Below are positions 1 through 64,000 of a stretch of DNA of 64,000 bases, one piece after another. The DNA is from Cryobacterium luteum (GTDB lineage: Bacteria; Actinomycetota; Actinomycetes; Actinomycetales; Microbacteriaceae), in the NCBI RefSeq assembly GCF_900110125.1, contig NZ_FOCN01000008.1, positions 62,001-126,000 on the forward strand, in the 5' to 3' direction. Position numbers and translations under genes: made by a program. A model generated the notes under the pieces. That model did not search any database. It worked only from the letters and a program-made list of their open reading frames with translations, and was not told the DNA's origin. The number at the start of each line of letters is the position of its first letter. Position 1 is the first letter of the stretch.

Positions 1-1435
1 CGAGCAGCACCGTGTCACCGGCCCTGGCGATTCGAGCTGCCAAGCGCACCGCCGCCGTCATCACCGCTTCGGTACCGTTCGATCCGCTGCTGTTCGATCC
101 AGTGTCGTCCGGGTCGATCTCGAACACGGTCAGGTCGGGGGCGTGTCGCGCGAATGCCTCGCGCAATGCCAGGCGATCGACGCCGATGATGATCGCGCCG
201 CGCAGGCGACCGACGTGTTTCTGCACGAGCTCGTCGATGTCGACGCCCTTGAGCAGCCCGCCGACCAGCCAGACGACCGACTCGTAGGCAGCGAGGGAGG
301 CGTCGGCGGCGTGCGGGTTGGTGGCCTTGGAGTCGTCGACCCATTCCACGCCGTCGCCGACGGCGACGGTTTCGATGCGGTGCGCGTCGAGGTGGAAGTC
401 TTCCAACGCCGTGTGGATGGTGGCCGGCAACACCCCGTACGACCGGGCCAGGGCGCTCGCGGCGAGCACGTCCATGATCACGTGCGGGGCACCGAGGCCG
501 GCCTCGACGAGGTGCGGCACGGTGGTCAGCTCGAGGGCGCGTTCGAACCGGTCCTCGAGAAAGGCCCGATCACAGACGATACCGTCGACGATGCCCAGTT
601 CGCTCGGTCCGGGCACGCCGAGGCCGAACCCAATCGCCCGCGCGCCGTCCTGAACGTCGGCCTCCTGCACCATCGTGAGGGTCGCGGCATCCGCCGTGTT
701 GTAGACGCAGGCGACGGCGGTGTTCAGGTACACCTTGGCTTTGGCGGCGCGATAGGCGGCGGCGGAACCGTGCCAGTCGAGGTGGTCGTCGGCGACGTTG
801 AGGCAGAGGCTGGCCCAGGGTGCCAGAGCACCCGGTCCGCTCTGCGGCAGGTGGTGCAGTTGGTAGCTCGAGAGTTCAACGACGAGCACGTCCCAGCCCT
901 GTGGGTCACGAATGGCGTCGAGTACGGGCACACCGATGTTGCCGCAGGGGGCGACGCGGCTGCCGTGGGCGGCGAGCATGGTGGCGGTGAGCTGCACGGT
1001 GGTGGTCTTGCCGTTGGTGCCGGTCACCAGCATCCACTCGGCCGGAGCACCGACCTTGTCGCGCAGCCGCCAGGCTAGTTCGATGTCGCCCCAGACCGGC
1101 ACGTCGTGTGCGGCCGCCCAGTTGAGCAGCGGGTGGTCGGGATGGAAGCCGGGCGAGACGATGATGACCTCCGGATGCTGCGCCGCGAGCTCCGCAGGCA
1201 CCTCGCGCAGGTCAGCCTGCACGAACGGCACCCCCAGCACGTCGAGCAGGTCGAACCGTTCGTCGGGTCCGGGTGAGGCCAGAACGAGCACGTTGGCGCC
1301 GAGTTCGGCGAGGGTGTCGGCGGCGGCGAAACCCGTCACGCCGAGGCCAAGGACGGCCACGCGCAGACCGCTCCAGTCGGCGTGCCAGCTGGTGAGCAAA
1401 TCCAGACGGTCGGGTGAGGCAGCGTCAACACTCAC
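1..1435 (-). CDS. murD: UDP-N-acetylmuramoylalanine--D-glutamate ligase, 3' end outside window
   Basis: MurD adds D-glutamate to UDP-MurNAc-L-Ala in the cytoplasmic phase of peptidoglycan synthesis, using ATP. Reading the minus strand from the GTG at 1435 gives an N-terminal Rossmann-like segment (VAVLGLGVTGF), the ATP loop VTGTNGKTTT near 1000-1029, and the DDSKATNPHAA motif of the Mur ligase C-terminal half. About 478 codons are present, so only the last few tens of residues are missing at the left edge. The GTG overlaps the mraY stop by one base (TAGTG), which indicates translational coupling. It is the last visible gene of the dcw operon. Confidence 0.95.
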   Translation of the reverse strand, partial: MSVDAASPDRLDLLTSWHADWSGLRVAVLGLGVTGFAAADTLAELGANVLVLASPGPDERFDLLDVLGVPFVQADLREVPAELAAQHPEVIIVSPGFHPDHPLLNWAAAHDVPVWGDIELAWRLRDKVGAPAEWMLVTGTNGKTTTVQLTATMLAAHGSRVAPCGNIGVPVLDAIRDPQGWDVLVVELSSYQLHHLPQSGPGALAPWASLCLNVADDHLDWHGSAAAYRAAKAKVYLNTAVACVYNTADAATLTMVQEADVQDGARAIGFGLGVPGPSELGIVDGIVCDRAFLEDRFERALELTTVPHLVEAGLGAPHVIMDVLAASALARSYGVLPATIHTALEDFHLDAHRIETVAVGDGVEWVDDSKATNPHAADASLAAYESVVWLVGGLLKGVDIDELVQKHVGRLRGAIIIGVDRLALREAFARHAPDLTVFEIDPDDTGSNSSGSNGTEAVMTAAVRLAARIARAGDTVLL

Positions 1436-2526
1436 TAGCGCGACAGCCATTCGAGGTAGAACGAACCGACGCCGGCGGCGACGAGCAGTCCGCCGATGAT
1501 CCAGAACCGCACGACGACGGTGACTTCGGCCCAGCCCTTGAGTTCGAAATGATGATGGATCGGACTCATCAGGAAGATGCGTTTACCGTGAGTGATTTTG
1601 AAGTAGATGCGCTGCACGATCACCGATCCGGCTTCCATCACGAACAGGCCGCCGATGAGCACGAGGAGCAGTTCGGTGCGGCTGAGGATCGCCAGGGCGG
1701 CCAGGGCGCCGCCGAGGGCGAGCGAACCGGTGTCGCCGAGGAAGATCTTCGCCGGTGAGGTGTTCCACCAGAGAAAGCCGATCAGGCCGCCGACGATGGT
1801 CGCGGCCACGATGGCGAGGTCGAATGAGTCGGGGCCGAGGTAGCACTTGTACTGGTCGGCGGCATCCGCTCCTCCGAAGCAGCTCTGGTTGGACTGCCAG
1901 AAGCCGATCACGACGAAGGATCCGATGGCGAAAATTGAGGCCCCGGTGGCGAGGCCGTCGAGACCGTCGGCGACGTTGACGCCGTTCGAGGTCGAGGCGA
2001 CAATCAGGCAGATCCAGAGCAGGAACACAGCGACGCCGATAGTGGTGCCGAGTTTCATGAAGTCGAGCGGCAGGTCGCGAATGAACGAAATGCTGGTCGA
2101 TGCCGGAGTCTGGCCGTTGCGGTCGGCGAATTGTAGGGAGAGGATGCCGAAGGCACCGGCGACGATGACCTGCCCGAGCACCTTGGACCAGCCGCCGAGG
2201 CCGAGGCTGCGCTGATTGCGGGTTTTGAGGAAGTCGTCGAGAAAGCCGACCAGTCCGAGGCCGACCATCATGAACAGTACGAGCAGCGGCGACGGCGTGA
2301 ACGGTCGTTGTTCGATCAGCATGGCGGTGAAATAGCTGATCAGAACGCCCAGGATGATGATGATGCCGCCCATGGTGGCGGTGCCGCGTTTGGCGTGGTG
2401 GCTTTTGGGGCCGTCGTCGCGAATGAACTGGCCCCAGCCGAATTTCTTGAACAGTCGGATGAACAGCGGCGTCAGAAACAGCGTGAACGCGAGGGAGAAC
2501 GCGCCGGACAGCAGAAGGACTCTCAC
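1435..2526 (-). CDS. mraY: Phospho-N-acetylmuramoyl-pentapeptide transferase
   Basis: This integral membrane enzyme transfers phospho-MurNAc-pentapeptide to undecaprenyl phosphate to make lipid I. The 363-residue protein has about ten hydrophobic segments. It carries the aspartate-rich [12 protein letters not shown] motif near residue 95, the [13 protein letters not shown] motif, and a histidine-rich [12 protein letters not shown] loop near the C-terminus, all diagnostic of MraY. The GTG start overlaps the murF stop (GTGA), and the stop overlaps the murD start, so it sits in a tightly coupled murF-mraY-murD run. Length is normal for the family. Confidence 0.97.
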
Positions 2527-3932
2527 GAGAACAAGTCTCCCAGTCGATCGCCGAGAAATCGCAGACCCGCGGAATTGGACGATTTCACCAGTACCGTATC
2601 TCCCGGATTCACGCTGTTGCGCACCAGTTCGAAGGCTTCGTCCGGCGTGTCGACATAGGCCGATTCGCCGTCCCAGGATCCCTCGTTGATGGTGCTGATG
2701 TGCATGCGACGCGCACCCTGACCCACCACGATCATCTGGGAGATGTTCAGACGTACGGCGAGCAGGCCGATGCGATCGTGCTCCTCACCGGCCAGTTCTC
2801 CGAGTTCGGCCATCTCACCGAGCACCGCGATGGTGCGTCGGCCGGGGGTGCCGATCTGGGCGAGCGTCTTCAGTGCGGCGCTCATCGAGTCGGGGCTCGC
2901 GTTGTAGGCGTCGTTGATAACGGTGACATCGTCTTTACCGCCGAGCACCTCCATGCGCCAGCGTTCGGCCCTGGTGGTCGCTTCGAGTGCGGCGACGATG
3001 TTCGTCAACGACACCCCGAGTACCTCGGCGGCGGCGGCGGCAGCCAGCGCGTTCATGACGTGGTGCTCGCCGAGCACCGGGAAGGCGACCGGGGCGCTCT
3101 GCCCGTCGGCGAGGTGCAGGGTGAAAGTGGTACCGGTGCGTCCGGGGTGCAGGTCGCTCGCGCGCACGTCGACCTGGCCATACTCGCCGAAGCGAACGAC
3201 GCGGGCGGGGGTGAGCGCGGCCATCTGCGCGACGCGCGGGTCGTCGGCGTTCAGCACCGCGACATCCGTTTCGAGAAGGTCGGTGACCATCTCCGACTTG
3301 GCGCGCACGGTGGCGTCGAGGTCGCCGAACTCGCCGGCGTGGGCGAGCCCGATGGTGAGCACGATGCCGACGTCGGGCCGGGCCAGGCGCACGAGGTGCG
3401 CGATGGCGCCTTCGCTGCTGGCACCCATCTCGATCACGAGGAACCGGGTGTCGGCGGTCACTTCGAGCATCGTCATCGGCGCGCCGACCTGGTTGTTGAA
3501 GGATCCGCGTGGGGCGACGGTGGGACCGACCCGTTCGAGCATGCTGCGCAGCAGGTTCTTCGTCGTGGTCTTGCCGTTGGACCCGGTGACGGCCACAATT
3601 TTGAGCGCTCCGGCTGCGCGCACCCGCGCGACGACCGCGGCGGCCAGGTCGCCGAGCGCGGCGACAGCATCGGTGACGACGATCTGGGTCACCGGCAGGT
3701 CGAGCAGTCGTTCAACGATGAGCAGTGCGGCACCGCGCTCAGCGGCGATGGGCGCGAACAGGTGCCCATCGGTGACCGCTCCGGGCTTGGCGACGAAGAT
3801 GGAGCCGGGTTCGATCAGCCGCGAGTCAGTCTGCACCGAACCGTCGACGAGGTCGGTGTGTGCAGCGCCGGCGGTGAGGTGCAGCGCACCGTCGACGGCC
3901 TGGCTCATCTCGGCCAGGGAGAGGGCGATCAT
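2523..3932 (-). CDS. murF: UDP-MurNAc-tripeptide--D-alanyl-D-alanine ligase
   Basis: MurF attaches D-Ala-D-Ala to the UDP-MurNAc tripeptide, completing the cytoplasmic pentapeptide precursor. The 469-residue protein has the N-terminal MurF domain ([15 protein letters not shown]), the ATP loop [14 protein letters not shown] at about 115-128, the [11 protein letters not shown] motif and the typical Mur ligase C-terminal domain. Its ATG directly abuts the murE stop and its stop overlaps the mraY start, consistent with one polycistronic dcw transcript. Confidence 0.96.
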
Positions 3933-5477
3933 TTACAGCCACCCTGCGTCGCGCAGTGCCTGGCGGGAATCTTCTCTGGCCGAATACGGCAATTTCACGC
4001 CTTGTACCTCGTGGTAATCCTCGTGGCCTGGGCCGGCGTACAAAATGGTGTCTCCTTCGTGTGCGAGTGACAACGCCGTGCGGAATGCCGCACGCGGGTT
4101 GGCCACTTCGTAGAACTCGCCGTCTGGCACGGCGTCGCGCGCTGCCGCCAGCAGCACGGCACGGATGCTCGCGGCATCTTCGAATCGCGGGTGAAAGTCG
4201 GTCACGACCACGATATCGCTGCCCTGGGCGGCAATGCGGCCCATATCGGCGCGTTTCGTGGTGTCGCGGTCGCCGTCGGCGCCGAACAGCATGATGAGCT
4301 TGCCCGGGGTGAATTTGCGCAGGGCCGCGAGCGTGTTGAGAAAAGCGTCGGGGCTGTGGCCGTAGTCGATGTAGACGAGCGGGCCTCGATCGCCGGAGAT
4401 ACGCTCCGCGCGCCCAGGGATGAAAGCCACGATGCCGCCGTCCCGACGGAGCGTGTGCGCGATCGCGTCGAGGTCGAACCCGCTCTCGACGAGCATGACG
4501 ATGGCCAGGGCGGCGTTGGCGGCCATGTACCAGCCGAGCAGCGGCACCCGGGTGTGCAGGCGGCGACCGTCGGGGCCGTCGAGTATGAACTCGGTGTGGC
4601 TGGCGGATTCACCGACCACGGTCATGCGCCAGTCGGCGTCCACATCGGCCCGATTGGTGATGGTCGTCACCGGGATGCGACACTCGTCGGCGAGGCGCCG
4701 GCCCCAGTCGGTATCGACGGTGACGACGCCGCGGTGTGATCGGTCGGGCTGGAACAGCTCGAGCTTGGCCTGGAAGTAGTCGTCCATCGCCGCGTAGTCA
4801 TCGAGGTGGTCGTGGCTGAGGTTGGTGAACGCGGCGACGTCGAAAACGAGGCCGTCGACCCGGTAACGGCTCAGCGCCTGCGCCGACACCTCGATGCCGA
4901 CGGCGCGCACCTCAGCTTCGTTCATGCGGGCCAGCAGTGCGTGCAGCTCACTGGCCTCCGGGGTGGTCAGCGCACTCGTGACGGCGAGGTCGCCGATGCG
5001 GCGTTCCGCAGTGGAGGTCAGCCCCGAGACGACGCCGAGCTGGTTCAGGATGCCGAAGAGCAGGTAGACGACGCTGGTTTTTCCGTTCGTGCCCGTGACG
5101 GCGAACAGGGTCGCCGGGTTGTCGGCGGTGCGGTAGACCCAGGCGGCGACAGCGCCGAGCGCGGCGCGGGCATCCGGTGTCACGAGCACGGGCAGACCGC
5201 TGGCTGCAGCGAGCGAAACGCCGGCCTCATCGGTCAGGATGGCCACAGCTCCGGCCTCGGCGGCGGCCTCGGCGAAGGCCGCGCCGTGCCGGTGCTGGCC
5301 GGGGACGCCGACGTAGAGGTCGCCTGGCTGCACCGTGCGCGAGCTCAGGCTCACACCGGTGACTTCGAGACCGTCGATGTCTCCACGTAGTTCTAGATCA
5401 AATTCGGCAACCAATCCCGACAACGACCGCGGAACGGGGTGCTCGGGACGGAGAGCCGACGGCGCCAATTCAGACAC
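3933..5477 (-). CDS. murE: UDP-MurNAc-L-Ala-D-Glu--diamino acid ligase with atypical specificity motif
   Basis: MurE adds the third, diamino, residue of the peptidoglycan stem peptide. The 514-residue protein has the ATP loop TGTNGKT at 128-134, the carbamylated-lysine candidate K238 (FQAKLELF) and DYGHSPDA near 371, where most MurE proteins have DYAHTPD. The substrate-reading motif, DNPR in meso-diaminopimelate enzymes, here reads FHPR (residues 428-431). That points to a different diamino acid. B-type peptidoglycan with L-diaminobutyrate, ornithine or lysine is common in Microbacteriaceae, but the substrate cannot be fixed from sequence alone. GTG start, 15 bp after the ftsI stop. Confidence 0.93.
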   Translation of the reverse strand: MSELAPSALRPEHPVPRSLSGLVAEFDLELRGDIDGLEVTGVSLSSRTVQPGDLYVGVPGQHRHGAAFAEAAAEAGAVAILTDEAGVSLAAASGLPVLVTPDARAALGAVAAWVYRTADNPATLFAVTGTNGKTSVVYLLFGILNQLGVVSGLTSTAERRIGDLAVTSALTTPEASELHALLARMNEAEVRAVGIEVSAQALSRYRVDGLVFDVAAFTNLSHDHLDDYAAMDDYFQAKLELFQPDRSHRGVVTVDTDWGRRLADECRIPVTTITNRADVDADWRMTVVGESASHTEFILDGPDGRRLHTRVPLLGWYMAANAALAIVMLVESGFDLDAIAHTLRRDGGIVAFIPGRAERISGDRGPLVYIDYGHSPDAFLNTLAALRKFTPGKLIMLFGADGDRDTTKRADMGRIAAQGSDIVVVTDFHPRFEDAASIRAVLLAAARDAVPDGEFYEVANPRAAFRTALSLAHEGDTILYAGPGHEDYHEVQGVKLPYSAREDSRQALRDAGWL

Positions 5478-5492
5478 GCAGGGCTCGCTTTC

Positions 5493-7316
5493 TTACCAGG
5501 TGGAAGGGAGGTCAGGCGCAGTCGCGCCCGAGGGAACCGCCCGGTACTTTTTCAACACCTGGCTCATGATCTCCTGGAAGACCGGAGCCGGTGCGGCAGA
5601 CGTATTCAGTTTAACAGGGTCGGCGATGCTGACCGAGACGACATACTGCGGATCGTCGGCGGGAGCGAAGCCCGATACCGAGACCAGATACCCGTTGGAG
5701 TACCCGCCCTTGCCGTCGGGCATCTGCGCGGTTCCGGTTTTGGCCGCGACGCGATACCCCGGGATATTCCACTTACTCTGTACCCAGCTCTTCTGGTACA
5801 CCATTTCGAGTATGTCGCTCGTGTCGTTCGCCGCGCTCTCCGACAGCACCCGGGTGCCGGTCGCATCCGGCACGTTGGTCACAGTGCCGTCGGACTGGCG
5901 GCAGCCTTCCACCAGTTGCACCGGCATCCGCACGCCGTCGTTGGCGATGGTCTGGTACATGCTCGAGACCTGCAGGGCCGTCGTGGTCAGCCCCTGCCCG
6001 AACATGGTCGCGTAGCTGGTCTGGTTGTCCCACTCGCCGGCGGGATGCAGGATTCCGCCATCTTCGCGGGGGAACCCGGTTTCGGTGGCGCTGCCGACGC
6101 CGAAGGCTTTCATGTAGTCGTAGCGCTGCTGATCGGTGAGCAGTTCGCCGAACTTGGACATGCCGGTGTTGCTGGAGTCGATCAGCACACCCGTCATGGT
6201 CATCTGTTGGTCGGGGTGTGAGTGGCTGTCGTTGATGTTGGCGCCGTTAGACGGCAGATAGCGGTACGGCGCCACGACACCCGTTCCGAGCGTTGCGACG
6301 CCGGCATCAAGAACGGATGCCGCGGTGAGCGCCTTGAAGGTCGAGCCGGGTTCGAAGGACTGCGTGAACGCGCGCGAACCGCGATCGTCGGGGTTCTCGG
6401 TGCCGCCGACGTTGTTCGGGTCGACCGAGGGATAGTCGGCCACGGCGAGAAGCTTGCCGGTCTTGGCGTCCTGCACGACCGCGGTCGCCCAGGCCGCCCC
6501 GGTCTCCTGCGCCCGCGCCGCGAGGGTCTGCTGCACGAACCACTGCAGGTCGGAGTCGATGGTGGTGACGACGTCACCGCCGTCGACCGCTGCGGTGCTC
6601 GTGACGCTGCTGCCGGGGATGCGCACCCCGTCGGCACCCTTCTCATAGGTTTCCGAGCCATTCGTGGAGGCCAGGCAGGCATCCTGCCCGGACTCCAGGC
6701 CGGCCTGCGGCACCCCCTCCCCCGACAGAAAACCGAGCACGTTTCCGGCGACGGCTCCGTTCGGGTATACCCGGCTCGGGCTGTTCTCGGAGTAGGTCCA
6801 CGGAATGTGGAGGTCCTGCACGGCGCGCAACACGTCGACGTCGACCTTCTGGGCGATATAAGCGAAGTTCGCCTTGGCGTTCGCTTCGAGTGCCGTCGAC
6901 AAGGTCAACAAGATGGCATCACCGGTCTGGCCGGTCGCCGCACCGATTTCGGCAGCGGCCTCAGCCACCGAGATCTCCACCTTCTCACCGTCGACGATGC
7001 GCTTGAACGGCGTCGCGTTCACCGGGGACATGGTGATGTTGTAGCGCATGACCGTTCCGGCCAGTACGACGCCGTTGGCGTCGACGATCTCGCCCCGGGA
7101 ACCGTAGACGACCTGACCGACCGAGCGGTTTCCCACGGAGTCGGCGGTGAGCGAATCGGCCTGCACCACCTGAATATCCACGAGCCGCACCAGGAACACG
7201 CCGATCACCGCGAACAGCACAGCCACGGTGAAGAAGGTGCGGCGACGGCTGGACCGGGAATTGGTCGGGTTGCTTCGGGTGCCGGTCGTACGGGCACTAC
7301 TGTTGCGCACGCTCAT
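5493..7316 (-). CDS. ftsI: Septal peptidoglycan transpeptidase PBP3/PbpB-type
   Basis: This class B penicillin-binding protein cross-links septal peptidoglycan outside the membrane. The 607-residue protein starts with a basic cytoplasmic tail, one transmembrane segment at about 29-47, a PBP dimerisation domain, and the transpeptidase domain with the three active-site motifs: SxxK at S325-K328 (GSTFK), SxN at 381-383 (SSN) and KTGT at 526-529. No PASTA domains follow. It is preceded by a small FtsL-like gene and followed by murE, the standard actinobacterial dcw order. Confidence 0.96.
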   Translation of the reverse strand: MSVRNSSARTTGTRSNPTNSRSSRRRTFFTVAVLFAVIGVFLVRLVDIQVVQADSLTADSVGNRSVGQVVYGSRGEIVDANGVVLAGTVMRYNITMSPVNATPFKRIVDGEKVEISVAEAAAEIGAATGQTGDAILLTLSTALEANAKANFAYIAQKVDVDVLRAVQDLHIPWTYSENSPSRVYPNGAVAGNVLGFLSGEGVPQAGLESGQDACLASTNGSETYEKGADGVRIPGSSVTSTAAVDGGDVVTTIDSDLQWFVQQTLAARAQETGAAWATAVVQDAKTGKLLAVADYPSVDPNNVGGTENPDDRGSRAFTQSFEPGSTFKALTAASVLDAGVATLGTGVVAPYRYLPSNGANINDSHSHPDQQMTMTGVLIDSSNTGMSKFGELLTDQQRYDYMKAFGVGSATETGFPREDGGILHPAGEWDNQTSYATMFGQGLTTTALQVSSMYQTIANDGVRMPVQLVEGCRQSDGTVTNVPDATGTRVLSESAANDTSDILEMVYQKSWVQSKWNIPGYRVAAKTGTAQMPDGKGGYSNGYLVSVSGFAPADDPQYVVSVSIADPVKLNTSAAPAPVFQEIMSQVLKKYRAVPSGATAPDLPSTW

Positions 7317-7343
7317 CTGCCCATCATGGTCGACTCGAGCAAA

Positions 7344-7916
7344 CTATCGGGTAGTGGGTGCCGCGAGTCCCGCAGGAACTACCGGGGCGCTCGTGATCGT
7401 CACGGCACCGCTCGTCGCGGCCGCGTCATCGGGAAGCTGGGTGAGCAGCGTACTGCCGGTCAGCAAGGCGTTGGGCACGAGGCTGGCCGCTCCGGCCTGC
7501 GAACCCGACGCCGAGGCCGGAGCGCCCGAAACAGCGCCGTTGGACAGGCGCAGGTAGACGGGGTTGGAGTTGGTGACCATACCGAGTGCCTCGGCGTTGG
7601 CGGCCAGGCTTTGCGGGGACGACACCCGCACCAGGTCTTCGCTCACGCTTGCGGCCGTGCGGCCCAGCTCGGACTGGCTCGACTGCAGGCTGGAAATCTC
7701 GTAGGCGCCCTGGGAGATTCCGACGCTGAGCAGCAGCTGCGCGACGATGATTGCGGCCATGCCGGCCACCGCGGTGAGGGCGTAGAAGATGCGCGGCCGG
7801 GCCCGGCGGCTCGGGGCGGGCGCGACGAGTCGAAAGCCGCGGCGGGCCGGCGCAGCGAACGGTTCACGTTCACTCGACTCGTGTTCGATGAACGCGCGTG
7901 CCAGGTTGTCGCTCAT
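7344..7916 (-). CDS. FtsL-like bitopic cell division protein
   Basis: This 190-residue protein has a basic N-terminal cytoplasmic part, a single transmembrane segment at about residues 45-68, a short heptad-like stretch after it ([15 protein letters not shown]) and an Ala/Ser-rich extracytoplasmic tail. It occupies the position between rsmH and ftsI where FtsL lies in other dcw clusters, and its ATG overlaps the rsmH stop (ATGA). FtsL acts with DivIC and FtsQ in the divisome to activate FtsWI. Sequence similarity to FtsL is weak by nature, so the assignment rests on topology and position. Confidence 0.75.
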
Positions 7917-8884
7917 GCGGCGGCCCTTCTCAGTCTTTCAGCGGCGCGCAGCCGAACCGGCGTCGCGCGGGGGTTGAGTGCCTTTTCTTCGTCGGACGCC
8001 AGTTCGGCACCGCGCAGAAGCAGGGAAAAGAGCGGTTTGTGTTCGGGCAGTTCCACCGGAAGCCCGGCGGGTGCCGTTGAACCGGATGCCGCGGCGAGGG
8101 CACGCTTGACGATGCGATCCTCGAGCGACTGGTAGGCCATGACGACGATGCGACCGCCGACGGCGACCCGGTCGAGCGCGGCGGGAATGGCACGTTCGAG
8201 CACGGCCAATTCCTGGTTGACCTCGATGCGCAGGGCCTGGAACACCCGTTTGGCCGGGTGACCGAGTCGCTGGATGGCGACCGGGGTGGCCTTGGTGATC
8301 ACGTCGACGAGCTGGGCCGACCGCACGAAGGGCGTCGTTTCGCGAGCTTCGACGATGGCTTTCGCGTAGCGCGCGGACAGTTTTTCCTCGCCGTAGTCCT
8401 GAAAGATGCGTTTGAGATCGCGTTCGCTGTAATCGGCGAGGATGCTCTCAGCGGTCAGGCCGGCGGTGCCGTCCATGCGCATGTCGAGCGGGGCATCCTT
8501 GGAGTAGGAGAAGCCGCGTTCGACGCGGTCGATCTGCAGGGAGGAGACGCCGAGGTCGAACAGTATGCCGGCGACCTCGGTGATGCCGAGGCCGTCGAGG
8601 GCCTCGCCGATGCCGTCATAGACGGTGTGCACGAGGTGTACCCGGCCTGCGAAACCTTTGAGGCGTTCCTCGGCGATGGCGAGGGCCTCGGTGTCGCGGT
8701 CGAGGCCAACGAGAGTCAGGTCGGGAAAGCGCGACAGAATCGCTTCGGCGTGGCCGCCCATGCCGAGTGTCGCGTCGACGAGCACGGCGCCGGGCCGTTC
8801 CAGCGCGGGTGCGAGCAGTTCGACGCAGCGTTCGAGCAGCACCGGGGTGTGGATTTCATTGCTGGGAATATTGTTGCTGGCCAT
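7913..8884 (-). CDS. rsmH: 16S rRNA (cytosine-1402-N4)-methyltransferase
   Basis: RsmH (MraW) uses S-adenosylmethionine to N4-methylate C1402 in the 30S decoding centre. The SAM-binding motif [14 protein letters not shown] lies near the N-terminus, and the [18 protein letters not shown] block and [13 protein letters not shown] motif further on are family signatures. I chose the ATG at 8884, giving [20 protein letters not shown], because this matches the usual N-terminus. An upstream in-frame GTG at 8935 would add 17 residues and neither start has a strong Shine-Dalgarno. It is the second gene of the dcw cluster. Confidence 0.93.
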
Positions 8885-8983
8885 AATGCCGGGAAAGTCC
8901 GTGAGGCCTGATTCCCCTCCATTTCGTCCTGGCACCGGGGAAGTGTGTCAGGGCAAAAACGGCTGGGAGTCAGACGTCAGGGG

Positions 8984-9415
8984 CTAGAAGAGTCCCGGAA
9001 TCACCTCCTCCGTCGTGTTGGCGTACGAGGTTTCCTGCTCGGCGAGGTACGTGGCCCACGCTTCGCTGTCCCAAATCTCGACACGGCTGCCAGCACCGAT
9101 GACGGTCAGTTCCCGGTCAAGCCCCGCATAGCTGCGCAGGTTGCCGGGGATGGTGACGCGGTTTTGTTTGTCCGGCGTTTCTGAACTCGCCCCGGACAGG
9201 AACACCCGGAGGTAGTCGCGCGCTTGCTTGCTCGTGACCGGAGCCTGGCGGATCTTGTCGTGCAGAGTCTCGAATTCGCGGGTGCTGAACACGTAGATGC
9301 AGTGTTCCTGTCCCCGCGTCATCACCACGCCGGTGGAGAGTTCGTCCCGAAACTTCGCGGGAAGAATGATGCGACCTTTTTCGTCGAGCCGGGGGGCGTA
9401 GGTACCAAGGAACAC
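8984..9415 (-). CDS. mraZ: Transcriptional regulator MraZ
   Basis: This 143-residue protein has two SpoVT/AbrB-like MraZ half-domains, beginning [21 protein letters not shown] and repeating as [18 protein letters not shown]. MraZ forms a ring that binds repeated boxes in front of its own gene and represses the dcw operon. The GTG start is preceded by GAAAGGGG at good spacing. It is the first gene of the cluster, and three 10-bp direct repeats lie just upstream (9448-9477). Confidence 0.96.
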
Positions 9416-9447
9416 GCACCACCCCTTTCTTCCGGCCAGATTCAGGT

Positions 9448-9477
9448 CTTACTCCACTTTACTCCACCTTCAACCAC
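9448..9477 (-). promoter_or_regulatory. Candidate MraZ operator: three 10-bp direct repeats
   Basis: On the minus strand three adjacent units read GTGGTTGAAG, GTGGAGTAAA and GTGGAGTAAG, an exact 10-bp period on one DNA face. They sit 33 to 62 bp before the mraZ GTG. MraZ boxes in Escherichia coli are TGGGN units at the same 10-bp period, so these TGG(T/A) units are very likely the autoregulatory operator. They lie downstream of a possible promoter (ATGACA, 17 nt, CTAAAT, at 9487-9515), which would fit a roadblock or initiation-blocking role. Confidence 0.75.
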
Positions 9478-9486
9478 CAACCTAAG

Positions 9487-9515
9487 ATTTAGCGACTATT
9501 TTCGCGATTTGTCAT
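9487..9515 (-). promoter_or_regulatory. Candidate mraZ promoter
   Basis: The minus strand reads ATGACA, 17 nt, CTAAAT. The -35 resembles TTGACA; the -10 is weak. It is in an AT-richer patch upstream of the MraZ boxes and is the best promoter candidate for the dcw cluster in this 285-bp gap. Confidence 0.4.
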
Positions 9516-9605
9516 GATTTATTCCCGAATTCACTGCGATCTGCCAGTGGAGGAAAATGGAGCGTGTTTCATCAAAAAACCTGACGCCGCCCTGGTTTTG
9601 GGCAT

Positions 9606-9634
9606 AAAAAAAGGGCCGATCAGATGATCGGCCC
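9606..9634 (-). terminator. Rho-independent terminator after the DUF3040 gene
   Basis: Read on the minus strand, a perfect GC-rich inverted repeat (GGGCCGATCA, 2 nt, TGATCGGCCC) is followed at once by seven T residues. It lies about 65 bp beyond the stop of the DUF3040 gene and before the dcw promoter region. Confidence 0.9.
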
Positions 9635-9700
9635 TGCGAAACAGCTTTTCTATGGAGTTATGGGAGCCCGATGGAGGGGCCGGGTTTCGAAACGGTCGAG

Positions 9701-10078
9701 TTACTGACCGTCTTGACGACGATCCCACCGATCATTGAGGCGATCCATGAAGCCCTGGTTTGACTTGGCTTGCGCCGGGCGACGACCGGGAGCGGATGGT
9801 CCAGGTACGGACCGAATGGCCTTGCCGGGCGTCACAGCGATGAGCACACCACCGAACATGACGATGAAGCCAAGAATCCCCAGCCACAACTGCGCGATGG
9901 CAACTCCGGCGATGAGTGCCACGATGCCGGCGACGGCGAGCAGAACGCCGATCGCGATGGAACGATAGTTCGGACGAAGCCTCGACGCTCCAACGCTGGC
10001 GACGAAGTCGGCATCGTTGTGATAGAGGCTTCGCTCCATCTCTTCAAGGAGTCGCTGCTCCTGTTCCGAAAGCGGCAT
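9701..10078 (-). CDS. DUF3040 membrane protein
   Basis: The ATG at 10078 was chosen because GGAGGG lies six bases upstream and the protein then begins MPLSEQEQRLLEEMERSLY, the typical DUF3040 opening. An upstream start would add 14 residues. The 125-residue product has an acidic amphipathic N-terminus, two closely spaced transmembrane segments at about 40-60 and 62-84, and a basic Pro/Gln-rich cytoplasmic tail. DUF3040 proteins of unknown function (Rv2169c type) are commonly found beside mraZ in actinobacteria, which suggests a link to envelope or division biology. Confidence 0.85.
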   Translation of the reverse strand: MPLSEQEQRLLEEMERSLYHNDADFVASVGASRLRPNYRSIAIGVLLAVAGIVALIAGVAIAQLWLGILGFIVMFGGVLIAVTPGKAIRSVPGPSAPGRRPAQAKSNQGFMDRLNDRWDRRQDGQ

Positions 10079-10184
10079 CTCATTCCCTCCAGTTACGGGA
10101 TCGAGCGGGTGGGTTGACATAATCGACCGGACAAGCTCAAATCAGTTAAATCTAACTGCCCAATTCTAACCCCGCCGTGATGGC

Positions 10185-10199
10185 TAGGCTATACGGGTG
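10185..10199 (+). promoter_or_regulatory. -10 box placing the transcript start at the GTG (leaderless)
   Basis: TAGGCT at 10185-10190 is followed by six bases and then the GTG at 10197. With this spacing the mRNA should begin at or next to the start codon, and there is no Shine-Dalgarno upstream. Confidence 0.55.
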
Positions 10200-11387
10200 C
10201 CCGAAAGCAAACGCCTGGTCGATCTGGTTCAATCCCGCATCGACGAGTACCTCATGTCCCGCGAACCAATTGTGACCCTGATCAGCTCTGATTTGGCTCC
10301 TCTAATCGACTACTCACGGCAGTTTCTCAGCGGTGGAAAGCGCTTCAGGGCCCAGTTTTGTTACTGGGGTACCCAGAGCATTCTGGCCCCGGATTCCCGA
10401 CCGGAGCCGGGCCAGCCGACGGTGAGCGCATCATCGGATTCCGCGGTCGACCGGGGGGGCGCATCCGCTGCCCTGGCACCCCCCGCGACCGGGCTGACGG
10501 CGGGGCCGGAGGCGGTGGTGTCGGCCGCCAGCGCACTGGAGATTTTTCATGCCGCGGCGCTCGTGCACGACGACATCATCGATAATTCCGACACTCGTCG
10601 CGGTGCGCCGAGCGCTCATAAACTGTTCGAACGTTTGCACGAGAATGAGGGCTGGGCCGGCGATCCGGTCTCGTTCGGGCGGGCGTCGGCGATTCTGCTC
10701 GGCGACCTGCTGCTCGGCTGGAGCGATGAGCTGCTCGACGAGGCGCTCTACGACCTCACCGATCGGGTCTCGGCCCGGCGGGCGCGGCTGGAATTCAACC
10801 ACATGCGCACCGAGGTCATTGCCGGACAATACCTCGATATTCTCGAGGAACGCGCCTGGCTGGCCCAGCCGGAAGCGGAGCTGCTCGACCGGGCCCTGCG
10901 GGTGATCGTCTACAAATCGGCGAAGTACAGCGTTCAGGCGCCGCTCGTGATCGGGGCGGCGCTGGCCGGCGCCACGGACGCCCAGCTCAACGCCCTGCGC
11001 GCATTCGGCCTGCCGCTCGGCATGGCCTACCAGCTGCGTGATGACTTGCTCGGCGTATTCGGTGATGCCGCGGTGACCGGCAAACCGAGCGGTGACGACC
11101 TGACCGAGGGCAAGCGCACGGTGCTGATCGCCCTGGCACGGGAGCGGCTCGACGACGCCGACCGCGCGTCGCTCGACGCTCAGCTCGGTGACCCCACGCT
11201 CGATGCCGGCAGCATCGCTGCCCTGCAGCGGCTCATCACCGCCAGCGGTGCCGTCGACCGGGTAGAGACACTCATCGAATCGCAGGTCGCTGAGGCCATT
11301 GCGTCGCTGCGGTTCGCGCCGATCAGCGCCGAAGCCAGGCAGAACCTGCTGGACCTGACCGAACGGGTCACCCGCCGCGCGTTCTGA
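10197..11387 (+). CDS. Polyprenyl (geranylgeranyl-type) diphosphate synthase, IdsA-like
   Basis: This trans-prenyltransferase condenses isopentenyl diphosphate onto allylic diphosphates in the cytoplasm. The first aspartate-rich motif DDIID is at 125-129 and the second, RDDLLGVFGD, at 281-290; GGKRFRAQF at about 46-54 binds diphosphate. Residues about 61-110 are a Pro/Ala/Ser-rich insertion that the second synthase in this window (33034) lacks. The product chain length cannot be called. In mycobacteria idsA2 (Rv2173) has the same neighbours, so this is probably the housekeeping synthase rather than the carotenoid one. Confidence 0.88.
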   Translation: MPESKRLVDLVQSRIDEYLMSREPIVTLISSDLAPLIDYSRQFLSGGKRFRAQFCYWGTQSILAPDSRPEPGQPTVSASSDSAVDRGGASAALAPPATGLTAGPEAVVSAASALEIFHAAALVHDDIIDNSDTRRGAPSAHKLFERLHENEGWAGDPVSFGRASAILLGDLLLGWSDELLDEALYDLTDRVSARRARLEFNHMRTEVIAGQYLDILEERAWLAQPEAELLDRALRVIVYKSAKYSVQAPLVIGAALAGATDAQLNALRAFGLPLGMAYQLRDDLLGVFGDAAVTGKPSGDDLTEGKRTVLIALARERLDDADRASLDAQLGDPTLDAGSIAALQRLITASGAVDRVETLIESQVAEAIASLRFAPISAEARQNLLDLTERVTRRAF

Positions 11388-11411
11388 GCGGGCGCTGTTC
11401 GGCCGCGCTGG

Positions 11412-11753
11412 TCAGGCCAGGGCCTGGGCGACCCGACGAACTTCGGCCTTGCGTCCGGCACGGAGGGCCTCGATCGGGGGAACGCCGAGGCTGTCGTCGA
11501 CCTCAAGCAGCCAGGTCATAGCCTGCATGTCAGTGAAGCCGTCGTCGGCCAGCACGAACAGGGTGCCGCGCAGTTCGGGAACGGGGGCACCGTCACGCAG
11601 AAACAGCGCCGGAACCGACACGACGTTGTCCCGCCGGATGGCCAGCAGGTACTTGTCGTCGATCAGGTGCCGCACGCGGCTCTGGCTCATTCCGAGCAGG
11701 TTGACAAGGGCAGGAATAGTCAGCCACTCGGGCTCTGAAGACACGTCACTCAC
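11412..11753 (-). CDS. Rv2175c-family DNA-binding protein
   Basis: This 113-residue protein has an N-terminal winged-helix-like segment (LTIPALVNLLGMSQSRVRHLIDD) and a C-terminal domain (ELRGTLFVLADDGFTDMQAMTWLLEVDDSLG, of which only parts are diagnostic) matching Rv2175c. In Mycobacterium tuberculosis Rv2175c binds DNA and is phosphorylated by PknL, whose gene is adjacent. Here the kinase gene lies 1.6 kb away, with one LysM gene between. The GTG start is followed by an acidic N-terminus. It converges with the polyprenyl synthase gene. Confidence 0.82.
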   Translation of the reverse strand: MSDVSSEPEWLTIPALVNLLGMSQSRVRHLIDDKYLLAIRRDNVVSVPALFLRDGAPVPELRGTLFVLADDGFTDMQAMTWLLEVDDSLGVPPIEALRAGRKAEVRRVAQALA

Positions 11754-11954
11754 CCCTGTAGCTTCCCATAATTTGGGGCTGCGGTGAAACCTTCGGCCGC
11801 TTTTTTGTCGTGATCAGTGCTAATACGTGCCGCCCGTTCAATTGACTCCCCCTCTAAATTGTGAAAACCTCGGAGTGGGGATTGCTGCACGCGACTCGAT
11901 GCTGTACGAACGTGAGGTACGGATCGGCCGTGTGCGCACAATGAACGGAGCACC

Positions 11955-13247
11955 ATGTCGACCAGGCTGAAAACGAATACGACGGATGCCGCGGCGCCCG
12001 CCGGGCGCGGAGCGACCGTTGCCGATTTATCCGGCGCGCAGGGTGCTGCTGCTGCTGCTGCGAAACAGCGGGCGAAGAAGCCCGCTTCGCTGACCGTACC
12101 CATCGTGCTCGTGGGCACCCTTGCGATCAGCCTCAATCTGGCCGCGCCCGCCCAGGCTCAGGCCTTGGCGAAGAAGCCCCTCAAATCGAAGTTCGCCGAG
12201 ACGACGCCCGTTCTGTCGGTGGCCGCAGTCGCCGCCGTGCAGGTCGCGCCGGCGCAGTACGCGGTCGTGGACGGCGACACCGTGAGCGGTATCGCCGCCC
12301 GGTTCGGCCTGTCGACGGCGGCCGTGCTGGCGCTGAACGGTCTCGATTCCCGGGCCCTGATCTTTGCCGGCCAGGTTTTGACCCTGACCCTGGCGGCTCC
12401 GCCAGCCGTTGCGCCGGTCGCGCCGGCGGCATCCGCTGGCAGCTACACCGTGCAGAGCGGGGACACCATCAGCGGCATCGCCACCGCCCACGGGCTGAAG
12501 ACCACCGATGTTCTCGGGGCGAACGGCCTGACCGGGAGCAGCGTCATCTTTCCCGGCCAGGTTATTCTGCTGGCCGCAGCGCCGGCGATGGAGTCGGCGG
12601 TGCACGTGGCGCCGGTCGCCGCAGCGGCGGCCACGCACACGATCGCTTCGGGCGAGACCATCACGGCCGTGGCCGACGCAGCCGGGGTGAGCGTGCAGGC
12701 CGTGCTCGACGCCAATGGTCTTGGCTGGTCGAGCATCATCTACCCGGGGCAGGTGTTGACCCTCCCGGTCACCGGGCCACCGGCATCCGTTGCTGCGGTT
12801 GCCGCACCGATCACCGTGGCCACCGCCGGTGTGATCACCCCGATGTCCGACGAGATGCGCGTGAACGCCCAGACGATCGTGTCGGTCGGGCGAGGCGCGG
12901 GCGTGAGCGATGCCGGTCTCGTCGTCGCGCTGGCCGCAGCGGCCCAGGAATCGGGGCTGCGCAACGTCGACTACGGCGACCGGGATTCCCTGGGTCTGTT
13001 CCAGCAGCGCCCGAGCGCCGGCTGGGGCACCCCGGAGCAGGCACTCGACCCGGTTCGAGCCAGCCTCGCCTTCTTCGGCGGGGCGAGCAACCCGAACCCG
13101 GATGTGACCCGCGGCCTGCTCGACATTCCCGGCTGGGAGTCAATGACCGTGACCCAGGCGGCGCAAGCCGTTCAAATTTCGGCCTACCCTGACCACTACG
13201 CCAAGTGGGAAACGTCGGCGCGGGCCTGGCTCAGCCAAATCGGCTGA
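11955..13247 (+). CDS. Secreted protein with three LysM domains and a lysozyme-like C-terminal domain
   Basis: The 430-residue protein has a long cytoplasmic N-terminus, one hydrophobic segment at about 47-66 ending in AAPAQAQA (signal peptide or anchor), then three LysM repeats: YAVVDGDTVSGIAARFG, YTVQSGDTISGIATAHG and HTIASGETITAVADAAG. The last about 130 residues contain AAAAQESGLRNVDYGDRDSL and GLFQQRPSAGWGTPEQ, a transglycosylase-like fold in which the Glu of QESG is the likely catalytic acid. It should bind and perhaps cleave peptidoglycan. GGAGC precedes the ATG. It lies divergently beside the Rv2175c-like gene and upstream of the PASTA kinase. Confidence 0.85.
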   Translation: MSTRLKTNTTDAAAPAGRGATVADLSGAQGAAAAAAKQRAKKPASLTVPIVLVGTLAISLNLAAPAQAQALAKKPLKSKFAETTPVLSVAAVAAVQVAPAQYAVVDGDTVSGIAARFGLSTAAVLALNGLDSRALIFAGQVLTLTLAAPPAVAPVAPAASAGSYTVQSGDTISGIATAHGLKTTDVLGANGLTGSSVIFPGQVILLAAAPAMESAVHVAPVAAAAATHTIASGETITAVADAAGVSVQAVLDANGLGWSSIIYPGQVLTLPVTGPPASVAAVAAPITVATAGVITPMSDEMRVNAQTIVSVGRGAGVSDAGLVVALAAAAQESGLRNVDYGDRDSLGLFQQRPSAGWGTPEQALDPVRASLAFFGGASNPNPDVTRGLLDIPGWESMTVTQAAQAVQISAYPDHYAKWETSARAWLSQIG

Positions 13248-13330
13248 CCCGTCCAGGCCCGGCGGGGCCCGGTGACCCCCGACCGGGACGGTTTCTGCGC
13301 GCCGCGCGTCGGTGCCCCCACCGAATTCCG

Positions 13331-13345
13331 TAGAATCAAGGAGTG
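13331..13345 (+). promoter_or_regulatory. -10 box for leaderless kinase transcript
   Basis: TAGAAT at 13331-13336 precedes the GTG at 13343 by exactly six bases (CAAGGA). The AAGGA abuts the start codon, too close to act as a Shine-Dalgarno, so initiation at a leaderless mRNA 5' end is more likely. Confidence 0.6.
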
Positions 13346-15319
13346 AGCGTTCCCTCGACCGACCCGCTGATCGGCCGTCTAATCGACGGCCGGTATCAAG
13401 TGCGCTCCCGCATCGCGCGCGGGGGCATGGCCACGGTCTACCTCGCCACCGACCTGCGGCTCGAACGGCGGGTCGCGATCAAGATCATGCACGGCCATCT
13501 CGCCGACGACAGCGCGTTCAAGATCCGCTTCATTCAAGAGGCTCGGTCGGCGGCGCGGCTGGCCCACCCCAACGTTGTCAACGTGTTCGATCAGGGCCAG
13601 GACGCCGACATGGCCTACCTCGTCATGGAGTACCTGCCGGGCATCACGCTGCGCGACCTGCTCAAGGATTACGGCCGGCTCACCCCCGAGCAGACCCTCG
13701 ACATTCTCGAAGCCGTACTCAGCGGCCTCGCCGCCGCCCACAAGGCTGGCATCGTGCACCGCGACGTGAAGCCGGAGAACGTGCTGCTCGCCGACGACGG
13801 CCGCATCAAGATCAGCGACTTCGGGCTGGCCCGCGCGGTCAACAACAACACGGCGACCGGCCAGGCGCTGCTCGGCACCATCGCCTATCTCTCCCCCGAG
13901 CTCGTCACGCGCGGCATCGCCGATGCGCGCAGCGACATCTACGCCCTCGGCATCATGACCTTCGAAATGCTCACCGGCGAACAGCCCTACGTGGGTGAAG
14001 CGCCCATGCAGATCGCCTACCAGCACGCCAACGACACCGTGCCGATGCCGAGCAGTCGGGTTCCCGCCATCCCGCGCGAACTCGACGAACTCGTGCTCTG
14101 GGCCACCGCGCGCGATCCCGAAGACCGTCCCCGGGACGCGCGGGTCATGCTCGACCAGCTGCACGATGTGAGCGCGCTCGTGCGCGACGCCACACAGGAG
14201 CTTGCCCTGCAGTCCACCATGGTGTTGCCCGCCAGTATGCGCACCGGTGCCAACGCCCTCGCGGATGCCGAAACGCAGGTTCTCGGCGGCAAGCTCGCTC
14301 CCACAAAACCTCCCGCCGCGACCCTGCTGGGCATCCACCCGGTCGGCACCGGCCCGGTCGATCCACCCGACAGCGGCGACCTCCTGAGCAAGAAAGCCGA
14401 CAAACGAAAACGACGCGGGTTCTGGCTGTTTGCCCTCGTCATCCTCCTCGCCGCTGCCCTCGGCGGAACCGGTTGGTACTTCGGCTCTGGCCCCGGGTCT
14501 GACGTGTCCATCCCCGACTTCGCCGCCGCCTCGCCCGAGGCTGCGTCATCCCAGCTGACCGGGCTGGGGCTGGTTCCCGAGCTTGGCGGTGCGTTCAGCG
14601 CCACCATCGCCGAGGGACTTGTCATCGGCACCGATCCGGATGCCGGCAGTCGTGTACCGCAAGACAGCACCGTCACGATCATCGTCTCCCAGGGGCTGCA
14701 ACCCGTCACCCTGCCGGCCCTGGCCGGATTGTCGCAGGAGGCGGCATCCACTGCCATTACCGACCTCAAAGCCGTGGTCGGCAGTATCGACCCCGTCTTC
14801 AGCGGCGATGTTCCCGAGGGGTCGGTCGTGTCGGCCAGCAAGGAGTCCGACGGTGCCGACGTCTCGGCCGGGGGCGCCTATTTCGAAGGCCTGACCGTGA
14901 ACCTCGTCGTCTCGCTCGGGGCCATCCCGAACGTCGACGGCAAGACCGTGGCCGAGGCCACCGACATTCTGGCCGGCAAGAACCTGCTCGTGGTCTCCGG
15001 CGAAGAGACCTACAGCGACACGGTGGCCGAGAGCGACGTCATCACCGCGCAGGTACCGGAAGGAACCATTCGCGAGGGTGCCACACTCACCCTGGTCATC
15101 TCCCGCGGGCCCGAGCCGGTGATCGTGCCGAATGTCGTCGGCATGTCCTGGGCGGACGGCAAGAAGGCACTGACCGATCTGGGCTTCGAGTTGAAGTACA
15201 ACCTGGCCGCTGATGCCATCGCCGCCATTCTCAAGGTCGCGTCGACGGATCCCGTGGCGGGCACGGCCGCGCCGAAGAACAGCGTCATCACCGTCAACCC
15301 GACGAACCCCTTCGGGTAG
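13343..15319 (+). CDS. pknL: Transmembrane Ser/Thr protein kinase with four PASTA domains
   Basis: This Hanks-type kinase senses cell-wall fragments and phosphorylates cytoplasmic targets. The 658-residue protein has a kinase domain (about 18-280) with catalytic Lys47, HRDVKPEN at 139-146 and DFG at 159-161. A juxtamembrane linker, a transmembrane segment at about 358-378 and four extracellular PASTA repeats follow to the C-terminus. Position next to Rv2175c-like, idsA-like and aroG genes matches mycobacterial pknL, though domain content is PknB-like. A hairpin overlaps its stop codon. Confidence 0.9.
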   Translation: MSVPSTDPLIGRLIDGRYQVRSRIARGGMATVYLATDLRLERRVAIKIMHGHLADDSAFKIRFIQEARSAARLAHPNVVNVFDQGQDADMAYLVMEYLPGITLRDLLKDYGRLTPEQTLDILEAVLSGLAAAHKAGIVHRDVKPENVLLADDGRIKISDFGLARAVNNNTATGQALLGTIAYLSPELVTRGIADARSDIYALGIMTFEMLTGEQPYVGEAPMQIAYQHANDTVPMPSSRVPAIPRELDELVLWATARDPEDRPRDARVMLDQLHDVSALVRDATQELALQSTMVLPASMRTGANALADAETQVLGGKLAPTKPPAATLLGIHPVGTGPVDPPDSGDLLSKKADKRKRRGFWLFALVILLAAALGGTGWYFGSGPGSDVSIPDFAAASPEAASSQLTGLGLVPELGGAFSATIAEGLVIGTDPDAGSRVPQDSTVTIIVSQGLQPVTLPALAGLSQEAASTAITDLKAVVGSIDPVFSGDVPEGSVVSASKESDGADVSAGGAYFEGLTVNLVVSLGAIPNVDGKTVAEATDILAGKNLLVVSGEETYSDTVAESDVITAQVPEGTIREGATLTLVISRGPEPVIVPNVVGMSWADGKKALTDLGFELKYNLAADAIAAILKVASTDPVAGTAAPKNSVITVNPTNPFG

Positions 15320-15331
15320 CGCAGCCCGAAG
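15310..15331 (+). terminator. Hairpin across the kinase stop codon
   Basis: CTTCGGG at 15310-15316 and CCCGAAG at 15325-15331 form a perfect 7-bp stem with an 8-nt loop that contains the TAG stop. There is no T run, so termination here would be of the T-less type often proposed for actinobacteria. Confidence 0.45.
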
Positions 15332-15341
15332 CATCCGCTCG

Positions 15342-15439
15342 CCGACTCGTGAGTTTCGATCACCGAGGTATGAGTTTCGGCCCGATTTCGGTGGCAAACT
15401 CACACCTCGACGACGCCCACCTCGAAAACTCACGGCTCG
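15342..15439. repeat. Nested inverted repeat
   Basis: The inner arms are CGAGGTATGAGTTT (15364-15377) and AAACTCACACCTCG (15396-15409), complementary apart from one position, around an 18-nt loop. The outer arms, GTGAGTTTCG near 15349-15358 and CGAAAACTCAC at 15423-15433, pair with one extra A. The word GAGTTTCG is used three times, which suggests duplication of a palindromic unit. Confidence 0.6.
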
Positions 15440-15490
15440 ACGAAACTCGTCGCCTCAGAGCCGCTCTGCGTGTAGCGGCGGAGGCGGGTT

Positions 15491-15592
15491 GTTCGCGGAG
15501 TTGCGAGTTTTCGGGCGTTCCCGGGGACTCCGCACGCTTTTCGCGGAGGCCCCGGGAAGGCCCGAATGTTTGAGCGGGGAGCGGATGACCCG
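15491..15592 (+). repeat. Structured intergenic repeat, copy A
   Basis: Conserved left flank TTCGCGGAGTTGCGAGTT, then a hairpin at 15511-15565 whose arms pair over about 21 bp with two mismatched positions, loop ACGCTTTTC, then the right flank ATGTTTGAGCGGGGAGCGGA. Copies B (21124-21166) and C (27671-27770) share the flanks; C also shares the loop and keeps the hairpin with a different stem sequence. Confidence 0.65.
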
Positions 15593-15754
15593 TTTCCGGC
15601 GCGGGCCGCATCCAAAACGTGCGGTAGCGCGGCGGGGAGCGGATGCCCCGTCGACGCCGCGGGTCGCCGCGCGAAACCGGAGCGGATGACCCGTTCCGGC
15701 GCGGGCCGCGACAGGAGCGCGAGTGTCGGCATCCGCTCACGGGCCCACCTTATG

Positions 15755-15788
15755 TCCCTGGGCCCAGTTTATAAACTGGGCCCAGGGA
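15755..15788. repeat. Perfect 34-bp palindrome
   Basis: The 17-bp half TCCCTGGGCCCAGTTTA is followed directly by its exact reverse complement, with TTTATAAA at the centre. It lies about 30 bp beyond the aroG stop codon, where it could act as a bidirectional terminator, although neither side ends in a T run. Confidence 0.75.
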
Positions 15789-15807
15789 CGGGGCCCAGGC
15801 CCCGTCC
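15786..15807 (-). terminator. GC-rich inverted repeat just after aroG
   Basis: GGACGGGGCC and GGCCCCGTCC flank a 2-nt loop, forming a 10-bp perfect stem ten bases beyond the aroG stop. It touches the 34-bp palindrome, so two hairpins stand in series. Termination is likely from position, but not proven because no T run follows. Confidence 0.5.
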
Positions 15808-15817
15808 AGCGAAGGGG

Positions 15818-17188
15818 CTAGCGGGCGGCCAGCTCCTCGGCCACCAGGAAGGCGAGTTCGAGGGACTGCATGTGGTTGAGGCGGGGGTCGCAGAGCGACT
15901 CGTAGCGGGTTGCCAGGGCGGCCTCATCGATGTGCTCCGAGCCGCCGAGGCACTCGGTGACGTCGTCGCCGGTGAGTTCGACGTGGATTCCGCCCGGGTG
16001 CGTTCCCACGGCGCGGTGCGACTCGAAGAAGCCCTTAACCTCGTCGACGACGTCGTCGAAACGACGGGTCTTGTAGCCGGTCGGCGTGGTGACGCCGTTA
16101 CCGTGCATCGGGTCGGTGACCCACAGCGGCGTCGCCTCGCTCGCCTTGATGGCTTCGAGCAGGGGCGGCAGGGCGTCGCGCACCTTGCCGGCACCCATGC
16201 GGGTGATGAAGGTCAGGCGGCCCGGTTCGCGGTTCGGGTCGAGCTTGTCGACCAGGCGCAGCATGTCGTCGGCCGAGGTGGTCGGGCCGAGCTTGACGCC
16301 GATCGGGTTGCGCACCCGCGACAGAAAGTCCACGTGGGCACCATCGAGGTCGCGGGTGCGTTCCCCAATCCAGATGAAGTGGGCCGAGGTGTTGTACGGC
16401 GTTCCGGTGCGCGAATCGATGCGCGTCATCGGGCGCTCGTAGTCCATCAGCAGGCCCTCGTGGCTGGTGTAGAACTCGGTGCGGCGCATGGCTTCGAAGT
16501 CGGCGCCGCACGCGATCATGAATTTGATCGCCCGGTCGATCTCCTTGGCTACCTTCTCGTAGCGCTGGTTGGCCGGGTTCGCGGCGAAGCCCTGGTTCCA
16601 GCTGTGCACCTGGCGCAGGTCGGCGAAGCCGCCCTGCGTGAAGGCGCGAATCAGATTGAGGGTCGACGCCGAGGTGTGGTAAGCCTTGACCAGCCGGTCC
16701 GGGTCGGCTTCACGCGACTCGGGGGTGAACGGGTAGCCGTTGACGATGTCGCCGCGGTAGGCCGGCAGTGTGACGTCGCCGCGGGTCTCAAAGTCGCTCG
16801 AGCGGGGCTTGGCGAACTGGCCGGCCATGCGCCCCATCTTGATCACCGGCATCGACGCACCGTAGGTGAGCACAACGGCCATCTGCAGCACGGTCTTGAC
16901 ACGGTTGCGAATCTGATCGGCCGTTGCACCGCTGAAGGTTTCGGCGCAGTCGCCGCCCTGCAGCAGAAAACCCTGACCTCCGGCGGCCTGGGCGAGCCGA
17001 TCGCGCAGAATGTCGACCTCACCGGCGAAGACCAGCGGCGGCTGCGTCGCCAGCTCAGCGGATGCCGCAGCCACCCTGGCCGCGTCGGGCCAGGTGGGCT
17101 GCTGCTTGATCGGCAAGGTGCGCCAGTGGTCCAGACCCGTGATTACAGAGGCTTCTGCGGCAACGATGGGCTCGGTGGGGTCTACCAC
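15818..17188 (-). CDS. aroG: Class II 3-deoxy-7-phosphoheptulonate synthase
   Basis: DAHP synthase joins phosphoenolpyruvate and erythrose 4-phosphate in the first step of the shikimate pathway. The 456-residue protein matches the plant/actinobacterial class II type throughout: GGDCAETFSG near 98, RMAGQFAKPRS near 144, a HEGLL segment after FYTS, GVKLGPTTSADD, RMGAGKVRDALPPLLEAI, WVTDPMHGNG and GGIHVELTGDDVTECLGG. Start is GTG with AGGAA ten bases upstream. It stands alone between repeat-rich DNA and plsC, in the same order as mycobacterial aroG near pknL. Confidence 0.96.
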   Translation of the reverse strand: MVDPTEPIVAAEASVITGLDHWRTLPIKQQPTWPDAARVAAASAELATQPPLVFAGEVDILRDRLAQAAGGQGFLLQGGDCAETFSGATADQIRNRVKTVLQMAVVLTYGASMPVIKMGRMAGQFAKPRSSDFETRGDVTLPAYRGDIVNGYPFTPESREADPDRLVKAYHTSASTLNLIRAFTQGGFADLRQVHSWNQGFAANPANQRYEKVAKEIDRAIKFMIACGADFEAMRRTEFYTSHEGLLMDYERPMTRIDSRTGTPYNTSAHFIWIGERTRDLDGAHVDFLSRVRNPIGVKLGPTTSADDMLRLVDKLDPNREPGRLTFITRMGAGKVRDALPPLLEAIKASEATPLWVTDPMHGNGVTTPTGYKTRRFDDVVDEVKGFFESHRAVGTHPGGIHVELTGDDVTECLGGSEHIDEAALATRYESLCDPRLNHMQSLELAFLVAEELAAR

Positions 17189-17286
17189 GGGATGATTCCT
17201 GTTTTCTCTGTTGAACCGGCAGCGGGTACCGGCCCGAAATGGATGAGGTGCGCCGCGCCAAAGCCGCAGACAGCACTTCTTTCAGC

Positions 17287-17976
17287 CTAGCGCGAAAGGC
17301 TCGCCCGCTTTTCTTTCACGGAGGAGGCGTAGACGTCGACGTATTCCTGGGTGCTCAGGCGCTGCAACTCATACATGAGCTCGTCGGTGACGCTGCGCAG
17401 CACAAAGCGATCGCCTTCCATCCCCTCGAACCGGGTGAAGTCCAGCGGCTTGCCGATGACGATGCCGATGCGTCGCACCTGAGGAATGCGCGTGCCGGTC
17501 GGCATGGCCTTCTCGGTGTCGATCATGGCCACCGGAATGACCGTCACACCCGATTCCAGCACCATCCGCGCCACGCCGGTGCGGCCGCGATACAGGCGGG
17601 CGTCCGGGCTGCGCGTGCCTTCGGGATAGATTCCGAGAATGCGGCCTTCACCGAGCACGCGCAGGCCGGTGTTGAGGGAATCCTCCGAGGCCTTGCCGCC
17701 CGACCGGTCGATGGGCAGCTGGCCGGCAGCGGTGAGAAACTGCCGCGTCGCCCAGCCTTTGACGCCCTTTCCGGTGAAATAGTCGCTCTTGGCCAGAAAA
17801 GCCACCCGGCGCGGCACGACGAGCGGCAGAAAGACCGAGTCGATGAACGACAGGTGATTGCTGGCCAGAATAACCGGGCCGGTCTTCGGAATATTCTCCA
17901 AGCCGATGATCCACGGTCGAAACAGGGTGAGCAACAGCGGGCCGATAACGATGTTCTTCATGAACCAATAGAACAT
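17287..17976 (-). CDS. 1-acylglycerol-3-phosphate acyltransferase family protein
   Basis: This PlsC-family membrane enzyme probably acylates lysophosphatidate in phospholipid synthesis. The ATG at 17976 follows AAAGGAG by five bases, so it is preferred over the GTG two codons upstream. The 229-residue protein opens with a hydrophobic helix, then has the catalytic NHLSFIDSVFLP (HX4D) motif, the YPEGTRSPD motif and a VIPVAMI block. A similar gene (Rv2182c) lies near aroG in mycobacteria. Confidence 0.88.
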   Translation of the reverse strand: MFYWFMKNIVIGPLLLTLFRPWIIGLENIPKTGPVILASNHLSFIDSVFLPLVVPRRVAFLAKSDYFTGKGVKGWATRQFLTAAGQLPIDRSGGKASEDSLNTGLRVLGEGRILGIYPEGTRSPDARLYRGRTGVARMVLESGVTVIPVAMIDTEKAMPTGTRIPQVRRIGIVIGKPLDFTRFEGMEGDRFVLRSVTDELMYELQRLSTQEYVDVYASSVKEKRASLSR

Positions 17977-18057
17977 TCGCACTCCTTTATCCGACTACGA
18001 AAGCCTAGTCGCCCCGCAGCAGAGCGGATGCCGCGCGCTGCCCCGCACACACGTCGC

Positions 18058-19002
18058 TCAGCGCACCGCGTGCAGCCGGGCCAGGTCGGCCGCGCCGACC
18101 ACCCCCGCATCATTGACGAGCTGGGCGATCGCGAACTCCGCCTCAGGGTGATAGCCGCGCGCCGGCAGATAGTCGAGGTAGGCCGCCTTGATCGGTTCGA
18201 GCAGCAGGTCGCCGGCGGCGGCCACTCCCCCGCCGAACACGAACACCTGAGGGTCGAGCACCGCGCCAAGGCTCGCGCAGGCCTGTCCGAGCACGCCGCC
18301 CAGTTGGCGCAGCGCGGCAAGGGCGCCGCCGTCGCCGTCCTGGATCAGCCGTCCGACTTCTTTGCCGGTGAGTTTGCCTCGCCGCTCGCGGGCGCCGGCC
18401 AGACCGAGTCCGATGCCGCCGGCATCCGCGAATTCGTTGGCGATGCGCAGCAGCGCCCGACCCGATCCGTACTGTTCCAGGCAGCCGTGGGCACCGCAGC
18501 CGCAGGGCAGCCCGTCGGGCACCACGCGCAGGTGACCCAGCTCGGCGCCGGCGCCGAAACCGCCGCGGAACAGGGCGTTGTTAGTCACGATCGCACCGCC
18601 GACGCCGGTGCCGATGGTGAGGGTGACCATGTCGGTGTACGCACGTCCGGCGCCGAACCGAAATTCAGCCCAGCCGGCGGCGTTTGCGTCGTTCTCGATG
18701 ATGATGGGCAGGTCGAGCCGGGCCTCGAGCTTGTCCCTGAACGGCTCGTTACGCCAGCTGATGTTCGGGGCGTAGTAGACCGTCGACTGGGCCGAGTCGA
18801 TGAATCCGGCCGCAGCGACCCCTGCCGCCACGACATCCTCGCCCTCGGACAGGCCCAGAATCATAGCGACGACGGTGTCCTCGATCTCGCCCGGGCTTCC
18901 CGGCGTGGTCGGCTGTCGATCAGAGCGGATGATGCTGCCCGCCTCGTCGACGAGTGCACCGGCAATCTTGGTGCCCCCGATATCGATACCTATGGCGTGC
19001 AC
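18058..19002 (-). CDS. glk: ROK-family glucokinase
   Basis: This cytoplasmic kinase phosphorylates glucose (or a related sugar) with ATP. The GTG at 19002 was chosen because AAAGG lies upstream and the product then begins with the phosphate-binding GIDIGGTKIAG. The 314-residue protein has the ROK signature with the zinc-binding pattern CGCGAHGCLEQYGSG and the sugar-contacting EFRFGAGRAY region. A longer frame upstream has no ribosome binding site. It is divergent from the acyl-CoA synthetase gene. Exact sugar specificity is inferred from the family. Confidence 0.85.
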   Translation of the reverse strand: MHAIGIDIGGTKIAGALVDEAGSIIRSDRQPTTPGSPGEIEDTVVAMILGLSEGEDVVAAGVAAAGFIDSAQSTVYYAPNISWRNEPFRDKLEARLDLPIIIENDANAAGWAEFRFGAGRAYTDMVTLTIGTGVGGAIVTNNALFRGGFGAGAELGHLRVVPDGLPCGCGAHGCLEQYGSGRALLRIANEFADAGGIGLGLAGARERRGKLTGKEVGRLIQDGDGGALAALRQLGGVLGQACASLGAVLDPQVFVFGGGVAAAGDLLLEPIKAAYLDYLPARGYHPEAEFAIAQLVNDAGVVGAADLARLHAVR

Positions 19003-19173
19003 GGGGCACCTTTCGTTCGGGTGAGCGGATAGTGGACTAAAGGGACCGGGCGGCGATGCCTGACACCATCTAGAGTGTAGTAAACCAGTTTGCCGCTGCA
19101 TGAAACACCCGCTCACTGCAGACATTTGGTTGCAGGGGCAGTGAATTGTTCAGCCGGTACCGAAGGAGCTACC

Positions 19174-21006
19174 GTGAAACAGTTTGAAATGCCCGCCGTC
19201 GTTCCCGCCGATCCTGGCGCCAACATCACCGACCTGCTCATGGACCGCCTCGCCGCGACTCCGGACCTCGTACTGTTCTCGCTTCCCCGGAACGGCCAGT
19301 GGCTGCCCGTCACCACCCGGGAGTTCCACGCTCAGGTTGTGGCACTGGCCAAGGGCCTTGTTGCCGCCGGCATCGAACCCGGCGACAAGATCGGGCTGAT
19401 CTGCAAGACCCGCTATGAGTGGACCCTGATCGACTTCGCCGTCTGGTTCGCCGGGGCCGTTCTGGTGCCCGTCTACGAGACCAGCTCGCCCAGCCAGGTG
19501 CAGTGGAACCTCAGCGACTCCGGCGCCCTGGCCGTCATTGTCGAAACCGCCGACCATTTTGCCCGGTTCGATGAGGTACACCCGGAGTTGCCGGACATCC
19601 GTTCGGTCTGGCAGATCGATCTCGGCGACCTTGACAAGCTCGTTGCCGGGGGCGTCAACGTGACGGATGCTGAAATCGAACGCCGCCGCGCTCTCGCCGT
19701 TGGCGACGACATTGCCACCCTCATCTATACCTCCGGATCGACCGGCAAACCCAAGGGCTGCGTGCTCACCCATGCGAACTTCCTCGAAACCAGCCGCAAC
19801 GCAGCGGTTGCGCTTCGGGAAGTCCTGGTTCACCCCGACGGCGCCTCCACCCTGCTGTTCATCACCACCGCCCACGTTTTTGCACGATTCATCTCGGTGC
19901 TCTGCGTGCACGCCGGAGTGCGCGTCGGCCATCAGGCCGACACCAAAACGCTGCTGGCCGCACTCGGCAGCTTTCAACCGACCTTTCTGCTCGCGGTTCC
20001 GCGGGTCTTCGAAAAGGTCTACAATTCGGCCCAGCAGAAGGCCGTCGCCGGCGGCAAGGGCAAGATCTTCGACGCTGCCGCGCACGTGGCCGTCGAGCAC
20101 TCCAAGCTTGAGCAAGCCGGAACGTCGATTCCACTCGGCATGAAGATCAAGTTCGCCCTGTTCGACAAGCTGGTGTACAGCAAACTACGCGCCGCGATGG
20201 GTGGCAAAGTCGTCTGGGCGGTCTCCGGTTCCGCCCCGCTCGGCGCCCACCTCGGGCACTTCTTCAAGAGCCTCGGTATCGTCATTCTTGAGGGCTACGG
20301 CCTGACCGAGACGACGGCTCCGGCAACAGTTGGGCTCGCCACCCGGGCCAAAATCGGTACCGTCGGACCGCCGCTGCCCGGCGTCTCGGTGCGCGTGATG
20401 GATGACGGCGAGATCGAGGTGAAGGGTGTCAACGTCTTCAAGGAATACTGGAAGAACCCGGAGGCCACCGCTGCCACCTTCGACGACGGCTGGTTGAAGA
20501 CCGGCGACATCGGCGACTTGGACGCCGACGGCTTTCTCACCATCACCGGGCGCAAGAAGGAGATCATCGTGACGGCCGGCGGCAAGAATGTCGCTCCGGC
20601 CGCGCTCGAAGACCCGATCCGCGCAAATCCGCTGATCGGCCAGGTCGTCGTGGTGGGCGACCAGAAGCCGTTCATCGGCGCGATCATCACCCTCGACCCC
20701 GACATGCTGCCGGTCTGGCTGAACAACCACCAGGAGGATGCCGGCATGTCGCTCGCACAGGCATCCGTCAACAAGTCTGTGCTGGCGGAGATTCAGCGCG
20801 CGGTCGACCATGCCAATGAGGGCGTGTCCCGGGCGGAGTCGATTCGCAAGTTCACCCTGCTGCCAATTGAATTCACCGAGGACAGCGGGCACCTGACGCC
20901 GAAAATGAGTATCAAGCGCAACATCATTCTGCGGGACTTCGCCGGTGAGATCGAGACGATGTACTCGAACGCGCCTGCTACTGAGGGAATTTCACTGCGC
21001 GAGTAG
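19174..21006 (+). CDS. Long-chain fatty acid--CoA ligase, FadD15-like
   Basis: This AMP-forming enzyme activates fatty acids to acyl-CoA. The GTG at 19174 is preceded by GAAGGAG; the longer frame from 19090 lacks such a site. The 610-residue protein has the P-loop YTSGSTGKPKGCVLTHANF, GYGLTETTAPATVGL, the hinge motif GWLKTGDIGDLDADGFLTITGR (spanning the A8 region) and a C-terminal lysine region. A fadD15 gene also lies near aroG and plsC in mycobacteria. Confidence 0.92.
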   Translation: MKQFEMPAVVPADPGANITDLLMDRLAATPDLVLFSLPRNGQWLPVTTREFHAQVVALAKGLVAAGIEPGDKIGLICKTRYEWTLIDFAVWFAGAVLVPVYETSSPSQVQWNLSDSGALAVIVETADHFARFDEVHPELPDIRSVWQIDLGDLDKLVAGGVNVTDAEIERRRALAVGDDIATLIYTSGSTGKPKGCVLTHANFLETSRNAAVALREVLVHPDGASTLLFITTAHVFARFISVLCVHAGVRVGHQADTKTLLAALGSFQPTFLLAVPRVFEKVYNSAQQKAVAGGKGKIFDAAAHVAVEHSKLEQAGTSIPLGMKIKFALFDKLVYSKLRAAMGGKVVWAVSGSAPLGAHLGHFFKSLGIVILEGYGLTETTAPATVGLATRAKIGTVGPPLPGVSVRVMDDGEIEVKGVNVFKEYWKNPEATAATFDDGWLKTGDIGDLDADGFLTITGRKKEIIVTAGGKNVAPAALEDPIRANPLIGQVVVVGDQKPFIGAIITLDPDMLPVWLNNHQEDAGMSLAQASVNKSVLAEIQRAVDHANEGVSRAESIRKFTLLPIEFTEDSGHLTPKMSIKRNIILRDFAGEIETMYSNAPATEGISLRE

Positions 21007-21123
21007 TTTGAGGCGGGCCCGGCTCTGCGTATTCATTGGTCGGGCTCAGTGCGGTTCTGGTGGGTCGGGTTGCGTTCGCGCCCGGCCCAGCTCAATTTCT
21101 GACGGGTCGGGCCCGGGAAAAGC

Positions 21124-21166
21124 ATTCCGCTCCCCGCTCAGACATGCAACTCGCAACTCCGCGAAA
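21124..21166 (-). repeat. Structured intergenic repeat, copy B (hairpin missing)
   Basis: On the minus strand the left flank TTCGCGGAGTTGCGAGTT joins directly through two bases to the right flank ATGTCTGAGCGGGGAGCGGA, so the central hairpin present in copies A and C is absent. The copy lies inside another inverted repeat, CCGGGAAAAG (21113-21122) and CTTTTCCCGG (21169-21178). Confidence 0.55.
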
Positions 21167-21252
21167 CACTTTTCCCGGTCCCTCATGCTTGAGGCTTCGC
21201 CCGAGCCCCGGCAGTGTTCCAACCGAAGAGATTGAAACGGTGAGCAGGCGGG

Positions 21253-21744
21253 CTAGAACCAGGTGGACTCTCGGATTTCCTTCATGGCGGCACGGCGGTT
21301 CTCTTTGTCCAAGCGGTCGATGTAGAGGTAGCCGTCGAGGTGATCGGTTTCGTGCTGCAAAGCCTGGGCCATGATTCCGGTGCCGGAGAGTTCGACGGGA
21401 TTGCTATCGAGGTCGATGCCGGCGACGCGGGCGAAGGGGTAGCGCTTGGTGGGGTACCAGAGGCCGGGCACCGAGAGGCAGCCCTCGTCAACGAGCTCGG
21501 GTTCGCCGGAGAGCTCGATGACGGTGGGGTTGAGGATATAGCCGACGACGCCGTCGACGTTATAGCTGAACGCACGCAGGTTCACGCCGATCTGGGAGGC
21601 GGCGACGCCGGCCCGCCCGGGCAGGCGCACGCTGTCGACGAGGTCCTGCACGAGGCCGCGTACCCGGTCGTCGATAGTCGCGATCGGGTCGGAGGCGGTC
21701 TTCAGCACCGGATCTCCGAAGAGACGGATCTGGCGTTCGGGCAC
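21253..21744 (-). CDS. def: Peptide deformylase
   Basis: This metalloenzyme removes the formyl group from nascent N-terminal methionine. Start GTG at 21744 follows GAGGAG at good spacing, giving [13 protein letters not shown]; the longer upstream frame has no such support. The 163-residue product has all three family motifs, in slightly divergent form: GVAASQIG (usually GVGLAAPQIG), DEGCLSVPG and QHETDHLDG, which supplies the metal-binding Cys and two His. It lies 55 bp beyond the stop of the MinD-like gene on the same strand. Confidence 0.92.
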
Positions 21745-21799
21745 GGGGAAACTCCTCGGTAGGGCGGGTGGTGACGCGCGAGCGACGGGCGGCGGCCGG

Positions 21800-23266
21800 C
21801 TACGGGTTGCGGTCGGTGGGCAGACCCTCGACGACGAGCTCGGCGAGCGTTCGGGCGGCGAGCCGGGTGATCGGCTTGAGGTCTTTGTACGACACGACGC
21901 TGCCGGCGGCGAGCTGGGGGTCGTAGGGAATGCGCACAATTTCGCGGACCCGGGAGCGGAAGTGCGACTCGATCTCCTCGAGCCGCACCAGGTTGGTGCC
22001 CTGGGTGGCGGTGTTGAGCGCAACGATGGCGTTGCGCACAAGGTCACCGTAGCCGTTCGCTTCGAGCCAGGTCAGCGTCTCGGAGGCCAGGCGGGCCTCG
22101 TCGACGCTGCCGCCGGAGACGATCACAATGGAGTCGGCACGTTGCAGGGTGGCCCGCATGACCGAGTGCACGATGCCGGTGCCGCAGTCGGTGAGGGCGA
22201 TCGAGTAGTAGCGGGCCGCGAGGTCGGCGACCACGTTGTAGTCGTTCTCGTCGAACGCTTCCGAGAGCAGCGGGTCGGTGTCGGAGGCGAGGATGTCAAG
22301 GCGGGTCTCGTCGCGGGAGACGAGCGCGGAGAAATCGGTGAAGTTGCCGATCGACGCGGCCTTCGACACGACGTCGCGCACGGTCGACCGGGTCTGCTTG
22401 CTGACCCGCTCCGAGAGGGTGCCGCGGTCGGGATTGGCGTCGATGGCGATGATGCGGTCGTCGCGGGCATCGGCCAGGGCCATGCCGAGAAGCGTCGTGA
22501 CGGTGGTCTTACCGACGCCGCCCTTGCGAGTGAGGATGGGCACGAAACGGGTGCCGCCCTCGAACTGGCGGCGGATGCGTTCGCTCATCTCCTTGTACGC
22601 CTGCACCTTGGCGGAGTCGCCGAGGTTGACCAGGTGCAGGGTGGCCGCGTAGACGAATTCGGGCCAGGCGCCTTGCGGCGCTTTTCGAGTCTTGCGGTTG
22701 ACGGCGAGCAGGCGATCCGACGTCAGCATGGCCGCCGACTCGGGAGCTGTGCTGCTCTCGGAGCGCACGCGGTCGCGCCGAACGGATGCGGCGGCATCCG
22801 TTCTCGAGAGCGATTCGATCGCCGAACTGGCCCCGGCAGCGCGGGCCGGCGCGGGAGTACTGATCTCGATGGTGTGGGTGGCCGGGGTCGACACGAACCG
22901 GGTGGTCGGCGTGACGGCACCGCTGACGGCGGTCGAGCGACCGGGGGCGGCCACCGTGCGACGCGGCCCGGCGGGCAGTTCGATCGGTACGCTCAGACTT
23001 TCGGGCAGGGAGGCCGCGAGGTTGTCGATCGTGTGCGGTGGCAGTTCGCTGTGGTAGCTGTCACCGTCGAAGTTGGCCCGGTCGACACTGGCCCGGTCGA
23101 CACTGGCCCGGTCGAAGTTGGCACCGGTGTAACCGTCTCCGCGGTTGTCGTCGCCGCGCTGGTCCCCGCCGGTGGTGTTGGCGTTGTCGCGCTCGTCGCG
23201 GGTTCGCCGGGCGGCAGACACCGGGCGTGCAGGCGCGCTTTGGTCGTCACTACGTTTGTCTGACAC
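21800..23266 (-). CDS. MinD/ParA-like ATPase with disordered N-terminal region
   Basis: The C-terminal half (from about residue 215) is a deviant Walker A ATPase: [20 protein letters not shown], then [16 protein letters not shown] and [13 protein letters not shown]. The first about 200 residues are charged, Gly/Asp/Ala-rich and probably disordered, and include the tandem RASVD repeat. Proteins of this architecture in actinobacteria are annotated as MinD-like or EspI-like ATPases for localisation or secretion; the partner is not evident here. A Shine-Dalgarno (GAGGA) precedes the GTG. Confidence 0.8.
23085..23125 (-). repeat. 15-bp tandem coding repeat in the MinD-like gene
   Basis: The unit GTCGACACTGGCCCG occurs twice in tandem with related half-units on both sides, encoding the repeated (R)ASVD/ANFD segment of the disordered N-terminal region. 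Confidence 0.6.
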
Positions 23267-23301
23267 GGTACATCCTCAACTGGTCGATAACGGCCCTAAT
23301 C

Positions 23302-26300
23302 TTAGCGCGGGCGCACCGTGACCAGCAGATCGCCCGCATCCACCTGCTGCGTGTGCGGGATGGCAACGCGTTCGATGGTTCCCGCGATCGGTGAGGTGAT
23401 GGCGGCTTCCATTTTCATGGCTTCGATCGAGGCGACGCTCTGGCCGGCTTCGACCTGGGCACCTTCTTCGACCTGCAGGGTGACCACGCCGGAGAAGGGG
23501 GCCGCGATCTCGCCGGGCTGGTTCGCATCCGCTTTCTCGGCAATTTTGGTCTGCACGGTGATGCTGGTGTCGCGCACGAACACGGGGCGGAGCTGGCCGT
23601 TGAGGATGGTCATGACGGTGCGCATGCCCTTGTCGTCGGCTTCGCCGATGGCTTCCAGGCCCACGTAGAGACGCACGCCCTTGGCGATTTCCACGGCATG
23701 TTCCTGGCCCTGCTGCAGGCCGTAGAGGTAGTCGACGGTGTCGATGACGGAGAGGTCACCGTACGTTTCCCTGACCTGTTCGAACTGGCGAGTCGGGGCG
23801 GGGAACAACAGCTGGTTGAGCATCGCGCGCCGCTCGGCACTCGTGGCCTCGAGCGCGGTGCGCTCCCCCGCAGTGATCTCGGTGATGCCGACGCGCACGT
23901 TACGTCCGGCGAGCACCTTGGTGCGGAAGGGTTCCGGCCAGCCGCCGGGCAGGTCGCCGAGCTCGCCGGCCATGAACCCGATGACGGAGTCTGGCACGTC
24001 GTAGTTGCCCGGATTCTGCTCGAAGTCGGCCGGGTCGGCTTTCACCGCGGCGAGGTAGAGAGCGAGGTCGCCGACGACCTTCGACGACGGGGTGACCTTG
24101 GGCACCCGGCCCAGGATGGTGTTCGCCGCGGTATACATGTCTTCGATCAGCTCGAAGTGGTCGGCCAGACCGAGCGCGACGGCCTGGGTACGCAGGTTTG
24201 ACAGCTGCCCGCCCGGGATCTCGTGCGAGTACACCCGGCCGGTCGGCGCACTCAGGCCCGATTCGAACGGGCCGTACAGGGTGCGCACGGCTTCCCAGTA
24301 GGGTTCGAGGTCGGTTGTCGCCTTGAGCGAAATGCCGGTGTCACGTTCGGTGTGGGCGAGGGCAGCGACGAGAGAGGATGCCGATGGCTGGCTGGTCGTG
24401 CCCGCCATCGGAGCGGAGGCCACGTCGACGGCGTCCGCACCGGCCCGCGCGGCGGCCAGCAGCGTCGCGAGCTGGCCGCCGGGGGTGTCGTGGGTGTGCA
24501 CGTGCACGGGCAGGTCGAACCGTTCGCGGAACGCGGCCACGAGTTTCTCGGCCGCGCTCGGCCGGAGCAGCCCGGCCATGTCCTTGATGCCGATCACGTG
24601 GGCGCCGCTGGCGACGATCTGGTCGGCCAGGCGCAGGTAGTAGTCGAGGGTGTAGAGGTTCTCGGCCGGGTCGAGCAGGTCGCCGGTGTAGCAGACGGCG
24701 ACTTCGGCCACAGCGGTGCCGGTGTTCAGCACCGCGTCGATCGCCGGGCGCATCTGCGACACGTCGTTGAGCGCGTCGAAGATGCGGAAGATGTCGACGC
24801 CGGTGTCGGCCGCTTCGCGCACGAAAGCGTCGGTCACCTCGGTCGGATACGGGGTGTAGCCCACGGTGTTGCGGCCGCGCAGCAGCATTTGCAGGTTGAT
24901 GTTCGGCAGCGCTTCCCGCAGGCTCGCCAGGCGCTCCCACGGGTCTTCGCCGAGGAACCGCAACGCCACATCATAGGTCGCGCCGCCCCAGGCTTCGACC
25001 GAGAGCAGTTGCGGCGTCAGGCGCGCCACATAGGGCGCCACGGCAACGAGGTCTTTCGTGCGCACGCGGGTCGCGAGCAGTGACTGGTGGGCGTCGCGAA
25101 AGGTGGTGTCGGTCACGGCCAGCGCGGTCTGGGCGCGTAAGGAGGCGGCGAACCGGGTGGGGCCGAGCAGTTGCAACTTCTGGCGGGAGCCGTCGGGGGC
25201 TGCGGTCGTGATGTCGAGCTGAGGCAGCTTGTCGCGCGGGTGCACCGTGGTCGGCGGCACCCCGTTGGGCTGGTTCACGGTGACCTCGGCGAGCCAATTC
25301 AGAATCTTCGTACCGCGGTCCTTGGATTCCCGACCACGCAGCAGTTCCGGGCGCTCGTCGATGAAGGAAGTACTCAGGTCGCCGGCGGCGAAGTCGGGGT
25401 CGTCGAGGACGGCCTGCAGGAAGGAGATGTTGGTGGAGACGCCGCGAATACGAAACTCCGCCAGCGCCCGCTTGGACCGCACCACGGCGGCGGCATAGTC
25501 GCGGCCGCGGCAGGTGAGCTTGGCGAGCATCGAGTCGAAGTGCGGGCTGATCTGCGCGCCCGTGTTGACCGTGCCACCGTCCAAACGGATGCCGGCGCCG
25601 CCCGGTGAGCGATAGGTGGTGATCTTGCCGGTGTCGGGTCGGAACCCGGCAGCGGGGTCCTCGGTCGTGATGCGGCACTGCAGGGCCGCGCCGCGCAGCC
25701 GGATCTCGCCCTGGGTCAGGCCGATCTCTGCGAGGGTCTCCCCCGCAGCAATGCGGATCTGGGCCTGCACGAGGTCGACATCGGTGACCTCTTCGGTCAC
25801 GGTGTGCTCCACCTGGATGCGCGGGTTCATCTCGATGAACACGTGCTGCCCGGCGCGTTCTCCGACGGTGTCGAGCAGGAATTCTACGGTGCCGGCGTTG
25901 ACGTAGCCGATCGACCGGGCGAACTTGATGGCGTCGGCGTAGAGCTGCACCCGAATCTCATCACTGAGGTTCGGTGCCGGGGCGATCTCGATGACCTTCT
26001 GGTGGCGACGCTGCACCGAGCAGTCCCGCTCGAACAGGTGCACCGTCTCACCGGAGGCATCCGCGAGAATCTGCACCTCGATGTGTCGCGGGCGCAGCAC
26101 GGCCGCTTCGAGGAACATCGTGGCGTCGCCGAAGGCGCTCTTCGCCTCGCGCATGGCCTCTTCGAGCGCTCCGCGCAGCTCGCTCTTCTTCGCGACGCGA
26201 CGCATGCCGCGCCCGCCGCCGCCGGCGACGGCCTTGGCGAAGATGGGGAAGCCGATCTCATCGGCCTGGCTGATTAGAAGTTCAACATCGGTCGACGGCT

Positions 26301-26706
26301 GCGTCGACTGGAGCACGGGAACGCCGGCTGCGATAGCGTGTTCCTTCGCGGTGACCTTGTTGCCGGCCATTTCGAGCACGTCGGCGCCCGGGCCGATGAA
26401 GGTGATGCCGGCTGCCGCCGCAGCATCCGCTAATTCGGGGTTTTCCGACAGAAAACCGTAGCCGGGGTAGATGGCGTCGGCGCCACATTCCTTGGCCACA
26501 CGGATGATTTCACTCACGTCGAGATACGCGCGAACCGGATGCCCCACCTCACCAATTTGGTACGCCTCGTCCGCTTTCAACCGGTGCAGAGAGTTGCGAT
26601 CCTCGAACGGGAACACCGCCACGGTCTTGGCTCCGAGCTCGTAAGCCGCGCGCATGGCGCGGATTGCGATCTCTCCACGGTTGGCAACAAGGATTTTCTC
26701 AAACAT
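23302..26706 (-). CDS. pyc: Pyruvate carboxylase
   Basis: This biotin enzyme makes oxaloacetate from pyruvate and bicarbonate to refill the citric acid cycle. The ATG at 26706 has GAAAGG seven bases upstream and gives the standard MFEKILVANRGEIAIRAMR start. The 1134-residue protein has the biotin carboxylase domain (GGGGRGMRRV loop, EMNPRIQVEHTVTEE), the carboxyltransferase barrel (TDTTFRDAHQSLLATRVR, HTHDTPGGQ) and the C-terminal biotinyl domain with the EAMKMEA site. It is divergent from a parA-like gene. Confidence 0.97.
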   Translation of the reverse strand: MFEKILVANRGEIAIRAMRAAYELGAKTVAVFPFEDRNSLHRLKADEAYQIGEVGHPVRAYLDVSEIIRVAKECGADAIYPGYGFLSENPELADAAAAAGITFIGPGADVLEMAGNKVTAKEHAIAAGVPVLQSTQPSTDVELLISQADEIGFPIFAKAVAGGGGRGMRRVAKKSELRGALEEAMREAKSAFGDATMFLEAAVLRPRHIEVQILADASGETVHLFERDCSVQRRHQKVIEIAPAPNLSDEIRVQLYADAIKFARSIGYVNAGTVEFLLDTVGERAGQHVFIEMNPRIQVEHTVTEEVTDVDLVQAQIRIAAGETLAEIGLTQGEIRLRGAALQCRITTEDPAAGFRPDTGKITTYRSPGGAGIRLDGGTVNTGAQISPHFDSMLAKLTCRGRDYAAAVVRSKRALAEFRIRGVSTNISFLQAVLDDPDFAAGDLSTSFIDERPELLRGRESKDRGTKILNWLAEVTVNQPNGVPPTTVHPRDKLPQLDITTAAPDGSRQKLQLLGPTRFAASLRAQTALAVTDTTFRDAHQSLLATRVRTKDLVAVAPYVARLTPQLLSVEAWGGATYDVALRFLGEDPWERLASLREALPNINLQMLLRGRNTVGYTPYPTEVTDAFVREAADTGVDIFRIFDALNDVSQMRPAIDAVLNTGTAVAEVAVCYTGDLLDPAENLYTLDYYLRLADQIVASGAHVIGIKDMAGLLRPSAAEKLVAAFRERFDLPVHVHTHDTPGGQLATLLAAARAGADAVDVASAPMAGTTSQPSASSLVAALAHTERDTGISLKATTDLEPYWEAVRTLYGPFESGLSAPTGRVYSHEIPGGQLSNLRTQAVALGLADHFELIEDMYTAANTILGRVPKVTPSSKVVGDLALYLAAVKADPADFEQNPGNYDVPDSVIGFMAGELGDLPGGWPEPFRTKVLAGRNVRVGITEITAGERTALEATSAERRAMLNQLLFPAPTRQFEQVRETYGDLSVIDTVDYLYGLQQGQEHAVEIAKGVRLYVGLEAIGEADDKGMRTVMTILNGQLRPVFVRDTSITVQTKIAEKADANQPGEIAAPFSGVVTLQVEEGAQVEAGQSVASIEAMKMEAAITSPIAGTIERVAIPHTQQVDAGDLLVTVRPR

Positions 26707-26784
26707 GCAAGCCTTTCGAGGGCGTACGCGGCGCACAGCTAACGGTTAGGTTCTCTAACACTAGTGAAGGTAACGTTGCTACTC

Positions 26785-27597
26785 ATGCACGTACTCAGCG
26801 TAAGTTCCCTTAAGGGTGGTGTCGGCAAGACCACGGTGACCCTTGGTCTTGCTTCTGCTGCCTTCGCCCGTGGCGTGCGAACACTCGTTGTGGATCTTGA
26901 TCCGCAGTCCGATGTGTCAACCGGCATGGATATCCAGGTAGCCGGTCACCTCAACGTCGCCGATGTTCTCGCTTCGCCCAAGGAGAAAACCGTTCGCGCG
27001 GCCATCGCCCCGAGTGGGTGGACGCGCAACCGTCCCGGCACGATCGACGTCATGATCGGCAGCCCGTCGGCGATCAACTTCGACGGTCCGCACCCGAGCA
27101 TCCGCGACATCTGGAAGCTTGAAGAGGCACTCTCGACGATCGAGAAAGATTACGAGCTCGTGCTGATCGACTGCGCGCCCTCCCTGAACGCCCTCACGCG
27201 CACAGCGTGGGCCGCGAGTGACCGTGTCGCCGTCGTCACCGAGCCCGGCCTGTTCTCCGTCGCTGCGGCCGACCGTGCGCTGCGCGCGATCGAAGAAATC
27301 CGTCGGGGGCTGAGCCCGCGACTGCAGCCGCTCGGCATTATCGTCAACCGGGCCCGCACCGCCTCGCTGGAGCACCAGTTTCGGATCAAGGAACTGCGCG
27401 ACATGTTCGGCCCGCTCGTGCTGACCCCGCAGCTGCCGGAGCGCACCTCGCTGCAGCAGGCGCAGGGCGCCGCGAAGCCGCTGCACATCTGGCCCGGTGA
27501 CAGCGCTCTCGAAATGGCGGGCTTCTTCGACCAGCTGCTCGACCGGGTGCTGCGCACGGCGCGCATCGGTGAGTACGCCGAGGCTCCTGCGGTCTGA
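26785..27597 (+). CDS. ParA/Soj-family ATPase
   Basis: The product starts [20 protein letters not shown], with the deviant Walker A motif directly at the N-terminus, then VVDLDPQSDVSTGM and LIDCAPSLNALTRTA. It has about 270 residues, the normal ParA size. A longer frame from 26764 adds seven residues but lacks support. TAACGT ends eight bases before the ATG, so the mRNA may be leaderless. No parB or parS site is nearby, so a role in chromosome partition is not shown; it may instead position another cargo. Confidence 0.85.
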   Translation: MHVLSVSSLKGGVGKTTVTLGLASAAFARGVRTLVVDLDPQSDVSTGMDIQVAGHLNVADVLASPKEKTVRAAIAPSGWTRNRPGTIDVMIGSPSAINFDGPHPSIRDIWKLEEALSTIEKDYELVLIDCAPSLNALTRTAWAASDRVAVVTEPGLFSVAAADRALRAIEEIRRGLSPRLQPLGIIVNRARTASLEHQFRIKELRDMFGPLVLTPQLPERTSLQQAQGAAKPLHIWPGDSALEMAGFFDQLLDRVLRTARIGEYAEAPAV

Positions 27598-27670
27598 GTC
27601 GAGCCTGCGCTTCTGCGAGGTCGCTGACTCGGCACTTGCGGCGTCGCGGGGTGATTTGGGGGCGATGCGG

Positions 27671-27770
27671 GGGCAGTCATCTGCTCCTCGGCTCAGACAT
27701 CGCCGTTGGTCCGGTGGAATCCGAATAAAGCGCTCGGATTCCGCCTCCGGAACGGCGAAACTCGCACCCC
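27671..27770 (-). repeat. Structured intergenic repeat, copy C
   Basis: On the minus strand: flank TGCGAGTTTCGCCGTTCC, outer stem TCGCCGTT/AACGGCGA (27700-27758), inner stem GGAATCCGA/TCGGATTCC, loop GCGCTTTAT, then the right flank GATGTCTGAGCCGAGGAGCA. The loop CGCTTT and both flanks match copy A, whereas the stems differ in sequence but still pair. Confidence 0.6.
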
Positions 27771-27824
27771 GCAGACAACCGCCCCCCGCATCGACTTCGG
27801 GATGGGCGCGTTCCCGATGCGATT

Positions 27825-27892
27825 CACGGCTGCTTCGCAGCGTGACGCGAAGAGCCCGCGGGGAGGAGGGCACGGCTGCTTCGCAGCGTGAC
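27825..27892. repeat. Two direct copies of a 22-bp hairpin
   Basis: CACGGCTGCTTCGCAGCGTG plus AC occurs identically at 27825-27846 and 27871-27892. Each copy folds on itself (GCTGC, TTC loop, GCAGC, with outer CAC/GTG). They lie just beyond the stop of the MerR gene and could serve as terminators. Confidence 0.6.
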
Positions 27893-27908
27893 AGCTGGCG
27901 GGGCGGCG

Positions 27909-28460
27909 CTAGGAGATTTTGCGGGTGGTTCGACGGGCGGCGAGCTCATCGGTGGGGTCGACGGGCTGCATGTCGAGTTCGACCAGGCTGGTCTCGACCT
28001 CGCGGAGCACTTTGCCGACGGCGATGCCGAAGACGCCTTGGCCGCGGCTGACCAGGTCGATGACCTCGTCGTTGGAGGTGCACAGGTAGACGCTGGCACC
28101 GTCGCTCATGAGGGTGGTCTGGGCCAGATCGCTGATGCCTGATTCGCGCAGCTGGTTGACGGCGGTGCGAATCTGCTGCAGGGAAATGCCGGTGTCGAGC
28201 AGACGTTTGACGAGCTTGAGCACGAGAATGTCGCGGAAGCCGTAGAGGCGCTGCGACCCGGAGCCGGCCGCACCGCGCACCGTTGGTTCGACCAGGCCGG
28301 TGCGGGCCCAGTAGTCGAGCTGGCGGTAGCTGATGCCTGCGGCACGAGCCGCAACGGCGCCGCGGTAGCCGGAGTTCTCATCGAGCTCGGGCATGCCATC
28401 GGTGAACAGCAGTCCTAACGAGTAGCGCGAAGCTTCAGCATCAGGCTTGAGCTCACTCAT
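27909..28460 (-). CDS. MerR-family transcriptional regulator, Rv1830-like
   Basis: The 183-residue protein has a MerR winged helix (GISYRQLDYWARTGLVEPTV) at about 40-60 and an AGSGSQRLYGFRDILVLKLV wing, followed by a C-terminal domain that is not a known metal-sensing type. In corynebacteria and mycobacteria a similar regulator lies downstream of garA and the FtsR-type gene, as here. GAGAGG precedes the ATG. Target genes are not identified. Confidence 0.85.
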   Translation of the reverse strand: MSELKPDAEASRYSLGLLFTDGMPELDENSGYRGAVAARAAGISYRQLDYWARTGLVEPTVRGAAGSGSQRLYGFRDILVLKLVKRLLDTGISLQQIRTAVNQLRESGISDLAQTTLMSDGASVYLCTSNDEVIDLVSRGQGVFGIAVGKVLREVETSLVELDMQPVDPTDELAARRTTRKIS

Positions 28461-28746
28461 AGGGTTGCCTCTCGGGGGTTACGTCGTGCGGTGGCTGACT
28501 GCTGCGATCAAGCGAACATCAGACACTGTGGTGCGGAAAAGTGGTGCGGGATAGAACTGGCGCTGGTGGTGCTGGCTTGCGAACGTCGTGCTGTGACGGT
28601 TCCCTCTACGGTACCGAGGTGCGGGGCTTGCGGGCCTGACATTCGCGTGACCGGTTTTGGCGTGTCGGTCGTGCGGGCGAACCAGCAGGTGACCGACGGA
28701 CTCCAGACAACGACGGCGTCGCTGGGTGCCGGAGTCAGTCTACGAC
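28461..28746. other. 286-bp gap between two MerR genes
   Basis: No gene was recognised. Near its right end GACTCC (28699-28704) pairs with GGAGTC (28731-28736) around an inner imperfect stem and could terminate the upstream operon. The rest probably carries the promoter of the downstream MerR gene. Confidence 0.5.
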
Positions 28747-29475
28747 CTACTGGGTCAGTCGGCCCAGTGCGGAGCGAATCAGGCTGCCACGAATGACCTC
28801 GAGCTGCCCGGCGATCTCGACGGCCATTTCGGCGGCCTTGGCCCGGCTGGACGCGTCTTTGCGGCGCGCGAGCGGCACGAGGGCGCTTTCGATGAGTCCG
28901 AGTTCGCGTTCGGCGGCCCCGCGGAAGCCACGGAGGTGGCGCGGCTCAATGCCGCTGCGCTGCAGCTCGACCAAGGCGCGCAACACGGGCAGCACGCCGT
29001 CACCGTAATACTCGGCAGGCAGGATGATGGACGCGGAGACGGCGTCGTGCAGCAGGGTCGCGGACGCTCCGGCCTCACGCAGGAGCTCGTCGCGGGTGAG
29101 GCGACGCGCGGTCCCGAGCATCGACGGTCCAGGGGTGGCTCCACCCGGCAGCACGGGCGACAGACCGGCGTCCAGGTCATCGACATAGGAGCGGATGACT
29201 TTCAACGGCAGGTACTGATCGCGCTGCATCGAGAGAACCAGTCTCAGACGGTCGACGTCACTGGTGCAGAACTTGCGGTAGCCGGATTCCGTGCGGGCCG
29301 GGGAGACGAGTCCCTGTTCTTCGAGGAAGCGCAGCTTGGACGGGGTCAGGTCGGTGAATTCCGGGGTGAGACGTGCCAGAACCTGCCCGATGCTGAGCAG
29401 CGGCGCCGAACCTGGCGCCTGCACTTTCGCTGCCGACACAGACACGGACCGGGCCTGGGCGGAATTCGCCGCCAC
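28747..29475 (-). CDS. ftsR: MerR-family regulator FtsR-like
   Basis: The 242-residue protein has a MerR HTH opening LLSIGQVLARLTPEFTDLTP then KLRFLEEQGLVSPARTESGY, the hallmark of Rv1828/FtsR. FtsR activates ftsZ transcription in Corynebacterium glutamicum (established there). The GTG start overlaps the stop of the FHA gene (TAGTG), so the two are translationally coupled. The garA-ftsR pairing is conserved across actinobacteria, which supports the assignment. Confidence 0.87.
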   Translation of the reverse strand: MAANSAQARSVSVSAAKVQAPGSAPLLSIGQVLARLTPEFTDLTPSKLRFLEEQGLVSPARTESGYRKFCTSDVDRLRLVLSMQRDQYLPLKVIRSYVDDLDAGLSPVLPGGATPGPSMLGTARRLTRDELLREAGASATLLHDAVSASIILPAEYYGDGVLPVLRALVELQRSGIEPRHLRGFRGAAERELGLIESALVPLARRKDASSRAKAAEMAVEIAGQLEVIRGSLIRSALGRLTQ

Positions 29476-30074
29476 TACTCGCTCGCCGCGCGGGCGAGGT
29501 CGAGGCGCGAAGCGTAGAAGGTGAGGCGGAACTTACCGACCTGCACCTCGGCGCCATCCGTCAACGCAGCGGTTTCGATGCGTTCGCCGTCGAAGTAGGT
29601 ACCGTTGAGCGAGCCGAGGTCTTTCACCGTGAAGGCGGTCCCGTTGCGCAGGAACTCGGCGTGACGGCGCGACACTGTGACGTCATCGAGAAAAATGTCG
29701 GCGTTGGGGTGGCGACCGACGCTCGTGTGATCGGCGTCGAGCAGAAACCGGGCACCGGCATTGGGGCCGCGGCGAACGACCATGAGGGCCGATCCGGAAG
29801 GCAGAGCCGCGATGGACTCCTGCTCCTCAGCCGTCACGTTGGAGCCGATCGACGCGATCTGGGCGGCGAACTCCTGGCTGAAGTTCATCGTCGTGTCGGT
29901 GCTGAGCATGTCATGCACCGTCGTGGATTCGCCGGGCATTCCGCTGTCAGAGGATGCTGGGGTGGACTGCGCCTTGCTGGGCATTGCTTCGCCTGTCGTC
30001 GGGTTCTCTGGCTGAACTGTGGGCACGGGCTCGTTCTGTTCCTCGGAATTGTGCTTTCCGGAAAAATCGACCAC
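29475..30074 (-). CDS. garA: FHA-domain protein of the GarA/OdhI type
   Basis: OdhI/GarA inhibits 2-oxoglutarate dehydrogenase when unphosphorylated and is switched by PknG/PknB-type kinases. The GTG at 30074 is six bases after AGGAGG; the longer frame lacks this. The 199-residue protein has a disordered N-terminus with two Thr-Thr pairs (51-52 and 61-62, TDTTMNF) as possible phosphosites, and a C-terminal FHA domain with SVGRHPNADIFLDD at 117-130, SRRHAEF and GSLNGTYFDG. The N-terminal tail is longer than usual and the exact ETTS site is not conserved. Confidence 0.87.
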   Translation of the reverse strand: MVDFSGKHNSEEQNEPVPTVQPENPTTGEAMPSKAQSTPASSDSGMPGESTTVHDMLSTDTTMNFSQEFAAQIASIGSNVTAEEQESIAALPSGSALMVVRRGPNAGARFLLDADHTSVGRHPNADIFLDDVTVSRRHAEFLRNGTAFTVKDLGSLNGTYFDGERIETAALTDGAEVQVGKFRLTFYASRLDLARAASE

Positions 30075-30084
30075 CGTGCACCTC

Positions 30085-30702
30085 CTATCCTTCCAGCGTA
30101 TCGGAAGATACACCCTCGAGGACCCTGGGCAGCCGAATCACTCGCATCGTTTCAATGGCATAGATGATGCCGGCCCACCAGTACACGAAAGCACCCCAGA
30201 TGGCGAAGGCCCACCCCACCGGCTGCGACCACCATTCCAGTTGCGGAAAGGCCTGCCCGAGCATGATCATCGGCAGGGCGTAGAACAGGCAGAAGGTGGC
30301 CACCTTGCCCAGTTGGTGCACCGGCAACGGACCGAAGCCGAAGTTCGCCAGGATGATTCCCAGCGCCAGCAGGAAGACATCGCGTCCGACGACGACCAGA
30401 ACGATCCACCATGGCACGAGGTCACGCCAGGCCAGCCCGATCAGCGCGGCAAAAATGTAGAGGCGATCCGCGGCGGGATCCAGGAGCTGGCCGAGCCGGG
30501 TGATCTGATGCCAGCGCCGGGCGAGAAAGCCGTCGAGCCAGTCCGTGAAACTGGAGATGCTGAGCACGACGAGGGCCCAGGCATCCGCTCCCTGGGCGAG
30601 CAGTACGAGGAAGACCGGCACCAGCAGCAGGCGCAGACAGCTGAGCATGTTGGGCAGGGTCAGCACCCGATCGCTGACCACTGTGTTCGCTGCCCCTGTC
30701 AC
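30085..30702 (-). CDS. CDP-alcohol phosphatidyltransferase (PgsA-like)
   Basis: This membrane enzyme makes a phospholipid from CDP-diacylglycerol and an alcohol, probably glycerol 3-phosphate. The CDP-alcohol motif is complete: DGFLARRWHQITRLGQLLD and then PAADR, with the four aspartates spaced as in the family. Several transmembrane segments follow. The 205-residue gene is just upstream of garA on the same strand. TAGACT ends seven bases before the GTG start, suggesting a leaderless mRNA. The precise substrate (phosphatidylglycerol phosphate or cardiolipin) is uncertain. Confidence 0.85.
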   Translation of the reverse strand: MTGAANTVVSDRVLTLPNMLSCLRLLLVPVFLVLLAQGADAWALVVLSISSFTDWLDGFLARRWHQITRLGQLLDPAADRLYIFAALIGLAWRDLVPWWIVLVVVGRDVFLLALGIILANFGFGPLPVHQLGKVATFCLFYALPMIMLGQAFPQLEWWSQPVGWAFAIWGAFVYWWAGIIYAIETMRVIRLPRVLEGVSSDTLEG

Positions 30703-30731
30703 GCTGCTGAGTCTATCGAGACGCGACCCGG

Positions 30732-31247
30732 TCAGCCGAGCCGTCCGCGCAGGGCGGGCCAGCTCGAGGCGAAACCGGGGTGGAGGGCGAGCTCGCTGAC
30801 GGAATCGGCCGACACCCAGCGCAGGGCGATGCTCTCCTGGTCGCTGATTACGGGTTCGAATTCTTCCGTCGCCTCGACCACGACGGTGGTGTACGACCAG
30901 AATCCCAGGTCGAACAGGGAAGTGAACTTGAGCTGCACCAGGTGAGCGGGTACGCCGGCCTCCTCCCTGGCTTCACGCAGGGCGGCCTCGATCGCCGTCT
31001 CGTTCTCGTGGCGGGCACCACCGGGCAGGCCCCACGTGTCGCCGAAATGACTCCAGACCGCACGGTGCTGCAGCAAAACACCGAGGCGCCGGTGATGCAC
31101 GAGCAGTCCGGCCGCGCCGAATCTTCCCCAATATTTGCGGCCGTCCGGAGCGTGCACCCACGCATCACCGCTGTCGCGGTTCGGTAAGGGTCGCGGGACC
31201 GCGGACCCACGCGCGTCGCTCAGGTCGGCGCCCGAACTCTCAGTCAT
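30732..31247 (-). CDS. NUDIX hydrolase
   Basis: The 171-residue protein carries a full Nudix box, GGARHENETAIEAALREARE followed by EAG, at about 93-115. The box binds divalent metal and hydrolyses a nucleoside diphosphate linked to another group. The WSHFGDTWGLPGG approach is typical of ADP-ribose or 8-oxo-dGTP-type enzymes, but the substrate is unknown. It lies 29 bp before pgsA on the same strand. Confidence 0.88.
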   Translation of the reverse strand: MTESSGADLSDARGSAVPRPLPNRDSGDAWVHAPDGRKYWGRFGAAGLLVHHRRLGVLLQHRAVWSHFGDTWGLPGGARHENETAIEAALREAREEAGVPAHLVQLKFTSLFDLGFWSYTTVVVEATEEFEPVISDQESIALRWVSADSVSELALHPGFASSWPALRGRLG

Positions 31248-31292
31248 GCACTAAGCATGCCCGTCCCCGACGCGAAAAAGAATTCATCCGCC

Positions 31293-31841
31293 CTAAACGG
31301 ACATTATCGCGTGCACCGGGGCGGTACCGAGACGCTCACGACCGTTCAGGTCGGTGAGTTCGAGTACGACGCCGACGCCGGTCAGGGTGTAACCGGCCCG
31401 TTCGATCAGGCGGGTGGTGGCCGCGATGGTGCCACCGGTCGCCAGCACATCATCGAGAATGAGCACACGGGTGCCCGTGGGAAGCTGGCCGACTTCGAGT
31501 TCGAGCCGTGCCGACCCGTATTCGAGGTCGTATTCTTCGGTCAACACGGTGCCGGGCAGCTTGCCCCCCTTGCGCACGGCGAGAACGGCCGCGTTGGCGG
31601 CGTACCCGACGGCCGCCGCCAGCAGAAAACCGCGCGCTTCGATGCCGGCGACCGCGTCGAACTGTCCGCGGTGCTGGTCGGCCAGTTCATCGACGAGCGC
31701 GCGAAACGCTGCCGCATCGGCGAAGACCGGATTGAGATCACGGAACAGGATGCCCGGCTGGGGAAAATCGGGGTACGAGGCCAAGAGGGCCTTAACGTGC
31801 GCGGCGGCCGACAACGGCGGCGAGGGAAGAAGTTGAGTCAC
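31293..31841 (-). CDS. apt: Adenine phosphoribosyltransferase
   Basis: Apt salvages adenine to AMP using PRPP. The 182-residue protein has the N-terminal FPQPGILFRDLNPVFAD motif, the IEARGFLLAAAVGYAANAA loop and the PRPP-binding VLILDDVLATGGTIAAT motif, all normal for the family. It follows the MarR gene by 28 bp on the same strand and may be co-transcribed with it. Confidence 0.94.
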   Translation of the reverse strand: MTQLLPSPPLSAAAHVKALLASYPDFPQPGILFRDLNPVFADAAAFRALVDELADQHRGQFDAVAGIEARGFLLAAAVGYAANAAVLAVRKGGKLPGTVLTEEYDLEYGSARLELEVGQLPTGTRVLILDDVLATGGTIAATTRLIERAGYTLTGVGVVLELTDLNGRERLGTAPVHAIMSV

Positions 31842-31869
31842 TGATTCATCTTAAGCGGATGCCGGTGCC

Positions 31870-32421
31870 TCAGCTGCCTCCCTGGGTCGTGACCGTGCCG
31901 GAGGGCAGATTCTCCGCACGGGGCATGACCGCGATCGCGCTCATCGCGTCGAGAAAACGAACGACGGCCAGCTGCTGGTCGGCGGTGAGTTCGAGGGCGA
32001 CCTGCATCAGCTGATCGTGCGTTCCCGCCAGCGCGTGGCGCATTTCTTCGTGCGAGGACTGGGTGGCGAACAGCCGTTGCGCCCGACCGTCATCGGGGTT
32101 CACCTCACGGCGAATATGACCCGAAGCGGAGAGCCGCGAGAGCAGTTTCGCGGTGGCTGCCGACGAGATGTTCAGAAATTCGCTGAGGTTCTTGGGGCTG
32201 GCTGGACGGTGCTTGCGTTCACAGGCGATGAGGTGGCGAATGGCCATCAGGTCTGTTTCGTTGACGCGCATCTCCGCCTGAGCCCGATGACGCATGGCGG
32301 CGTCGGCCACCCGAAACCGTCGAACGGCACGCAAAACTTCCATGGCCGAAGAAATGCCCATTTTCTTGGGGTCGTACCAGTACGTCCCCTGTGTTGGGGG
32401 GTTACTCTCATCTTGGGACAT
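31870..32421 (-). CDS. MarR-family regulator divergent from the carotenoid operon (CrtR-like)
   Basis: The 183-residue protein has a winged helix (SPKNLSEFLNISSAATAKLL, then SASGHIRREVNPDDGRAQR) within a MarR dimer fold. In Corynebacterium glutamicum the MarR-type CrtR is divergent from crtE and is released from DNA by geranylgeranyl diphosphate; the same layout here suggests an equivalent role. The ATG at 32421 is six bases after TACCAT, so the mRNA is probably leaderless. A CTAAC-TTG-GTTAG inverted repeat lies in the shared intergenic region. Confidence 0.82.
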   Translation of the reverse strand: MSQDESNPPTQGTYWYDPKKMGISSAMEVLRAVRRFRVADAAMRHRAQAEMRVNETDLMAIRHLIACERKHRPASPKNLSEFLNISSAATAKLLSRLSASGHIRREVNPDDGRAQRLFATQSSHEEMRHALAGTHDQLMQVALELTADQQLAVVRFLDAMSAIAVMPRAENLPSGTVTTQGGS

Positions 32422-32427
32422 ACGCCC

Positions 32428-32433
32428 ATGGTA
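32428..32433 (-). promoter_or_regulatory. -10 box of the MarR gene (leaderless)
   Basis: TACCAT on the minus strand is followed by six bases and then the ATG at 32421. No Shine-Dalgarno is present. Confidence 0.5.
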
Positions 32434-32446
32434 ACGTGAGCAGTCG

Positions 32447-32459
32447 CTAACTTGGTTAG
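32447..32459. promoter_or_regulatory. Candidate operator of the MarR/CrtR-like regulator
   Basis: Perfect inverted repeat CTAAC, TTG, GTTAG midway between the divergent MarR and idi genes. It falls where the -35 region of the MarR promoter should be, and close to the AT-rich stretch that probably contains the idi promoter, so one bound dimer could repress both. Confidence 0.5.
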
Positions 32460-32501
32460 TTATTTATTTGTTGATCAGTTGAACCGAGAAGGGGAGCCCC
32501 C

Positions 32502-33041
32502 GTGCAGACCATCGATGCTCTTGATGAACATGTGATCCTTCTCGATGAAGAGGGGCGCCACATCGGCACCGCTCCGAAGTACAGCGTGCACGGGTCAGAG
32601 ACCGTGCTGCACCTGGCCTTCTCCTGTTACGTCTTCAACTCGCTCGGCGAAGTGCTCGTGACCCGCCGGGCGTTGAGTAAAAAGGCGTGGCCGGGAGTGT
32701 GGACCAACTCGTTTTGTGGGCATCCGCTGCCCGCCGAACCGCTGGCGCAGGCGGTCGAGCGCCGAGCGAGCCATGAACTCGGGTTGCAGATTGAAGCAAT
32801 CGACCTGGCCCTGCCGCTGTTCCGCTACCGTGCGACCGACAGCAGTGGCATCGTCGAAAATGAAATCTGCCCGGTCTATCTGGCCCGCACCGACCAGGAG
32901 CCGACGCTGAATCCCGACGAAGTGGCCGAATATGCGTGGACCCGCCCGGCGGATTTGTATCGGGCGGTCACCGACGCCCCGTGGGCGTTCAGCCCGTGGA
33001 TGGCCCTGCAGGTGCACGAGCTGGACAGTTTTCGTGCTTGA
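32502..33041 (+). CDS. idi: Isopentenyl-diphosphate delta-isomerase, type 1
   Basis: Idi interconverts isopentenyl and dimethylallyl diphosphates, supplying the primer for carotenoid synthesis. The 179-residue Nudix-fold protein has the active-site Cys in WTNSFCGHPLPAE, the VTRRALSKKAWPGVWTN segment, and the ASHELGLQ helix of the Nudix region. GAAGGGGAG precedes the GTG start. It is the first gene of the crt operon, and crtE overlaps its 3' end by eight bases. Confidence 0.95.
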   Translation: MQTIDALDEHVILLDEEGRHIGTAPKYSVHGSETVLHLAFSCYVFNSLGEVLVTRRALSKKAWPGVWTNSFCGHPLPAEPLAQAVERRASHELGLQIEAIDLALPLFRYRATDSSGIVENEICPVYLARTDQEPTLNPDEVAEYAWTRPADLYRAVTDAPWAFSPWMALQVHELDSFRA

Positions 33042-34080
33042 CACTGTTCCGGCGGGCGTCGAGACCGAGCTGACCCGGTTCTTCGCGGCTGCGCGCCTGC
33101 GGGCGAGCGATTACGGCGAGCACTATGTGGCACTGTGGGATTCGCTGGAACAGGCCAGCAGCGGCGGCAAACGCGTGCGCCCCGCCCTGGTTTTGGCGGC
33201 CTACTCCGGTTTCGGCGGCCGCGACCAGTCCCTCGTCGCTCCGGTCGCGGTGAGCTTCGAGCTGCTGCACACGGCCTTTGTCATTCACGATGACGTCATC
33301 GACCGCGACCTGGCCCGCCGCGGGGTGGCCAATATCGCCGGCCGATTCAACGACCGCGCCCTGGCGCACGGCGCTGCCGCCGATCAGGCCGGGGTGTGGG
33401 CTGCGGCCGCGGCGATTCTCGCCGGTGACCTCGCGCTCAGCGAAGCGCACCGTGCGCTCGCCAAGCTTCCCGTCGACGTGCGTACCCGGTTGCGGCTGCT
33501 CGACCTGCTCGATCGGGCCGTGTTCGTCTCGGCGGCCGGGGAGCTGGCTGACGTCACCAACAGCTCGGCGCGGCATCCGCTCACCGTGGCGGAGGTCATC
33601 ACCACCCTCGAGAACAAGACCGCCGTGTATTCGTTCGAAGCCCCCCTGCAGGCCGGGGCCGTGCTCGCCGGGGCATCCGCCGAGGCGATTCGTCTGCTCG
33701 GGCGCTTCGGACGCCTCGTTGGCGTAGCATTCCAGCTAACGGACGACCTGCTCGGAGTGTTCGGCGACCCGGTGAAAACCGGCAAGAGCGTGAAGGCCGA
33801 CCTGCGAGAGGGCAAGCAGACCGCCATGATCGCCCACGCCGGCGGCACTGAGACCTGGTCGCTGATTGCGCCGTACCTCGGCAAGATCGACCTCAGCGAC
33901 GAGGAGGCCGAACGGGCCCGCGAGCATCTGCGAGCTTGCGGCGCGAAGGCTGCCGCTGAAGGGCTCGCCTACGATCACTCCCGGCTGGCGATCGAAGCCC
34001 TCGATTCGGCCGTCATTCCCGCTGAACTTCGGGCGCGACTGACCGAGCTGGCCGACGCAGCAGTGAACCGGGCCCGCTAG
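33034..34080 (+). CDS. crtE: Geranylgeranyl diphosphate synthase
   Basis: CrtE makes the C20 precursor of phytoene. The GTG at 33034 overlaps the idi stop and gives a 348-residue protein; the longer open frame upstream is the idi shadow. DDVID at 86-90 and a DDLLGVFGD motif are the two aspartate-rich sites, and GGKRVRPALVLAAY is the diphosphate-binding lysine/arginine region. Its place between idi and crtB marks it as the carotenoid synthase, distinct from the polyprenyl synthase at 10197. Confidence 0.94.
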   Translation: MLDTVPAGVETELTRFFAAARLRASDYGEHYVALWDSLEQASSGGKRVRPALVLAAYSGFGGRDQSLVAPVAVSFELLHTAFVIHDDVIDRDLARRGVANIAGRFNDRALAHGAAADQAGVWAAAAAILAGDLALSEAHRALAKLPVDVRTRLRLLDLLDRAVFVSAAGELADVTNSSARHPLTVAEVITTLENKTAVYSFEAPLQAGAVLAGASAEAIRLLGRFGRLVGVAFQLTDDLLGVFGDPVKTGKSVKADLREGKQTAMIAHAGGTETWSLIAPYLGKIDLSDEEAERAREHLRACGAKAAAEGLAYDHSRLAIEALDSAVIPAELRARLTELADAAVNRAR

Positions 34081-34988
34081 TGGCCCCGCTGCGAACGTCG
34101 CCGCGAACGAGCGACTCGCACACCAACCTCAGCAAGTACGCGAAAACGGCACGGGCGAGTTCAACGACGGTCATCGGCCAGTACTCCACCTCGTTCGGGC
34201 TCGCCGCCCGGCTGCTCGACGCCCGGGTTCGCACGCCCGTGCGCACGATCTACGCCCTCGTACGCATCGCCGACGAGATCGTCGACGGGGCCGCCACCGA
34301 GGCCGGCGTCTCGGTCGATGAGCAGCGCCAGCTGCTCGACGAACTCGAACTCGAGACCGAACGCGCGATCGTGCGCGGCTACAGCACCAATCTCGTCGTG
34401 CACGCCTTCGCCGCGACGGCGCGGCAGTCGGGCATCGATTCCAGCCTGATCGGCCCGTTCTTCGCGTCGATGCGACGTGACCTCGACCCGGCACCGTTCA
34501 CCGTGGAGGGTGTCGCCGAATACATTTATGGTTCGGCCGAGGTGATTGGGCTGATGTGCCTGCGCTGTTTCGTGCAGGTCTCGCCGCGCACCGCTGCCGA
34601 GCTCGCGGTGCTCGAAGACGGTGCCCGCCATCTGGGCGCGGCTTTTCAGAAGATCAATTTTCTTCGGGATTTATCGTGTGACCGTGAGGAGCTCGGCCGC
34701 AATTACTTTCCGGGGATTGACCCGCTGCATCTCACCGACGCTGAGAAGAACGTGATCCTCGACGACATCGATGCCGACCTGGCCATCGCCAGCGCCGTAC
34801 TGCCGCTGCTGCCGCCCGGCTGCCGCCGTGCGGTCGCCGCGTCCCAGGGTTTGTTCACCCGGTTGTCCCACCGACTGCGGTCGACCCCGGCCGACCAGTT
34901 ACTGCGCGCCCGCGTTCGGGTGCCCGACGGAGAGAAACTGATGATTGCCCTGAACTCCACCCTCGGCCGCGGCGCGTGGAAGCGATGA
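34080..34988 (+). CDS. crtB: Phytoene synthase
   Basis: CrtB joins two geranylgeranyl diphosphates head to head into phytoene. The 302-residue protein has the first aspartate-rich motif RIADEIVDGA, the YIYGSAEVIGLMCLRCF segment and the family signature LGAAFQKINFLRDLSCDREE. GTG start overlaps the crtE stop (TAGTG), and crtI starts within its last codons (ATGA), so the operon is translationally coupled. Confidence 0.96.
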   Translation: MAPLRTSPRTSDSHTNLSKYAKTARASSTTVIGQYSTSFGLAARLLDARVRTPVRTIYALVRIADEIVDGAATEAGVSVDEQRQLLDELELETERAIVRGYSTNLVVHAFAATARQSGIDSSLIGPFFASMRRDLDPAPFTVEGVAEYIYGSAEVIGLMCLRCFVQVSPRTAAELAVLEDGARHLGAAFQKINFLRDLSCDREELGRNYFPGIDPLHLTDAEKNVILDDIDADLAIASAVLPLLPPGCRRAVAASQGLFTRLSHRLRSTPADQLLRARVRVPDGEKLMIALNSTLGRGAWKR

Positions 34989-36592
34989 CGCGCACCATCG
35001 TGATCGGCGGCGGCATCGCCGGTCTGGCCAGCGCTGCCCTGCTCGCTCGGGACGGCCACGACGTGACCCTGCTCGAAGCCCGCGCGGAACTCGGTGGGCG
35101 GGCCGGCGTCTGGGACACCGACGGTTTTCGTTTCGACACCGGGCCGTCCTGGTACCTGATGCCGGAGGTGTTCGAGCATTTCTACCGCCTGTTCGGTACT
35201 ACCGCGGCGGAGCAGCTCGATCTGGTGAAACTGGATCCCGGCTACCGCGTGCTCTTTGAGGGGGACCCGACTCCGCTGGATGTTCTCGCCGACCGGGCCG
35301 CCAACATCCGCTTGTTCGAATCGGTGCAGCCGGGCGCCGGCCGTGCGCTGGACCGCTACCTCGATTCGGCGACCGAGACCTACGACATGGCCGTGAAACG
35401 GTTTCTGTATTCGAGCTTTGAATCGTTCCGGCCGTTTCTGGTGCCCGATGTGCTGCGGCGCCTCGGGCGGCTGGCCCGCCTGCTGCTGCAACCGTTGGAC
35501 AAGTTCGTGGCCGGTTATATCACCGACCCGCGGCTGCGCCAGGTTCTCGGCTACCCGGCCGTTTTTCTGGGGTCGGCGCCGAACCTGACCCCGTCGATGT
35601 ACCACCTCATGAGTCATCTCGACCTCGCGGACGGGGTGCTCTACCCGCAGGGCGGCTTCGGAACACTGATCGACAGCATCGCCGCGATCGCCAGCGCCGA
35701 GGGTGTGCGGATCGTGACCGATGCGCGGGTCACCGCGATTCGGGTGACCGACGATCGAACGATCGCCGGAGTGACCTACCTCGATGCGACCGGCCAGACC
35801 GTGCGCCTGGACGCCGACAACGTCGTCTCCGCCGCCGACCTGCACCACACCGAAACCATGCTTGTGCCGGCCGAACTGCAGACCTATCCCGAGCGTTGGT
35901 GGGACAAGCGGGTGTCGGGGCCGGGGGCCGTGCTGGTCATGCTCGGCGTGACAGGGGAGCTGCCCCAGCTGCAGCACCACTCGCTGTTCTTCACGACGGA
36001 CTGGGGCAAGAATTTCGGTCAGATCTTCGGCAAGAACCCCTCGGTGCCGTCACCGGCATCACTCTACGTCTGCATGCCGAGCGCCACGGATGCGTCGGTG
36101 GCGCCGACCGGTCACAGCAACCTGTTCGTGCTGGTTCCGGTGCCGCCCGACGTGAACCTCGGGCATGGCGGCATCAGCGGCGCCGGTTCGCGGGCGATCG
36201 AACTGATCGCGGACGCGGCTATCGAGCAGGTCTCGCGCTGGGCTGATATCGGCGACCTGGCCGAGCGCGTCGTGGTGCGGCGCACCGTCGGCCCGGCCGA
36301 CTTCGCCGACGACCTCAACTCGTGGAAGGGCGGCGCCCTCGGCCCCGCACACACCCTGCGGCAGAGCGCCTTCCTGCGCGGCTCGAACATGTCGAAGAAG
36401 ATCTCGGGCCTCTACTATGCCGGCGGCACCACCATTCCCGGCATCGGCCTGCCGATGTGCCTGATCAGCGCAGAAATTCTACTCAAGCGGATGCGCCATG
36501 ACACCTCGACCGGTCCGCTCGCCGAGCCGCTGCCGCCTCGGCCCCGGCGGGCCGCCGGAAATTCCGTGGAGTCTGCGCACGAGCGGTCGTGA
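34985..36592 (+). CDS. crtI: Phytoene desaturase
   Basis: CrtI desaturates phytoene to lycopene using FAD. The ATG at 34985 (ATGA overlap with the crtB stop) gives a product beginning MTRTIVIGGGIAGLASAALL, the dinucleotide-binding motif, followed by LLEARAELGGRAG. The bacterial desaturase signature YYAGGTTIPGIGLPMCLISA is near the C-terminus. About 535 residues, normal length. crtYe starts on its last bases. Confidence 0.95.
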   Translation: MTRTIVIGGGIAGLASAALLARDGHDVTLLEARAELGGRAGVWDTDGFRFDTGPSWYLMPEVFEHFYRLFGTTAAEQLDLVKLDPGYRVLFEGDPTPLDVLADRAANIRLFESVQPGAGRALDRYLDSATETYDMAVKRFLYSSFESFRPFLVPDVLRRLGRLARLLLQPLDKFVAGYITDPRLRQVLGYPAVFLGSAPNLTPSMYHLMSHLDLADGVLYPQGGFGTLIDSIAAIASAEGVRIVTDARVTAIRVTDDRTIAGVTYLDATGQTVRLDADNVVSAADLHHTETMLVPAELQTYPERWWDKRVSGPGAVLVMLGVTGELPQLQHHSLFFTTDWGKNFGQIFGKNPSVPSPASLYVCMPSATDASVAPTGHSNLFVLVPVPPDVNLGHGGISGAGSRAIELIADAAIEQVSRWADIGDLAERVVVRRTVGPADFADDLNSWKGGALGPAHTLRQSAFLRGSNMSKKISGLYYAGGTTIPGIGLPMCLISAEILLKRMRHDTSTGPLAEPLPPRPRRAAGNSVESAHERS

Positions 36593-36909
36593 GCGTTCTG
36601 TACCTGCTGACGCTGCTGGTCTCCCTCGCGGGGATGATCGTGCTGGACTGGCGCTTTCGCCTGTTCTTCTGGCGCTCCCCCGGCAGGGCGGCCATCGTGC
36701 TCGGCGCGGGGGTGTTGTTCTTTCTCGCCTGGGATCTGCTCGGCATCGGCCTGGGTATCTTCTATCGGGGTGAGACGGAGCTGATGACCGGACTGCAGTT
36801 GGCTCCGGAACTGCCGGTCGAGGAGCTGTTCTTTCTCACCTTTCTCTGCTACCTCACCATGAACCTGGTGCAGGGCGCCCGGCTCGTGCTGGACCGGAGG
36901 ACGATGTGA
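36589..36909 (+). CDS. crtYe: C50 carotenoid cyclase subunit
   Basis: This 106-residue membrane protein has three transmembrane segments and the lycopene cyclase domain motif PELPVEE at 73-79. It works as one half of a heterodimeric cyclase with the next gene, forming rings on the C45/C50 chain. The GTG overlaps the crtI stop. Whether epsilon or beta/gamma rings are made cannot be read from the sequence, so the Ye name is provisional. Confidence 0.88.
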   Translation: MSVLYLLTLLVSLAGMIVLDWRFRLFFWRSPGRAAIVLGAGVLFFLAWDLLGIGLGIFYRGETELMTGLQLAPELPVEELFFLTFLCYLTMNLVQGARLVLDRRTM

Positions 36910-37226
36910 CCTACCTCGTGCTCAACGCCGTCTTTCTCGTACTCGCACTGGTGCTGGCCGTCGTCGCGGTGCTGCGCCGCGTGATCTCAGCCCGTTTCGT
37001 CGCTGCCGTGGCGGTTGCCCTCACGCTGACCCTGCTGCTCACGGCCGTATTCGATAACCTGATGATCGGAGCCGGTCTGTTCAGCTACGACCCGGACCAC
37101 ATCTCCGGGTTGTTCGTCGGTCTCGCCCCGATCGAAGATTTTGCCTACCCGCTGGCCGCAGCGATCCTGCTTCCGGCCCTGTGGGTGCTTTCGGGCGGTA
37201 CCAGGTTAGGACGAACGGATGACTGA
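36906..37226 (+). CDS. crtYf: C50 carotenoid cyclase, second subunit
   Basis: This 106-residue protein with three transmembrane segments shows the matching lycopene-cyclase-domain motif near APIEDFAYPL and FDNLMIGAGLFSYD. It overlaps crtYe by four bases and crtEb by eight, consistent with fixed stoichiometry of the two cyclase subunits. Confidence 0.88.
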   Translation: MTYLVLNAVFLVLALVLAVVAVLRRVISARFVAAVAVALTLTLLLTAVFDNLMIGAGLFSYDPDHISGLFVGLAPIEDFAYPLAAAILLPALWVLSGGTRLGRTDD

Positions 37227-38118
37227 GCAGCTCGGCACGACCGGTTGGAAGACCCGGCAGGTCGTGCTGTCATCGCGGCCGCTCAGCTGGATCAACACCG
37301 CCTTCCCCTTCGCTGCGGCCTACGTCGTGACGACCGGACGCATCGACGCGCTGCTGATCGTGGGCACTTTGTTCTTTCTCATTCCCTACAACCTGCTGAT
37401 GTACGGCATCAACGATGTCTTCGACTACGAGTCCGATCTGCGCAACCCTCGGAAGGGCGGTGCCGAGGGGGCCCTGCTGCATCCCGCTCTGCACCGCACG
37501 GTGATTGTCGCCGGGGTGTTGAGCGCGGGGATTGTGGGCGGGGCGATGGTCGTGCTGGCGGGGGCTAGGCATCCGCTGTCATGGGTGGTGCTGGTCGTGA
37601 GCCTGTTCGCGGTGGTGGCGTACTCGGTTCGCGGGCTGCGGTTCAAGGAACGACCCGTTCTCGACTCCATCACCTCGAGCACCCACTTCGTGAGTCCCGC
37701 TGTCTATGGCCTCGCGGTGGCCGGAGCCACGATCGACTTCGGCTTGCTCGCACTGCTCGGGGCGTTCTTTCTGTGGGGCATGGCCAGCCACGCCTTCGGA
37801 GCGGTGCAGGACGTCGAACCCGACCGCCAGGCCGGGATCGCGTCGATTGCGACGGCGCTCAGCGCCTGGCCGACAGTGCGTCTCGCGATCACCTTCTGGG
37901 CTCTGGCCGGCCTGCTCATGCTTGCCACACCGTGGCCGGGGCCGCTCGCCGCGGTGCTGGCGGTTCCGTATATGCTCGCGGCGATGCCGTTTTGGTCGGT
38001 CAGCGATGAAGACTCGGAAACAGCCAACCGGGGCTGGAAGCGGTTTCTCTGGCTGAACTTCTTCACCGGTTTTCTCGTGACCATGCTGCTGATCTTCTCG
38101 GTGCGGCAGGGCGCCTGA
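37219..38118 (+). CDS. crtEb: Lycopene elongase (UbiA-family prenyltransferase)
   Basis: CrtEb adds two C5 units to lycopene, giving the C50 flavuxanthin-type intermediate. The 299-residue integral membrane protein has the UbiA aspartate motif NDVFDYESD at 65-73 and a second DVEPDRQAG motif. It is the last gene of the idi-crt operon. Presence of crtYe, crtYf and crtEb together indicates a C50 carotenoid such as decaprenoxanthin or a relative. Confidence 0.92.
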   Translation: MTEQLGTTGWKTRQVVLSSRPLSWINTAFPFAAAYVVTTGRIDALLIVGTLFFLIPYNLLMYGINDVFDYESDLRNPRKGGAEGALLHPALHRTVIVAGVLSAGIVGGAMVVLAGARHPLSWVVLVVSLFAVVAYSVRGLRFKERPVLDSITSSTHFVSPAVYGLAVAGATIDFGLLALLGAFFLWGMASHAFGAVQDVEPDRQAGIASIATALSAWPTVRLAITFWALAGLLMLATPWPGPLAAVLAVPYMLAAMPFWSVSDEDSETANRGWKRFLWLNFFTGFLVTMLLIFSVRQGA

Positions 38119-38135
38119 GGTACAGCCCGTTCGAT

Positions 38136-38150
38136 TACAGTGAGTGGATG
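38136..38150 (+). promoter_or_regulatory. -10 box for leaderless S4-domain gene
   Basis: TACAGT at 38136-38141 is followed by six bases (GAGTGG) and then the ATG at 38148, the same layout as seen before two other plus-strand genes. Confidence 0.55.
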
Positions 38151-38525
38151 GAGCTCACTTCTGCCCGTGTCGACAGCTGGAGCTGGGGCGTGCGTCTGTA
38201 CAAGACCCGCTCGATGGCGACGACCGCGTGCCGGGCCGGGCATGTGCGGGTGAACGGCGACAAGGTCAAGGCCGCGCAGGCCCTGCGCATCGGTGATGAA
38301 GTGCGCGTGCGCAGCGATGGCTTCGACCGGGTGCTGATCGTGCAGCGTCTCGTCGTCAAACGGGTCGGCGCTGTCGTGGCCGCCGAATGCTACGTCGACC
38401 AGACTCCCCCGCCCCCGCCGCGCGAAGAGGTGGCCCTGGTGCCGATGCGCGATCGGGGCGCCGGGCGGCCGACGAAGCGTGAGCGTCGGGAGATCGACGA
38501 GCTGCGCGGCCACGTCAACGAGTAG
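38148..38525 (+). CDS. S4-domain RNA-binding protein, Hsp15-like
   Basis: The 125-residue protein has an S4 domain at about 6-70 (RVDSWSWGVRLYKTRSMATT, then GHVRVNGDKVKAAQALRIGD), as in Hsp15, which binds ribosomal RNA on stalled 50S subunits. The C-terminal about 45 residues are proline-rich then strongly basic (RPTKRERREIDELRGH). It follows crtEb by 29 bp but appears to have its own promoter. It converges with csrA. Confidence 0.88.
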   Translation: MELTSARVDSWSWGVRLYKTRSMATTACRAGHVRVNGDKVKAAQALRIGDEVRVRSDGFDRVLIVQRLVVKRVGAVVAAECYVDQTPPPPPREEVALVPMRDRGAGRPTKRERREIDELRGHVNE

Positions 38526-38526
38526 C

Positions 38527-38558
38527 CCGCCAGCCCAACGCTACGGCTGGGTCGGCGG
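38527..38558. terminator. Hairpin between convergent S4 and csrA genes
   Basis: CCAGCC at 38530-38535 pairs with GGCTGG at 38545-38550, and outer CCGCC/GGCGG can extend the stem. It covers the 15-bp space between the two stop codons and the end of csrA. No T run, so the terminator call is tentative. Confidence 0.4.
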
Positions 38559-38849
38559 CAGGGCGGGCCGGGGTCGGGCTTCGGCCTGCGACTGGCGGGA
38601 CTGGGCCGATTGCAGCGCCGCGAGCATTCCGAGGGATTTCTTGATGCGGTCTTCGGCGTCATCGTCGATCTGACTGGCCGCCATGTTGGCCTCGGTGACC
38701 GCCCGCACGACCTCGTCGCGCTGGATCTTCACGCCGCGAGGCGCATCGATGCCGATGCGCACACTGTCGCCGCGGGCGTCGAGCACGGTGATGACGATGT
38801 CGTCACCGATGAGGATCTTTTCCCCCGGTTTGCGTGTCAGAACGAGCAT
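38541..38849 (-). CDS. csrA: Carbon storage regulator CsrA with C-terminal extension
   Basis: CsrA dimers bind GGA motifs in mRNA leaders and alter translation or stability. The core is intact: MLVLTRKPGEKILIGDDIVI, with Leu4 and Arg44 (KIQRDEVV) at the RNA-binding positions of the E. coli protein. At 102 residues it is longer than the usual 60-75, through an acidic helix and a Gln/Ala/Pro-rich tail. It is the last gene of the flagellar cluster, nine bases after the flhF-like gene. No fliW gene lies in the window. Likely targets are the fliC and flgB leaders. Confidence 0.94.
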   Translation of the reverse strand: MLVLTRKPGEKILIGDDIVITVLDARGDSVRIGIDAPRGVKIQRDEVVRAVTEANMAASQIDDDAEDRIKKSLGMLAALQSAQSRQSQAEARPRPALPPTQP

Positions 38850-38858
38850 CGTTCCAGC

Positions 38859-39839
38859 CTACCGTTCACGGTCGGCGGGCCGGGAATGCGGCGGCGCGGC
38901 CCGGCGGCCGGTCGGCGCCGCCGCCACCCGCCCGTCCATCCACTCCACCGGCAGCCCGAGGGCGTCGACCGTGGCCGGGGAGGTCGTGAATTGGCGACCG
39001 AGGGCGGCGACCGCGTGCACCTGAACGGCGGTGACGACCATATTCACCCAGCGGATGGTGTCCTCACTTTTACGACTCGCGTCGACGACCACCCAAACCT
39101 GGTCGGCGCCGATCGCGGTGAGTGTCGCGGTACGGGCGATGGCGTCTGAGGCGGGTTCCAGCCCGTAGGCGATAAAGGTGCTGTGGCCGCTGGCCACACC
39201 GTTGGCCCTGGCCAGCACGGCGCCGCGCCGGTCGTCGACTCGATCGATGCTGCCCTCGAGCAGGGTGCCCGAGACGCGGAGCTCCCCCGCGCCGGCAACC
39301 CGCAGCATGAGGCGGGCGATGGTGAGCGGGTCGTCTTCGAGCCCAACGATCAGCACGAGATCGCCCGGCCGGGTAAGCGGAACGGGAACGGGCGGTCGGG
39401 CGAGCATGGGTGCGGCAGCCGGTGCCGGCGGCTCGGCCGGCGCTGTGGGATCGACCGCCGCGTTCGGAACGACAACTCGTGAGGTGGCGAAGGTGAGTTC
39501 GTCCATGAGCCTGGCGAATCCGTCAGAAGCCGTCGACAGCTGCGGGGAGGTCTGCGCCGGGTACAGCCGGGATTCGGCCTCGTCGGCGTCGTCGAGCAGG
39601 GCAGCGATACCGAGCCGGGCCGAGATGTCGAGTCCGGCGTGCGCCGACTTCGTACGCTCTGCCGGTTCCGGCACTTCGACCGTGATCTCGTAGTGCTGGC
39701 GCGCGAAGAAGCCGCGGATGCCGCCGACGGTGATCCGCTCCGCCGCGACGATGGTGGCGTTGGAACCGTGTTCGGCGATTACTCGTTCCTGCAACTCCCG
39801 CAGGGTAGGACCCTCAAGCAGAAATCGTTTCGGCTCCAC
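38859..39839 (-). CDS. FlhF-like protein with degenerate nucleotide-binding site
   Basis: The GTG at 39839 lies inside the end of flhA. The N-terminus (EPKRFLLEGPTLRELQERV) resembles the FlhF start, followed by an Ala/Pro-rich linker and a C-terminal domain with LVLIVGLEDDPLTIARLM where FlhF has GPTGVGKTTTIAKL. The Walker A lysine and preceding glycines are gone, so GTP hydrolysis is unlikely. Position directly after flhA, where flhF normally lies, supports homology. FlhF places the flagellum at the pole; a pseudo-GTPase here could act as a scaffold. Homology is inferred, not proven. Confidence 0.6.
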   Translation of the reverse strand: MEPKRFLLEGPTLRELQERVIAEHGSNATIVAAERITVGGIRGFFARQHYEITVEVPEPAERTKSAHAGLDISARLGIAALLDDADEAESRLYPAQTSPQLSTASDGFARLMDELTFATSRVVVPNAAVDPTAPAEPPAPAAAPMLARPPVPVPLTRPGDLVLIVGLEDDPLTIARLMLRVAGAGELRVSGTLLEGSIDRVDDRRGAVLARANGVASGHSTFIAYGLEPASDAIARTATLTAIGADQVWVVVDASRKSEDTIRWVNMVVTAVQVHAVAALGRQFTTSPATVDALGLPVEWMDGRVAAAPTGRRAAPPHSRPADRER

Positions 39840-41865
39840 GGACCACACCCACCGTCTCAATGGTCACATTCGCCGACGTTACTTCCTGGTATGACAATAC
39901 CGGCAGGCCACCGGTCTGGGTGGAGATGAGGCGGCGGATAGCCGGACGCAGGGCCGGAGCACACACGAGAACGGCGGTCTGGCCGCTCGCCTCCACGTTC
40001 GCGACCGAGCTGCGCACCGAAGCGAGCACCGTTTCGAGTCGCGCGGGATCCATGAGAATCTGGGTGCCCTGATCGGAGGGCCGCAGTCCCTCGAGCATGG
40101 CTTGTTCCAGGGTCGGATCGATCATGATCACACGCAGCAGTGTGCCGTCGAGATACTGCGCGGTCAGAGCGGGGCCGAGCGCCTGACGGGCGGCCTCGAC
40201 CAGTCCTTCGGCCTCGTTCGACGCCTTCGCGCGGAGCGACAGTGCCTCGTAGATGCGCGGCAGGTCGTTGATCGGTATCTGCTCGACGAGCAGCCCCTGC
40301 AACACCCGCTGCACCTCGGCGAGGGAGAGCAGGCCCGGAATGAGATCGTCGACGGCCGAGGGATTGACCTGTTTAACCCCGTCCGTGAGCACCCGCACGT
40401 CTTCGCGGGTGAGCAACCGGGCCGCATTGGTGGTGATGATCGACGACAGATGGGTGACCACGACCGACACCCGGTCGATCACGGTGGCGCCGGTCATCTC
40501 GGCGCTGTGGCGCATCTCACTCGGCACCCATTTGCCGGCGAGTCCGAACACGGGCTCGATCGTGACCTGCCCCGGCAGGGTGTCAAGGGCGTCACCGAGG
40601 GCGAGCACCTTGCCGGCTGGTGCCAGCCCGCGCCCATATTCGACGCCGGCGATGCGAATGACGTAGGTCGACGACGGCAGGTCGACGCTGTCGCGGGTGC
40701 GCACCGGCGGTACCACGACTCCCAGATCCATGGCGATCTTGCGGCGCAGGCCGCGCACCCGGGCGAGCAGGTCGTCGGAGGCACCGGAGACGAGGTCGAC
40801 GAGGTCGGGCGAGAGCATAATCTCCAGCGCGTGCACCCTCATCTGCTCGATCAGGTCCTCGGTCGTGTCCGTCTTGGGAGCGCTCTTCTCCGACGCCGTT
40901 GTGGCCTCGATGCTCGCCTGCTTGGTGGCCTCACCGGCCTTGATCCGTTGGGCGATCAGCATGAGTGCCGTCCCCACGATGAGGAACGGCAGCACCGGCA
41001 TGCCCGGGATGAGTGCCATCAGAACGGCTGCGGCGCCAGCAATGGTCAGGGCGTTGCGCGACTGGGTGAGCTGAGCGGATGCCGTCGACCCGATGTCGGT
41101 CTCCGCGTTCGAGCGGGTGACGATCATGCCGGTGGACACGGCCATGAGCAGAGCCGGAATCTGCGTGACGAGACCGTCGCCGATGGTGAGCAGGGCGTAG
41201 GTGTTGACCGCCTCGCCGATCTCCAGACCGCGCTGCAGCATGCCAATGGCGATGCCGCCGATGATGTTGATGATGATGATGATGAGGCCGGCGATCGCGT
41301 CACCCTTGACGAACTTCGAGGCACCGTCCATGGCGCCGTAGAAGTCGGCTTCGGCCGACACCTCGGCGCGACGGTCCTTGGCCTGGGCGTCGGTGATCAG
41401 GCCGGCGTTGAGGTCGGCGTCGATGGCCATCTGCTTGCCCGGCATGGCGTCGAGGGTGAATCGGGCGCCGACCTCGGCCACACGCTCGGCACCCTTGGTG
41501 ACGACGACGAACTGGATCACGACAAGAATGAGAAAGATGACCGCGCCGATGATGATCGAGCCGCCGACGGCGACGTGTCCGAAGGCCTCGATCACCTGGC
41601 CGGCGTAGCCTTCGCCGAGGACCAGGCGGGTGGATGCCACGTTGAGGCCGAGCCGGAACAGGGTAGCGACGAGCAGCAGCGAGGGAAAAACCGAGAAGTC
41701 GAGCGGCTTCTTCACGAACATCGTCGTGAGCAGGGTGACCAGGCCGAGCATGATGTTGAGAATGATCAGGATGTCGAGCAGGCCGGCGGGGATCGGCACG
41801 ACCAGCAGCAGGATGATGCCGACCACGCCGACCGGAACGGCGAGTTTGATGAGATTGCGATTCAC
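39814..41865 (-). CDS. flhA: Flagellar export apparatus protein FlhA
   Basis: FlhA forms the nonameric export gate; its C-terminal cytoplasmic ring docks substrates and chaperones. The GTG at 41865 (GTGA overlap with the flhB stop, GGAGGC upstream) gives NRNLIKLAVPVGVVGIILLL; the longer open frame upstream is not genuine. The 683-residue protein has eight transmembrane helices in its first 310 residues, the FHIPEP signature region with RLGLNVASTRLVL and GAERVAEVGARFTLDAMPGK, and a complete C-terminal domain. Confidence 0.96.
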   Translation of the reverse strand: MNRNLIKLAVPVGVVGIILLLVVPIPAGLLDILIILNIMLGLVTLLTTMFVKKPLDFSVFPSLLLVATLFRLGLNVASTRLVLGEGYAGQVIEAFGHVAVGGSIIIGAVIFLILVVIQFVVVTKGAERVAEVGARFTLDAMPGKQMAIDADLNAGLITDAQAKDRRAEVSAEADFYGAMDGASKFVKGDAIAGLIIIIINIIGGIAIGMLQRGLEIGEAVNTYALLTIGDGLVTQIPALLMAVSTGMIVTRSNAETDIGSTASAQLTQSRNALTIAGAAAVLMALIPGMPVLPFLIVGTALMLIAQRIKAGEATKQASIEATTASEKSAPKTDTTEDLIEQMRVHALEIMLSPDLVDLVSGASDDLLARVRGLRRKIAMDLGVVVPPVRTRDSVDLPSSTYVIRIAGVEYGRGLAPAGKVLALGDALDTLPGQVTIEPVFGLAGKWVPSEMRHSAEMTGATVIDRVSVVVTHLSSIITTNAARLLTREDVRVLTDGVKQVNPSAVDDLIPGLLSLAEVQRVLQGLLVEQIPINDLPRIYEALSLRAKASNEAEGLVEAARQALGPALTAQYLDGTLLRVIMIDPTLEQAMLEGLRPSDQGTQILMDPARLETVLASVRSSVANVEASGQTAVLVCAPALRPAIRRLISTQTGGLPVLSYQEVTSANVTIETVGVVRGAETISA

Positions 41866-42992
41866 GAACGGCCTCCGGCGGTCTGCGGTGATGACGATGA
41901 TGATGCGGCGGTGAGTGCGCTCATGGTGTGCGTTCCCGCCGTGCTGCCCCGCTTGTGCAGTGCCATGACGAAGGCCAGCACGCGGGCGACCGCGTTGTAC
42001 AGTTCGGTCGGGATCTCGTCGCCGATCTCGCACGCCGCGTGCAGGGCCCGCGCGAGGGGAACGTCCTGCACGATGGGCACGTGATCGGTATCGGCCTGCA
42101 CTCGAATGCGGGCGGCCACGTGGCCGACGCCCTTGGCGACCACGCGCGGTGCTGATTTGCCTGGCTCGTATTTGAGGGCCACTGCCACGTGGGTCGGGTT
42201 GACCAGAACGACGTTCGCGTCGGAGACCGAGGCGATCATGCGGTTGCGGCTCATCATCAGCTGGCGGGATCGGCGCTGCGATTTGATCAGCGGGTCACCC
42301 TCCGAGGCCTTGTTCTCGTCCTTGACCTCTTTCTTTGTCATCATGGTTTTCTTGCGGTTGCGTTTCATGATGACGAAGATGTCGGCGGCGGCGAGTACGA
42401 GCCCGGCCGCAACGGCCGCCTGCAGCAGCGCGCCCGTTCCCCCGGCAGCGGCGGCGAGCAACTCCGACACCGGCAGCCCCCCGGCGGTGAGCAGCACCGG
42501 CATCAGTCCCTGAATGACCAGGTACAGCACGAGCCCCACGGCGGCCGTTTTGGCGAGCACCTTCACGCCCTCCCAGAGCGCCTGGGTGCCGAACACCCGT
42601 TTCATGCCGGTGACGAGGTTGAATTGTTCGTATTTGCCGGTGAATTTCTTGAAGTGGATGCCGCCCTGCAGTGCTGCTCCGCCCAGAACGACGATGAGTA
42701 CCACGACGAAGAAGGGCGTGAGGATATCGGCCAGCGAGGCCAGCCCGTTGCCGAGGGCTTCCACCGCTACGGTCGGGTCAGGGTTGCTGGCGAGGGTGCC
42801 GATAAGGTACATCTGATCGGTTCCGGCTGCCCCGCCGGCCGCGATGGTGGCCGGCAGCATGAGGCCGGCGGCGCCCACGCCGAGCCAGGCGGTGACATCC
42901 TGCGATTTGGACAGCTCGCCCTTTTCGCGCACCCGCTTCATGCGCTTCTGGGTGGCTTGTTCGGTCTTTTCGCCGGAGTCAGCGTCGGACAT
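41862..42992 (-). CDS. flhB: Flagellar export switch protein FlhB
   Basis: FlhB controls the change from hook to filament export and cleaves itself. The 376-residue protein starts with EKTEQATQKRMKRVREKGEL, has four transmembrane segments and the autocleavage NPTH motif in VVLVNPTHVAVALKYEPG. About 45 residues of Ala/Ser/Gly-rich tail follow the normal domain. It begins one base before the fliR stop and ends on the flhA start. Confidence 0.96.
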   Translation of the reverse strand: MSDADSGEKTEQATQKRMKRVREKGELSKSQDVTAWLGVGAAGLMLPATIAAGGAAGTDQMYLIGTLASNPDPTVAVEALGNGLASLADILTPFFVVVLIVVLGGAALQGGIHFKKFTGKYEQFNLVTGMKRVFGTQALWEGVKVLAKTAAVGLVLYLVIQGLMPVLLTAGGLPVSELLAAAAGGTGALLQAAVAAGLVLAAADIFVIMKRNRKKTMMTKKEVKDENKASEGDPLIKSQRRSRQLMMSRNRMIASVSDANVVLVNPTHVAVALKYEPGKSAPRVVAKGVGHVAARIRVQADTDHVPIVQDVPLARALHAACEIGDEIPTELYNAVARVLAFVMALHKRGSTAGTHTMSALTAASSSSSPQTAGGRS

Positions 42993-43751
42993 CTACTTCA
43001 CCCCCATGAGGGCGTCCAGGGCCTGGCCGGTGAGGGACGACACGATACGGGGCAGGGCCACGAACACCGTCGCGGCCAGGCTCAGTGTGATGAGGATCTT
43101 CAGCGGAAAACCGAGTGCGAACGCGTTCAAGGCGGGGGCGACCCGCGTGAGCAGGCCGAGGCCGGCATCCGCTAGAAAAAGTACGACAAGCAGCGGGCCG
43201 GCGATCTGCACGGCGGCGAGGAACATCTGAGTGGTACCGGAGATGATCGCCTGCGCGGGGGCGGCCAGGTCGATGCCGGAGCCGAGCGGGATGGCGCTGT
43301 AGCTGCGGAACAGGCCGCCGAGCACGAGTTGGTACGCGCCGGAGGCGAACATGAGCGCGAGGGCGGTCATCTGGAACAGGCGGGTGAACTGGGCACCGTT
43401 GACCATCGACTGCGGGTCGAAGCCCTGCGCCATCTGGAATCCGCTGAACATGTCGATGAGGCCACCGGCCGACTGCACGGCGGCGAAAACCAGAAAAACC
43501 AAGAAGCCCAGGGTGGCGCCGACCAGAATTTCCAGGATGAGGGCCCCGACGAAACCGGCGGTGTTCTGGGAGACGTAGTCGGCGGTGACCCGCGGCGAGA
43601 CGGCGAGAGCCAGGCCGATGGCGAGCATGGCTTTGATGCGTGCGGGAAAGGCCCGGTACGAGAACGGCGGTGCGATGATCAGAAAGGCGACCATGCGCAC
43701 ACCGGCGAGCATGACGGCTTCGATCCAGGCGAAGTTGAGGTTGAACTCCAC
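42993..43751 (-). CDS. fliR: Flagellar export protein FliR
   Basis: FliR is part of the FliPQR export core. The 252-residue protein has six hydrophobic segments, opening with FNLNFAWIEAVMLAGVRMVA and including the ILVGATLGFLVFLVFAAVQ and GFQMAQGFDP segments typical of the family. It sits between fliQ and flhB with almost no spacer. Confidence 0.94.
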   Translation of the reverse strand: MEFNLNFAWIEAVMLAGVRMVAFLIIAPPFSYRAFPARIKAMLAIGLALAVSPRVTADYVSQNTAGFVGALILEILVGATLGFLVFLVFAAVQSAGGLIDMFSGFQMAQGFDPQSMVNGAQFTRLFQMTALALMFASGAYQLVLGGLFRSYSAIPLGSGIDLAAPAQAIISGTTQMFLAAVQIAGPLLVVLFLADAGLGLLTRVAPALNAFALGFPLKILITLSLAATVFVALPRIVSSLTGQALDALMGVK

Positions 43752-43752
43752 G

Positions 43753-44028
43753 TCAGCCTCCTCCGAGCAGCGCGGGGATCTTTTCGAACATCTGGTTGGT
43801 GAACGCGACCGATTCGGCGATCATCCAGTGGCCGCAGATGAGCAGGGCCAGGGAGACGGCGACGGCCTTGGGCACGAACGACAGGGTGACTTCCTGAATC
43901 TGCGTGATCGACTGCATCAACGAAATGGCGAACCCCACCACGAGCGCGGTGATGAGTACCGGCGCCGACAGCTTGGCGGCGAGAATGAGCGCCTGCAGGC
44001 CGATGTCGAGTACCGCATTGGTGTTCAT
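43753..44028 (-). CDS. fliQ: Flagellar export protein FliQ
   Basis: The ATG at 44028 overlaps the fliP stop (ATGA), giving a 91-residue protein with two transmembrane helices (ALILAAKLSAPVLITALVVG and KAVAVSLALLICGHWM) and the conserved SLMQSITQIQEVTLSFVPK loop. It is normal in length and in its fliP-fliQ-fliR order. Confidence 0.94.
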   Translation of the reverse strand: MNTNAVLDIGLQALILAAKLSAPVLITALVVGFAISLMQSITQIQEVTLSFVPKAVAVSLALLICGHWMIAESVAFTNQMFEKIPALLGGG

Positions 44029-44903
44029 GTATTCAGCTGATAACTGCCGATGAGGCTCGTGATGATGAGCCCCCAACCGTCGACGAGCACGAACAGCAGA
44101 ATTTTGAACGGTAGCGAGATCATGACGGGCGGCAGCATCATCATGCCCATCGACATCAACGCTGCGGAGACGACGATGTCGATGACCAGGAAGGGGATGA
44201 AGATGACGAAACCGATGATGAACGCGGCGCGCAATTCCGAGATCATGAAGGCCGGGATGAGGGTGAGCAGGGTCACGTCAGCCGGGTTGTCGGGGTTGGG
44301 CTGGTCGGCGGCCCGGGTCATCAGGGCCAGGTCTTCGCCGCGGGTGTTGGCGAGCATGAATTGCCGCAACGGCTCCGAACCCAGATCGAGCGCGTCGGTG
44401 AAATTGAGCGAACCGTCGAGGTAGGGCTGCAGGGCCACGGTGTTGATGTCGGTCAGCACGGGCGCCATGATGAACAGCGACAGAAAAAGGGCGAGGCCGG
44501 CGAGTACCTGGTTGGGCGGGATCGACGGCAGCGCGAGCGCGTTGCGGGTCATGGCGAGCACGACGAAAATCTTCGTGAAGCTCGTCATCATGAGCAGCAG
44601 CGCCGGTGCGACCGACAGCAGGGTGATGCCCAGAAGGGTGACGATCGCCGAGGAAGGAGCACCGTCGGGGCCGTTGATGTCAACGCTCAGACCGCCACCG
44701 CCGGTGTCGGACGGGTCGGTTGGATCGGTCGGCAGGGTCGGGTCGGTGGGACTGTCCGGCATGGCCGGGTCGACCGGCAGGGCGTGCACGACGCTCACGC
44801 TGAGCCAGAGCAGCGCCGCGGTGATGACGACAATCGCCAGAATCAGGAGGCCGAGGCGGGCAGAGGTCTGTCGGCGCACTGCACGGCTGGCCGCGGTGTT
44901 CAC
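44025..44903 (-). CDS. fliP: Flagellar export protein FliP
   Basis: FliP pentamers form most of the export channel. The 292-residue protein has an N-terminal hydrophobic segment (signal peptide-like), a Pro/Asp/Thr-rich stretch of about 40 residues, then the core with SFTKIFVVLAMTRNALALPS, FMISELRAAFIIGFVIFIPF and LIDIVVSAALMSMGMMMLPP-type signatures. The start overlaps the fliO stop. Confidence 0.95.
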   Translation of the reverse strand: MNTAASRAVRRQTSARLGLLILAIVVITAALLWLSVSVVHALPVDPAMPDSPTDPTLPTDPTDPSDTGGGGLSVDINGPDGAPSSAIVTLLGITLLSVAPALLLMMTSFTKIFVVLAMTRNALALPSIPPNQVLAGLALFLSLFIMAPVLTDINTVALQPYLDGSLNFTDALDLGSEPLRQFMLANTRGEDLALMTRAADQPNPDNPADVTLLTLIPAFMISELRAAFIIGFVIFIPFLVIDIVVSAALMSMGMMMLPPVMISLPFKILLFVLVDGWGLIITSLIGSYQLNT

Positions 44904-45355
44904 TGTTTGGGCCGAAGCAGGGCGGCCGCCTGGCGCCAGGTCGAGGGCGACAGAATCGACCCGGCCAGTGCGGCCGACGCAACTGGTGGTTGAACGGGAG
45001 CCGCATCATCCGCTGTAGCCGTGGCGAGGGATCGGGCGAACGCTATCGCCGGGGTCGAGGCCGGCCCTCCCAGCAGCGAGATGGCGTCGTCGAGGGTCGA
45101 CGTGGTCGCGGGCGATTTCTCGTGCAGCACCGTCACCGCCTGCTCGGTCACGCCGAGAACGAGACGCGTTCCCTCGACCTCAATGACGACGACGGATGCC
45201 TTCTGCCCGATGGGCTGGCGACCCACGACGGTCACGGGGTTGGCGACATTTTTGCCGAGCGCCCCACGCGACAGGCGTCGCTGCAGGTACCAGAGCAGTG
45301 CGAGCACCACGCCCAGCGACAGAACGACGCGCGCCGCGACAATAAGGGTGTCCAC
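44900..45355 (-). CDS. fliO: Flagellar protein FliO
   Basis: FliO helps FliP assemble. This 151-residue protein has one N-terminal transmembrane helix, a basic RRLSRGALGKN stretch, and a small beta-rich domain (VVGRQPIGQKASVVVIEVEG, then LVLGVTEQAVTVL) typical of FliO. The rest is Ala-rich. Identified mainly by this fold and by position between fliN and fliP. Confidence 0.88.
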   Translation of the reverse strand: MDTLIVAARVVLSLGVVLALLWYLQRRLSRGALGKNVANPVTVVGRQPIGQKASVVVIEVEGTRLVLGVTEQAVTVLHEKSPATTSTLDDAISLLGGPASTPAIAFARSLATATADDAAPVQPPVASAALAGSILSPSTWRQAAALLRPKQ

Positions 45356-46063
45356 TTACGACAGCCCCTCCGCAACATCGAGAATCTGCGTGATACGCAC
45401 GGCGTAGTCCTGGTCGACGACGACGATCTCGCCGTGGGCGATGAGCCGGCCGTTGAGCAGAATGTCGGCTGGAGCGCCGGCGGACCGGTCCAGTTCGATG
45501 ACCGCGCCCGGCTTGAGCGAGAGCACGTCCCGCACCGACATGCGGGTGCGGCCGATCTCCACCGTCAACGACATTTCCACGTTGCTGATACGGCCGAGGT
45601 TTCCCATGACGGTGCGGTCTGAGGCCGAACTCGGCCCGCCCACGGTGCCGTTCTGGCGCACGCGTATCGCGAACCATCCGGTGACGACTCCACCCGCGCT
45701 GAGTTCGAATACCGCGGTGTCGTCGGCGGCGAACAGCGCCGAGGCGTCTTCCATTCGGGAATCTCCGAGTACACCGATGCCCAGCACCCCGGATGCGCTT
45801 TCCAAGGCCGGACGCAGCACGTCCTGGCTGGAGACGAGGGACGGATTCGCGCCGGCTGCGGCGTCGAGCGATGCCGAGTCGCTGAGCACCACGGCAAGGT
45901 CGGCCGACGTCGTTCCCACGAAGGAGGCGACCACGGCCGAACGTACCCGAGAGGACAGTTCGACGCTTCCGGCATGAGCCAGAGCCTGCAACGGCACGGT
46001 CGTCGGCAGCACCCGAATAAGCGCTTCAACGGCGACTTCGGGGATGGAACGGGTAGAAATCAT
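45356..46063 (-). CDS. fliN: Flagellar motor switch protein FliN, with extra N-terminal domain
   Basis: The C-terminal about 75 residues form the SpoA/FliN domain (EMSLTVEIGRTRMSVRDVLS, then KPGAVIELDRSAG) of the C-ring base. The preceding about 150 residues are a distinct domain, reminiscent of the CheC-like part of FliY but lacking a recognisable phosphatase motif in this reading. At 235 residues it is about twice a minimal FliN. It overlaps the end of fliM. Confidence 0.9.
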   Translation of the reverse strand: MISTRSIPEVAVEALIRVLPTTVPLQALAHAGSVELSSRVRSAVVASFVGTTSADLAVVLSDSASLDAAAGANPSLVSSQDVLRPALESASGVLGIGVLGDSRMEDASALFAADDTAVFELSAGGVVTGWFAIRVRQNGTVGGPSSASDRTVMGNLGRISNVEMSLTVEIGRTRMSVRDVLSLKPGAVIELDRSAGAPADILLNGRLIAHGEIVVVDQDYAVRITQILDVAEGLS

Positions 46064-46971
46064 TGAGCAGTCTCCTCGGTATCAATGACGATGCAGGCCA
46101 GACGGGAACCATTCGCACCCACTGCCGCGCGGGCCAGGGCCTGGCCGTCCACGGTCAGGTCGAGCGGACGATGCTGGGGATGCGGAATGTGCAGGACGTC
46201 ACCGACGGCGAGCGACAGAATGCGACTCGGCAACACGTGCGCGGTCTCGAGGCGCAACGATACGTCCACCGGGACGGCGGCGATCTGCGCCTGCAGAAAC
46301 TGGGCGGCGTTCGAGGTCGTGCTCGTCGGATTCGCTTCGCCCAGCTGCGGCATCAATGCCGCCGCCGGAATGGCAACCGTGGCCGTAGCCGTCACCTTTT
46401 CCACCCGGATGGCGAAGGTGGCGACGACCATGAGATCGCCGGTCGCTGCCGCCTGCGCAAACTGCGAGTTGTACTGGATGGCCTCAACGCCCATCTCATT
46501 GACGATGAGTGGTCCGAATGAATAGCGGAGGTCTTCCAGGCTCTCGGCGATGAGTTTGCGAATGAGGGCTAGTTCTATCTGGGTAAAATTGCGTTCCAGG
46601 AGCACGGGCAGGCTGCTGTTACCGCCGAGCATGTGGTTGACCCAGGTGAGCGCCGACGTGGTGGGAAACTGAATGACGGCGCGGGCTTCGATTCCGGCGA
46701 CCGTGCACAGGACCATCGCGGTTTTCGGCGGCAGCGACCCGGCGTACTCGTCATAGGTGGCCATGAGCACCTGCTCGCAGGTCACCATGCAGAGCACACG
46801 CACGCGCGCGGTCAGCTGGGTGCCCCACTGGCGGGCAAAAGTCTCAAAGGCGAGCTCGAGTACCCTGGCATGTTCGCGCGCCAGGGTCGTCGGGCGCCGA
46901 AAGTCGTACACCTCAACGGTTTTCGCCAATTTGGCGGGCGCACCGATATCTGCCTGAACGAGGACTGTCAC
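46060..46971 (-). CDS. fliM: Flagellar motor switch protein FliM
   Basis: FliM links FliG to FliN in the switch complex. The 303-residue protein contains VYDFRRPTTLAREHARVLEL, then the CheC-like middle domain (FTQIELALIRKLIAESLEDL) and a C-terminal SpoA domain. The canonical N-terminal CheY-P binding peptide (LSQxEIDALL) is not present; the protein begins TVLVQADIGAPAKLAKTVEV instead. GTG start; a sigma-28-like -10 lies seven bases before it, implying a leaderless mRNA. Confidence 0.93.
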   Translation of the reverse strand: MTVLVQADIGAPAKLAKTVEVYDFRRPTTLAREHARVLELAFETFARQWGTQLTARVRVLCMVTCEQVLMATYDEYAGSLPPKTAMVLCTVAGIEARAVIQFPTTSALTWVNHMLGGNSSLPVLLERNFTQIELALIRKLIAESLEDLRYSFGPLIVNEMGVEAIQYNSQFAQAAATGDLMVVATFAIRVEKVTATATVAIPAAALMPQLGEANPTSTTSNAAQFLQAQIAAVPVDVSLRLETAHVLPSRILSLAVGDVLHIPHPQHRPLDLTVDGQALARAAVGANGSRLACIVIDTEETAQ

Positions 46972-46978
46972 GTTGGCA

Positions 46979-47005
46979 CTATCGGTCGCGGCACCGAAAA
47001 GGTTA
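46979..47005 (-). promoter_or_regulatory. Sigma-28 (FliA/WhiG)-type promoter before fliM
   Basis: Minus strand: TAACCTTT, 11 nt, ACCGATAG, against the FliA consensus TAAAGTTT, 11 nt, GCCGATAA. The -10 is seven bases from the fliM GTG. It would start a fliM-fliN-fliOPQR-flhBA-flhF-like-csrA transcript, placed in the 61-bp motB-fliM gap. Confidence 0.75.
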
Positions 47006-47032
47006 GAAACCGCAGGTGACGGATGCTCACGG

Positions 47033-47890
47033 TCAATTACCTAAAACAGCCTCCGGAATGAGAGCACGCACGCTATCGGGCTGATTGGAGAGCAGAACGA
47101 TGTCCACGCGGCGGTTCTGCGCCATGTCTTCGGGCGCGGAGCCGGTCGTTGCCGGCTGGGCTGACCCGAAGGCCACGGCCGAGATCACCTCGCCCGCGAC
47201 ACCGCCCTGCTCGACCAGGCGCCGCAACACCTGGGTGGCTCGGCTGGCCGACAATTCCCAGTCGGTGGCGAACGTCGCCGACTGCCCGTGTTTGTCAGCG
47301 TGCCCCTCAACCGAGATCTTCTGGCCGGTCGCCACGAGGGCCGGGGCGGCCGCGTCGAGCACCGCTGCTGCGGCGGCGGTCAAATCGGAACTGTCCGGCG
47401 CGAAGAAGGTCTCGCTCCCGATCAGCCCCAGGGTGAGCCCGCGATCGGTAATTTGAAACTCCACCAGGTCGGAGACTCCGGCGGTGGCGAGGTTGCCGGT
47501 GATCTGGGCTTGCAACTGATCGAGCTTCGCCACTTCGGCGACGGCGGTCGCCGCATTCGCCACGGCTTCCGCCGTTGCATCGGCGGGATCGATCGCATCG
47601 GCTGAATGCGTGACTTCGGTGGGTGATTCCCCCTCGTTGTCGACGAGGTCGGCGGGAACGACGACGCCTTCGGCCGTATCGACCATGCCGGCGTCGACCG
47701 CGCCGAAGCCGGTGGCGAGGGAGTTAGCGAGTTGCTCGTATTTGTCCTGGTCGACGGTCGACATGGCGAACAGCACGATGAACATGCACATCAGCACGGT
47801 GACCATGTCCATGTACGACGCCATCCATCGCTCGTCGGGTCGAGTATCCTCCTCTTCGACCATTTTGCGGCGTTTTGCCCGCACACTCAT
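47033..47890 (-). CDS. motB: Flagellar motor stator protein MotB
   Basis: MotB anchors the stator to peptidoglycan and supplies the proton-binding Asp. The 285-residue protein has the single transmembrane helix with that Asp (MASYMDMVTVLMCMFIVLFA) at about 24-43, a long Ala-rich periplasm-side linker, and a C-terminal OmpA-like domain (VEGHADKHGQSATFATDWEL, SRATQVLRRL, NRRVDIVLL). It overlaps the end of motA. Confidence 0.95.
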   Translation of the reverse strand: MSVRAKRRKMVEEEDTRPDERWMASYMDMVTVLMCMFIVLFAMSTVDQDKYEQLANSLATGFGAVDAGMVDTAEGVVVPADLVDNEGESPTEVTHSADAIDPADATAEAVANAATAVAEVAKLDQLQAQITGNLATAGVSDLVEFQITDRGLTLGLIGSETFFAPDSSDLTAAAAAVLDAAAPALVATGQKISVEGHADKHGQSATFATDWELSASRATQVLRRLVEQGGVAGEVISAVAFGSAQPATTGSAPEDMAQNRRVDIVLLSNQPDSVRALIPEAVLGN

Positions 47891-48747
47891 GCGGCTTTGG
47901 GAAGGTCCTTGGCCTTGCCCTTTCCTTTGCCCTTGGCCTTGGTGGCGCCACCGGCGGCATCCTCTGCCCCGTCTTTGCCCTTGGCGCCGATTTTGGGCAG
48001 CAGCTCGGCCGGAACCATGGCGCGCAGTCGTTCGCCGAGCAGTCGCGGTTGGCTGCCGGCCTGCACGGCGAGGGCGCCTTCCATGACGAGGGTCATGCGG
48101 TCGACTTCAAGGTCGGCCAGTCGGCGCAGGCGCGAACCGAGCGGCAGCCAGATGAAGTTGGCCGACAGCAGCCCCCAGAGGGTCGCGACGAACGCGGTGG
48201 CGATCATGGGGCCGAGGGTGGCCGGCGTGGAGAGGTTTTCGAGCACGTGGGTCAGGGCGACGACGGTTCCCACGATGCCGATCGTCGGCGCGTACCCGCC
48301 GAGGCCGGTGAAGAACTTGGCCGCGTTGCGGTTGGTGCGCGCTTTCGTGGCGATCTCGTCTTCGAGCAGCATGCGCAGTTCATCACCGTCGGTGCCGTCG
48401 GCAATATTCTGCAGGGCGCCGCGCAGGAACGGATCCGTGACGTTGTCGGCTTCCTGATCGAGCGCGAGCAGGCCGGAACCACGAGCGGTTTCGGCCAGGC
48501 CGACCACCTGGTCGATGACGGCCTGCGGCGGGGTGGTCTTGCCGAGGAACGCTCCGGGCAACGCCTGGAAGGCGGAGGTGAAATCTTTCATGGTGCCACC
48601 GGCCAGACCGACAGCGAGGGTGGCGCCGAAGACAAGAACCATGGGCGCCGGCAGCAAAATAGCGGTGACCGACGAGCCTTCAAGGGTGATCATGGCCAGG
48701 AGCGCCCCGAAGGCGAGCACCAGGCCGATCAGAGTTGCGGGATCCAC
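47887..48747 (-). CDS. motA: Flagellar motor stator protein MotA
   Basis: MotA forms the pentamer around MotB that turns FliG. The 286-residue protein has four transmembrane segments (GLVLAFGALLAMITLEG at the start; YAPTIGIVGTVVALTHVLEN and PMIATAFVATLWGLLSANFI in the second pair) and a cytoplasmic loop. The C-terminus is a basic Lys/Gly/Ala tail (TKAKGKGKGKAKDLPKAA) not usual for the family. GTG start overlaps the flbD stop. Confidence 0.95.
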   Translation of the reverse strand: MDPATLIGLVLAFGALLAMITLEGSSVTAILLPAPMVLVFGATLAVGLAGGTMKDFTSAFQALPGAFLGKTTPPQAVIDQVVGLAETARGSGLLALDQEADNVTDPFLRGALQNIADGTDGDELRMLLEDEIATKARTNRNAAKFFTGLGGYAPTIGIVGTVVALTHVLENLSTPATLGPMIATAFVATLWGLLSANFIWLPLGSRLRRLADLEVDRMTLVMEGALAVQAGSQPRLLGERLRAMVPAELLPKIGAKGKDGAEDAAGGATKAKGKGKGKAKDLPKAA

Positions 48748-48980
48748 TAGAGCTTCCTGGGGCCTCGCGGCAGGTCGCCGGCGCTCGGGTCGTAGGCGAG
48801 GGCGATCACGTGTGCACGGTAGCTCGCGATCTTCTCGATCACGTCTTCCATGGACTCAGTGACGATGAAATTGGCGCCGTCGACCATGACCAGGGTGGTG
48901 TCGGGATTGGCGTGGATGCGTTCGATCAGGTCGGGATTGATCGCAAAGTGACTCTCGTTCAGCCGCGTCAGTACAATCAT
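48747..48980 (-). CDS. flbD: FlbD-family protein
   Basis: This 77-residue protein matches the small FlbD (SwrD-like) family: MIVLTRLNESHFAINPDLIE, then TTLVMVDGANFIVTESMEDV. In Bacillus the homologue SwrD increases flagellar torque. It is placed before motA-motB and after flgE, the normal order, but a foreign gene now separates it from flgE. Confidence 0.9.
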   Translation of the reverse strand: MIVLTRLNESHFAINPDLIERIHANPDTTLVMVDGANFIVTESMEDVIEKIASYRAHVIALAYDPSAGDLPRGPRKL

Positions 48981-49027
48981 GGGCTCATCCCTGGGTCAGA
49001 ACACCGCAAGCGTGGTGTCAATCGCTA

Positions 49028-49054
49028 CTGTCGGCCGTTTGGGGACCGGCGTAA
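49028..49054 (-). promoter_or_regulatory. Weak sigma-28-type promoter candidate before flbD-motAB
   Basis: Minus strand: TTACGCCG, 11 nt, GCCGACAG, the same spacing as the three stronger promoters but with changes in both boxes. It lies between the left 58-bp hairpin repeat and flbD. Confidence 0.4.
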
Positions 49055-49092
49055 GGCATCCGCTTGGTGGACAATTCTGACGCGGGCCGGGC

Positions 49093-49150
49093 TCAGTCGA
49101 CACGATTGTGGGGTGCGGGCGGCTCTGCACCCCACAATTTCGTCTACTGA
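49093..49150. repeat. 58-bp hairpin repeat, left copy
   Basis: Starts TCAGTCGACACGATTGTGGG and ends in GTCTACTGA; the arms pair around ATTGTGGGGTGC/GCACCCCACAAT. It includes the TAG stop of the DUF559 gene (49144-49146). It has the same length as the right copy (50121-50178) and matches it at 49 of 58 positions; position 14/45 shows a compensatory change. Confidence 0.8.
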
Positions 49151-50064
49151 ACCCGGCGGGGGGCGCCCCGCCAGCCTCGGCGACGCAGATTGCGCGCGAT
49201 TCGGGCTACCAGTTGGGACTCCTGGCGCAGGTCGTCGGCGTTGACGCGGGTGACGTGCAGCCCCTCCGACTCGACGTCGGCGGTGCGGGTGAGGTCGCGG
49301 CGCCACTGCCGCCGGTCGGTGCGGTGCTGGTCGCCCTCGTATTCGAGCAGCTCGCCGTACTGCTTGAACAGAAGGTCGGCACGGCACAGAAACCGGCCGG
49401 AGGCGGCGAAGATGTTCTCGTTGACGAGGGGGTGGGGCAGCCCGTTCGTCACCACGATCACCCGCAGCTCGGATTCGGGCGACGATTCTGCCCGGCCGTT
49501 GAGCAGCGAGAGTGCGTGGCGGAGCACGAGCTTGCCACGCCGGTTACCGTCGACCGCCCGGGCGAGCTCGGCATAGGTGGCCAGCGGTGACCTCCAGTTG
49601 ATGAAGTAGTCCCCCACCGCGACCAGCTGCCGCAGGGTGAGGCTCTCCGCGAGGTCGCACCAGGTGCGCGCGGGGCTGGTGATGCTGAACCCGAGCCAGA
49701 CGATGAGCTCGTTGTCACCGACCGCCAGGGCATGGCCGGCGACGCCGTTCACTCGCAGGGCACGTCCCGGCAGGGGCACGCTCACGTGCAGAATGTTCGT
49801 GGTGATGTTGGGCGGCAGCGGTGCGCCGAACAGCAGCGCGGCCGTGTGGTGACTGAAGAACGCGCTCACGGGCATCCGCTGCGCGAAGGCTCGGCACAGG
49901 TCTCGGGTAGTGACGCAAGCGGATGCCGGTGCGCGCACTCCCCAGAATGGTCGGGCCAGGTCGCTGGCACGCAGTCGACCGGGCGACAAGCCGTGCGCGG
50001 CGCCCTGAGAGACGGCAAAGGGGCCGGTCAGGAGGTGAGGTGGGAGCTGTCTGCGCGCGGTCAT
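49144..50064 (-). CDS. DUF559/AbiEi-like protein with PD-(D/E)xK nuclease-type C-terminus, inserted in the flagellar cluster
   Basis: The ATG at 50064 gives MTARRQLPPHLL; a longer frame runs back into the right hairpin repeat. The 306-residue protein has an N-terminal part resembling AbiEi-antitoxin-like proteins of actinobacteria (SHHTAALLFGAPLP, LTLRQLVAVGDYFI) and a C-terminal endonuclease-like fold with SPESEL (197-199 Glu), RADLLF (Asp230) and LLEYEGDQH (Glu241, Glu243). Such proteins are common and often multicopy in Microbacteriaceae; their function is not known. It has no flagellar role by family. It lies between flgE and flbD, bracketed by matching 58-bp hairpins. Confidence 0.75.
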   Translation of the reverse strand: MTARRQLPPHLLTGPFAVSQGAAHGLSPGRLRASDLARPFWGVRAPASACVTTRDLCRAFAQRMPVSAFFSHHTAALLFGAPLPPNITTNILHVSVPLPGRALRVNGVAGHALAVGDNELIVWLGFSITSPARTWCDLAESLTLRQLVAVGDYFINWRSPLATYAELARAVDGNRRGKLVLRHALSLLNGRAESSPESELRVIVVTNGLPHPLVNENIFAASGRFLCRADLLFKQYGELLEYEGDQHRTDRRQWRRDLTRTADVESEGLHVTRVNADDLRQESQLVARIARNLRRRGWRGAPRRVQ

Positions 50065-50120
50065 GCCACGAGGATGCCGCACTGTGCCCTCGGTGCTGGT
50101 GGTTATGCACAGGCCGGGCT

Positions 50121-50178
50121 TCAGTCGACACAAATGTGGGGTGCGGACGGCGCCACACCCCACATTTGTGTCTACTGA
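50121..50178. repeat. 58-bp hairpin repeat, right copy
   Basis: A perfect 17-bp stem, GACACAAATGTGGGGTG (50127-50143) with CACCCCACATTTGTGTC (50156-50172), inside outer TCAGT/ACTGA. It begins four bases beyond the flgE stop codon, so it may also end the flgE transcript. Confidence 0.85.
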
Positions 50179-50182
50179 GCTG

Positions 50183-51400
50183 TTAGCGCTTCAGGTTGGT
50201 CAGCTCCTGCAAGACCTCGTCGGAGGTGGTGATGATACGGGCGTTGGCCTGGAAGCCACGCTGCGCGACGATGAGGTTGGTGAATTCCTGCGACAGGTCG
50301 ACGTTCGACATTTCGAGGGCACCGCTCGTGAGGGAGCCGAGACCGGCTTCGCCGGGCGTGCCGAGCTCGGCTCCCCCGGAGTTGAAGGTGGCGCGATACG
50401 CGGAGGAACCGGCCTTCTCGAGCCCGCCGGGGTTGACGAAGGTGGCCAGGGCGATGCGGCCGATCGCCTGCTGCTCGCCGTTGCTGAACAGGCCGACCAG
50501 GGTGCCGTCGGCGCCGAGGGTGTAGCTGTTGAGCGTGCCAGCTTCGTTGCCGTCGGTGGCCTTGCCGGCAATGGTGGCGAGCCCGGAGAAGCCCTTGAGG
50601 TCGTTCAGGTTCATCTTGATTTTATCAACCTCAAACCCACTGATATCCCCGAAGTTTCCCGTCGGTCCGTTAGCGTCAGTCTCAGCGGTGAGCTGTACGG
50701 TAACTGGCACGGGTTCTCCTGCAACGGGCGTTTGGCCGACGGTCCATCCATCGATGCCACCGGTGCCGGTATCGCCCGTGCGGGTAAAGGTCAGCGAGAT
50801 CGTGCGGGGGTTGCCGAGCTCGTCGTAGACGTCGACGGTGCGCACCAGCTTCTCGCCGACGGCAGTCTCCGACGGCAGGTTGCCGGAGAAGGTCGCGGCC
50901 GTCGATTTTTCCGCCGGAACGATGGCTCCGCCGGGCAGCGTGATGTTGCCGGTGGCTCCACCGTCGGCGACGACACCGTTGACGGCGCCCCAGCCCTGCA
51001 CGATGGCGCCGTCTGGGGTGACCAGGCGTCCGGATGAGTCGAACTCGAAGGAGCCGGCCCGGGTGTACAGCGTTTCGCCGCCGAGGGCGGTGACGAAGAA
51101 GCCGTCGCCGTTGATCATGAGGTCGGTGGACTTGCCCGTGGCCTGCGAGGAGCCCTGGGCGAAGTTCGTGGAAATACCGGCAACCTGCACGCCGAGGCCC
51201 ACCTGGGCCGGGTTGGTGCCACCGGCGGTGGGGGTGGCGCCCCCGGCGGCCTTGGTCAGCTGCGAGAGGGTGTCTTGAAACTGCGCGGCGGATGCCTTGA
51301 ACGCGGTCGTGTTGACGTTGGCGATGTTGTTGCCGGTCACGTCGAGCATGGTCTGGTGCGAGCGAAGACCCGAGATACCGGAGTACAGAGAACGAAGCAT
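50183..51400 (-). CDS. flgE: Flagellar hook protein FlgE
   Basis: FlgE builds the hook. The 405-residue protein has the rod/hook N-terminal motif (LRSLYSGISGLRSHQTMLDV, then TGNNIANVNTTAFKA) and the matching C-terminal helix ending (EFTNLIVAQRGFQANARIIT, then EVLQELTNLKR). The central part, about 50610-50720, has lower GC and looser codon use than its surroundings, as expected for the variable hook domain. It is followed immediately by a hairpin and the inserted DUF559 gene. Confidence 0.95.
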   Translation of the reverse strand: MLRSLYSGISGLRSHQTMLDVTGNNIANVNTTAFKASAAQFQDTLSQLTKAAGGATPTAGGTNPAQVGLGVQVAGISTNFAQGSSQATGKSTDLMINGDGFFVTALGGETLYTRAGSFEFDSSGRLVTPDGAIVQGWGAVNGVVADGGATGNITLPGGAIVPAEKSTAATFSGNLPSETAVGEKLVRTVDVYDELGNPRTISLTFTRTGDTGTGGIDGWTVGQTPVAGEPVPVTVQLTAETDANGPTGNFGDISGFEVDKIKMNLNDLKGFSGLATIAGKATDGNEAGTLNSYTLGADGTLVGLFSNGEQQAIGRIALATFVNPGGLEKAGSSAYRATFNSGGAELGTPGEAGLGSLTSGALEMSNVDLSQEFTNLIVAQRGFQANARIITTSDEVLQELTNLKR

Positions 51401-51461
51401 GGGATGGAGCCTTTCAAGAAAGTAGAACGGAGTACGAGAGTGGGGGCGGGGCGGCCGCGGA

Positions 51462-51944
51462 TCAGGCCGCGGTCGTCGCCTCCGCGGAGTCTTCGGCGTC
51501 TGCGGTGTCGTCGGTGGCTGCGGCGCGAGTCACGCCGGAGATGACATCGAGGGCGACGGCTTTGCCGTCGACGGTGACCATGGGAACCGCATCGGCGAAC
51601 GACACCGACGAAGCGAGCCCGGTGATTTCGACGCCATCGGCGTTGGTGTAGGTGACCGTCTCCCCCACCAGCGCGGCCGCCGAGGTGCGCATCTGCAGGG
51701 AGAAGCCCTCTTCGCTCGCGGTGGCCATTTCGGTGAGTTTCTCCATCATGGCGAGCTGGGTGGTCTGGGCGATCATCTCGTTGGTGTCCATCGGCGAGCT
51801 GGGGTCCTGGTTCTGCAGCTGGGTCACCAGCAGAGACATGAACACCTCCGAGTCCATCGACTGGTTCGGGGTGCGCGTCGTGGTCGTAGACGTGTACATT
51901 CCGGTGGGAGCGGCGGCACTGGCCGCCAGGGCGTCGATTGTCAC
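51462..51944 (-). CDS. flgD: Flagellar hook-cap protein FlgD
   Basis: FlgD is the scaffold for hook polymerisation. The GTG at 51944 follows AAGGAG and gives TIDALAASAAAPTGMY; the longer frame upstream is not supported. The 160-residue protein contains the family segment SEVFMSLLVTQLQNQDPSSP followed by MDTNEMIAQTTQLAMME. It is shorter than the usual about 220 residues, lacking most of the C-terminal FnIII-like domains. Confidence 0.9.
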   Translation of the reverse strand: MTIDALAASAAAPTGMYTSTTTTRTPNQSMDSEVFMSLLVTQLQNQDPSSPMDTNEMIAQTTQLAMMEKLTEMATASEEGFSLQMRTSAAALVGETVTYTNADGVEITGLASSVSFADAVPMVTVDGKAVALDVISGVTRAAATDDTADAEDSAEATTAA

Positions 51945-51957
51945 GGTTGTTCTCCTT

Positions 51958-53526
51958 CTAAGCCAGTACGTCGATGGTGTGGGTGGACCCGAATCGGGGT
52001 GGTTGGTTCTGCAGCGGAGTGTCAGGCGCCTGCCCGTCGGGACTGCGAGCGTTGGGATTGCGACCGTCAGCCTCGGAGCGGGGCTGACGGGTGGCACCCG
52101 GATCGCTGGCCTGGCTGTCGGAAGACAGGTTTAACTGCGCGCTCACGCCGGTGCCGGCGAGGTCGCGGCGCAGGTCGGGCAGAATCACCCGCAGGGCTTC
52201 GCGGGCCAGGTCGGTGGGAGCGAACAGCTCCACCCGAATACCCTCTCCCGTCACGTGTGCGCGCACGGTGACCGGCCCGAGGTTGTCGGGGTTCACACTG
52301 ATGGTGAGCACGTGCTCGCCGGCCGCGGCACTGGCGAGCGAGAACAGCGGCTTCATGATCTGCATCGTGAGCGGCACGGCGGTGGTCGGTGCCGGCGCAG
52401 CGACCGGGGTTGCCGTCGCCAGCGTGGTCGCCAGCGTGGTCGGTAGCGTGGTCGGCAGTGCGACCGGCACGGCCGATGGCTCCCCGGCCGGCCCAGCGGA
52501 TGCCGCGGCTGGTGTGGGTGCGCTGGCGTCGGTGCCGGTCAGCCGTATCGATTCGAGTGGCGCAGAACCAGCAGCTCCGCCAGTGCTCGCGGCGAGGGGC
52601 GCGTTGAGATTCGGCTGGTTGGCGGCCTGGGCGGCGCCGTTCTGGGCAGCACCGTTCGGGGCAGCACCGTTCTGGGCAGCACCGTTCGGGGCAGTACCGG
52701 GCAGGGTCGGCGCCGCGGTCGCGCTTGCCTGTGTCGCTGCGGTCGGGGTCGCCGGTGTGCCGACGGAAGCGGTCACCGAGGGAGTTTCGGCGGGAAGGGT
52801 GGAGAAATCCGTTCCGGTGACTACCGCGGCGGACTCTGACATCGCTGAGGCAGGGGTTCGGGCGAAAGCTGCAGTGGCCCGACCTGCCGCTCCCGGGGAA
52901 GCGGCTACGAGGTTGGAAAACGCTGTGGCGGACGAGACTGCGGTGCCGCTGGACGCGGCAGCCGTCGCTGCGCTGGGCGCGGTACCGGGCGCGGCCAGGG
53001 CGTTTCCTGGAATGGACGTGGCCGCCGCGGCACCGGTCGACGTGGGGATTGCTGCCGAGGACGCGGTGAGATGGGCTGCGGCATCCAGCGCCGCGCCGTC
53101 AAGCGCGCTGCCCTCAAGCCCGCCGCCGTCGAGCGTCGCCGGGCCGACCAGCCCAGCGTCAACGCTGGGCTCCGCCGTAGTGCCGGCGGCAGCAGCGGCT
53201 GCAGCAGAAGCAGCGCCGGTCGCCCAGGTCATCTCGGCCGAAAAAGATGCCGTCACGGAAGGCGTGGCATCCGCTGCAGTGGCGGCCCCACCGGCATTCA
53301 GTGTCGACGAGTCAGCAGGCGCAAATGCCGACTCGGTCGCCGTGCGGTCGGCCTTCTGCTGCCGCTCGGCGCTCGCGGCCGATGCGAGGGCGGCACGGTC
53401 GGCGAGCGTGTCGTGCATGATCGACCCGAACGCGTCGGCGCCCGGCGACGCCGGGTTCGACTCACGCAGGGGCGGCGATGCGGCCGGGGCCGCGCTGGGC
53501 CGAAACTGACCGAGGGTGAGCGTCAT
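51958..53526 (-). CDS. fliK: Flagellar hook-length control protein FliK
   Basis: FliK measures the hook and triggers the export switch. The 522-residue protein has a long Ala/Thr/Ser/Pro-rich ruler region with tandem repeats (52636-52695 and 52415-52462) and a C-terminal Flg_hook domain from about residue 400: AGEHVLTISVNPDNLGPVTV, then RVELFAPTDLAREALRVILP. Low-complexity length variation is expected in this family. Confidence 0.9.
   Translation of the reverse strand: MTLTLGQFRPSAAPAASPPLRESNPASPGADAFGSIMHDTLADRAALASAASAERQQKADRTATESAFAPADSSTLNAGGAATAADATPSVTASFSAEMTWATGAASAAAAAAAGTTAEPSVDAGLVGPATLDGGGLEGSALDGAALDAAAHLTASSAAIPTSTGAAAATSIPGNALAAPGTAPSAATAAASSGTAVSSATAFSNLVAASPGAAGRATAAFARTPASAMSESAAVVTGTDFSTLPAETPSVTASVGTPATPTAATQASATAAPTLPGTAPNGAAQNGAAPNGAAQNGAAQAANQPNLNAPLAASTGGAAGSAPLESIRLTGTDASAPTPAAASAGPAGEPSAVPVALPTTLPTTLATTLATATPVAAPAPTTAVPLTMQIMKPLFSLASAAAGEHVLTISVNPDNLGPVTVRAHVTGEGIRVELFAPTDLAREALRVILPDLRRDLAGTGVSAQLNLSSDSQASDPGATRQPRSEADGRNPNARSPDGQAPDTPLQNQPPRFGSTHTIDVLA
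52415..52462 (-). repeat. 12-bp tandem repeat in fliK
   Basis: Four units close to GTCGCCAGCGTG, encoding the Leu/Pro/Ala-Thr-Thr repeat in the ruler region. Confidence 0.7.
52636..52695 (-). repeat. 15-bp tandem repeat in fliK
   Basis: Four units alternating ACCGTTCTGGGCAGC and ACCGTTCGGGGCAGC, encoding repeated NGAAQ/NGAAP. In-frame unit number changes would lengthen or shorten the FliK ruler by five residues. Confidence 0.8.
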
Positions 53527-54182
53527 AGTGTGCCTCCCGTGACGGTTGAGTTCTGCTGGGCGAAAGCGGCGAATGCGGCGCTGAGCATGTCGGCGGAACC
53601 GGGTGCCGTTGCCGCGGTCGTGGGCGGAATGATGCGGCGGATGGTGGTGATGTCGGCATCCGTCATGTAGGCCTCCCGCAGGCAGACGGTGCGGCCGGGA
53701 TACGGAGCGTGGATGACCTTGTTGTCGCCGGCGTAGATGAGAATGTGGTCGCCGCCGCCGGTGACGATGAGGTCGCCGGGCTGGGCTTCGGCGAGAGAGG
53801 CGACCTCGGTGCCCATCTTCATCTGGCCCGAGACGAGGCGCGGCAGTTCTATTCCAATGTCGGCATACACGGTTTGCACGAGTCCGGAGCAGTCCATGCC
53901 GCTGGAGTCTTCACCGCCGAACACGTAGGGAACGCCGAGGTATTTCTCGGCCGACGCGACGACGTCGGCGCCGGTCGTGCCGTTGCTCGCACCGGCCGCG
54001 CTGGGCGCGGTGGTACCGAGCGCCGCCGCGAGGGTGGCCGCAAAGCTGTCGGCCGAAGCGGATGCCGCCGCGGTCGTCGTTGCGGCGGCGGTCGTTGTGA
54101 CCTTCTCGGTCGAGACGCTGGAGAGCTGCTGCAGCGTCGCCTGAATCTGGCTGATTCGGCCCATAGCCGCGATCATCGTCAT
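53523..54182 (-). CDS. NlpC/P60 (C40) peptidoglycan hydrolase of the flagellar cluster
   Basis: The 219-residue protein has a Thr/Ala-rich N-terminal half and an NlpC/P60 domain from about residue 95: KYLGVPYVFGGEDSSGMDCS with the catalytic Cys, GDLIVTGGGDHILIYAG with the His, and HAPYPGRTV. It lies between fliJ and fliK and probably opens the wall for the rod, the job done by FlgJ in other bacteria. No Sec signal peptide is visible, so export through the flagellar apparatus is possible. Overlaps fliJ (ATGA). Confidence 0.88.
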   Translation of the reverse strand: MTMIAAMGRISQIQATLQQLSSVSTEKVTTTAAATTTAAASASADSFAATLAAALGTTAPSAAGASNGTTGADVVASAEKYLGVPYVFGGEDSSGMDCSGLVQTVYADIGIELPRLVSGQMKMGTEVASLAEAQPGDLIVTGGGDHILIYAGDNKVIHAPYPGRTVCLREAYMTDADITTIRRIIPPTTAATAPGSADMLSAAFAAFAQQNSTVTGGTL

Positions 54183-54634
54183 GGCGTCTCCTGCTCTTCG
54201 GTCGGGGCGGTGCGGTTGCGGTTGCGGTGCCAGCGTGCGCCAGCGATCTCGTCGAGCACGGTCTGCTCGGCGTGCAGGTCGGATGCCAGCACGGCGGCGG
54301 CGTGCCGTTCGTGCAGTTTCTCCAGCGCTATCGACTCGGCTCGAGCCGCGTTGAACACCGATTGTGCCGAGTCGAGGGTCTCCTGGTGGTTGCGTCCCAC
54401 GGCATCGAGTTCGGCGAGCATGCTTCGCGACGATGATCGGGCGGCGGCCATGGCGTTGAGTGCGGCGACGGTCTGGGGGCTGTTGCCGATGGAATTGAGG
54501 GCGGAGCGGGCCCGCCCGCGACGCGCCTCACTCGCGGCCACCCGGGCATTGGCCTCGGCGAGGTCGAGGGCAGCCTGATCCTGCTGCAGCCGACGCAGCC
54601 GCAGCAGCCCGGCGAGGGGAAAGAGGCGGCTCAT
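54179..54634 (-). CDS. fliJ: Flagellar export chaperone FliJ
   Basis: The 151-residue protein is almost wholly alpha-helical coiled coil with many Ala, Arg and Glu residues (RRLQQDQAALDLAEANARVA). FliJ fits into the FliI ring and links it to FlhA. Primary sequence is poorly conserved; the call rests on coiled-coil character, size and its position directly after fliI, with overlapping start and stop. Confidence 0.85.
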   Translation of the reverse strand: MSRLFPLAGLLRLRRLQQDQAALDLAEANARVAASEARRGRARSALNSIGNSPQTVAALNAMAAARSSSRSMLAELDAVGRNHQETLDSAQSVFNAARAESIALEKLHERHAAAVLASDLHAEQTVLDEIAGARWHRNRNRTAPTEEQETP

Positions 54635-55968
54635 GCGGCCACCCCGAACGCGCGGGTCAACCGGCCCAGCTGAGCCCAGGCCTGGTCGCTGGGAGTCTGG
54701 TCGTCCATCCGCTGCTGCAGAAAAGCTTTGATCGCGCCATCGTTGTCGACGGCGGCATCGACGAGCGGATTGGTGCCGGCACGGTAGGCGCCCACGTCGA
54801 GCAGGTCCTGGGCGCCCTGCCGGGCGGCCATCACCTTGCGCAGGGTGGTCGCGATCGCGGAGCGGTCGGGGCTGTTCACCCGGGAGGCGACACGCGAGAT
54901 GCTGGCGAGCACGTCAACCGAGGGAAAGTGACCGGTGATCGCGAGCTTGCGATCGAGTACGACGTGCCCGTCGAGAATGGACCGCGCCGCATCGGCGATC
55001 GGTTCGTTGTGATCGTCACCGTCGACGAGCACGGTGTAGATACCGGTGATCGAACCGGTCTCGCCGGTGCCGGCGCGTTCGAGCAGCCGCGCCAGCACGG
55101 AGAAAGTCGACGGCGGGTAGCCACGGGTGGCCGGCGGTTCGCCGACCGACAGCCCGATCTCGCGCTGGGCCATGGCCACGCGGGTGAGCGAGTCCATCAT
55201 GAGCATGACGTCGGCGCCCTGGTCGCGAAACGATTCGGCGATGCGCGTCGCGGTGAAGGCTGCGCGCAGCCGCATCATCGCGGGTTCGTCCGAGGTGGAC
55301 ACTACGACGATGGAGCGGGCGAGCCCTTCTGCCCCGAGATCGTCTTCGAGAAACTCGCGAACCTCACGTCCGCGCTCCCCCACCAGCGCGATGACCGACA
55401 CCTGGGCATCCGTTCCGCGGGCGATCATCGACAGCAGCGACGACTTGCCAACGCCGGAACCGGCGAACAGGCCCAGGCGCTGGCCGCGACCGACCGTGGT
55501 GAGCGTGTCGAGAACCCGCACGCCGAGGTGCAACGGGGTGGTGATGCGCGCCCGGTGCATTGCCGAAGGGCTGTCGTGTTCGAGAGAGACGAAGGCGTCG
55601 GAGTGCAGCGGACCCTTGCCGTCGATCGGCCGGCCAAGCCCGTCGATCACCCGGCCGAACAGGCCACGGCCGGTGGGCACAAGCAGGGGGGAACCGGCCG
55701 ATCGCACGCGGGCGCCGGCCTGCAAACCGGTGATGCGGCCCAGCGGCATGCACCGCACTCCCCCCTGCGTCGTGGCGACGACTTCAGCGTCGATGCCGGC
55801 TGTGCCCGGTTCGGCGCCGAGCGTGACGATGTCGCCGATGGCTGAGCGCAGGCCGCGCACCTCGACGCTCAGTCCGATGATTGACGTGACGATGCCGACG
55901 CGTTCGGGACGGCCGGCCTTCAATGCCTGAGTGAGTTGCTGCGCGCGCGGGCGCCACGGCGTGATCAT
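54631..55968 (-). CDS. fliI: Flagellum-specific ATPase FliI
   Basis: FliI is the export-associated hexameric ATPase. The 445-residue protein has the Walker A motif LFAGSGVGKSSLLSMIARG, VVVSTSDEPAMMRLRAAFTA, the Walker B region LMMDSLTRVAMAQREIGLS and the GYPPSTFSVLARLLERAG motif, all as in the T3SS/F1-like ATPase family. Stop overlaps fliJ and start overlaps fliH. Confidence 0.96.
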   Translation of the reverse strand: MITPWRPRAQQLTQALKAGRPERVGIVTSIIGLSVEVRGLRSAIGDIVTLGAEPGTAGIDAEVVATTQGGVRCMPLGRITGLQAGARVRSAGSPLLVPTGRGLFGRVIDGLGRPIDGKGPLHSDAFVSLEHDSPSAMHRARITTPLHLGVRVLDTLTTVGRGQRLGLFAGSGVGKSSLLSMIARGTDAQVSVIALVGERGREVREFLEDDLGAEGLARSIVVVSTSDEPAMMRLRAAFTATRIAESFRDQGADVMLMMDSLTRVAMAQREIGLSVGEPPATRGYPPSTFSVLARLLERAGTGETGSITGIYTVLVDGDDHNEPIADAARSILDGHVVLDRKLAITGHFPSVDVLASISRVASRVNSPDRSAIATTLRKVMAARQGAQDLLDVGAYRAGTNPLVDAAVDNDGAIKAFLQQRMDDQTPSDQAWAQLGRLTRAFGVAA

Positions 55969-56582
55969 GACCGCTCCTCGTTGAGGGCGGCCGTGGCCCG
56001 CGCGAAGGCGGTGCCGATGCGGGCGTCCAGAAAGCCGTCACTGAACTCGGTGATCGCATCGCCGCGTTTCAGCCGCGAATCGGCCTGAAAGCGGATGCTG
56101 CCGAGCGCGTGAGTCTGCTCGCCCAGAATTGCGAGATCATCCGGGTGCATGCGAATGGTGTGCACCTCGCTGCGGTCGAGCTGGTCGGGCTGGTGCAGCG
56201 CACGCTCGAGGGCGCGGCGCGCAGACGGCTCGGTGCGACTGAGTTCCACGCCGAGGATGGCCTCCGCGAGGTCGAGGGACATGTTCACGAGCGTGCTCTC
56301 GGCCTGCTGGATGAGCGGAATGCTGCGTTCGTCGAGGGCGCGGGCGGCAGCGGCGAGCAGCAGCACGGCATGGTCGATCTGCGCTTCGCCGTAGCGTTCG
56401 TTCTGGGCGTGCTCGGCGTTGATCTCGTCGGCGCGACGTTCGACATCCGCTGCGGCGAGACGCAGCCCCTCGGTGTAGCCGGCGGCGTGACCCTCTGCCC
56501 GGCTTTGTTCGGCGTCGCGGTCCTGTTCCTCGTCGCGCAGGCGCGGAAACGCCATGCGACCGAAACCGGTGTCAGTTGACAT
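55965..56582 (-). CDS. fliH: Flagellar assembly protein FliH
   Basis: FliH regulates FliI and docks it to the C-ring. The ATG at 56582 overlaps the end of fliG by 11 bases and gives a 205-residue protein; another ATG three codons upstream is possible. The sequence is a charged Ala-rich helical region (EEQDRDAEQSRAEGHAAGYT) followed by a V-type-ATPase E-subunit-like C-terminal domain. Position between fliG and fliI supports the call. Confidence 0.87.
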   Translation of the reverse strand: MSTDTGFGRMAFPRLRDEEQDRDAEQSRAEGHAAGYTEGLRLAAADVERRADEINAEHAQNERYGEAQIDHAVLLLAAAARALDERSIPLIQQAESTLVNMSLDLAEAILGVELSRTEPSARRALERALHQPDQLDRSEVHTIRMHPDDLAILGEQTHALGSIRFQADSRLKRGDAITEFSDGFLDARIGTAFARATAALNEERS

Positions 56583-57588
56583 ATTCGTCATCGGCATCGC
56601 GTTGCACGGTAATGCTGCCCTGTGCTTCCATGTCGCGGATCGCCCGCACGATTTTGGCACGGGCGTCTTCGACCTGGCGCATGCGCACCGGCCCGAGGCT
56701 CTTGGTCTCGTCGTCGAGCACGTCACGGTTGCGCTCGGAAAGGTTGGCGCGAATGACCTCGACGACGCCGTCGGAGGTTCCCTTCATGGCCATGGCCAGG
56801 GTGTTGGTGTCGATACCGCGCAGCACCTGCTGCACATCACGGCTCTCAAGCTTGACGATGTCGGCGAAGGTGAGCATGCGCGATCGAATCTCTTCGGCCA
56901 GGGCGGGGTCGCGCTCTTCGAGACTTTCCAGAAGCGCCCGCTCGGTGGCGGCATCCGCTCGGTTGATGATGTCGACGAGCGGCTGGATTCCGCCGACCAC
57001 CTCGATGCTCTCCCGCGCGACAATTTTACCGGTGCGCAGTTTGAGCGTGTCGGTGACGACACGAATGGCTTCGGGGGTGGCGCTCGACATGGTGGCGATG
57101 CACTGGGCGACGTCGGTGCGCAGGCCCGGTTCCATACCCGCCAGCACAGCGGATGCCTGGTCGCGCCGCAGGTGCGCCAACACGAGGGCGATGGTCTGGG
57201 GCATTTCACCGTCGAGCAGGTTGAGCACGTCGCCGGGCTCCGACGGGTCCAGAAACTCGAACGCTTTGCCGGCCATCGACGTGGCGACGCGGTTCATGAC
57301 GCCCGCCGCGCGCTCGGCACCGAAGGACGCCTCGAGCAGCCCCACGGCGAACTCGTGTCCGCCGCGCGACAGCCGGCGGCCCTTGAGGGTGATCTCGTGA
57401 AACTCGTTGAGGGTTGTCTCAGCCAGTGCCGGGTCGACGTTGCGCAGCTGGATGATCTCCCCGGCGATGACCTCGGCCTCGACATCGTTGAACTGCTTCA
57501 TGACCTCGGTCGCGCGCTGGCGATCCATGTTCATGAGCACGACGGCCACCTTTTGGGTGCCGGTCAGTGAGGTTTGGGTCTCGGTCAT
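56572..57588 (-). CDS. fliG: Flagellar motor switch protein FliG
   Basis: FliG is the torque-bearing rotor protein. The 338-residue protein has TGTQKVAVVLMNMDRQRATE at the N-terminus, the middle-domain motif EMPQTIALVLAHLRRDQASA (EHPQ in most FliG), and a C-terminal domain with TFADIVKLESRDVQQVLRGI. Charged residues of the torque helix are present. Start and stop overlap fliF and fliH. Confidence 0.95.
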   Translation of the reverse strand: MTETQTSLTGTQKVAVVLMNMDRQRATEVMKQFNDVEAEVIAGEIIQLRNVDPALAETTLNEFHEITLKGRRLSRGGHEFAVGLLEASFGAERAAGVMNRVATSMAGKAFEFLDPSEPGDVLNLLDGEMPQTIALVLAHLRRDQASAVLAGMEPGLRTDVAQCIATMSSATPEAIRVVTDTLKLRTGKIVARESIEVVGGIQPLVDIINRADAATERALLESLEERDPALAEEIRSRMLTFADIVKLESRDVQQVLRGIDTNTLAMAMKGTSDGVVEVIRANLSERNRDVLDDETKSLGPVRMRQVEDARAKIVRAIRDMEAQGSITVQRDADDEYVN

Positions 57589-59201
57589 GCGTGCTGCCGG
57601 TCATCCATGAATCCGCGCAGGAACTCGGCGGTGGCCCGCGGGTCGTTCTGGGCGAGCGAGTCGATCTCGGCGCGGCGAATGTCGGTGTCTGAGGGCACGA
57701 ACTTGACGGTGGGAATGACCTTGGTCGGGGTGTTGTTCGGGTTGTCGAGAAACAGGGAGCCGGCCGACGCCGTCACGGCGAGCGGAACGGTGGCGTCCCC
57801 CAGGGCGTTCTGCATTTCGGTGAGGTCGCCGATTTCCACCGATTCCCGGCTCTGGCGGCGCGACCGGCGGGCGTAGAGAATCAGGCTGACGACGAGGGCG
57901 ACCACGATTCCGGCGGTGATCACCGCCACCCGCAGAATCTCGGCGAACTGGTCGGCGGCCGCGGCATCCGTTGCGGTCTTGAGCGCGTCGGCGGCGGCGG
58001 TCGCCCCCGTGGTGTCGAAGGCCATGACCTCGACGGTGACCGCGTCGCCGCGGATGGCGTCGATGCCGGCAGCCGAGGCGACGAGCGAGGTGATGTCGGC
58101 CACGTTGAGGTTGGCGGCGGCATCGGCATCGACGGCCACGGAGACCGTCTGGCGGGTGATGGATCCGGCCGGGATGGTGCGGCTTTCGGTGACCTTGTTG
58201 ACGGCGTTATTGCGGGTCGTCGATTCGCTCGAGAACGTGCCGTCGGTGGCGCCGTCGGCAACGGCGGCCGTATCGGAGCCGAGCACGCCGGCCGCGCTGC
58301 CGCCCGTTCCTGAGTAGGTCTCGGTGTCGACGGATTCGTTGAGGGCCAGGGTGTCGGTGGGCGCGGTGAACGTTTCTTCGACGCGTTCGGCCGATTCGTA
58401 GCTCATGTCCGCGGCAACCACGACGCTGGCGTTGCCGGCGCCGACGACCTGATCGAGCATGTCCTGCACGGCGGTACGCACGCGGGTCTCATAGTCGGAG
58501 GCCTGCTGGTCGGCTCCTCCGGTGGCGCCGACGCCGACAGCTGAGAGCACGGCGCCGGTCGAGTCGACCACGGCAACGTCGGCGGCGGTCATGCCGTCGA
58601 TGGAGGCGCTGGTCAGATGCACAATCGCCTGCACCTGGTCGTTGGAGAGCGTGACGCCGTTCTGGGTTTCAACGAAAACGGATGCCGTCGGGTCGTTCTG
58701 CTCCGACACGAAGACGCTCTCTTCGGGAATGGCGAGCTGAACCGAGGCCAGCTTCACACCGTCGAGGGCTCCGATGGTCTTGGCGAGTTCACCCTCGAGC
58801 GCACGCTTGTAGGTGACCGACTGCTGAAACTCGCTCGAGGTGACGCCCATGGTGTCGAGCAGGGAGTAGCCCCCGGTGCTCGAGGTGGGCAGGCCGGTGG
58901 AAGCGGCTTTGATGCGCTCGTCGTAGACGTTGGCTTCGGGCACCAGAATGGTGGCACCGCCGTCGGCGAGTTCGTAGTCGACGCCGTCGGTGCGCAGCTG
59001 CTCGACGATGCTGTTGGCGTCTTCGCCGCTGAGGCCGGAGAACAGGGGGGTGTAGGAGGGCTTGGTGACCCACATGCTGAGCGCGGCGATGCCGAGCACG
59101 AGCACGGCGACGCCGATGATGGCGACCGTGCGCTGGGCGATGGTGAACTCGCGAATCGCGTTTCCGAGGCGTTTGAAGACGCTGGTGACTTGCCGGGGCA
59201 T
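57585..59201 (-). CDS. fliF: Flagellar MS-ring protein FliF
   Basis: FliF forms the membrane-embedded MS ring. The 538-residue protein has a transmembrane helix near 25-47, the ring-building motif region with PSYTPLFSGLSGEDANSIVE and LATSSTGGYSLLDTMG-type segments, a variable extracytoplasmic domain, a second transmembrane helix at about 445-465 and a C-terminal FliG-binding tail ending DPRATAEFLRGFMDDRQ. It is followed without gap by fliG. Confidence 0.95.
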   Translation of the reverse strand: MPRQVTSVFKRLGNAIREFTIAQRTVAIIGVAVLVLGIAALSMWVTKPSYTPLFSGLSGEDANSIVEQLRTDGVDYELADGGATILVPEANVYDERIKAASTGLPTSSTGGYSLLDTMGVTSSEFQQSVTYKRALEGELAKTIGALDGVKLASVQLAIPEESVFVSEQNDPTASVFVETQNGVTLSNDQVQAIVHLTSASIDGMTAADVAVVDSTGAVLSAVGVGATGGADQQASDYETRVRTAVQDMLDQVVGAGNASVVVAADMSYESAERVEETFTAPTDTLALNESVDTETYSGTGGSAAGVLGSDTAAVADGATDGTFSSESTTRNNAVNKVTESRTIPAGSITRQTVSVAVDADAAANLNVADITSLVASAAGIDAIRGDAVTVEVMAFDTTGATAAADALKTATDAAAADQFAEILRVAVITAGIVVALVVSLILYARRSRRQSRESVEIGDLTEMQNALGDATVPLAVTASAGSLFLDNPNNTPTKVIPTVKFVPSDTDIRRAEIDSLAQNDPRATAEFLRGFMDDRQHA

Positions 59202-59506
59202 CAGGCTTGCATCCTCATGATCTCGTTGAACGCGTCGACGCCTTTGTTACGCACGGCGGCGACGAGTTCCATGGTCACCTGGGCGCGGGTGGCCGCGATG
59301 GTGGCGGTGTGAATGTCACCCAGGTCACCGGTGACGGCCTGGATTGCGAGGGTGTTGGAGGTGCCCTGCAGCTGCTGCAGGTTGTCGACGGCACCCGAGA
59401 GTGCGGTGCCGAAGCCCGAGCCGTCGGTGCGTTGTGTGGCGGTCGTGGCGGAACTGCCCATGACCCCCGAGAGTGCGGTGGTGGCGTTGATAGCGCTGAG
59501 TGGCAT
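59201..59506 (-). CDS. fliE: Flagellar hook-basal body protein FliE
   Basis: FliE joins the MS ring to the rod. The 101-residue protein has the family's helical C-terminal half (VTMELVAAVRNKGVDAFNEI, then MRMQA) and a Gly/Ser/Thr-rich N-terminus. Length and position between flgC and fliF are standard; it overlaps both by one base. Confidence 0.93.
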   Translation of the reverse strand: MPLSAINATTALSGVMGSSATTATQRTDGSGFGTALSGAVDNLQQLQGTSNTLAIQAVTGDLGDIHTATIAATRAQVTMELVAAVRNKGVDAFNEIMRMQA

Positions 59507-59892
59507 CAGCCACGTCCGATCTGTAGTGCTGCTTCATAGGCGGTCTTGGCCCGGTCGACGACGGCCGCGTTGGCCTGGTAGCCACGCTGGGCCATGATGA
59601 GGTGGCCCATCTGCTCGGCCATGTCGATATCGGGGTAACGCACGTAACCATCGGTGTCGGCGAGCGGATGCTCCGGCTCGTAGACGAGGGTTCCCCCAGC
59701 GCCGCCGAACGTGGCTGTGGCGCTCGCGCCGACGTTGCCGGGGCCTTCCTGCGCGAGAATGTAGCGTTCCTGGAAGGCAGCATCCGTTGTGGCGGTGACG
59801 GTGTTGGCGTTGGCGAGGTTGTCGGCGATGGCGTCGAGCCATTTGCGGTGCAGGGTCATGCCGCTGCCGGCGATGCCGATGGCGTCAACCAT
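59506..59892 (-). CDS. flgC: Flagellar proximal rod protein FlgC
   Basis: The 128-residue protein has the rod motif GIAGSGMTLHRKWLDAIADN with LANANTV at the N-terminus and the paired C-terminal helix AEQMGHLIMAQRGYQANAAV. A YPDIDMAEQM segment precedes it. FlgB and FlgC form the proximal rod. One-base overlaps join it to flgB and fliE. Confidence 0.95.
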   Translation of the reverse strand: MVDAIGIAGSGMTLHRKWLDAIADNLANANTVTATTDAAFQERYILAQEGPGNVGASATATFGGAGGTLVYEPEHPLADTDGYVRYPDIDMAEQMGHLIMAQRGYQANAAVVDRAKTAYEAALQIGRG

Positions 59893-60233
59893 CAGGCGGT
59901 CTTCATCGCGGCGCGAATGGATGAGACCGGGCCCTCGACGGCCTTGGCGGCGAACTGATAGCGCAGCAGGGCGTCGATGTTGGCGAGGGTCTCGGTGTCG
60001 AGGTTGACGTTGTTGCCGTTGAGAAGGGTCGGGTCGAGTGAACGCTCAGTTGTGGCCGCCGAAACTCCGTTGCCGTCAGCCACCGATTTGGCCAGGGCGT
60101 TCTCGAAGGAGACAACCTTGGCATGGTAGTCGGGGGTGTTGATGTTGGCGATGTTGTTCGCGATGGTGCGCTGGCGCAGCGCGAGACCGTCCAGGGCGCT
60201 TGTGAGGGCCAGGGAGGTCACGGAATCCAGCAT
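59892..60233 (-). CDS. flgB: Flagellar proximal rod protein FlgB
   Basis: The ATG at 60233 gives MLDSVTSLALTSALDGLALR, then QRTIANNIANINTPDYHAKV, the FlgB rod signature; an in-frame TTG seven codons upstream is possible. The 113-residue protein is the first gene of the basal-body operon. Its Shine-Dalgarno is weak. A sigma-28-type promoter and two GGA hairpins lie upstream, so CsrA control of the whole operon is plausible. Confidence 0.94.
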   Translation of the reverse strand: MLDSVTSLALTSALDGLALRQRTIANNIANINTPDYHAKVVSFENALAKSVADGNGVSAATTERSLDPTLLNGNNVNLDTETLANIDALLRYQFAAKAVEGPVSSIRAAMKTA

Positions 60234-60264
60234 GATTACCCGCTTCGTCGACAAAAGACAAGAC

Positions 60265-60279
60265 GGCCAATCCGTGGCC
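60265..60279 (-). promoter_or_regulatory. Second GGA-loop hairpin in the flgB leader (CsrA site candidate)
   Basis: Minus strand: GGCCA, loop CGGAT, TGGCC. The loop together with the closing A gives ACGGA, matching the CsrA core ANGGA. It is 22 nt, GGA to GGA, from the first hairpin and about 31 nt before the flgB ATG. Confidence 0.55.
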
Positions 60280-60284
60280 CGGTG

Positions 60285-60303
60285 GTGAGCAATCCGTGCT
60301 CAC
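60285..60303 (-). promoter_or_regulatory. First GGA-loop hairpin in the flgB leader (CsrA site candidate)
   Basis: Minus strand: GTGAGCA, loop CGGAT, TGCTCAC, a perfect 7-bp stem with the same loop as the second hairpin. It begins at the predicted transcript start, 7 nt from the -10 box. Confidence 0.6.
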
Positions 60304-60309
60304 TGCTTG

Positions 60310-60336
60310 CTATCGGTTGCCTTGATAGAAGCGTTA
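60310..60336 (-). promoter_or_regulatory. Sigma-28 (FliA/WhiG)-type promoter before flgB
   Basis: Minus strand: TAACGCTT, 11 nt, ACCGATAG, against TAAAGTTT, 11 nt, GCCGATAA. The predicted start near 60303 leaves a leader of about 70 nt with two hairpins. Confidence 0.78.
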
Positions 60337-60411
60337 GGTGTTCGTAAGAACATTCCGAAAGTTTGTTGCGCTACGCCGCGTTACCAGTGTTTTACTACCC
60401 TCGGACGGGGG

Positions 60412-60750
60412 TCAGCCGTTCACGTCCAGATAAACGGATGCCCGCGCGTCACGCTCCGGAGGCACCGACCGTATCGCCGCGAGGTGCTTGAGCGTGAGGG
60501 TGCGCGCCCGCTCCAATTCACCGATGAGCTTCTGCTGGTTGTGCAGCAGGTCTTGCACCCGCGCGGCGAGTTCGGCCGGAATCGCGCCGAGCCCGTTCGG
60601 TGCCGTCCACTCCCCTAAAGCTCCGGCTCCACCGCTGGGCGAGCTCCCCGACCCACCGACGGCCATAGCCCGCGCCGCAGCATCCAGCCGAATTTCGAGG
60701 TCGTCGAGCGCGGCCTCCCAGCCCGCCAGATCAGCCAATGCCGAGTTCAC
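60412..60750 (-). CDS. Small protein after fliS, possibly a FliT-like chaperone
   Basis: The 112-residue protein overlaps the fliS end by 20 bases and is the last gene of the fliD-fliS group. It is helical, with a Gly/Ser/Pro-rich loop in the middle (about 33-45) and a charged helix LHNQQKLIGELERARTLTLK. FliT, the FliD export chaperone, has this size and place, but I see no family-specific motif. It could alternatively be an unrelated small flagellar protein. Confidence 0.6.
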   Translation of the reverse strand: MNSALADLAGWEAALDDLEIRLDAAARAMAVGGSGSSPSGGAGALGEWTAPNGLGAIPAELAARVQDLLHNQQKLIGELERARTLTLKHLAAIRSVPPERDARASVYLDVNG

Positions 60751-61168
60751 CGCTCAGGCTCGGAACCGGAGCCGGCGCGGCCGGAAGCATCTCGGCCGCT
60801 TCGTGCCAGGTGAGCCGCAGCGGCTCGAGCAGCGCGATGCACTCGTGGGTGCGGGCCGGGTCGCGGTGCGTGTTGGCGCTGACCATGGCGGTCGAGACAT
60901 AGGTATAGAGGGAGAAGAGCCCCTCGCCGCCGTCCCAGGCGTCGACATTGAGCGAGGTGCTCAGCTCCGACACGATGGCCTGGGCGTGAATCAAATTGTC
61001 TGACGCCATCTGCCAGTCCTGGCGCTGCTGGGCGGCTTCGGCCCGGTTCAGGTCGAGCAGCAGGCGGTCGTAGAGCATGGTGAGCAGGCGCACCGGGGTG
61101 GCCGAGAGAACGGCGTCGCGGTTGTAGCGCGAGCGCTGAGCGTTGGTTCCCATTGTCATAGTCATCAT
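60731..61168 (-). CDS. fliS: Flagellin export chaperone FliS
   Basis: FliS binds the C-terminus of flagellin and prevents early polymerisation. The 145-residue protein has the family segment SATPVRLLTMLYDRLLLDLN, then a helix with DNLIHAQAIVSELSTSLNVD and the GLFSLYTYVSTAMVSAN stretch. ATG overlaps the fliD stop (ATGA). Confidence 0.93.
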   Translation of the reverse strand: MMTMTMGTNAQRSRYNRDAVLSATPVRLLTMLYDRLLLDLNRAEAAQQRQDWQMASDNLIHAQAIVSELSTSLNVDAWDGGEGLFSLYTYVSTAMVSANTHRDPARTHECIALLEPLRLTWHEAAEMLPAAPAPVPSLSGELGIG

Positions 61169-62541
61169 TTTCCGTTGGAGGCGTTGAGGCCCTCGACCTG
61201 GGCGGTGAGCCAGGCCGACTGGGCATTCAGGTTACTGAGCTGAACCTCCATAGAGGCGTAGGTGCGTTCCAGGCTGGCCCGTCGGGAGACGAGGCGCAGG
61301 TCCCAGCTGTCGATTTGGGTGCCGAGGCTCTTGACCAGGCTTTCCTGGCCGGTGATCTTGCCGGTGATCATGCCGTCGTACTTATCCGAGGCGCTCGTGG
61401 CCGCGGAGGCGACGCGCGAGGAGATCTCGCTCAGCACCGACTTCACGAACGCGGGATCACTTTTCATGGCGGCGGCGAACTTGTCGGCGTCGAATTCCAG
61501 GGTGCCGGTCTTGGTGATGCTGATGCCGATCTCGCTCGGCGAGCGGCCGCCGACCGGGTATGACGCCGCTTCGAGAATCTTCTGCTTCACGTCCCGCACG
61601 GTGCTGTCTCCGGTGAAGACACCGCCAGAGATCACGGCTTTGCCGGAGCTGTCGGTGCTGTTGACCACGGCGGACTTCGTGGAAATCAACGCGAAGAGCG
61701 AGTTGAGCGAATCGACGAGGGTCTTGGCGATGGTGCTGACCGCAGCGTCGTCCCGGCTGACGCTCACCGTGACCGGGTCGGTCGACACGGCGGATACCGT
61801 GACCGCGACGCCGGGCAGCAGGTCGGCAAACGTGTTCGTCGACGAAGTGATTGCCTGCTCGGCGGCGGTTCCCTTCCAGAGGGTGATCGAGGCGTCCTGG
61901 GCGGTGCGGATGACGGCGGCGCCGGGGGCGGTGAGCAGGTTGGTCGAGGTGCCGCCGTCCACCATGGCGGAGGTTCCCGCGTGCAGGGCGAAAGCGCCGG
62001 CCAGTCCGGTTTCGCCGGCGACAAGCTGCAGGCGGTACTGCGTGACGCCGTCAACGCTGCCGGAGGCGATCTTGGTGGCGGTGATTCCGGCATCCGCCGT
62101 GTTGATGGCGCTGACCACGTCGTCGAGCGAGGTACTGGCGGAAGTGATTGTCGTCTTGGCGCCGTTGCTCGCGACGAGGGTGTAATCGACGGTCGGCGCC
62201 ACGCTCATGGCGGCGGTGACTCCGGACTGGGCCTGGGCGAGCTGGGTCACGACGAGGTCGAGCGAGCCGGAGGTGGCGCTGGTCGATGCCGAAGTGGTGA
62301 CCATCGACGAGCTGCTCTTTGCCGTATAGAGGTTGAGGGAGTCGGCGGTGACGCTCTTGTTGGCGAGGGTGGCGAGCGAGGCAACGGTGCTGTTCAGGCT
62401 CTGGAGCGCCGTCGTCAGAGTGTTCGAGGCGGTGACCTTGGCCTTGAGCAGCGTTTGCGGCCCGGCCTCGAGCGTCATGAGGGAATTGATCAGCGCGGTG
62501 GTGTCCATGCCGCTGATCAGGCCATCGACTGCGAGAGACAT
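61165..62541 (-). CDS. fliD: Flagellar filament cap protein FliD
   Basis: FliD caps the growing filament and folds flagellin into place. The 458-residue protein starts SLAVDGLISGMDTTALINSL, has a Ser/Thr/Ala-rich middle region and ends with the helical FliD C-terminal domain (SDKYDGMITGKITGQESLVK, then SLERTYASMEVQLSNL). AAGGA precedes the ATG. It follows fliC after a terminator; no clear promoter of its own was seen. Confidence 0.94.
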   Translation of the reverse strand: MSLAVDGLISGMDTTALINSLMTLEAGPQTLLKAKVTASNTLTTALQSLNSTVASLATLANKSVTADSLNLYTAKSSSSMVTTSASTSATSGSLDLVVTQLAQAQSGVTAAMSVAPTVDYTLVASNGAKTTITSASTSLDDVVSAINTADAGITATKIASGSVDGVTQYRLQLVAGETGLAGAFALHAGTSAMVDGGTSTNLLTAPGAAVIRTAQDASITLWKGTAAEQAITSSTNTFADLLPGVAVTVSAVSTDPVTVSVSRDDAAVSTIAKTLVDSLNSLFALISTKSAVVNSTDSSGKAVISGGVFTGDSTVRDVKQKILEAASYPVGGRSPSEIGISITKTGTLEFDADKFAAAMKSDPAFVKSVLSEISSRVASAATSASDKYDGMITGKITGQESLVKSLGTQIDSWDLRLVSRRASLERTYASMEVQLSNLNAQSAWLTAQVEGLNASNGK

Positions 62542-62624
62542 TGGGTGTCCTTCTGGTTCGTACGCCCGGTGCCCTGAAATCGGTTGATCAGAGCGGATGA
62601 TGGTGGCTTGTTCGGGCCGTTATG

Positions 62625-62676
62625 AAAAATGCCCGGCGGCAGGCGAGGCGCGACGTTGTGTTCGCGCCGCGCCTGC
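62625..62676 (-). terminator. Rho-independent terminator after fliC
   Basis: Minus strand: a 15-bp stem with one mismatch (GCAGGCGCGGCGCGA with TCGCGCCTCGCCTGC), 8-nt loop, followed within about ten bases by TTTTT. It would limit read-through from the abundant fliC mRNA into fliD. Confidence 0.8.
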
Positions 62677-62723
62677 TACCAGGCCCAGATCAGGTTCAAT
62701 CTGTTCGTACGGTTGTGCTGGTA

Positions 62724-63863
62724 TTACTGGAGGAGCTGCAGAACGCCCGAGTTGCTCTGGTTCGCCTGCGCGAGCATGGCGGTACCGGCCTGCGACAGGA
62801 TGTTCGCACGGGTGTACTTGACCATCTCTTCAGCCATGTCGGTGTCGCGAATACGCGATCCGGCAGCGGTGAGGTTTTCCTTCGACACGGCCAGGTTCTT
62901 GATGACGCTCTCGAACCGGTTCTGCTGAGCACCGAGGTCGGCGCGTTCGCTCGAGATGGTCTTGATTTTGTCCGTCAGAGTGATGATCGCCGCGGCCGCA
63001 CCTGTTGCGGAAGTGAAGTCCAAGCTAGAAGTTCCAACTTGTGCGCCGGTCGGAGTTCCAGTCGCGAAGCCGGCCGCGCTCGGCACTCCTGTCCCAACCG
63101 CTCCACCGGTCGTCGACTCAACGACGAGTGCGCCCGCGACAACGCTCGCCTTCAAGTTGGACGAGAATTTCGCGTTCTCGTTGAGGGCGGCAGCGAACTG
63201 TGTCACGTTCGCAAAAGTACCCGCAACGCCCAAGTTATCCGTGGTGACCGTCGTGCTGGAGGAGTCCGCGTTCGCAACTGTGAACGTCTGCACGCCCGCC
63301 ACGAGCGCAGCGTTCGCATCACTGAGAGCGAACGTTGTGTGCGCCGGCGTGTTGGCCAGTGAAGTCGCGATGCTCGCGACGTCAGCAAGATCAACGACGA
63401 TGCTGTCACCGCTGTTTGCGCCGATCTGGAAGCTCATCGAACTGCCCTTGAGCAGATCCGTACCGTTAAAGTTCGTGCTCGAGCCGATTCGCGATAGCTC
63501 TTTGGTCAGAGCAGTCGCTTCGGTGGTGATCGCCTCACGCGATTCCGAACTGTTCGAGTCGTTACCGGCCTGAACGGCGAGGTCGCGCATACGCTGCAGG
63601 ATTGAGGTGGCCTCGTTGAGCGAACCTTCAGCAGTCTGGATGACGCTGATGGCGTCCTGGGCGTTGCGGCTGGCGACCGTGAGGCCGCCGACCTGCGACT
63701 TCAGGCCTTCGGAGATTGCGAGGCCGGCTGCGTCATCCGCTGCACGGTTGATGCGAAGGCCACTGGAGAGCTTCTCCAACGACTTCGACAGGTCGTTCTG
63801 TGTTGCTGCCAGGTTGCGGTACGCGTTGTTTGCCGCGACGTTGGTATTTACCTGCATGCCCAT
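62724..63863 (-). CDS. fliC: Flagellin
   Basis: This is the filament subunit. The 379-residue protein has the conserved D0/D1 N-terminus (MQVNTNVAANNAYRNLAATQ, then KSLEKLSSGLRINRAADDAA) and C-terminus (RIRDTDMAEEMVKYTRANIL, then AMLAQANQSNSGVLQLLQ). The central region, roughly 63000-63350, is variable, Ser/Thr/Val/Ala-rich and lower in GC. Start ATG has GGAGG seven bases upstream. Its 5' leader holds a GGA hairpin and a sigma-28-type promoter. Only one flagellin gene lies in the window. Confidence 0.97.
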   Translation of the reverse strand: MGMQVNTNVAANNAYRNLAATQNDLSKSLEKLSSGLRINRAADDAAGLAISEGLKSQVGGLTVASRNAQDAISVIQTAEGSLNEATSILQRMRDLAVQAGNDSNSSESREAITTEATALTKELSRIGSSTNFNGTDLLKGSSMSFQIGANSGDSIVVDLADVASIATSLANTPAHTTFALSDANAALVAGVQTFTVANADSSSTTVTTDNLGVAGTFANVTQFAAALNENAKFSSNLKASVVAGALVVESTTGGAVGTGVPSAAGFATGTPTGAQVGTSSLDFTSATGAAAAIITLTDKIKTISSERADLGAQQNRFESVIKNLAVSKENLTAAGSRIRDTDMAEEMVKYTRANILSQAGTAMLAQANQSNSGVLQLLQ

Positions 63864-63872
63864 GATGAATCC

Positions 63873-63877
63873 TCCGT
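63873..63877 (-). promoter_or_regulatory. ANGGA overlapping the fliC Shine-Dalgarno (CsrA site candidate)
   Basis: Minus strand ACGGA runs into GGAGG, so CsrA bound here would cover the ribosome binding site. Alone this is weak evidence because many Shine-Dalgarnos contain ANGGA; with the upstream hairpin it forms a pair. Confidence 0.45.
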
Positions 63878-63893
63878 GATTGGGTCAAAGTAC

Positions 63894-63915
63894 GCCGGCC
63901 CATCCATGGGCCAGC
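63894..63915 (-). promoter_or_regulatory. GGA-tetraloop hairpin at the 5' end of the fliC mRNA (CsrA site candidate)
   Basis: Minus strand: GCTGGCCCA, loop TGGA, TGGGCCGGC; nine pairs including one G-U. The loop with its closing pair reads AUGGAU, matching the CsrA core ANGGA displayed in a hairpin loop. It begins about two bases from the predicted transcript start. Confidence 0.65.
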
Positions 63916-63923
63916 ACCATGAG

Positions 63924-63950
63924 CTATCGACCGATTGCGATAGCGGGTTA
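63924..63950 (-). promoter_or_regulatory. Sigma-28 (FliA/WhiG)-type promoter before fliC
   Basis: Minus strand: TAACCCGC, 11 nt, GTCGATAG. The TAAC and CGATAG parts and the spacing are shared with the promoters of flgB and fliM. Predicted leader length is about 54 nt. Confidence 0.78.
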
Positions 63951-64000
63951 GAAATCCGGGTGAACTGATTTCGACATTGCAGCGCACCCAGCCGACTCGT

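Follow-up and report, generated by a model that had tools for sequence, protein, structure and literature searches.

A putative two-site CsrA operator in the flagellin leader of Cryobacterium luteum and its relatives

Control of flagellin by CsrA and FliW is known from Bacillus and Campylobacter. The leader of the flagellin gene hag of Bacillus subtilis contains two CsrA sites, one of them over the Shine-Dalgarno (SD) sequence (PMC2587704, PMC7652899, PMC6070490). The flaA leader of Campylobacter jejuni likewise has two sites, with GGA in CANGGANG-type hairpin loops and FliW as the antagonist (PMC4894983, PMC6692469). A high-affinity hairpin that tethers the CsrA dimer, which then bridges to the SD sequence, has been described for glgC of Escherichia coli (PMC7652899); this resembles the arrangement proposed here, but glgC is another gene, and the antagonists in E. 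coli are the CsrB and CsrC RNAs. Among actinobacteria, the 2008 genome paper of Kineococcus radiotolerans located csrA in the motility island, matched 9 of 12 bases in the SD region of fliC to the BS2 site of hag, proposed on the basis of this SD site that CsrA controls fliC, and mentioned csrA near the flagellar genes of Leifsonia xyli; the available part of that paper names only the SD site, with neither a hairpin nor a cross-species comparison (PMC2587704). It has also been suggested that FliW may regulate CsrA in Actinobacteria (PMC4682653), and both proteins were among the flagellar proteins searched in another study (PMC10746217).

In the open-access literature, the sole match for CsrA together with Cryobacterium was, by its title, on Mycobacterium small proteins. 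No paper was found there on CsrA, flagellin and Microbacteriaceae, the family that includes L. xyli, and the available texts held no mention of the hairpin reported below or of its order-wide covariation. The idea of CsrA control of fliC is partly in print and its kind is known; new are the hairpin with its covariation and wide occurrence, a copy ahead of a mini-flagellin gene behind fliA, and a conserved leader that lacks a normal flagellin open reading frame and lies before fliD in at least five relatives. The original prediction had known of no such control in the family; its novelty stands for the hairpin but not for actinobacterial flagellin control by CsrA as such, given the 2008 proposal from the Kineococcus SD site and the csrA gene beside the L. 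xyli flagellar genes (PMC2587704). The present findings would extend CsrA-FliW control of flagellin from Bacillus and Campylobacter to the motile members of a large actinobacterial order.

The window, the 64,000-nucleotide stretch that was analyzed, comprises bases 62001-126000 of contig 72 in a draft genome of 3.83 Mb. The flagellin gene fliC (62724-63863, minus strand) encodes a protein of 379 residues, whose nearest named relatives are from Cryobacterium strains (85% and 79%). The next gene downstream (61165-62541, minus strand) is fliD-like, matching FliD models with scores under their cut-offs. Read on the minus strand, the fliC leader consists of CTAACCC, 12 nt, the −10-like GGTCGATAG, 8 nt, a hairpin, 14 nt and TCACGGAGGATTCATC-ATG, and the hairpin context reads GGTCGATAG CTCATGGT GCTGGCCCA-TGGA-TGGGCCGGC. 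The first two of these elements resemble a sigma28 promoter. The −35 box lies at 63945-63951, and CTAAC was also seen by eye upstream in many other leaders; the −10 box lies at 63924-63932, compared with a sigma28 consensus of GCCGATAA, and a CCGAT-like box recurs in relatives. A FliA/WhiG-family sigma gene is located just outside the window (L065:566-1399), its match falling below the cut-off of the model. With the start site predicted from these boxes, the fliC mRNA would begin at the hairpin.

The original prediction had described a 9-bp hairpin with a UGGA loop and the core AUGGAU, together with a second ANGGA over the SD sequence, and both were found in place. The hairpin occupies 63894-63915 (minus strand) with the stem GCUGGCCCA/UGGGCCGGC and the core CAUGGAUG, and its stem comprises eight Watson-Crick pairs and one U-G pair, extendable by two G-U pairs. 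It is matched at 63890-63919 by R1, a model built from the covariation alignment A1 described below, with a score of 35.3 bits, the window itself being in the training set. The UGGA loop spans 63903-63906, and its GGA (63903-63905) is kept in relatives, where GGA is part of the search motif. The loop plus its closing bases reads CANGGANG, which agrees with the RsmE/CsrA consensus (A/U)CANGGANG(U/A) as quoted in PMC6692469. The SD sequence GGAGGA (63870-63875) is overlapped by the second site, CACGGA (63873-63878, with ACGGA at 63873-63877), which appears as CANGGA in relatives. A further short element, ACCCA, was noted at 63881-63885, shortly 5′ of the SD sequence; it recurs in many genus and family leaders and has no obvious pairing partner. 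The likeness to hag is one of site layout. Bridging by a CsrA dimer has a working range of intersite distances that is wider than its optimum. The distance from the loop GGA to the SD GGA is 30 nt here, compared with a published optimum of 18 nt and with 21 nt in C. jejuni flaA, where two hexaloops are adjacent instead of one hairpin being paired with one SD site (PMC4894983).

The csrA gene (38541-38849, minus strand; 102 residues) matches the NCBIfam CsrA model above its cut-off. Its top PDB match is chain 5dmb_D (E 1.4e-13), from the entry of a CsrA-FliW complex. The RNA-contact residues L4, R6, R44 and E46 are all in place, which bears out what had been stated for Leu4 and Arg44. N55 is also present by position, a residue required for FliW binding as judged from the N55D variant of CsrA (PMC6529632). 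The genome also encodes FliW, with a Pfam match above its cut-off at G000:C72:130635-130982 and NCBIfam FliW matches below theirs, so that csrA, fliW and a FliA-type sigma gene occur in one genome. Both csrA and fliW are present in B. subtilis as in the window genome, but they are coupled genes in the former (PMC6529632) and about 30 kb apart in the latter.

From this arrangement, the fliC leader was interpreted as a two-site CsrA translational operator relieved by FliW, with a probability of about 0.85, and CsrA probably throttles flagellin production much as in Bacillus and Campylobacter. We infer the start site, the binding of CsrA, the direction of control and the FliW feedback as follows. 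FliA (sigma28) polymerase would begin the fliC message beside the hairpin, and a CsrA dimer would place one face on the CANGGANG loop and the other on the SD-overlapping ANGGA, which would deny access to the 30S subunit and keep flagellin synthesis low. FliW, whose gene lies behind flgK-flgL, would bind CsrA and release the message, and intracellular flagellin would in turn bind FliW and restore repression.

The major data supporting this interpretation were comparative. Flagellin matches were collected from 57 genus, 398 family, 396 order and 396 phylum genomes, in overlapping samples, and the leaders obtained cover 50 of the 51 fliC-positive genus genomes and 76 of the 92 order genomes outside the family that have fliC (E < 1e-20). 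The core motif, [CG]CA[CT]GGANG[GC] sought between −85 and −28, was counted over 251 distinct parsed leaders, with two misread family rows left out. It was present in all 57 leaders from the genus, in 93/96 from the family and in 66/71 from the order, compared with 0.4-0.8% of mononucleotide scrambles, and in 3 of the 25 other phylum leaders. The 24 loci missed by the parser contained it in 15/15 from the family and order and in 2/9 from elsewhere, where two gave no start and one looks misplaced. The total within genus, family and order is 231 of 239 fliC leaders, in a sample where some genomes contribute several leaders and genera are unevenly represented. The eight without the core (L108, L116, L190, L193, L222, L245, L249 and L264) have variant GGA hairpins by eye. 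A chance origin of the fliC hairpin was ruled out by the scrambled leaders and the relatives. In 80 named loci, partly from the same genomes, the core was found 5′ of the aligned start in 74, at least five of which (L287, L288, L295, L296 and L352) are mini-flagellin rather than fliC starts; five of the six misses lacked a start codon where the alignment placed it (L289, L291, L314, L348 and L361), and the sixth, from Amorphoplanes (L338), reads CTCACGGACGGG. Three deeper phylum members (L137, L142 and L280) show by eye a different GGA hairpin, GGCAAGGAAGCC, close to the start of flagellin.

A strict detector of contiguous GGA-loop stems of at least 5 pairs found them in 48/57 leaders of the genus, 58/98 of the family, 50/71 of the order and 15/25 of the phylum, with some of the stems located at the SD sequence, compared with 7-13% of dinucleotide shuffles. 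The element is less visible to this detector because stem position 4 is often mismatched. The fourth pair from the loop was non-standard in 31 of 93 family leaders (A-G 16, A-A 10, C-A 3, G-A 2), as if a weak point there were tolerated or preferred. A search with the pattern GCCAYGGAYGG was uninformative, since it gave 15 matches versus 14 in the control and misses the window fliC, which has CCCA. No Rfam family matched the fliC leader element in the search performed, and the element is consistent enough for a curated RNA family, with exact mutations defined.

Covariation was assessed in A1, an alignment of 106 dissimilar windows with a ten-pair stem, against 500 shuffles, which ignore relatedness, and against slid stems, which allow for it. 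The stem score was 0.392, compared with 0.137 ± 0.011 for shuffled and 0.059-0.107 for slid controls; standard pairs filled 79.7% of the stem cells (63.9% when shuffled), and two-sided changes numbered 156 (54 when shuffled). Each of these three values was reached by 0/500 shuffles. Two-sided changes affected 7 of the 10 pairs, which is not above the shuffles (mean 6.8; 412/500 reach 7). Pairs 2 and 3 are always C-G, and several standard pair types are found in pairs 4 to 10. In A1, the loop and the inner pairs are invariant by construction because both are in the selection motif; pairs 1 to 3 are accordingly largely fixed and pairs 4 to 10 free. Since the folding energy of single leaders was unremarkable (z −1.08; also −1.27, −0.87 and 0.29), the case for the hairpin is a comparative one. 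At 9 to 11 bp, the stem exceeds that of most E. coli CsrA SELEX winners, which had four or fewer contiguous pairs (PMC7652899), and the C. jejuni SELEX sites sat on long stems (PMC6692469). The first loop base is mostly U or C, while the SELEX preference was A/G in E. coli and A/U in C. jejuni. Another helix, GCUCAUGGU/AUCAUGGGC, was set aside, its 5′ half lying at or before the predicted start site.

The second site and the promoter spacing were also kept in relatives. In 226 of 251 leaders, CAN stood directly before the first GGA of the last 25 nt, compared with 2 of 33 automatically chosen gene starts elsewhere in the window, a rough control. In 165 of 219 leaders, a CCGAT-like box starts 24 or 25 nt 5′ of the loop GGA, and in 15 no such box was found; the hairpin thus has a near-fixed position behind a sigma28-type box.

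The distribution of csrA is consistent with the same interpretation. Within the genus, csrA was found in 53 of 57 genomes, including all 51 with fliC, and fliW in 52 of 57, including 50 of the 51, the exception (G043) being a 270-contig draft. Across the order, csrA was found in 97 of 100 fliC-positive genomes versus 6 of 296 others, where fliC-positive means E < 1e-20 and six weaker matches were placed among the negatives. All three exceptions (G475, G565 and G597) are drafts of 570 to 1060 contigs, and leaders from two of them (L259 and L254) retain the hairpin. A further 79 of 80 fliC-positive genomes (30 family, 50 phylum; G292 is also in the order set) have csrA. No natural knock-out, that is, a well-assembled fliC-positive genome lacking csrA, was found in the order. 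Because csrA sits in the flagellar cluster in the window genome, this co-occurrence may reflect joint inheritance rather than control, and beyond the order the core is rare although csrA is present. In the alignment of relatives that the original prediction had named as a check, the hairpin and its GGA were kept in nearly all leaders of the genus, family and order, and the stem covaried around the GGA; together with csrA in nearly all fliC-positive genomes, this supports CsrA-type control as a prediction. Some gene arrangements were also noted: among deeper phylum members, csrA lies approximately 250-260 nt upstream of fliC in G863, G907, G950 and G1014; one genus genome has csrA and fliW adjacent without a detectable fliC (L066, G049:C22:413000-416000); and another has a fliW match with neither fliC nor csrA detectable (L067, G022:C1).

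Among 150 scored of 1154 candidates in the window genome, R1 gave two clear sites, fliC (E 5.5e-6) and a 118-residue mini-flagellin (E 5.7e-4), the next listed being at 0.4. In the genus, some of whose leaders trained R1, 50 of 51 fliC-positive genomes had a match at E ≤ 0.0015, compared with a best of 0.0028 in the six without fliC; the remaining fliC-positive genome (G045) has its flagellin at a contig end. An R1 match inside flgK (L065:2410-2439, 22.6 bits), absent from the listed genome-wide matches, was rejected as a target, as it lies within coding sequence and is probably due to chance. Fifteen other genus matches (L413-L427) were likewise not accepted, as their genes were not identified and fliC-less genomes give matches of like strength; four of these (L413, L415, L420 and L421) represent a single recurring site within an open frame, also present in G042, which has no csrA. 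Two of the matches (L416 and L424, in G003 and G040) are hairpins located 49-50 nt 5′ of the same 123-residue open reading frame, with an SD sequence, and this is a possible non-flagellar CsrA target. For GGA-hairpin clusters of the CsrB/RsmZ sponge type, the R1 matches in the window genome were single hairpins only, again with 150 of 1154 candidates scored.

The mini-flagellin gene (L065:141-497 = G000:C72:126141-126497, minus strand) lies just to the right of the window and keeps mainly the two flagellin ends. It starts 68 nt after the fliA stop codon, and its own CsrA-type hairpin is in that gap, where no sigma28 −10 box of its own was visible; the hairpin and SD sequence are of the same type as in fliC. 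In nine copies compared (113-123 residues), the median Ka/Ks was 0.115, and the hairpin and TCACGGAAGA were kept in all nine leaders. In B. subtilis, flagellin is recognised by FliW through its N-terminal 72 residues and by FliS at its C terminus (PMC6070490), so that a role of the mini-flagellin in binding FliW or FliS is conceivable.

The mini-flagellin copy bears on two other explanations of the fliC element. The hairpin could be a DNA operator for a transcription factor next to the promoter, as it is an imperfect palindrome whose opposite strand scores 15.2 bits with R1 and whose distance to the −10 box is near-fixed. However, the arms vary in sequence and still pair, many of the pairs being G-U, which would be meaningless in DNA, and the mini-flagellin copy has the hairpin and SD sequence but shows no such promoter, which makes a DNA operator barely credible. 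It could instead be a 5′-terminal hairpin that only shields the abundant flagellin mRNA from decay or aids initiation, with no part for CsrA. Its place at the predicted 5′ end and the covarying stem would suit this function, but a stability function would not call for a CANGGANG loop or for the same CANGGA at the SD sequence, and the element also occurs between fliA and the mini-flagellin with no visible promoter box. This explanation is considered very unlikely.

The folding data raise a further alternative, a two-state leader in which the 5′ arm (GCCCAUG) has two competing partners, the local 3′ arm and the start codon (CAUGGGC), the choice being made by CsrA or temperature, and in which CsrA could also activate. 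Because of this second pairing, the hairpin probability in the predicted mRNA of the window species is only 0.25 and the alternative fold outweighs it; the median AUG pairing in the genus is 0.73. This low probability, like the long stem, counts against the CsrA operator. The hairpin had a probability above 0.5 in only 29/57 genus leaders but in 74/93 family and 60/66 order leaders; against a two-state leader, it dominates outside the genus with medians of 0.91 (family) and 0.99 (order). Covariation between the arm and the start codon was not noticed by eye, and the local hairpin would presumably form first in transcription. A two-state leader is thus deemed unlikely, and the FliW-relieved CsrA operator was retained as the preferred interpretation.

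Leader copies were also found before fliD. In at least five genus genomes (G011, G019, G034, G036 and G037), the hairpin and GTTCA[TC]GGAGGA, together with sigma28-type boxes, lie 279-315 nt before fliD without a normal flagellin open reading frame (L408, L409, L410, L411 and L412). Pairwise identity among these copies was highest in the hairpin (0.953), followed by the SD block (0.892) and the promoter block (0.824), compared with 0.64 at the fourfold sites in the first 110 codons of the neighboring fliD, and these higher values point to constraint on the RNA. That this is a former flagellin leader now serving as a CsrA decoy or a fliD regulator is a tentative and rather doubtful proposal. 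As a decoy, the FliA-made RNA would titrate CsrA late in assembly; the flaA leader of C. jejuni titrates CsrA while still coding (PMC4894983). The copies before the mini-flagellin and fliD suggest how such leaders spread and that they may be reused. An ATG follows the leader only in G011, with ATT or ATC in four of the five, and translation from ATT or ATC may occur; the frame that follows in these copies is flagellin-like and only 47-56 codons long.
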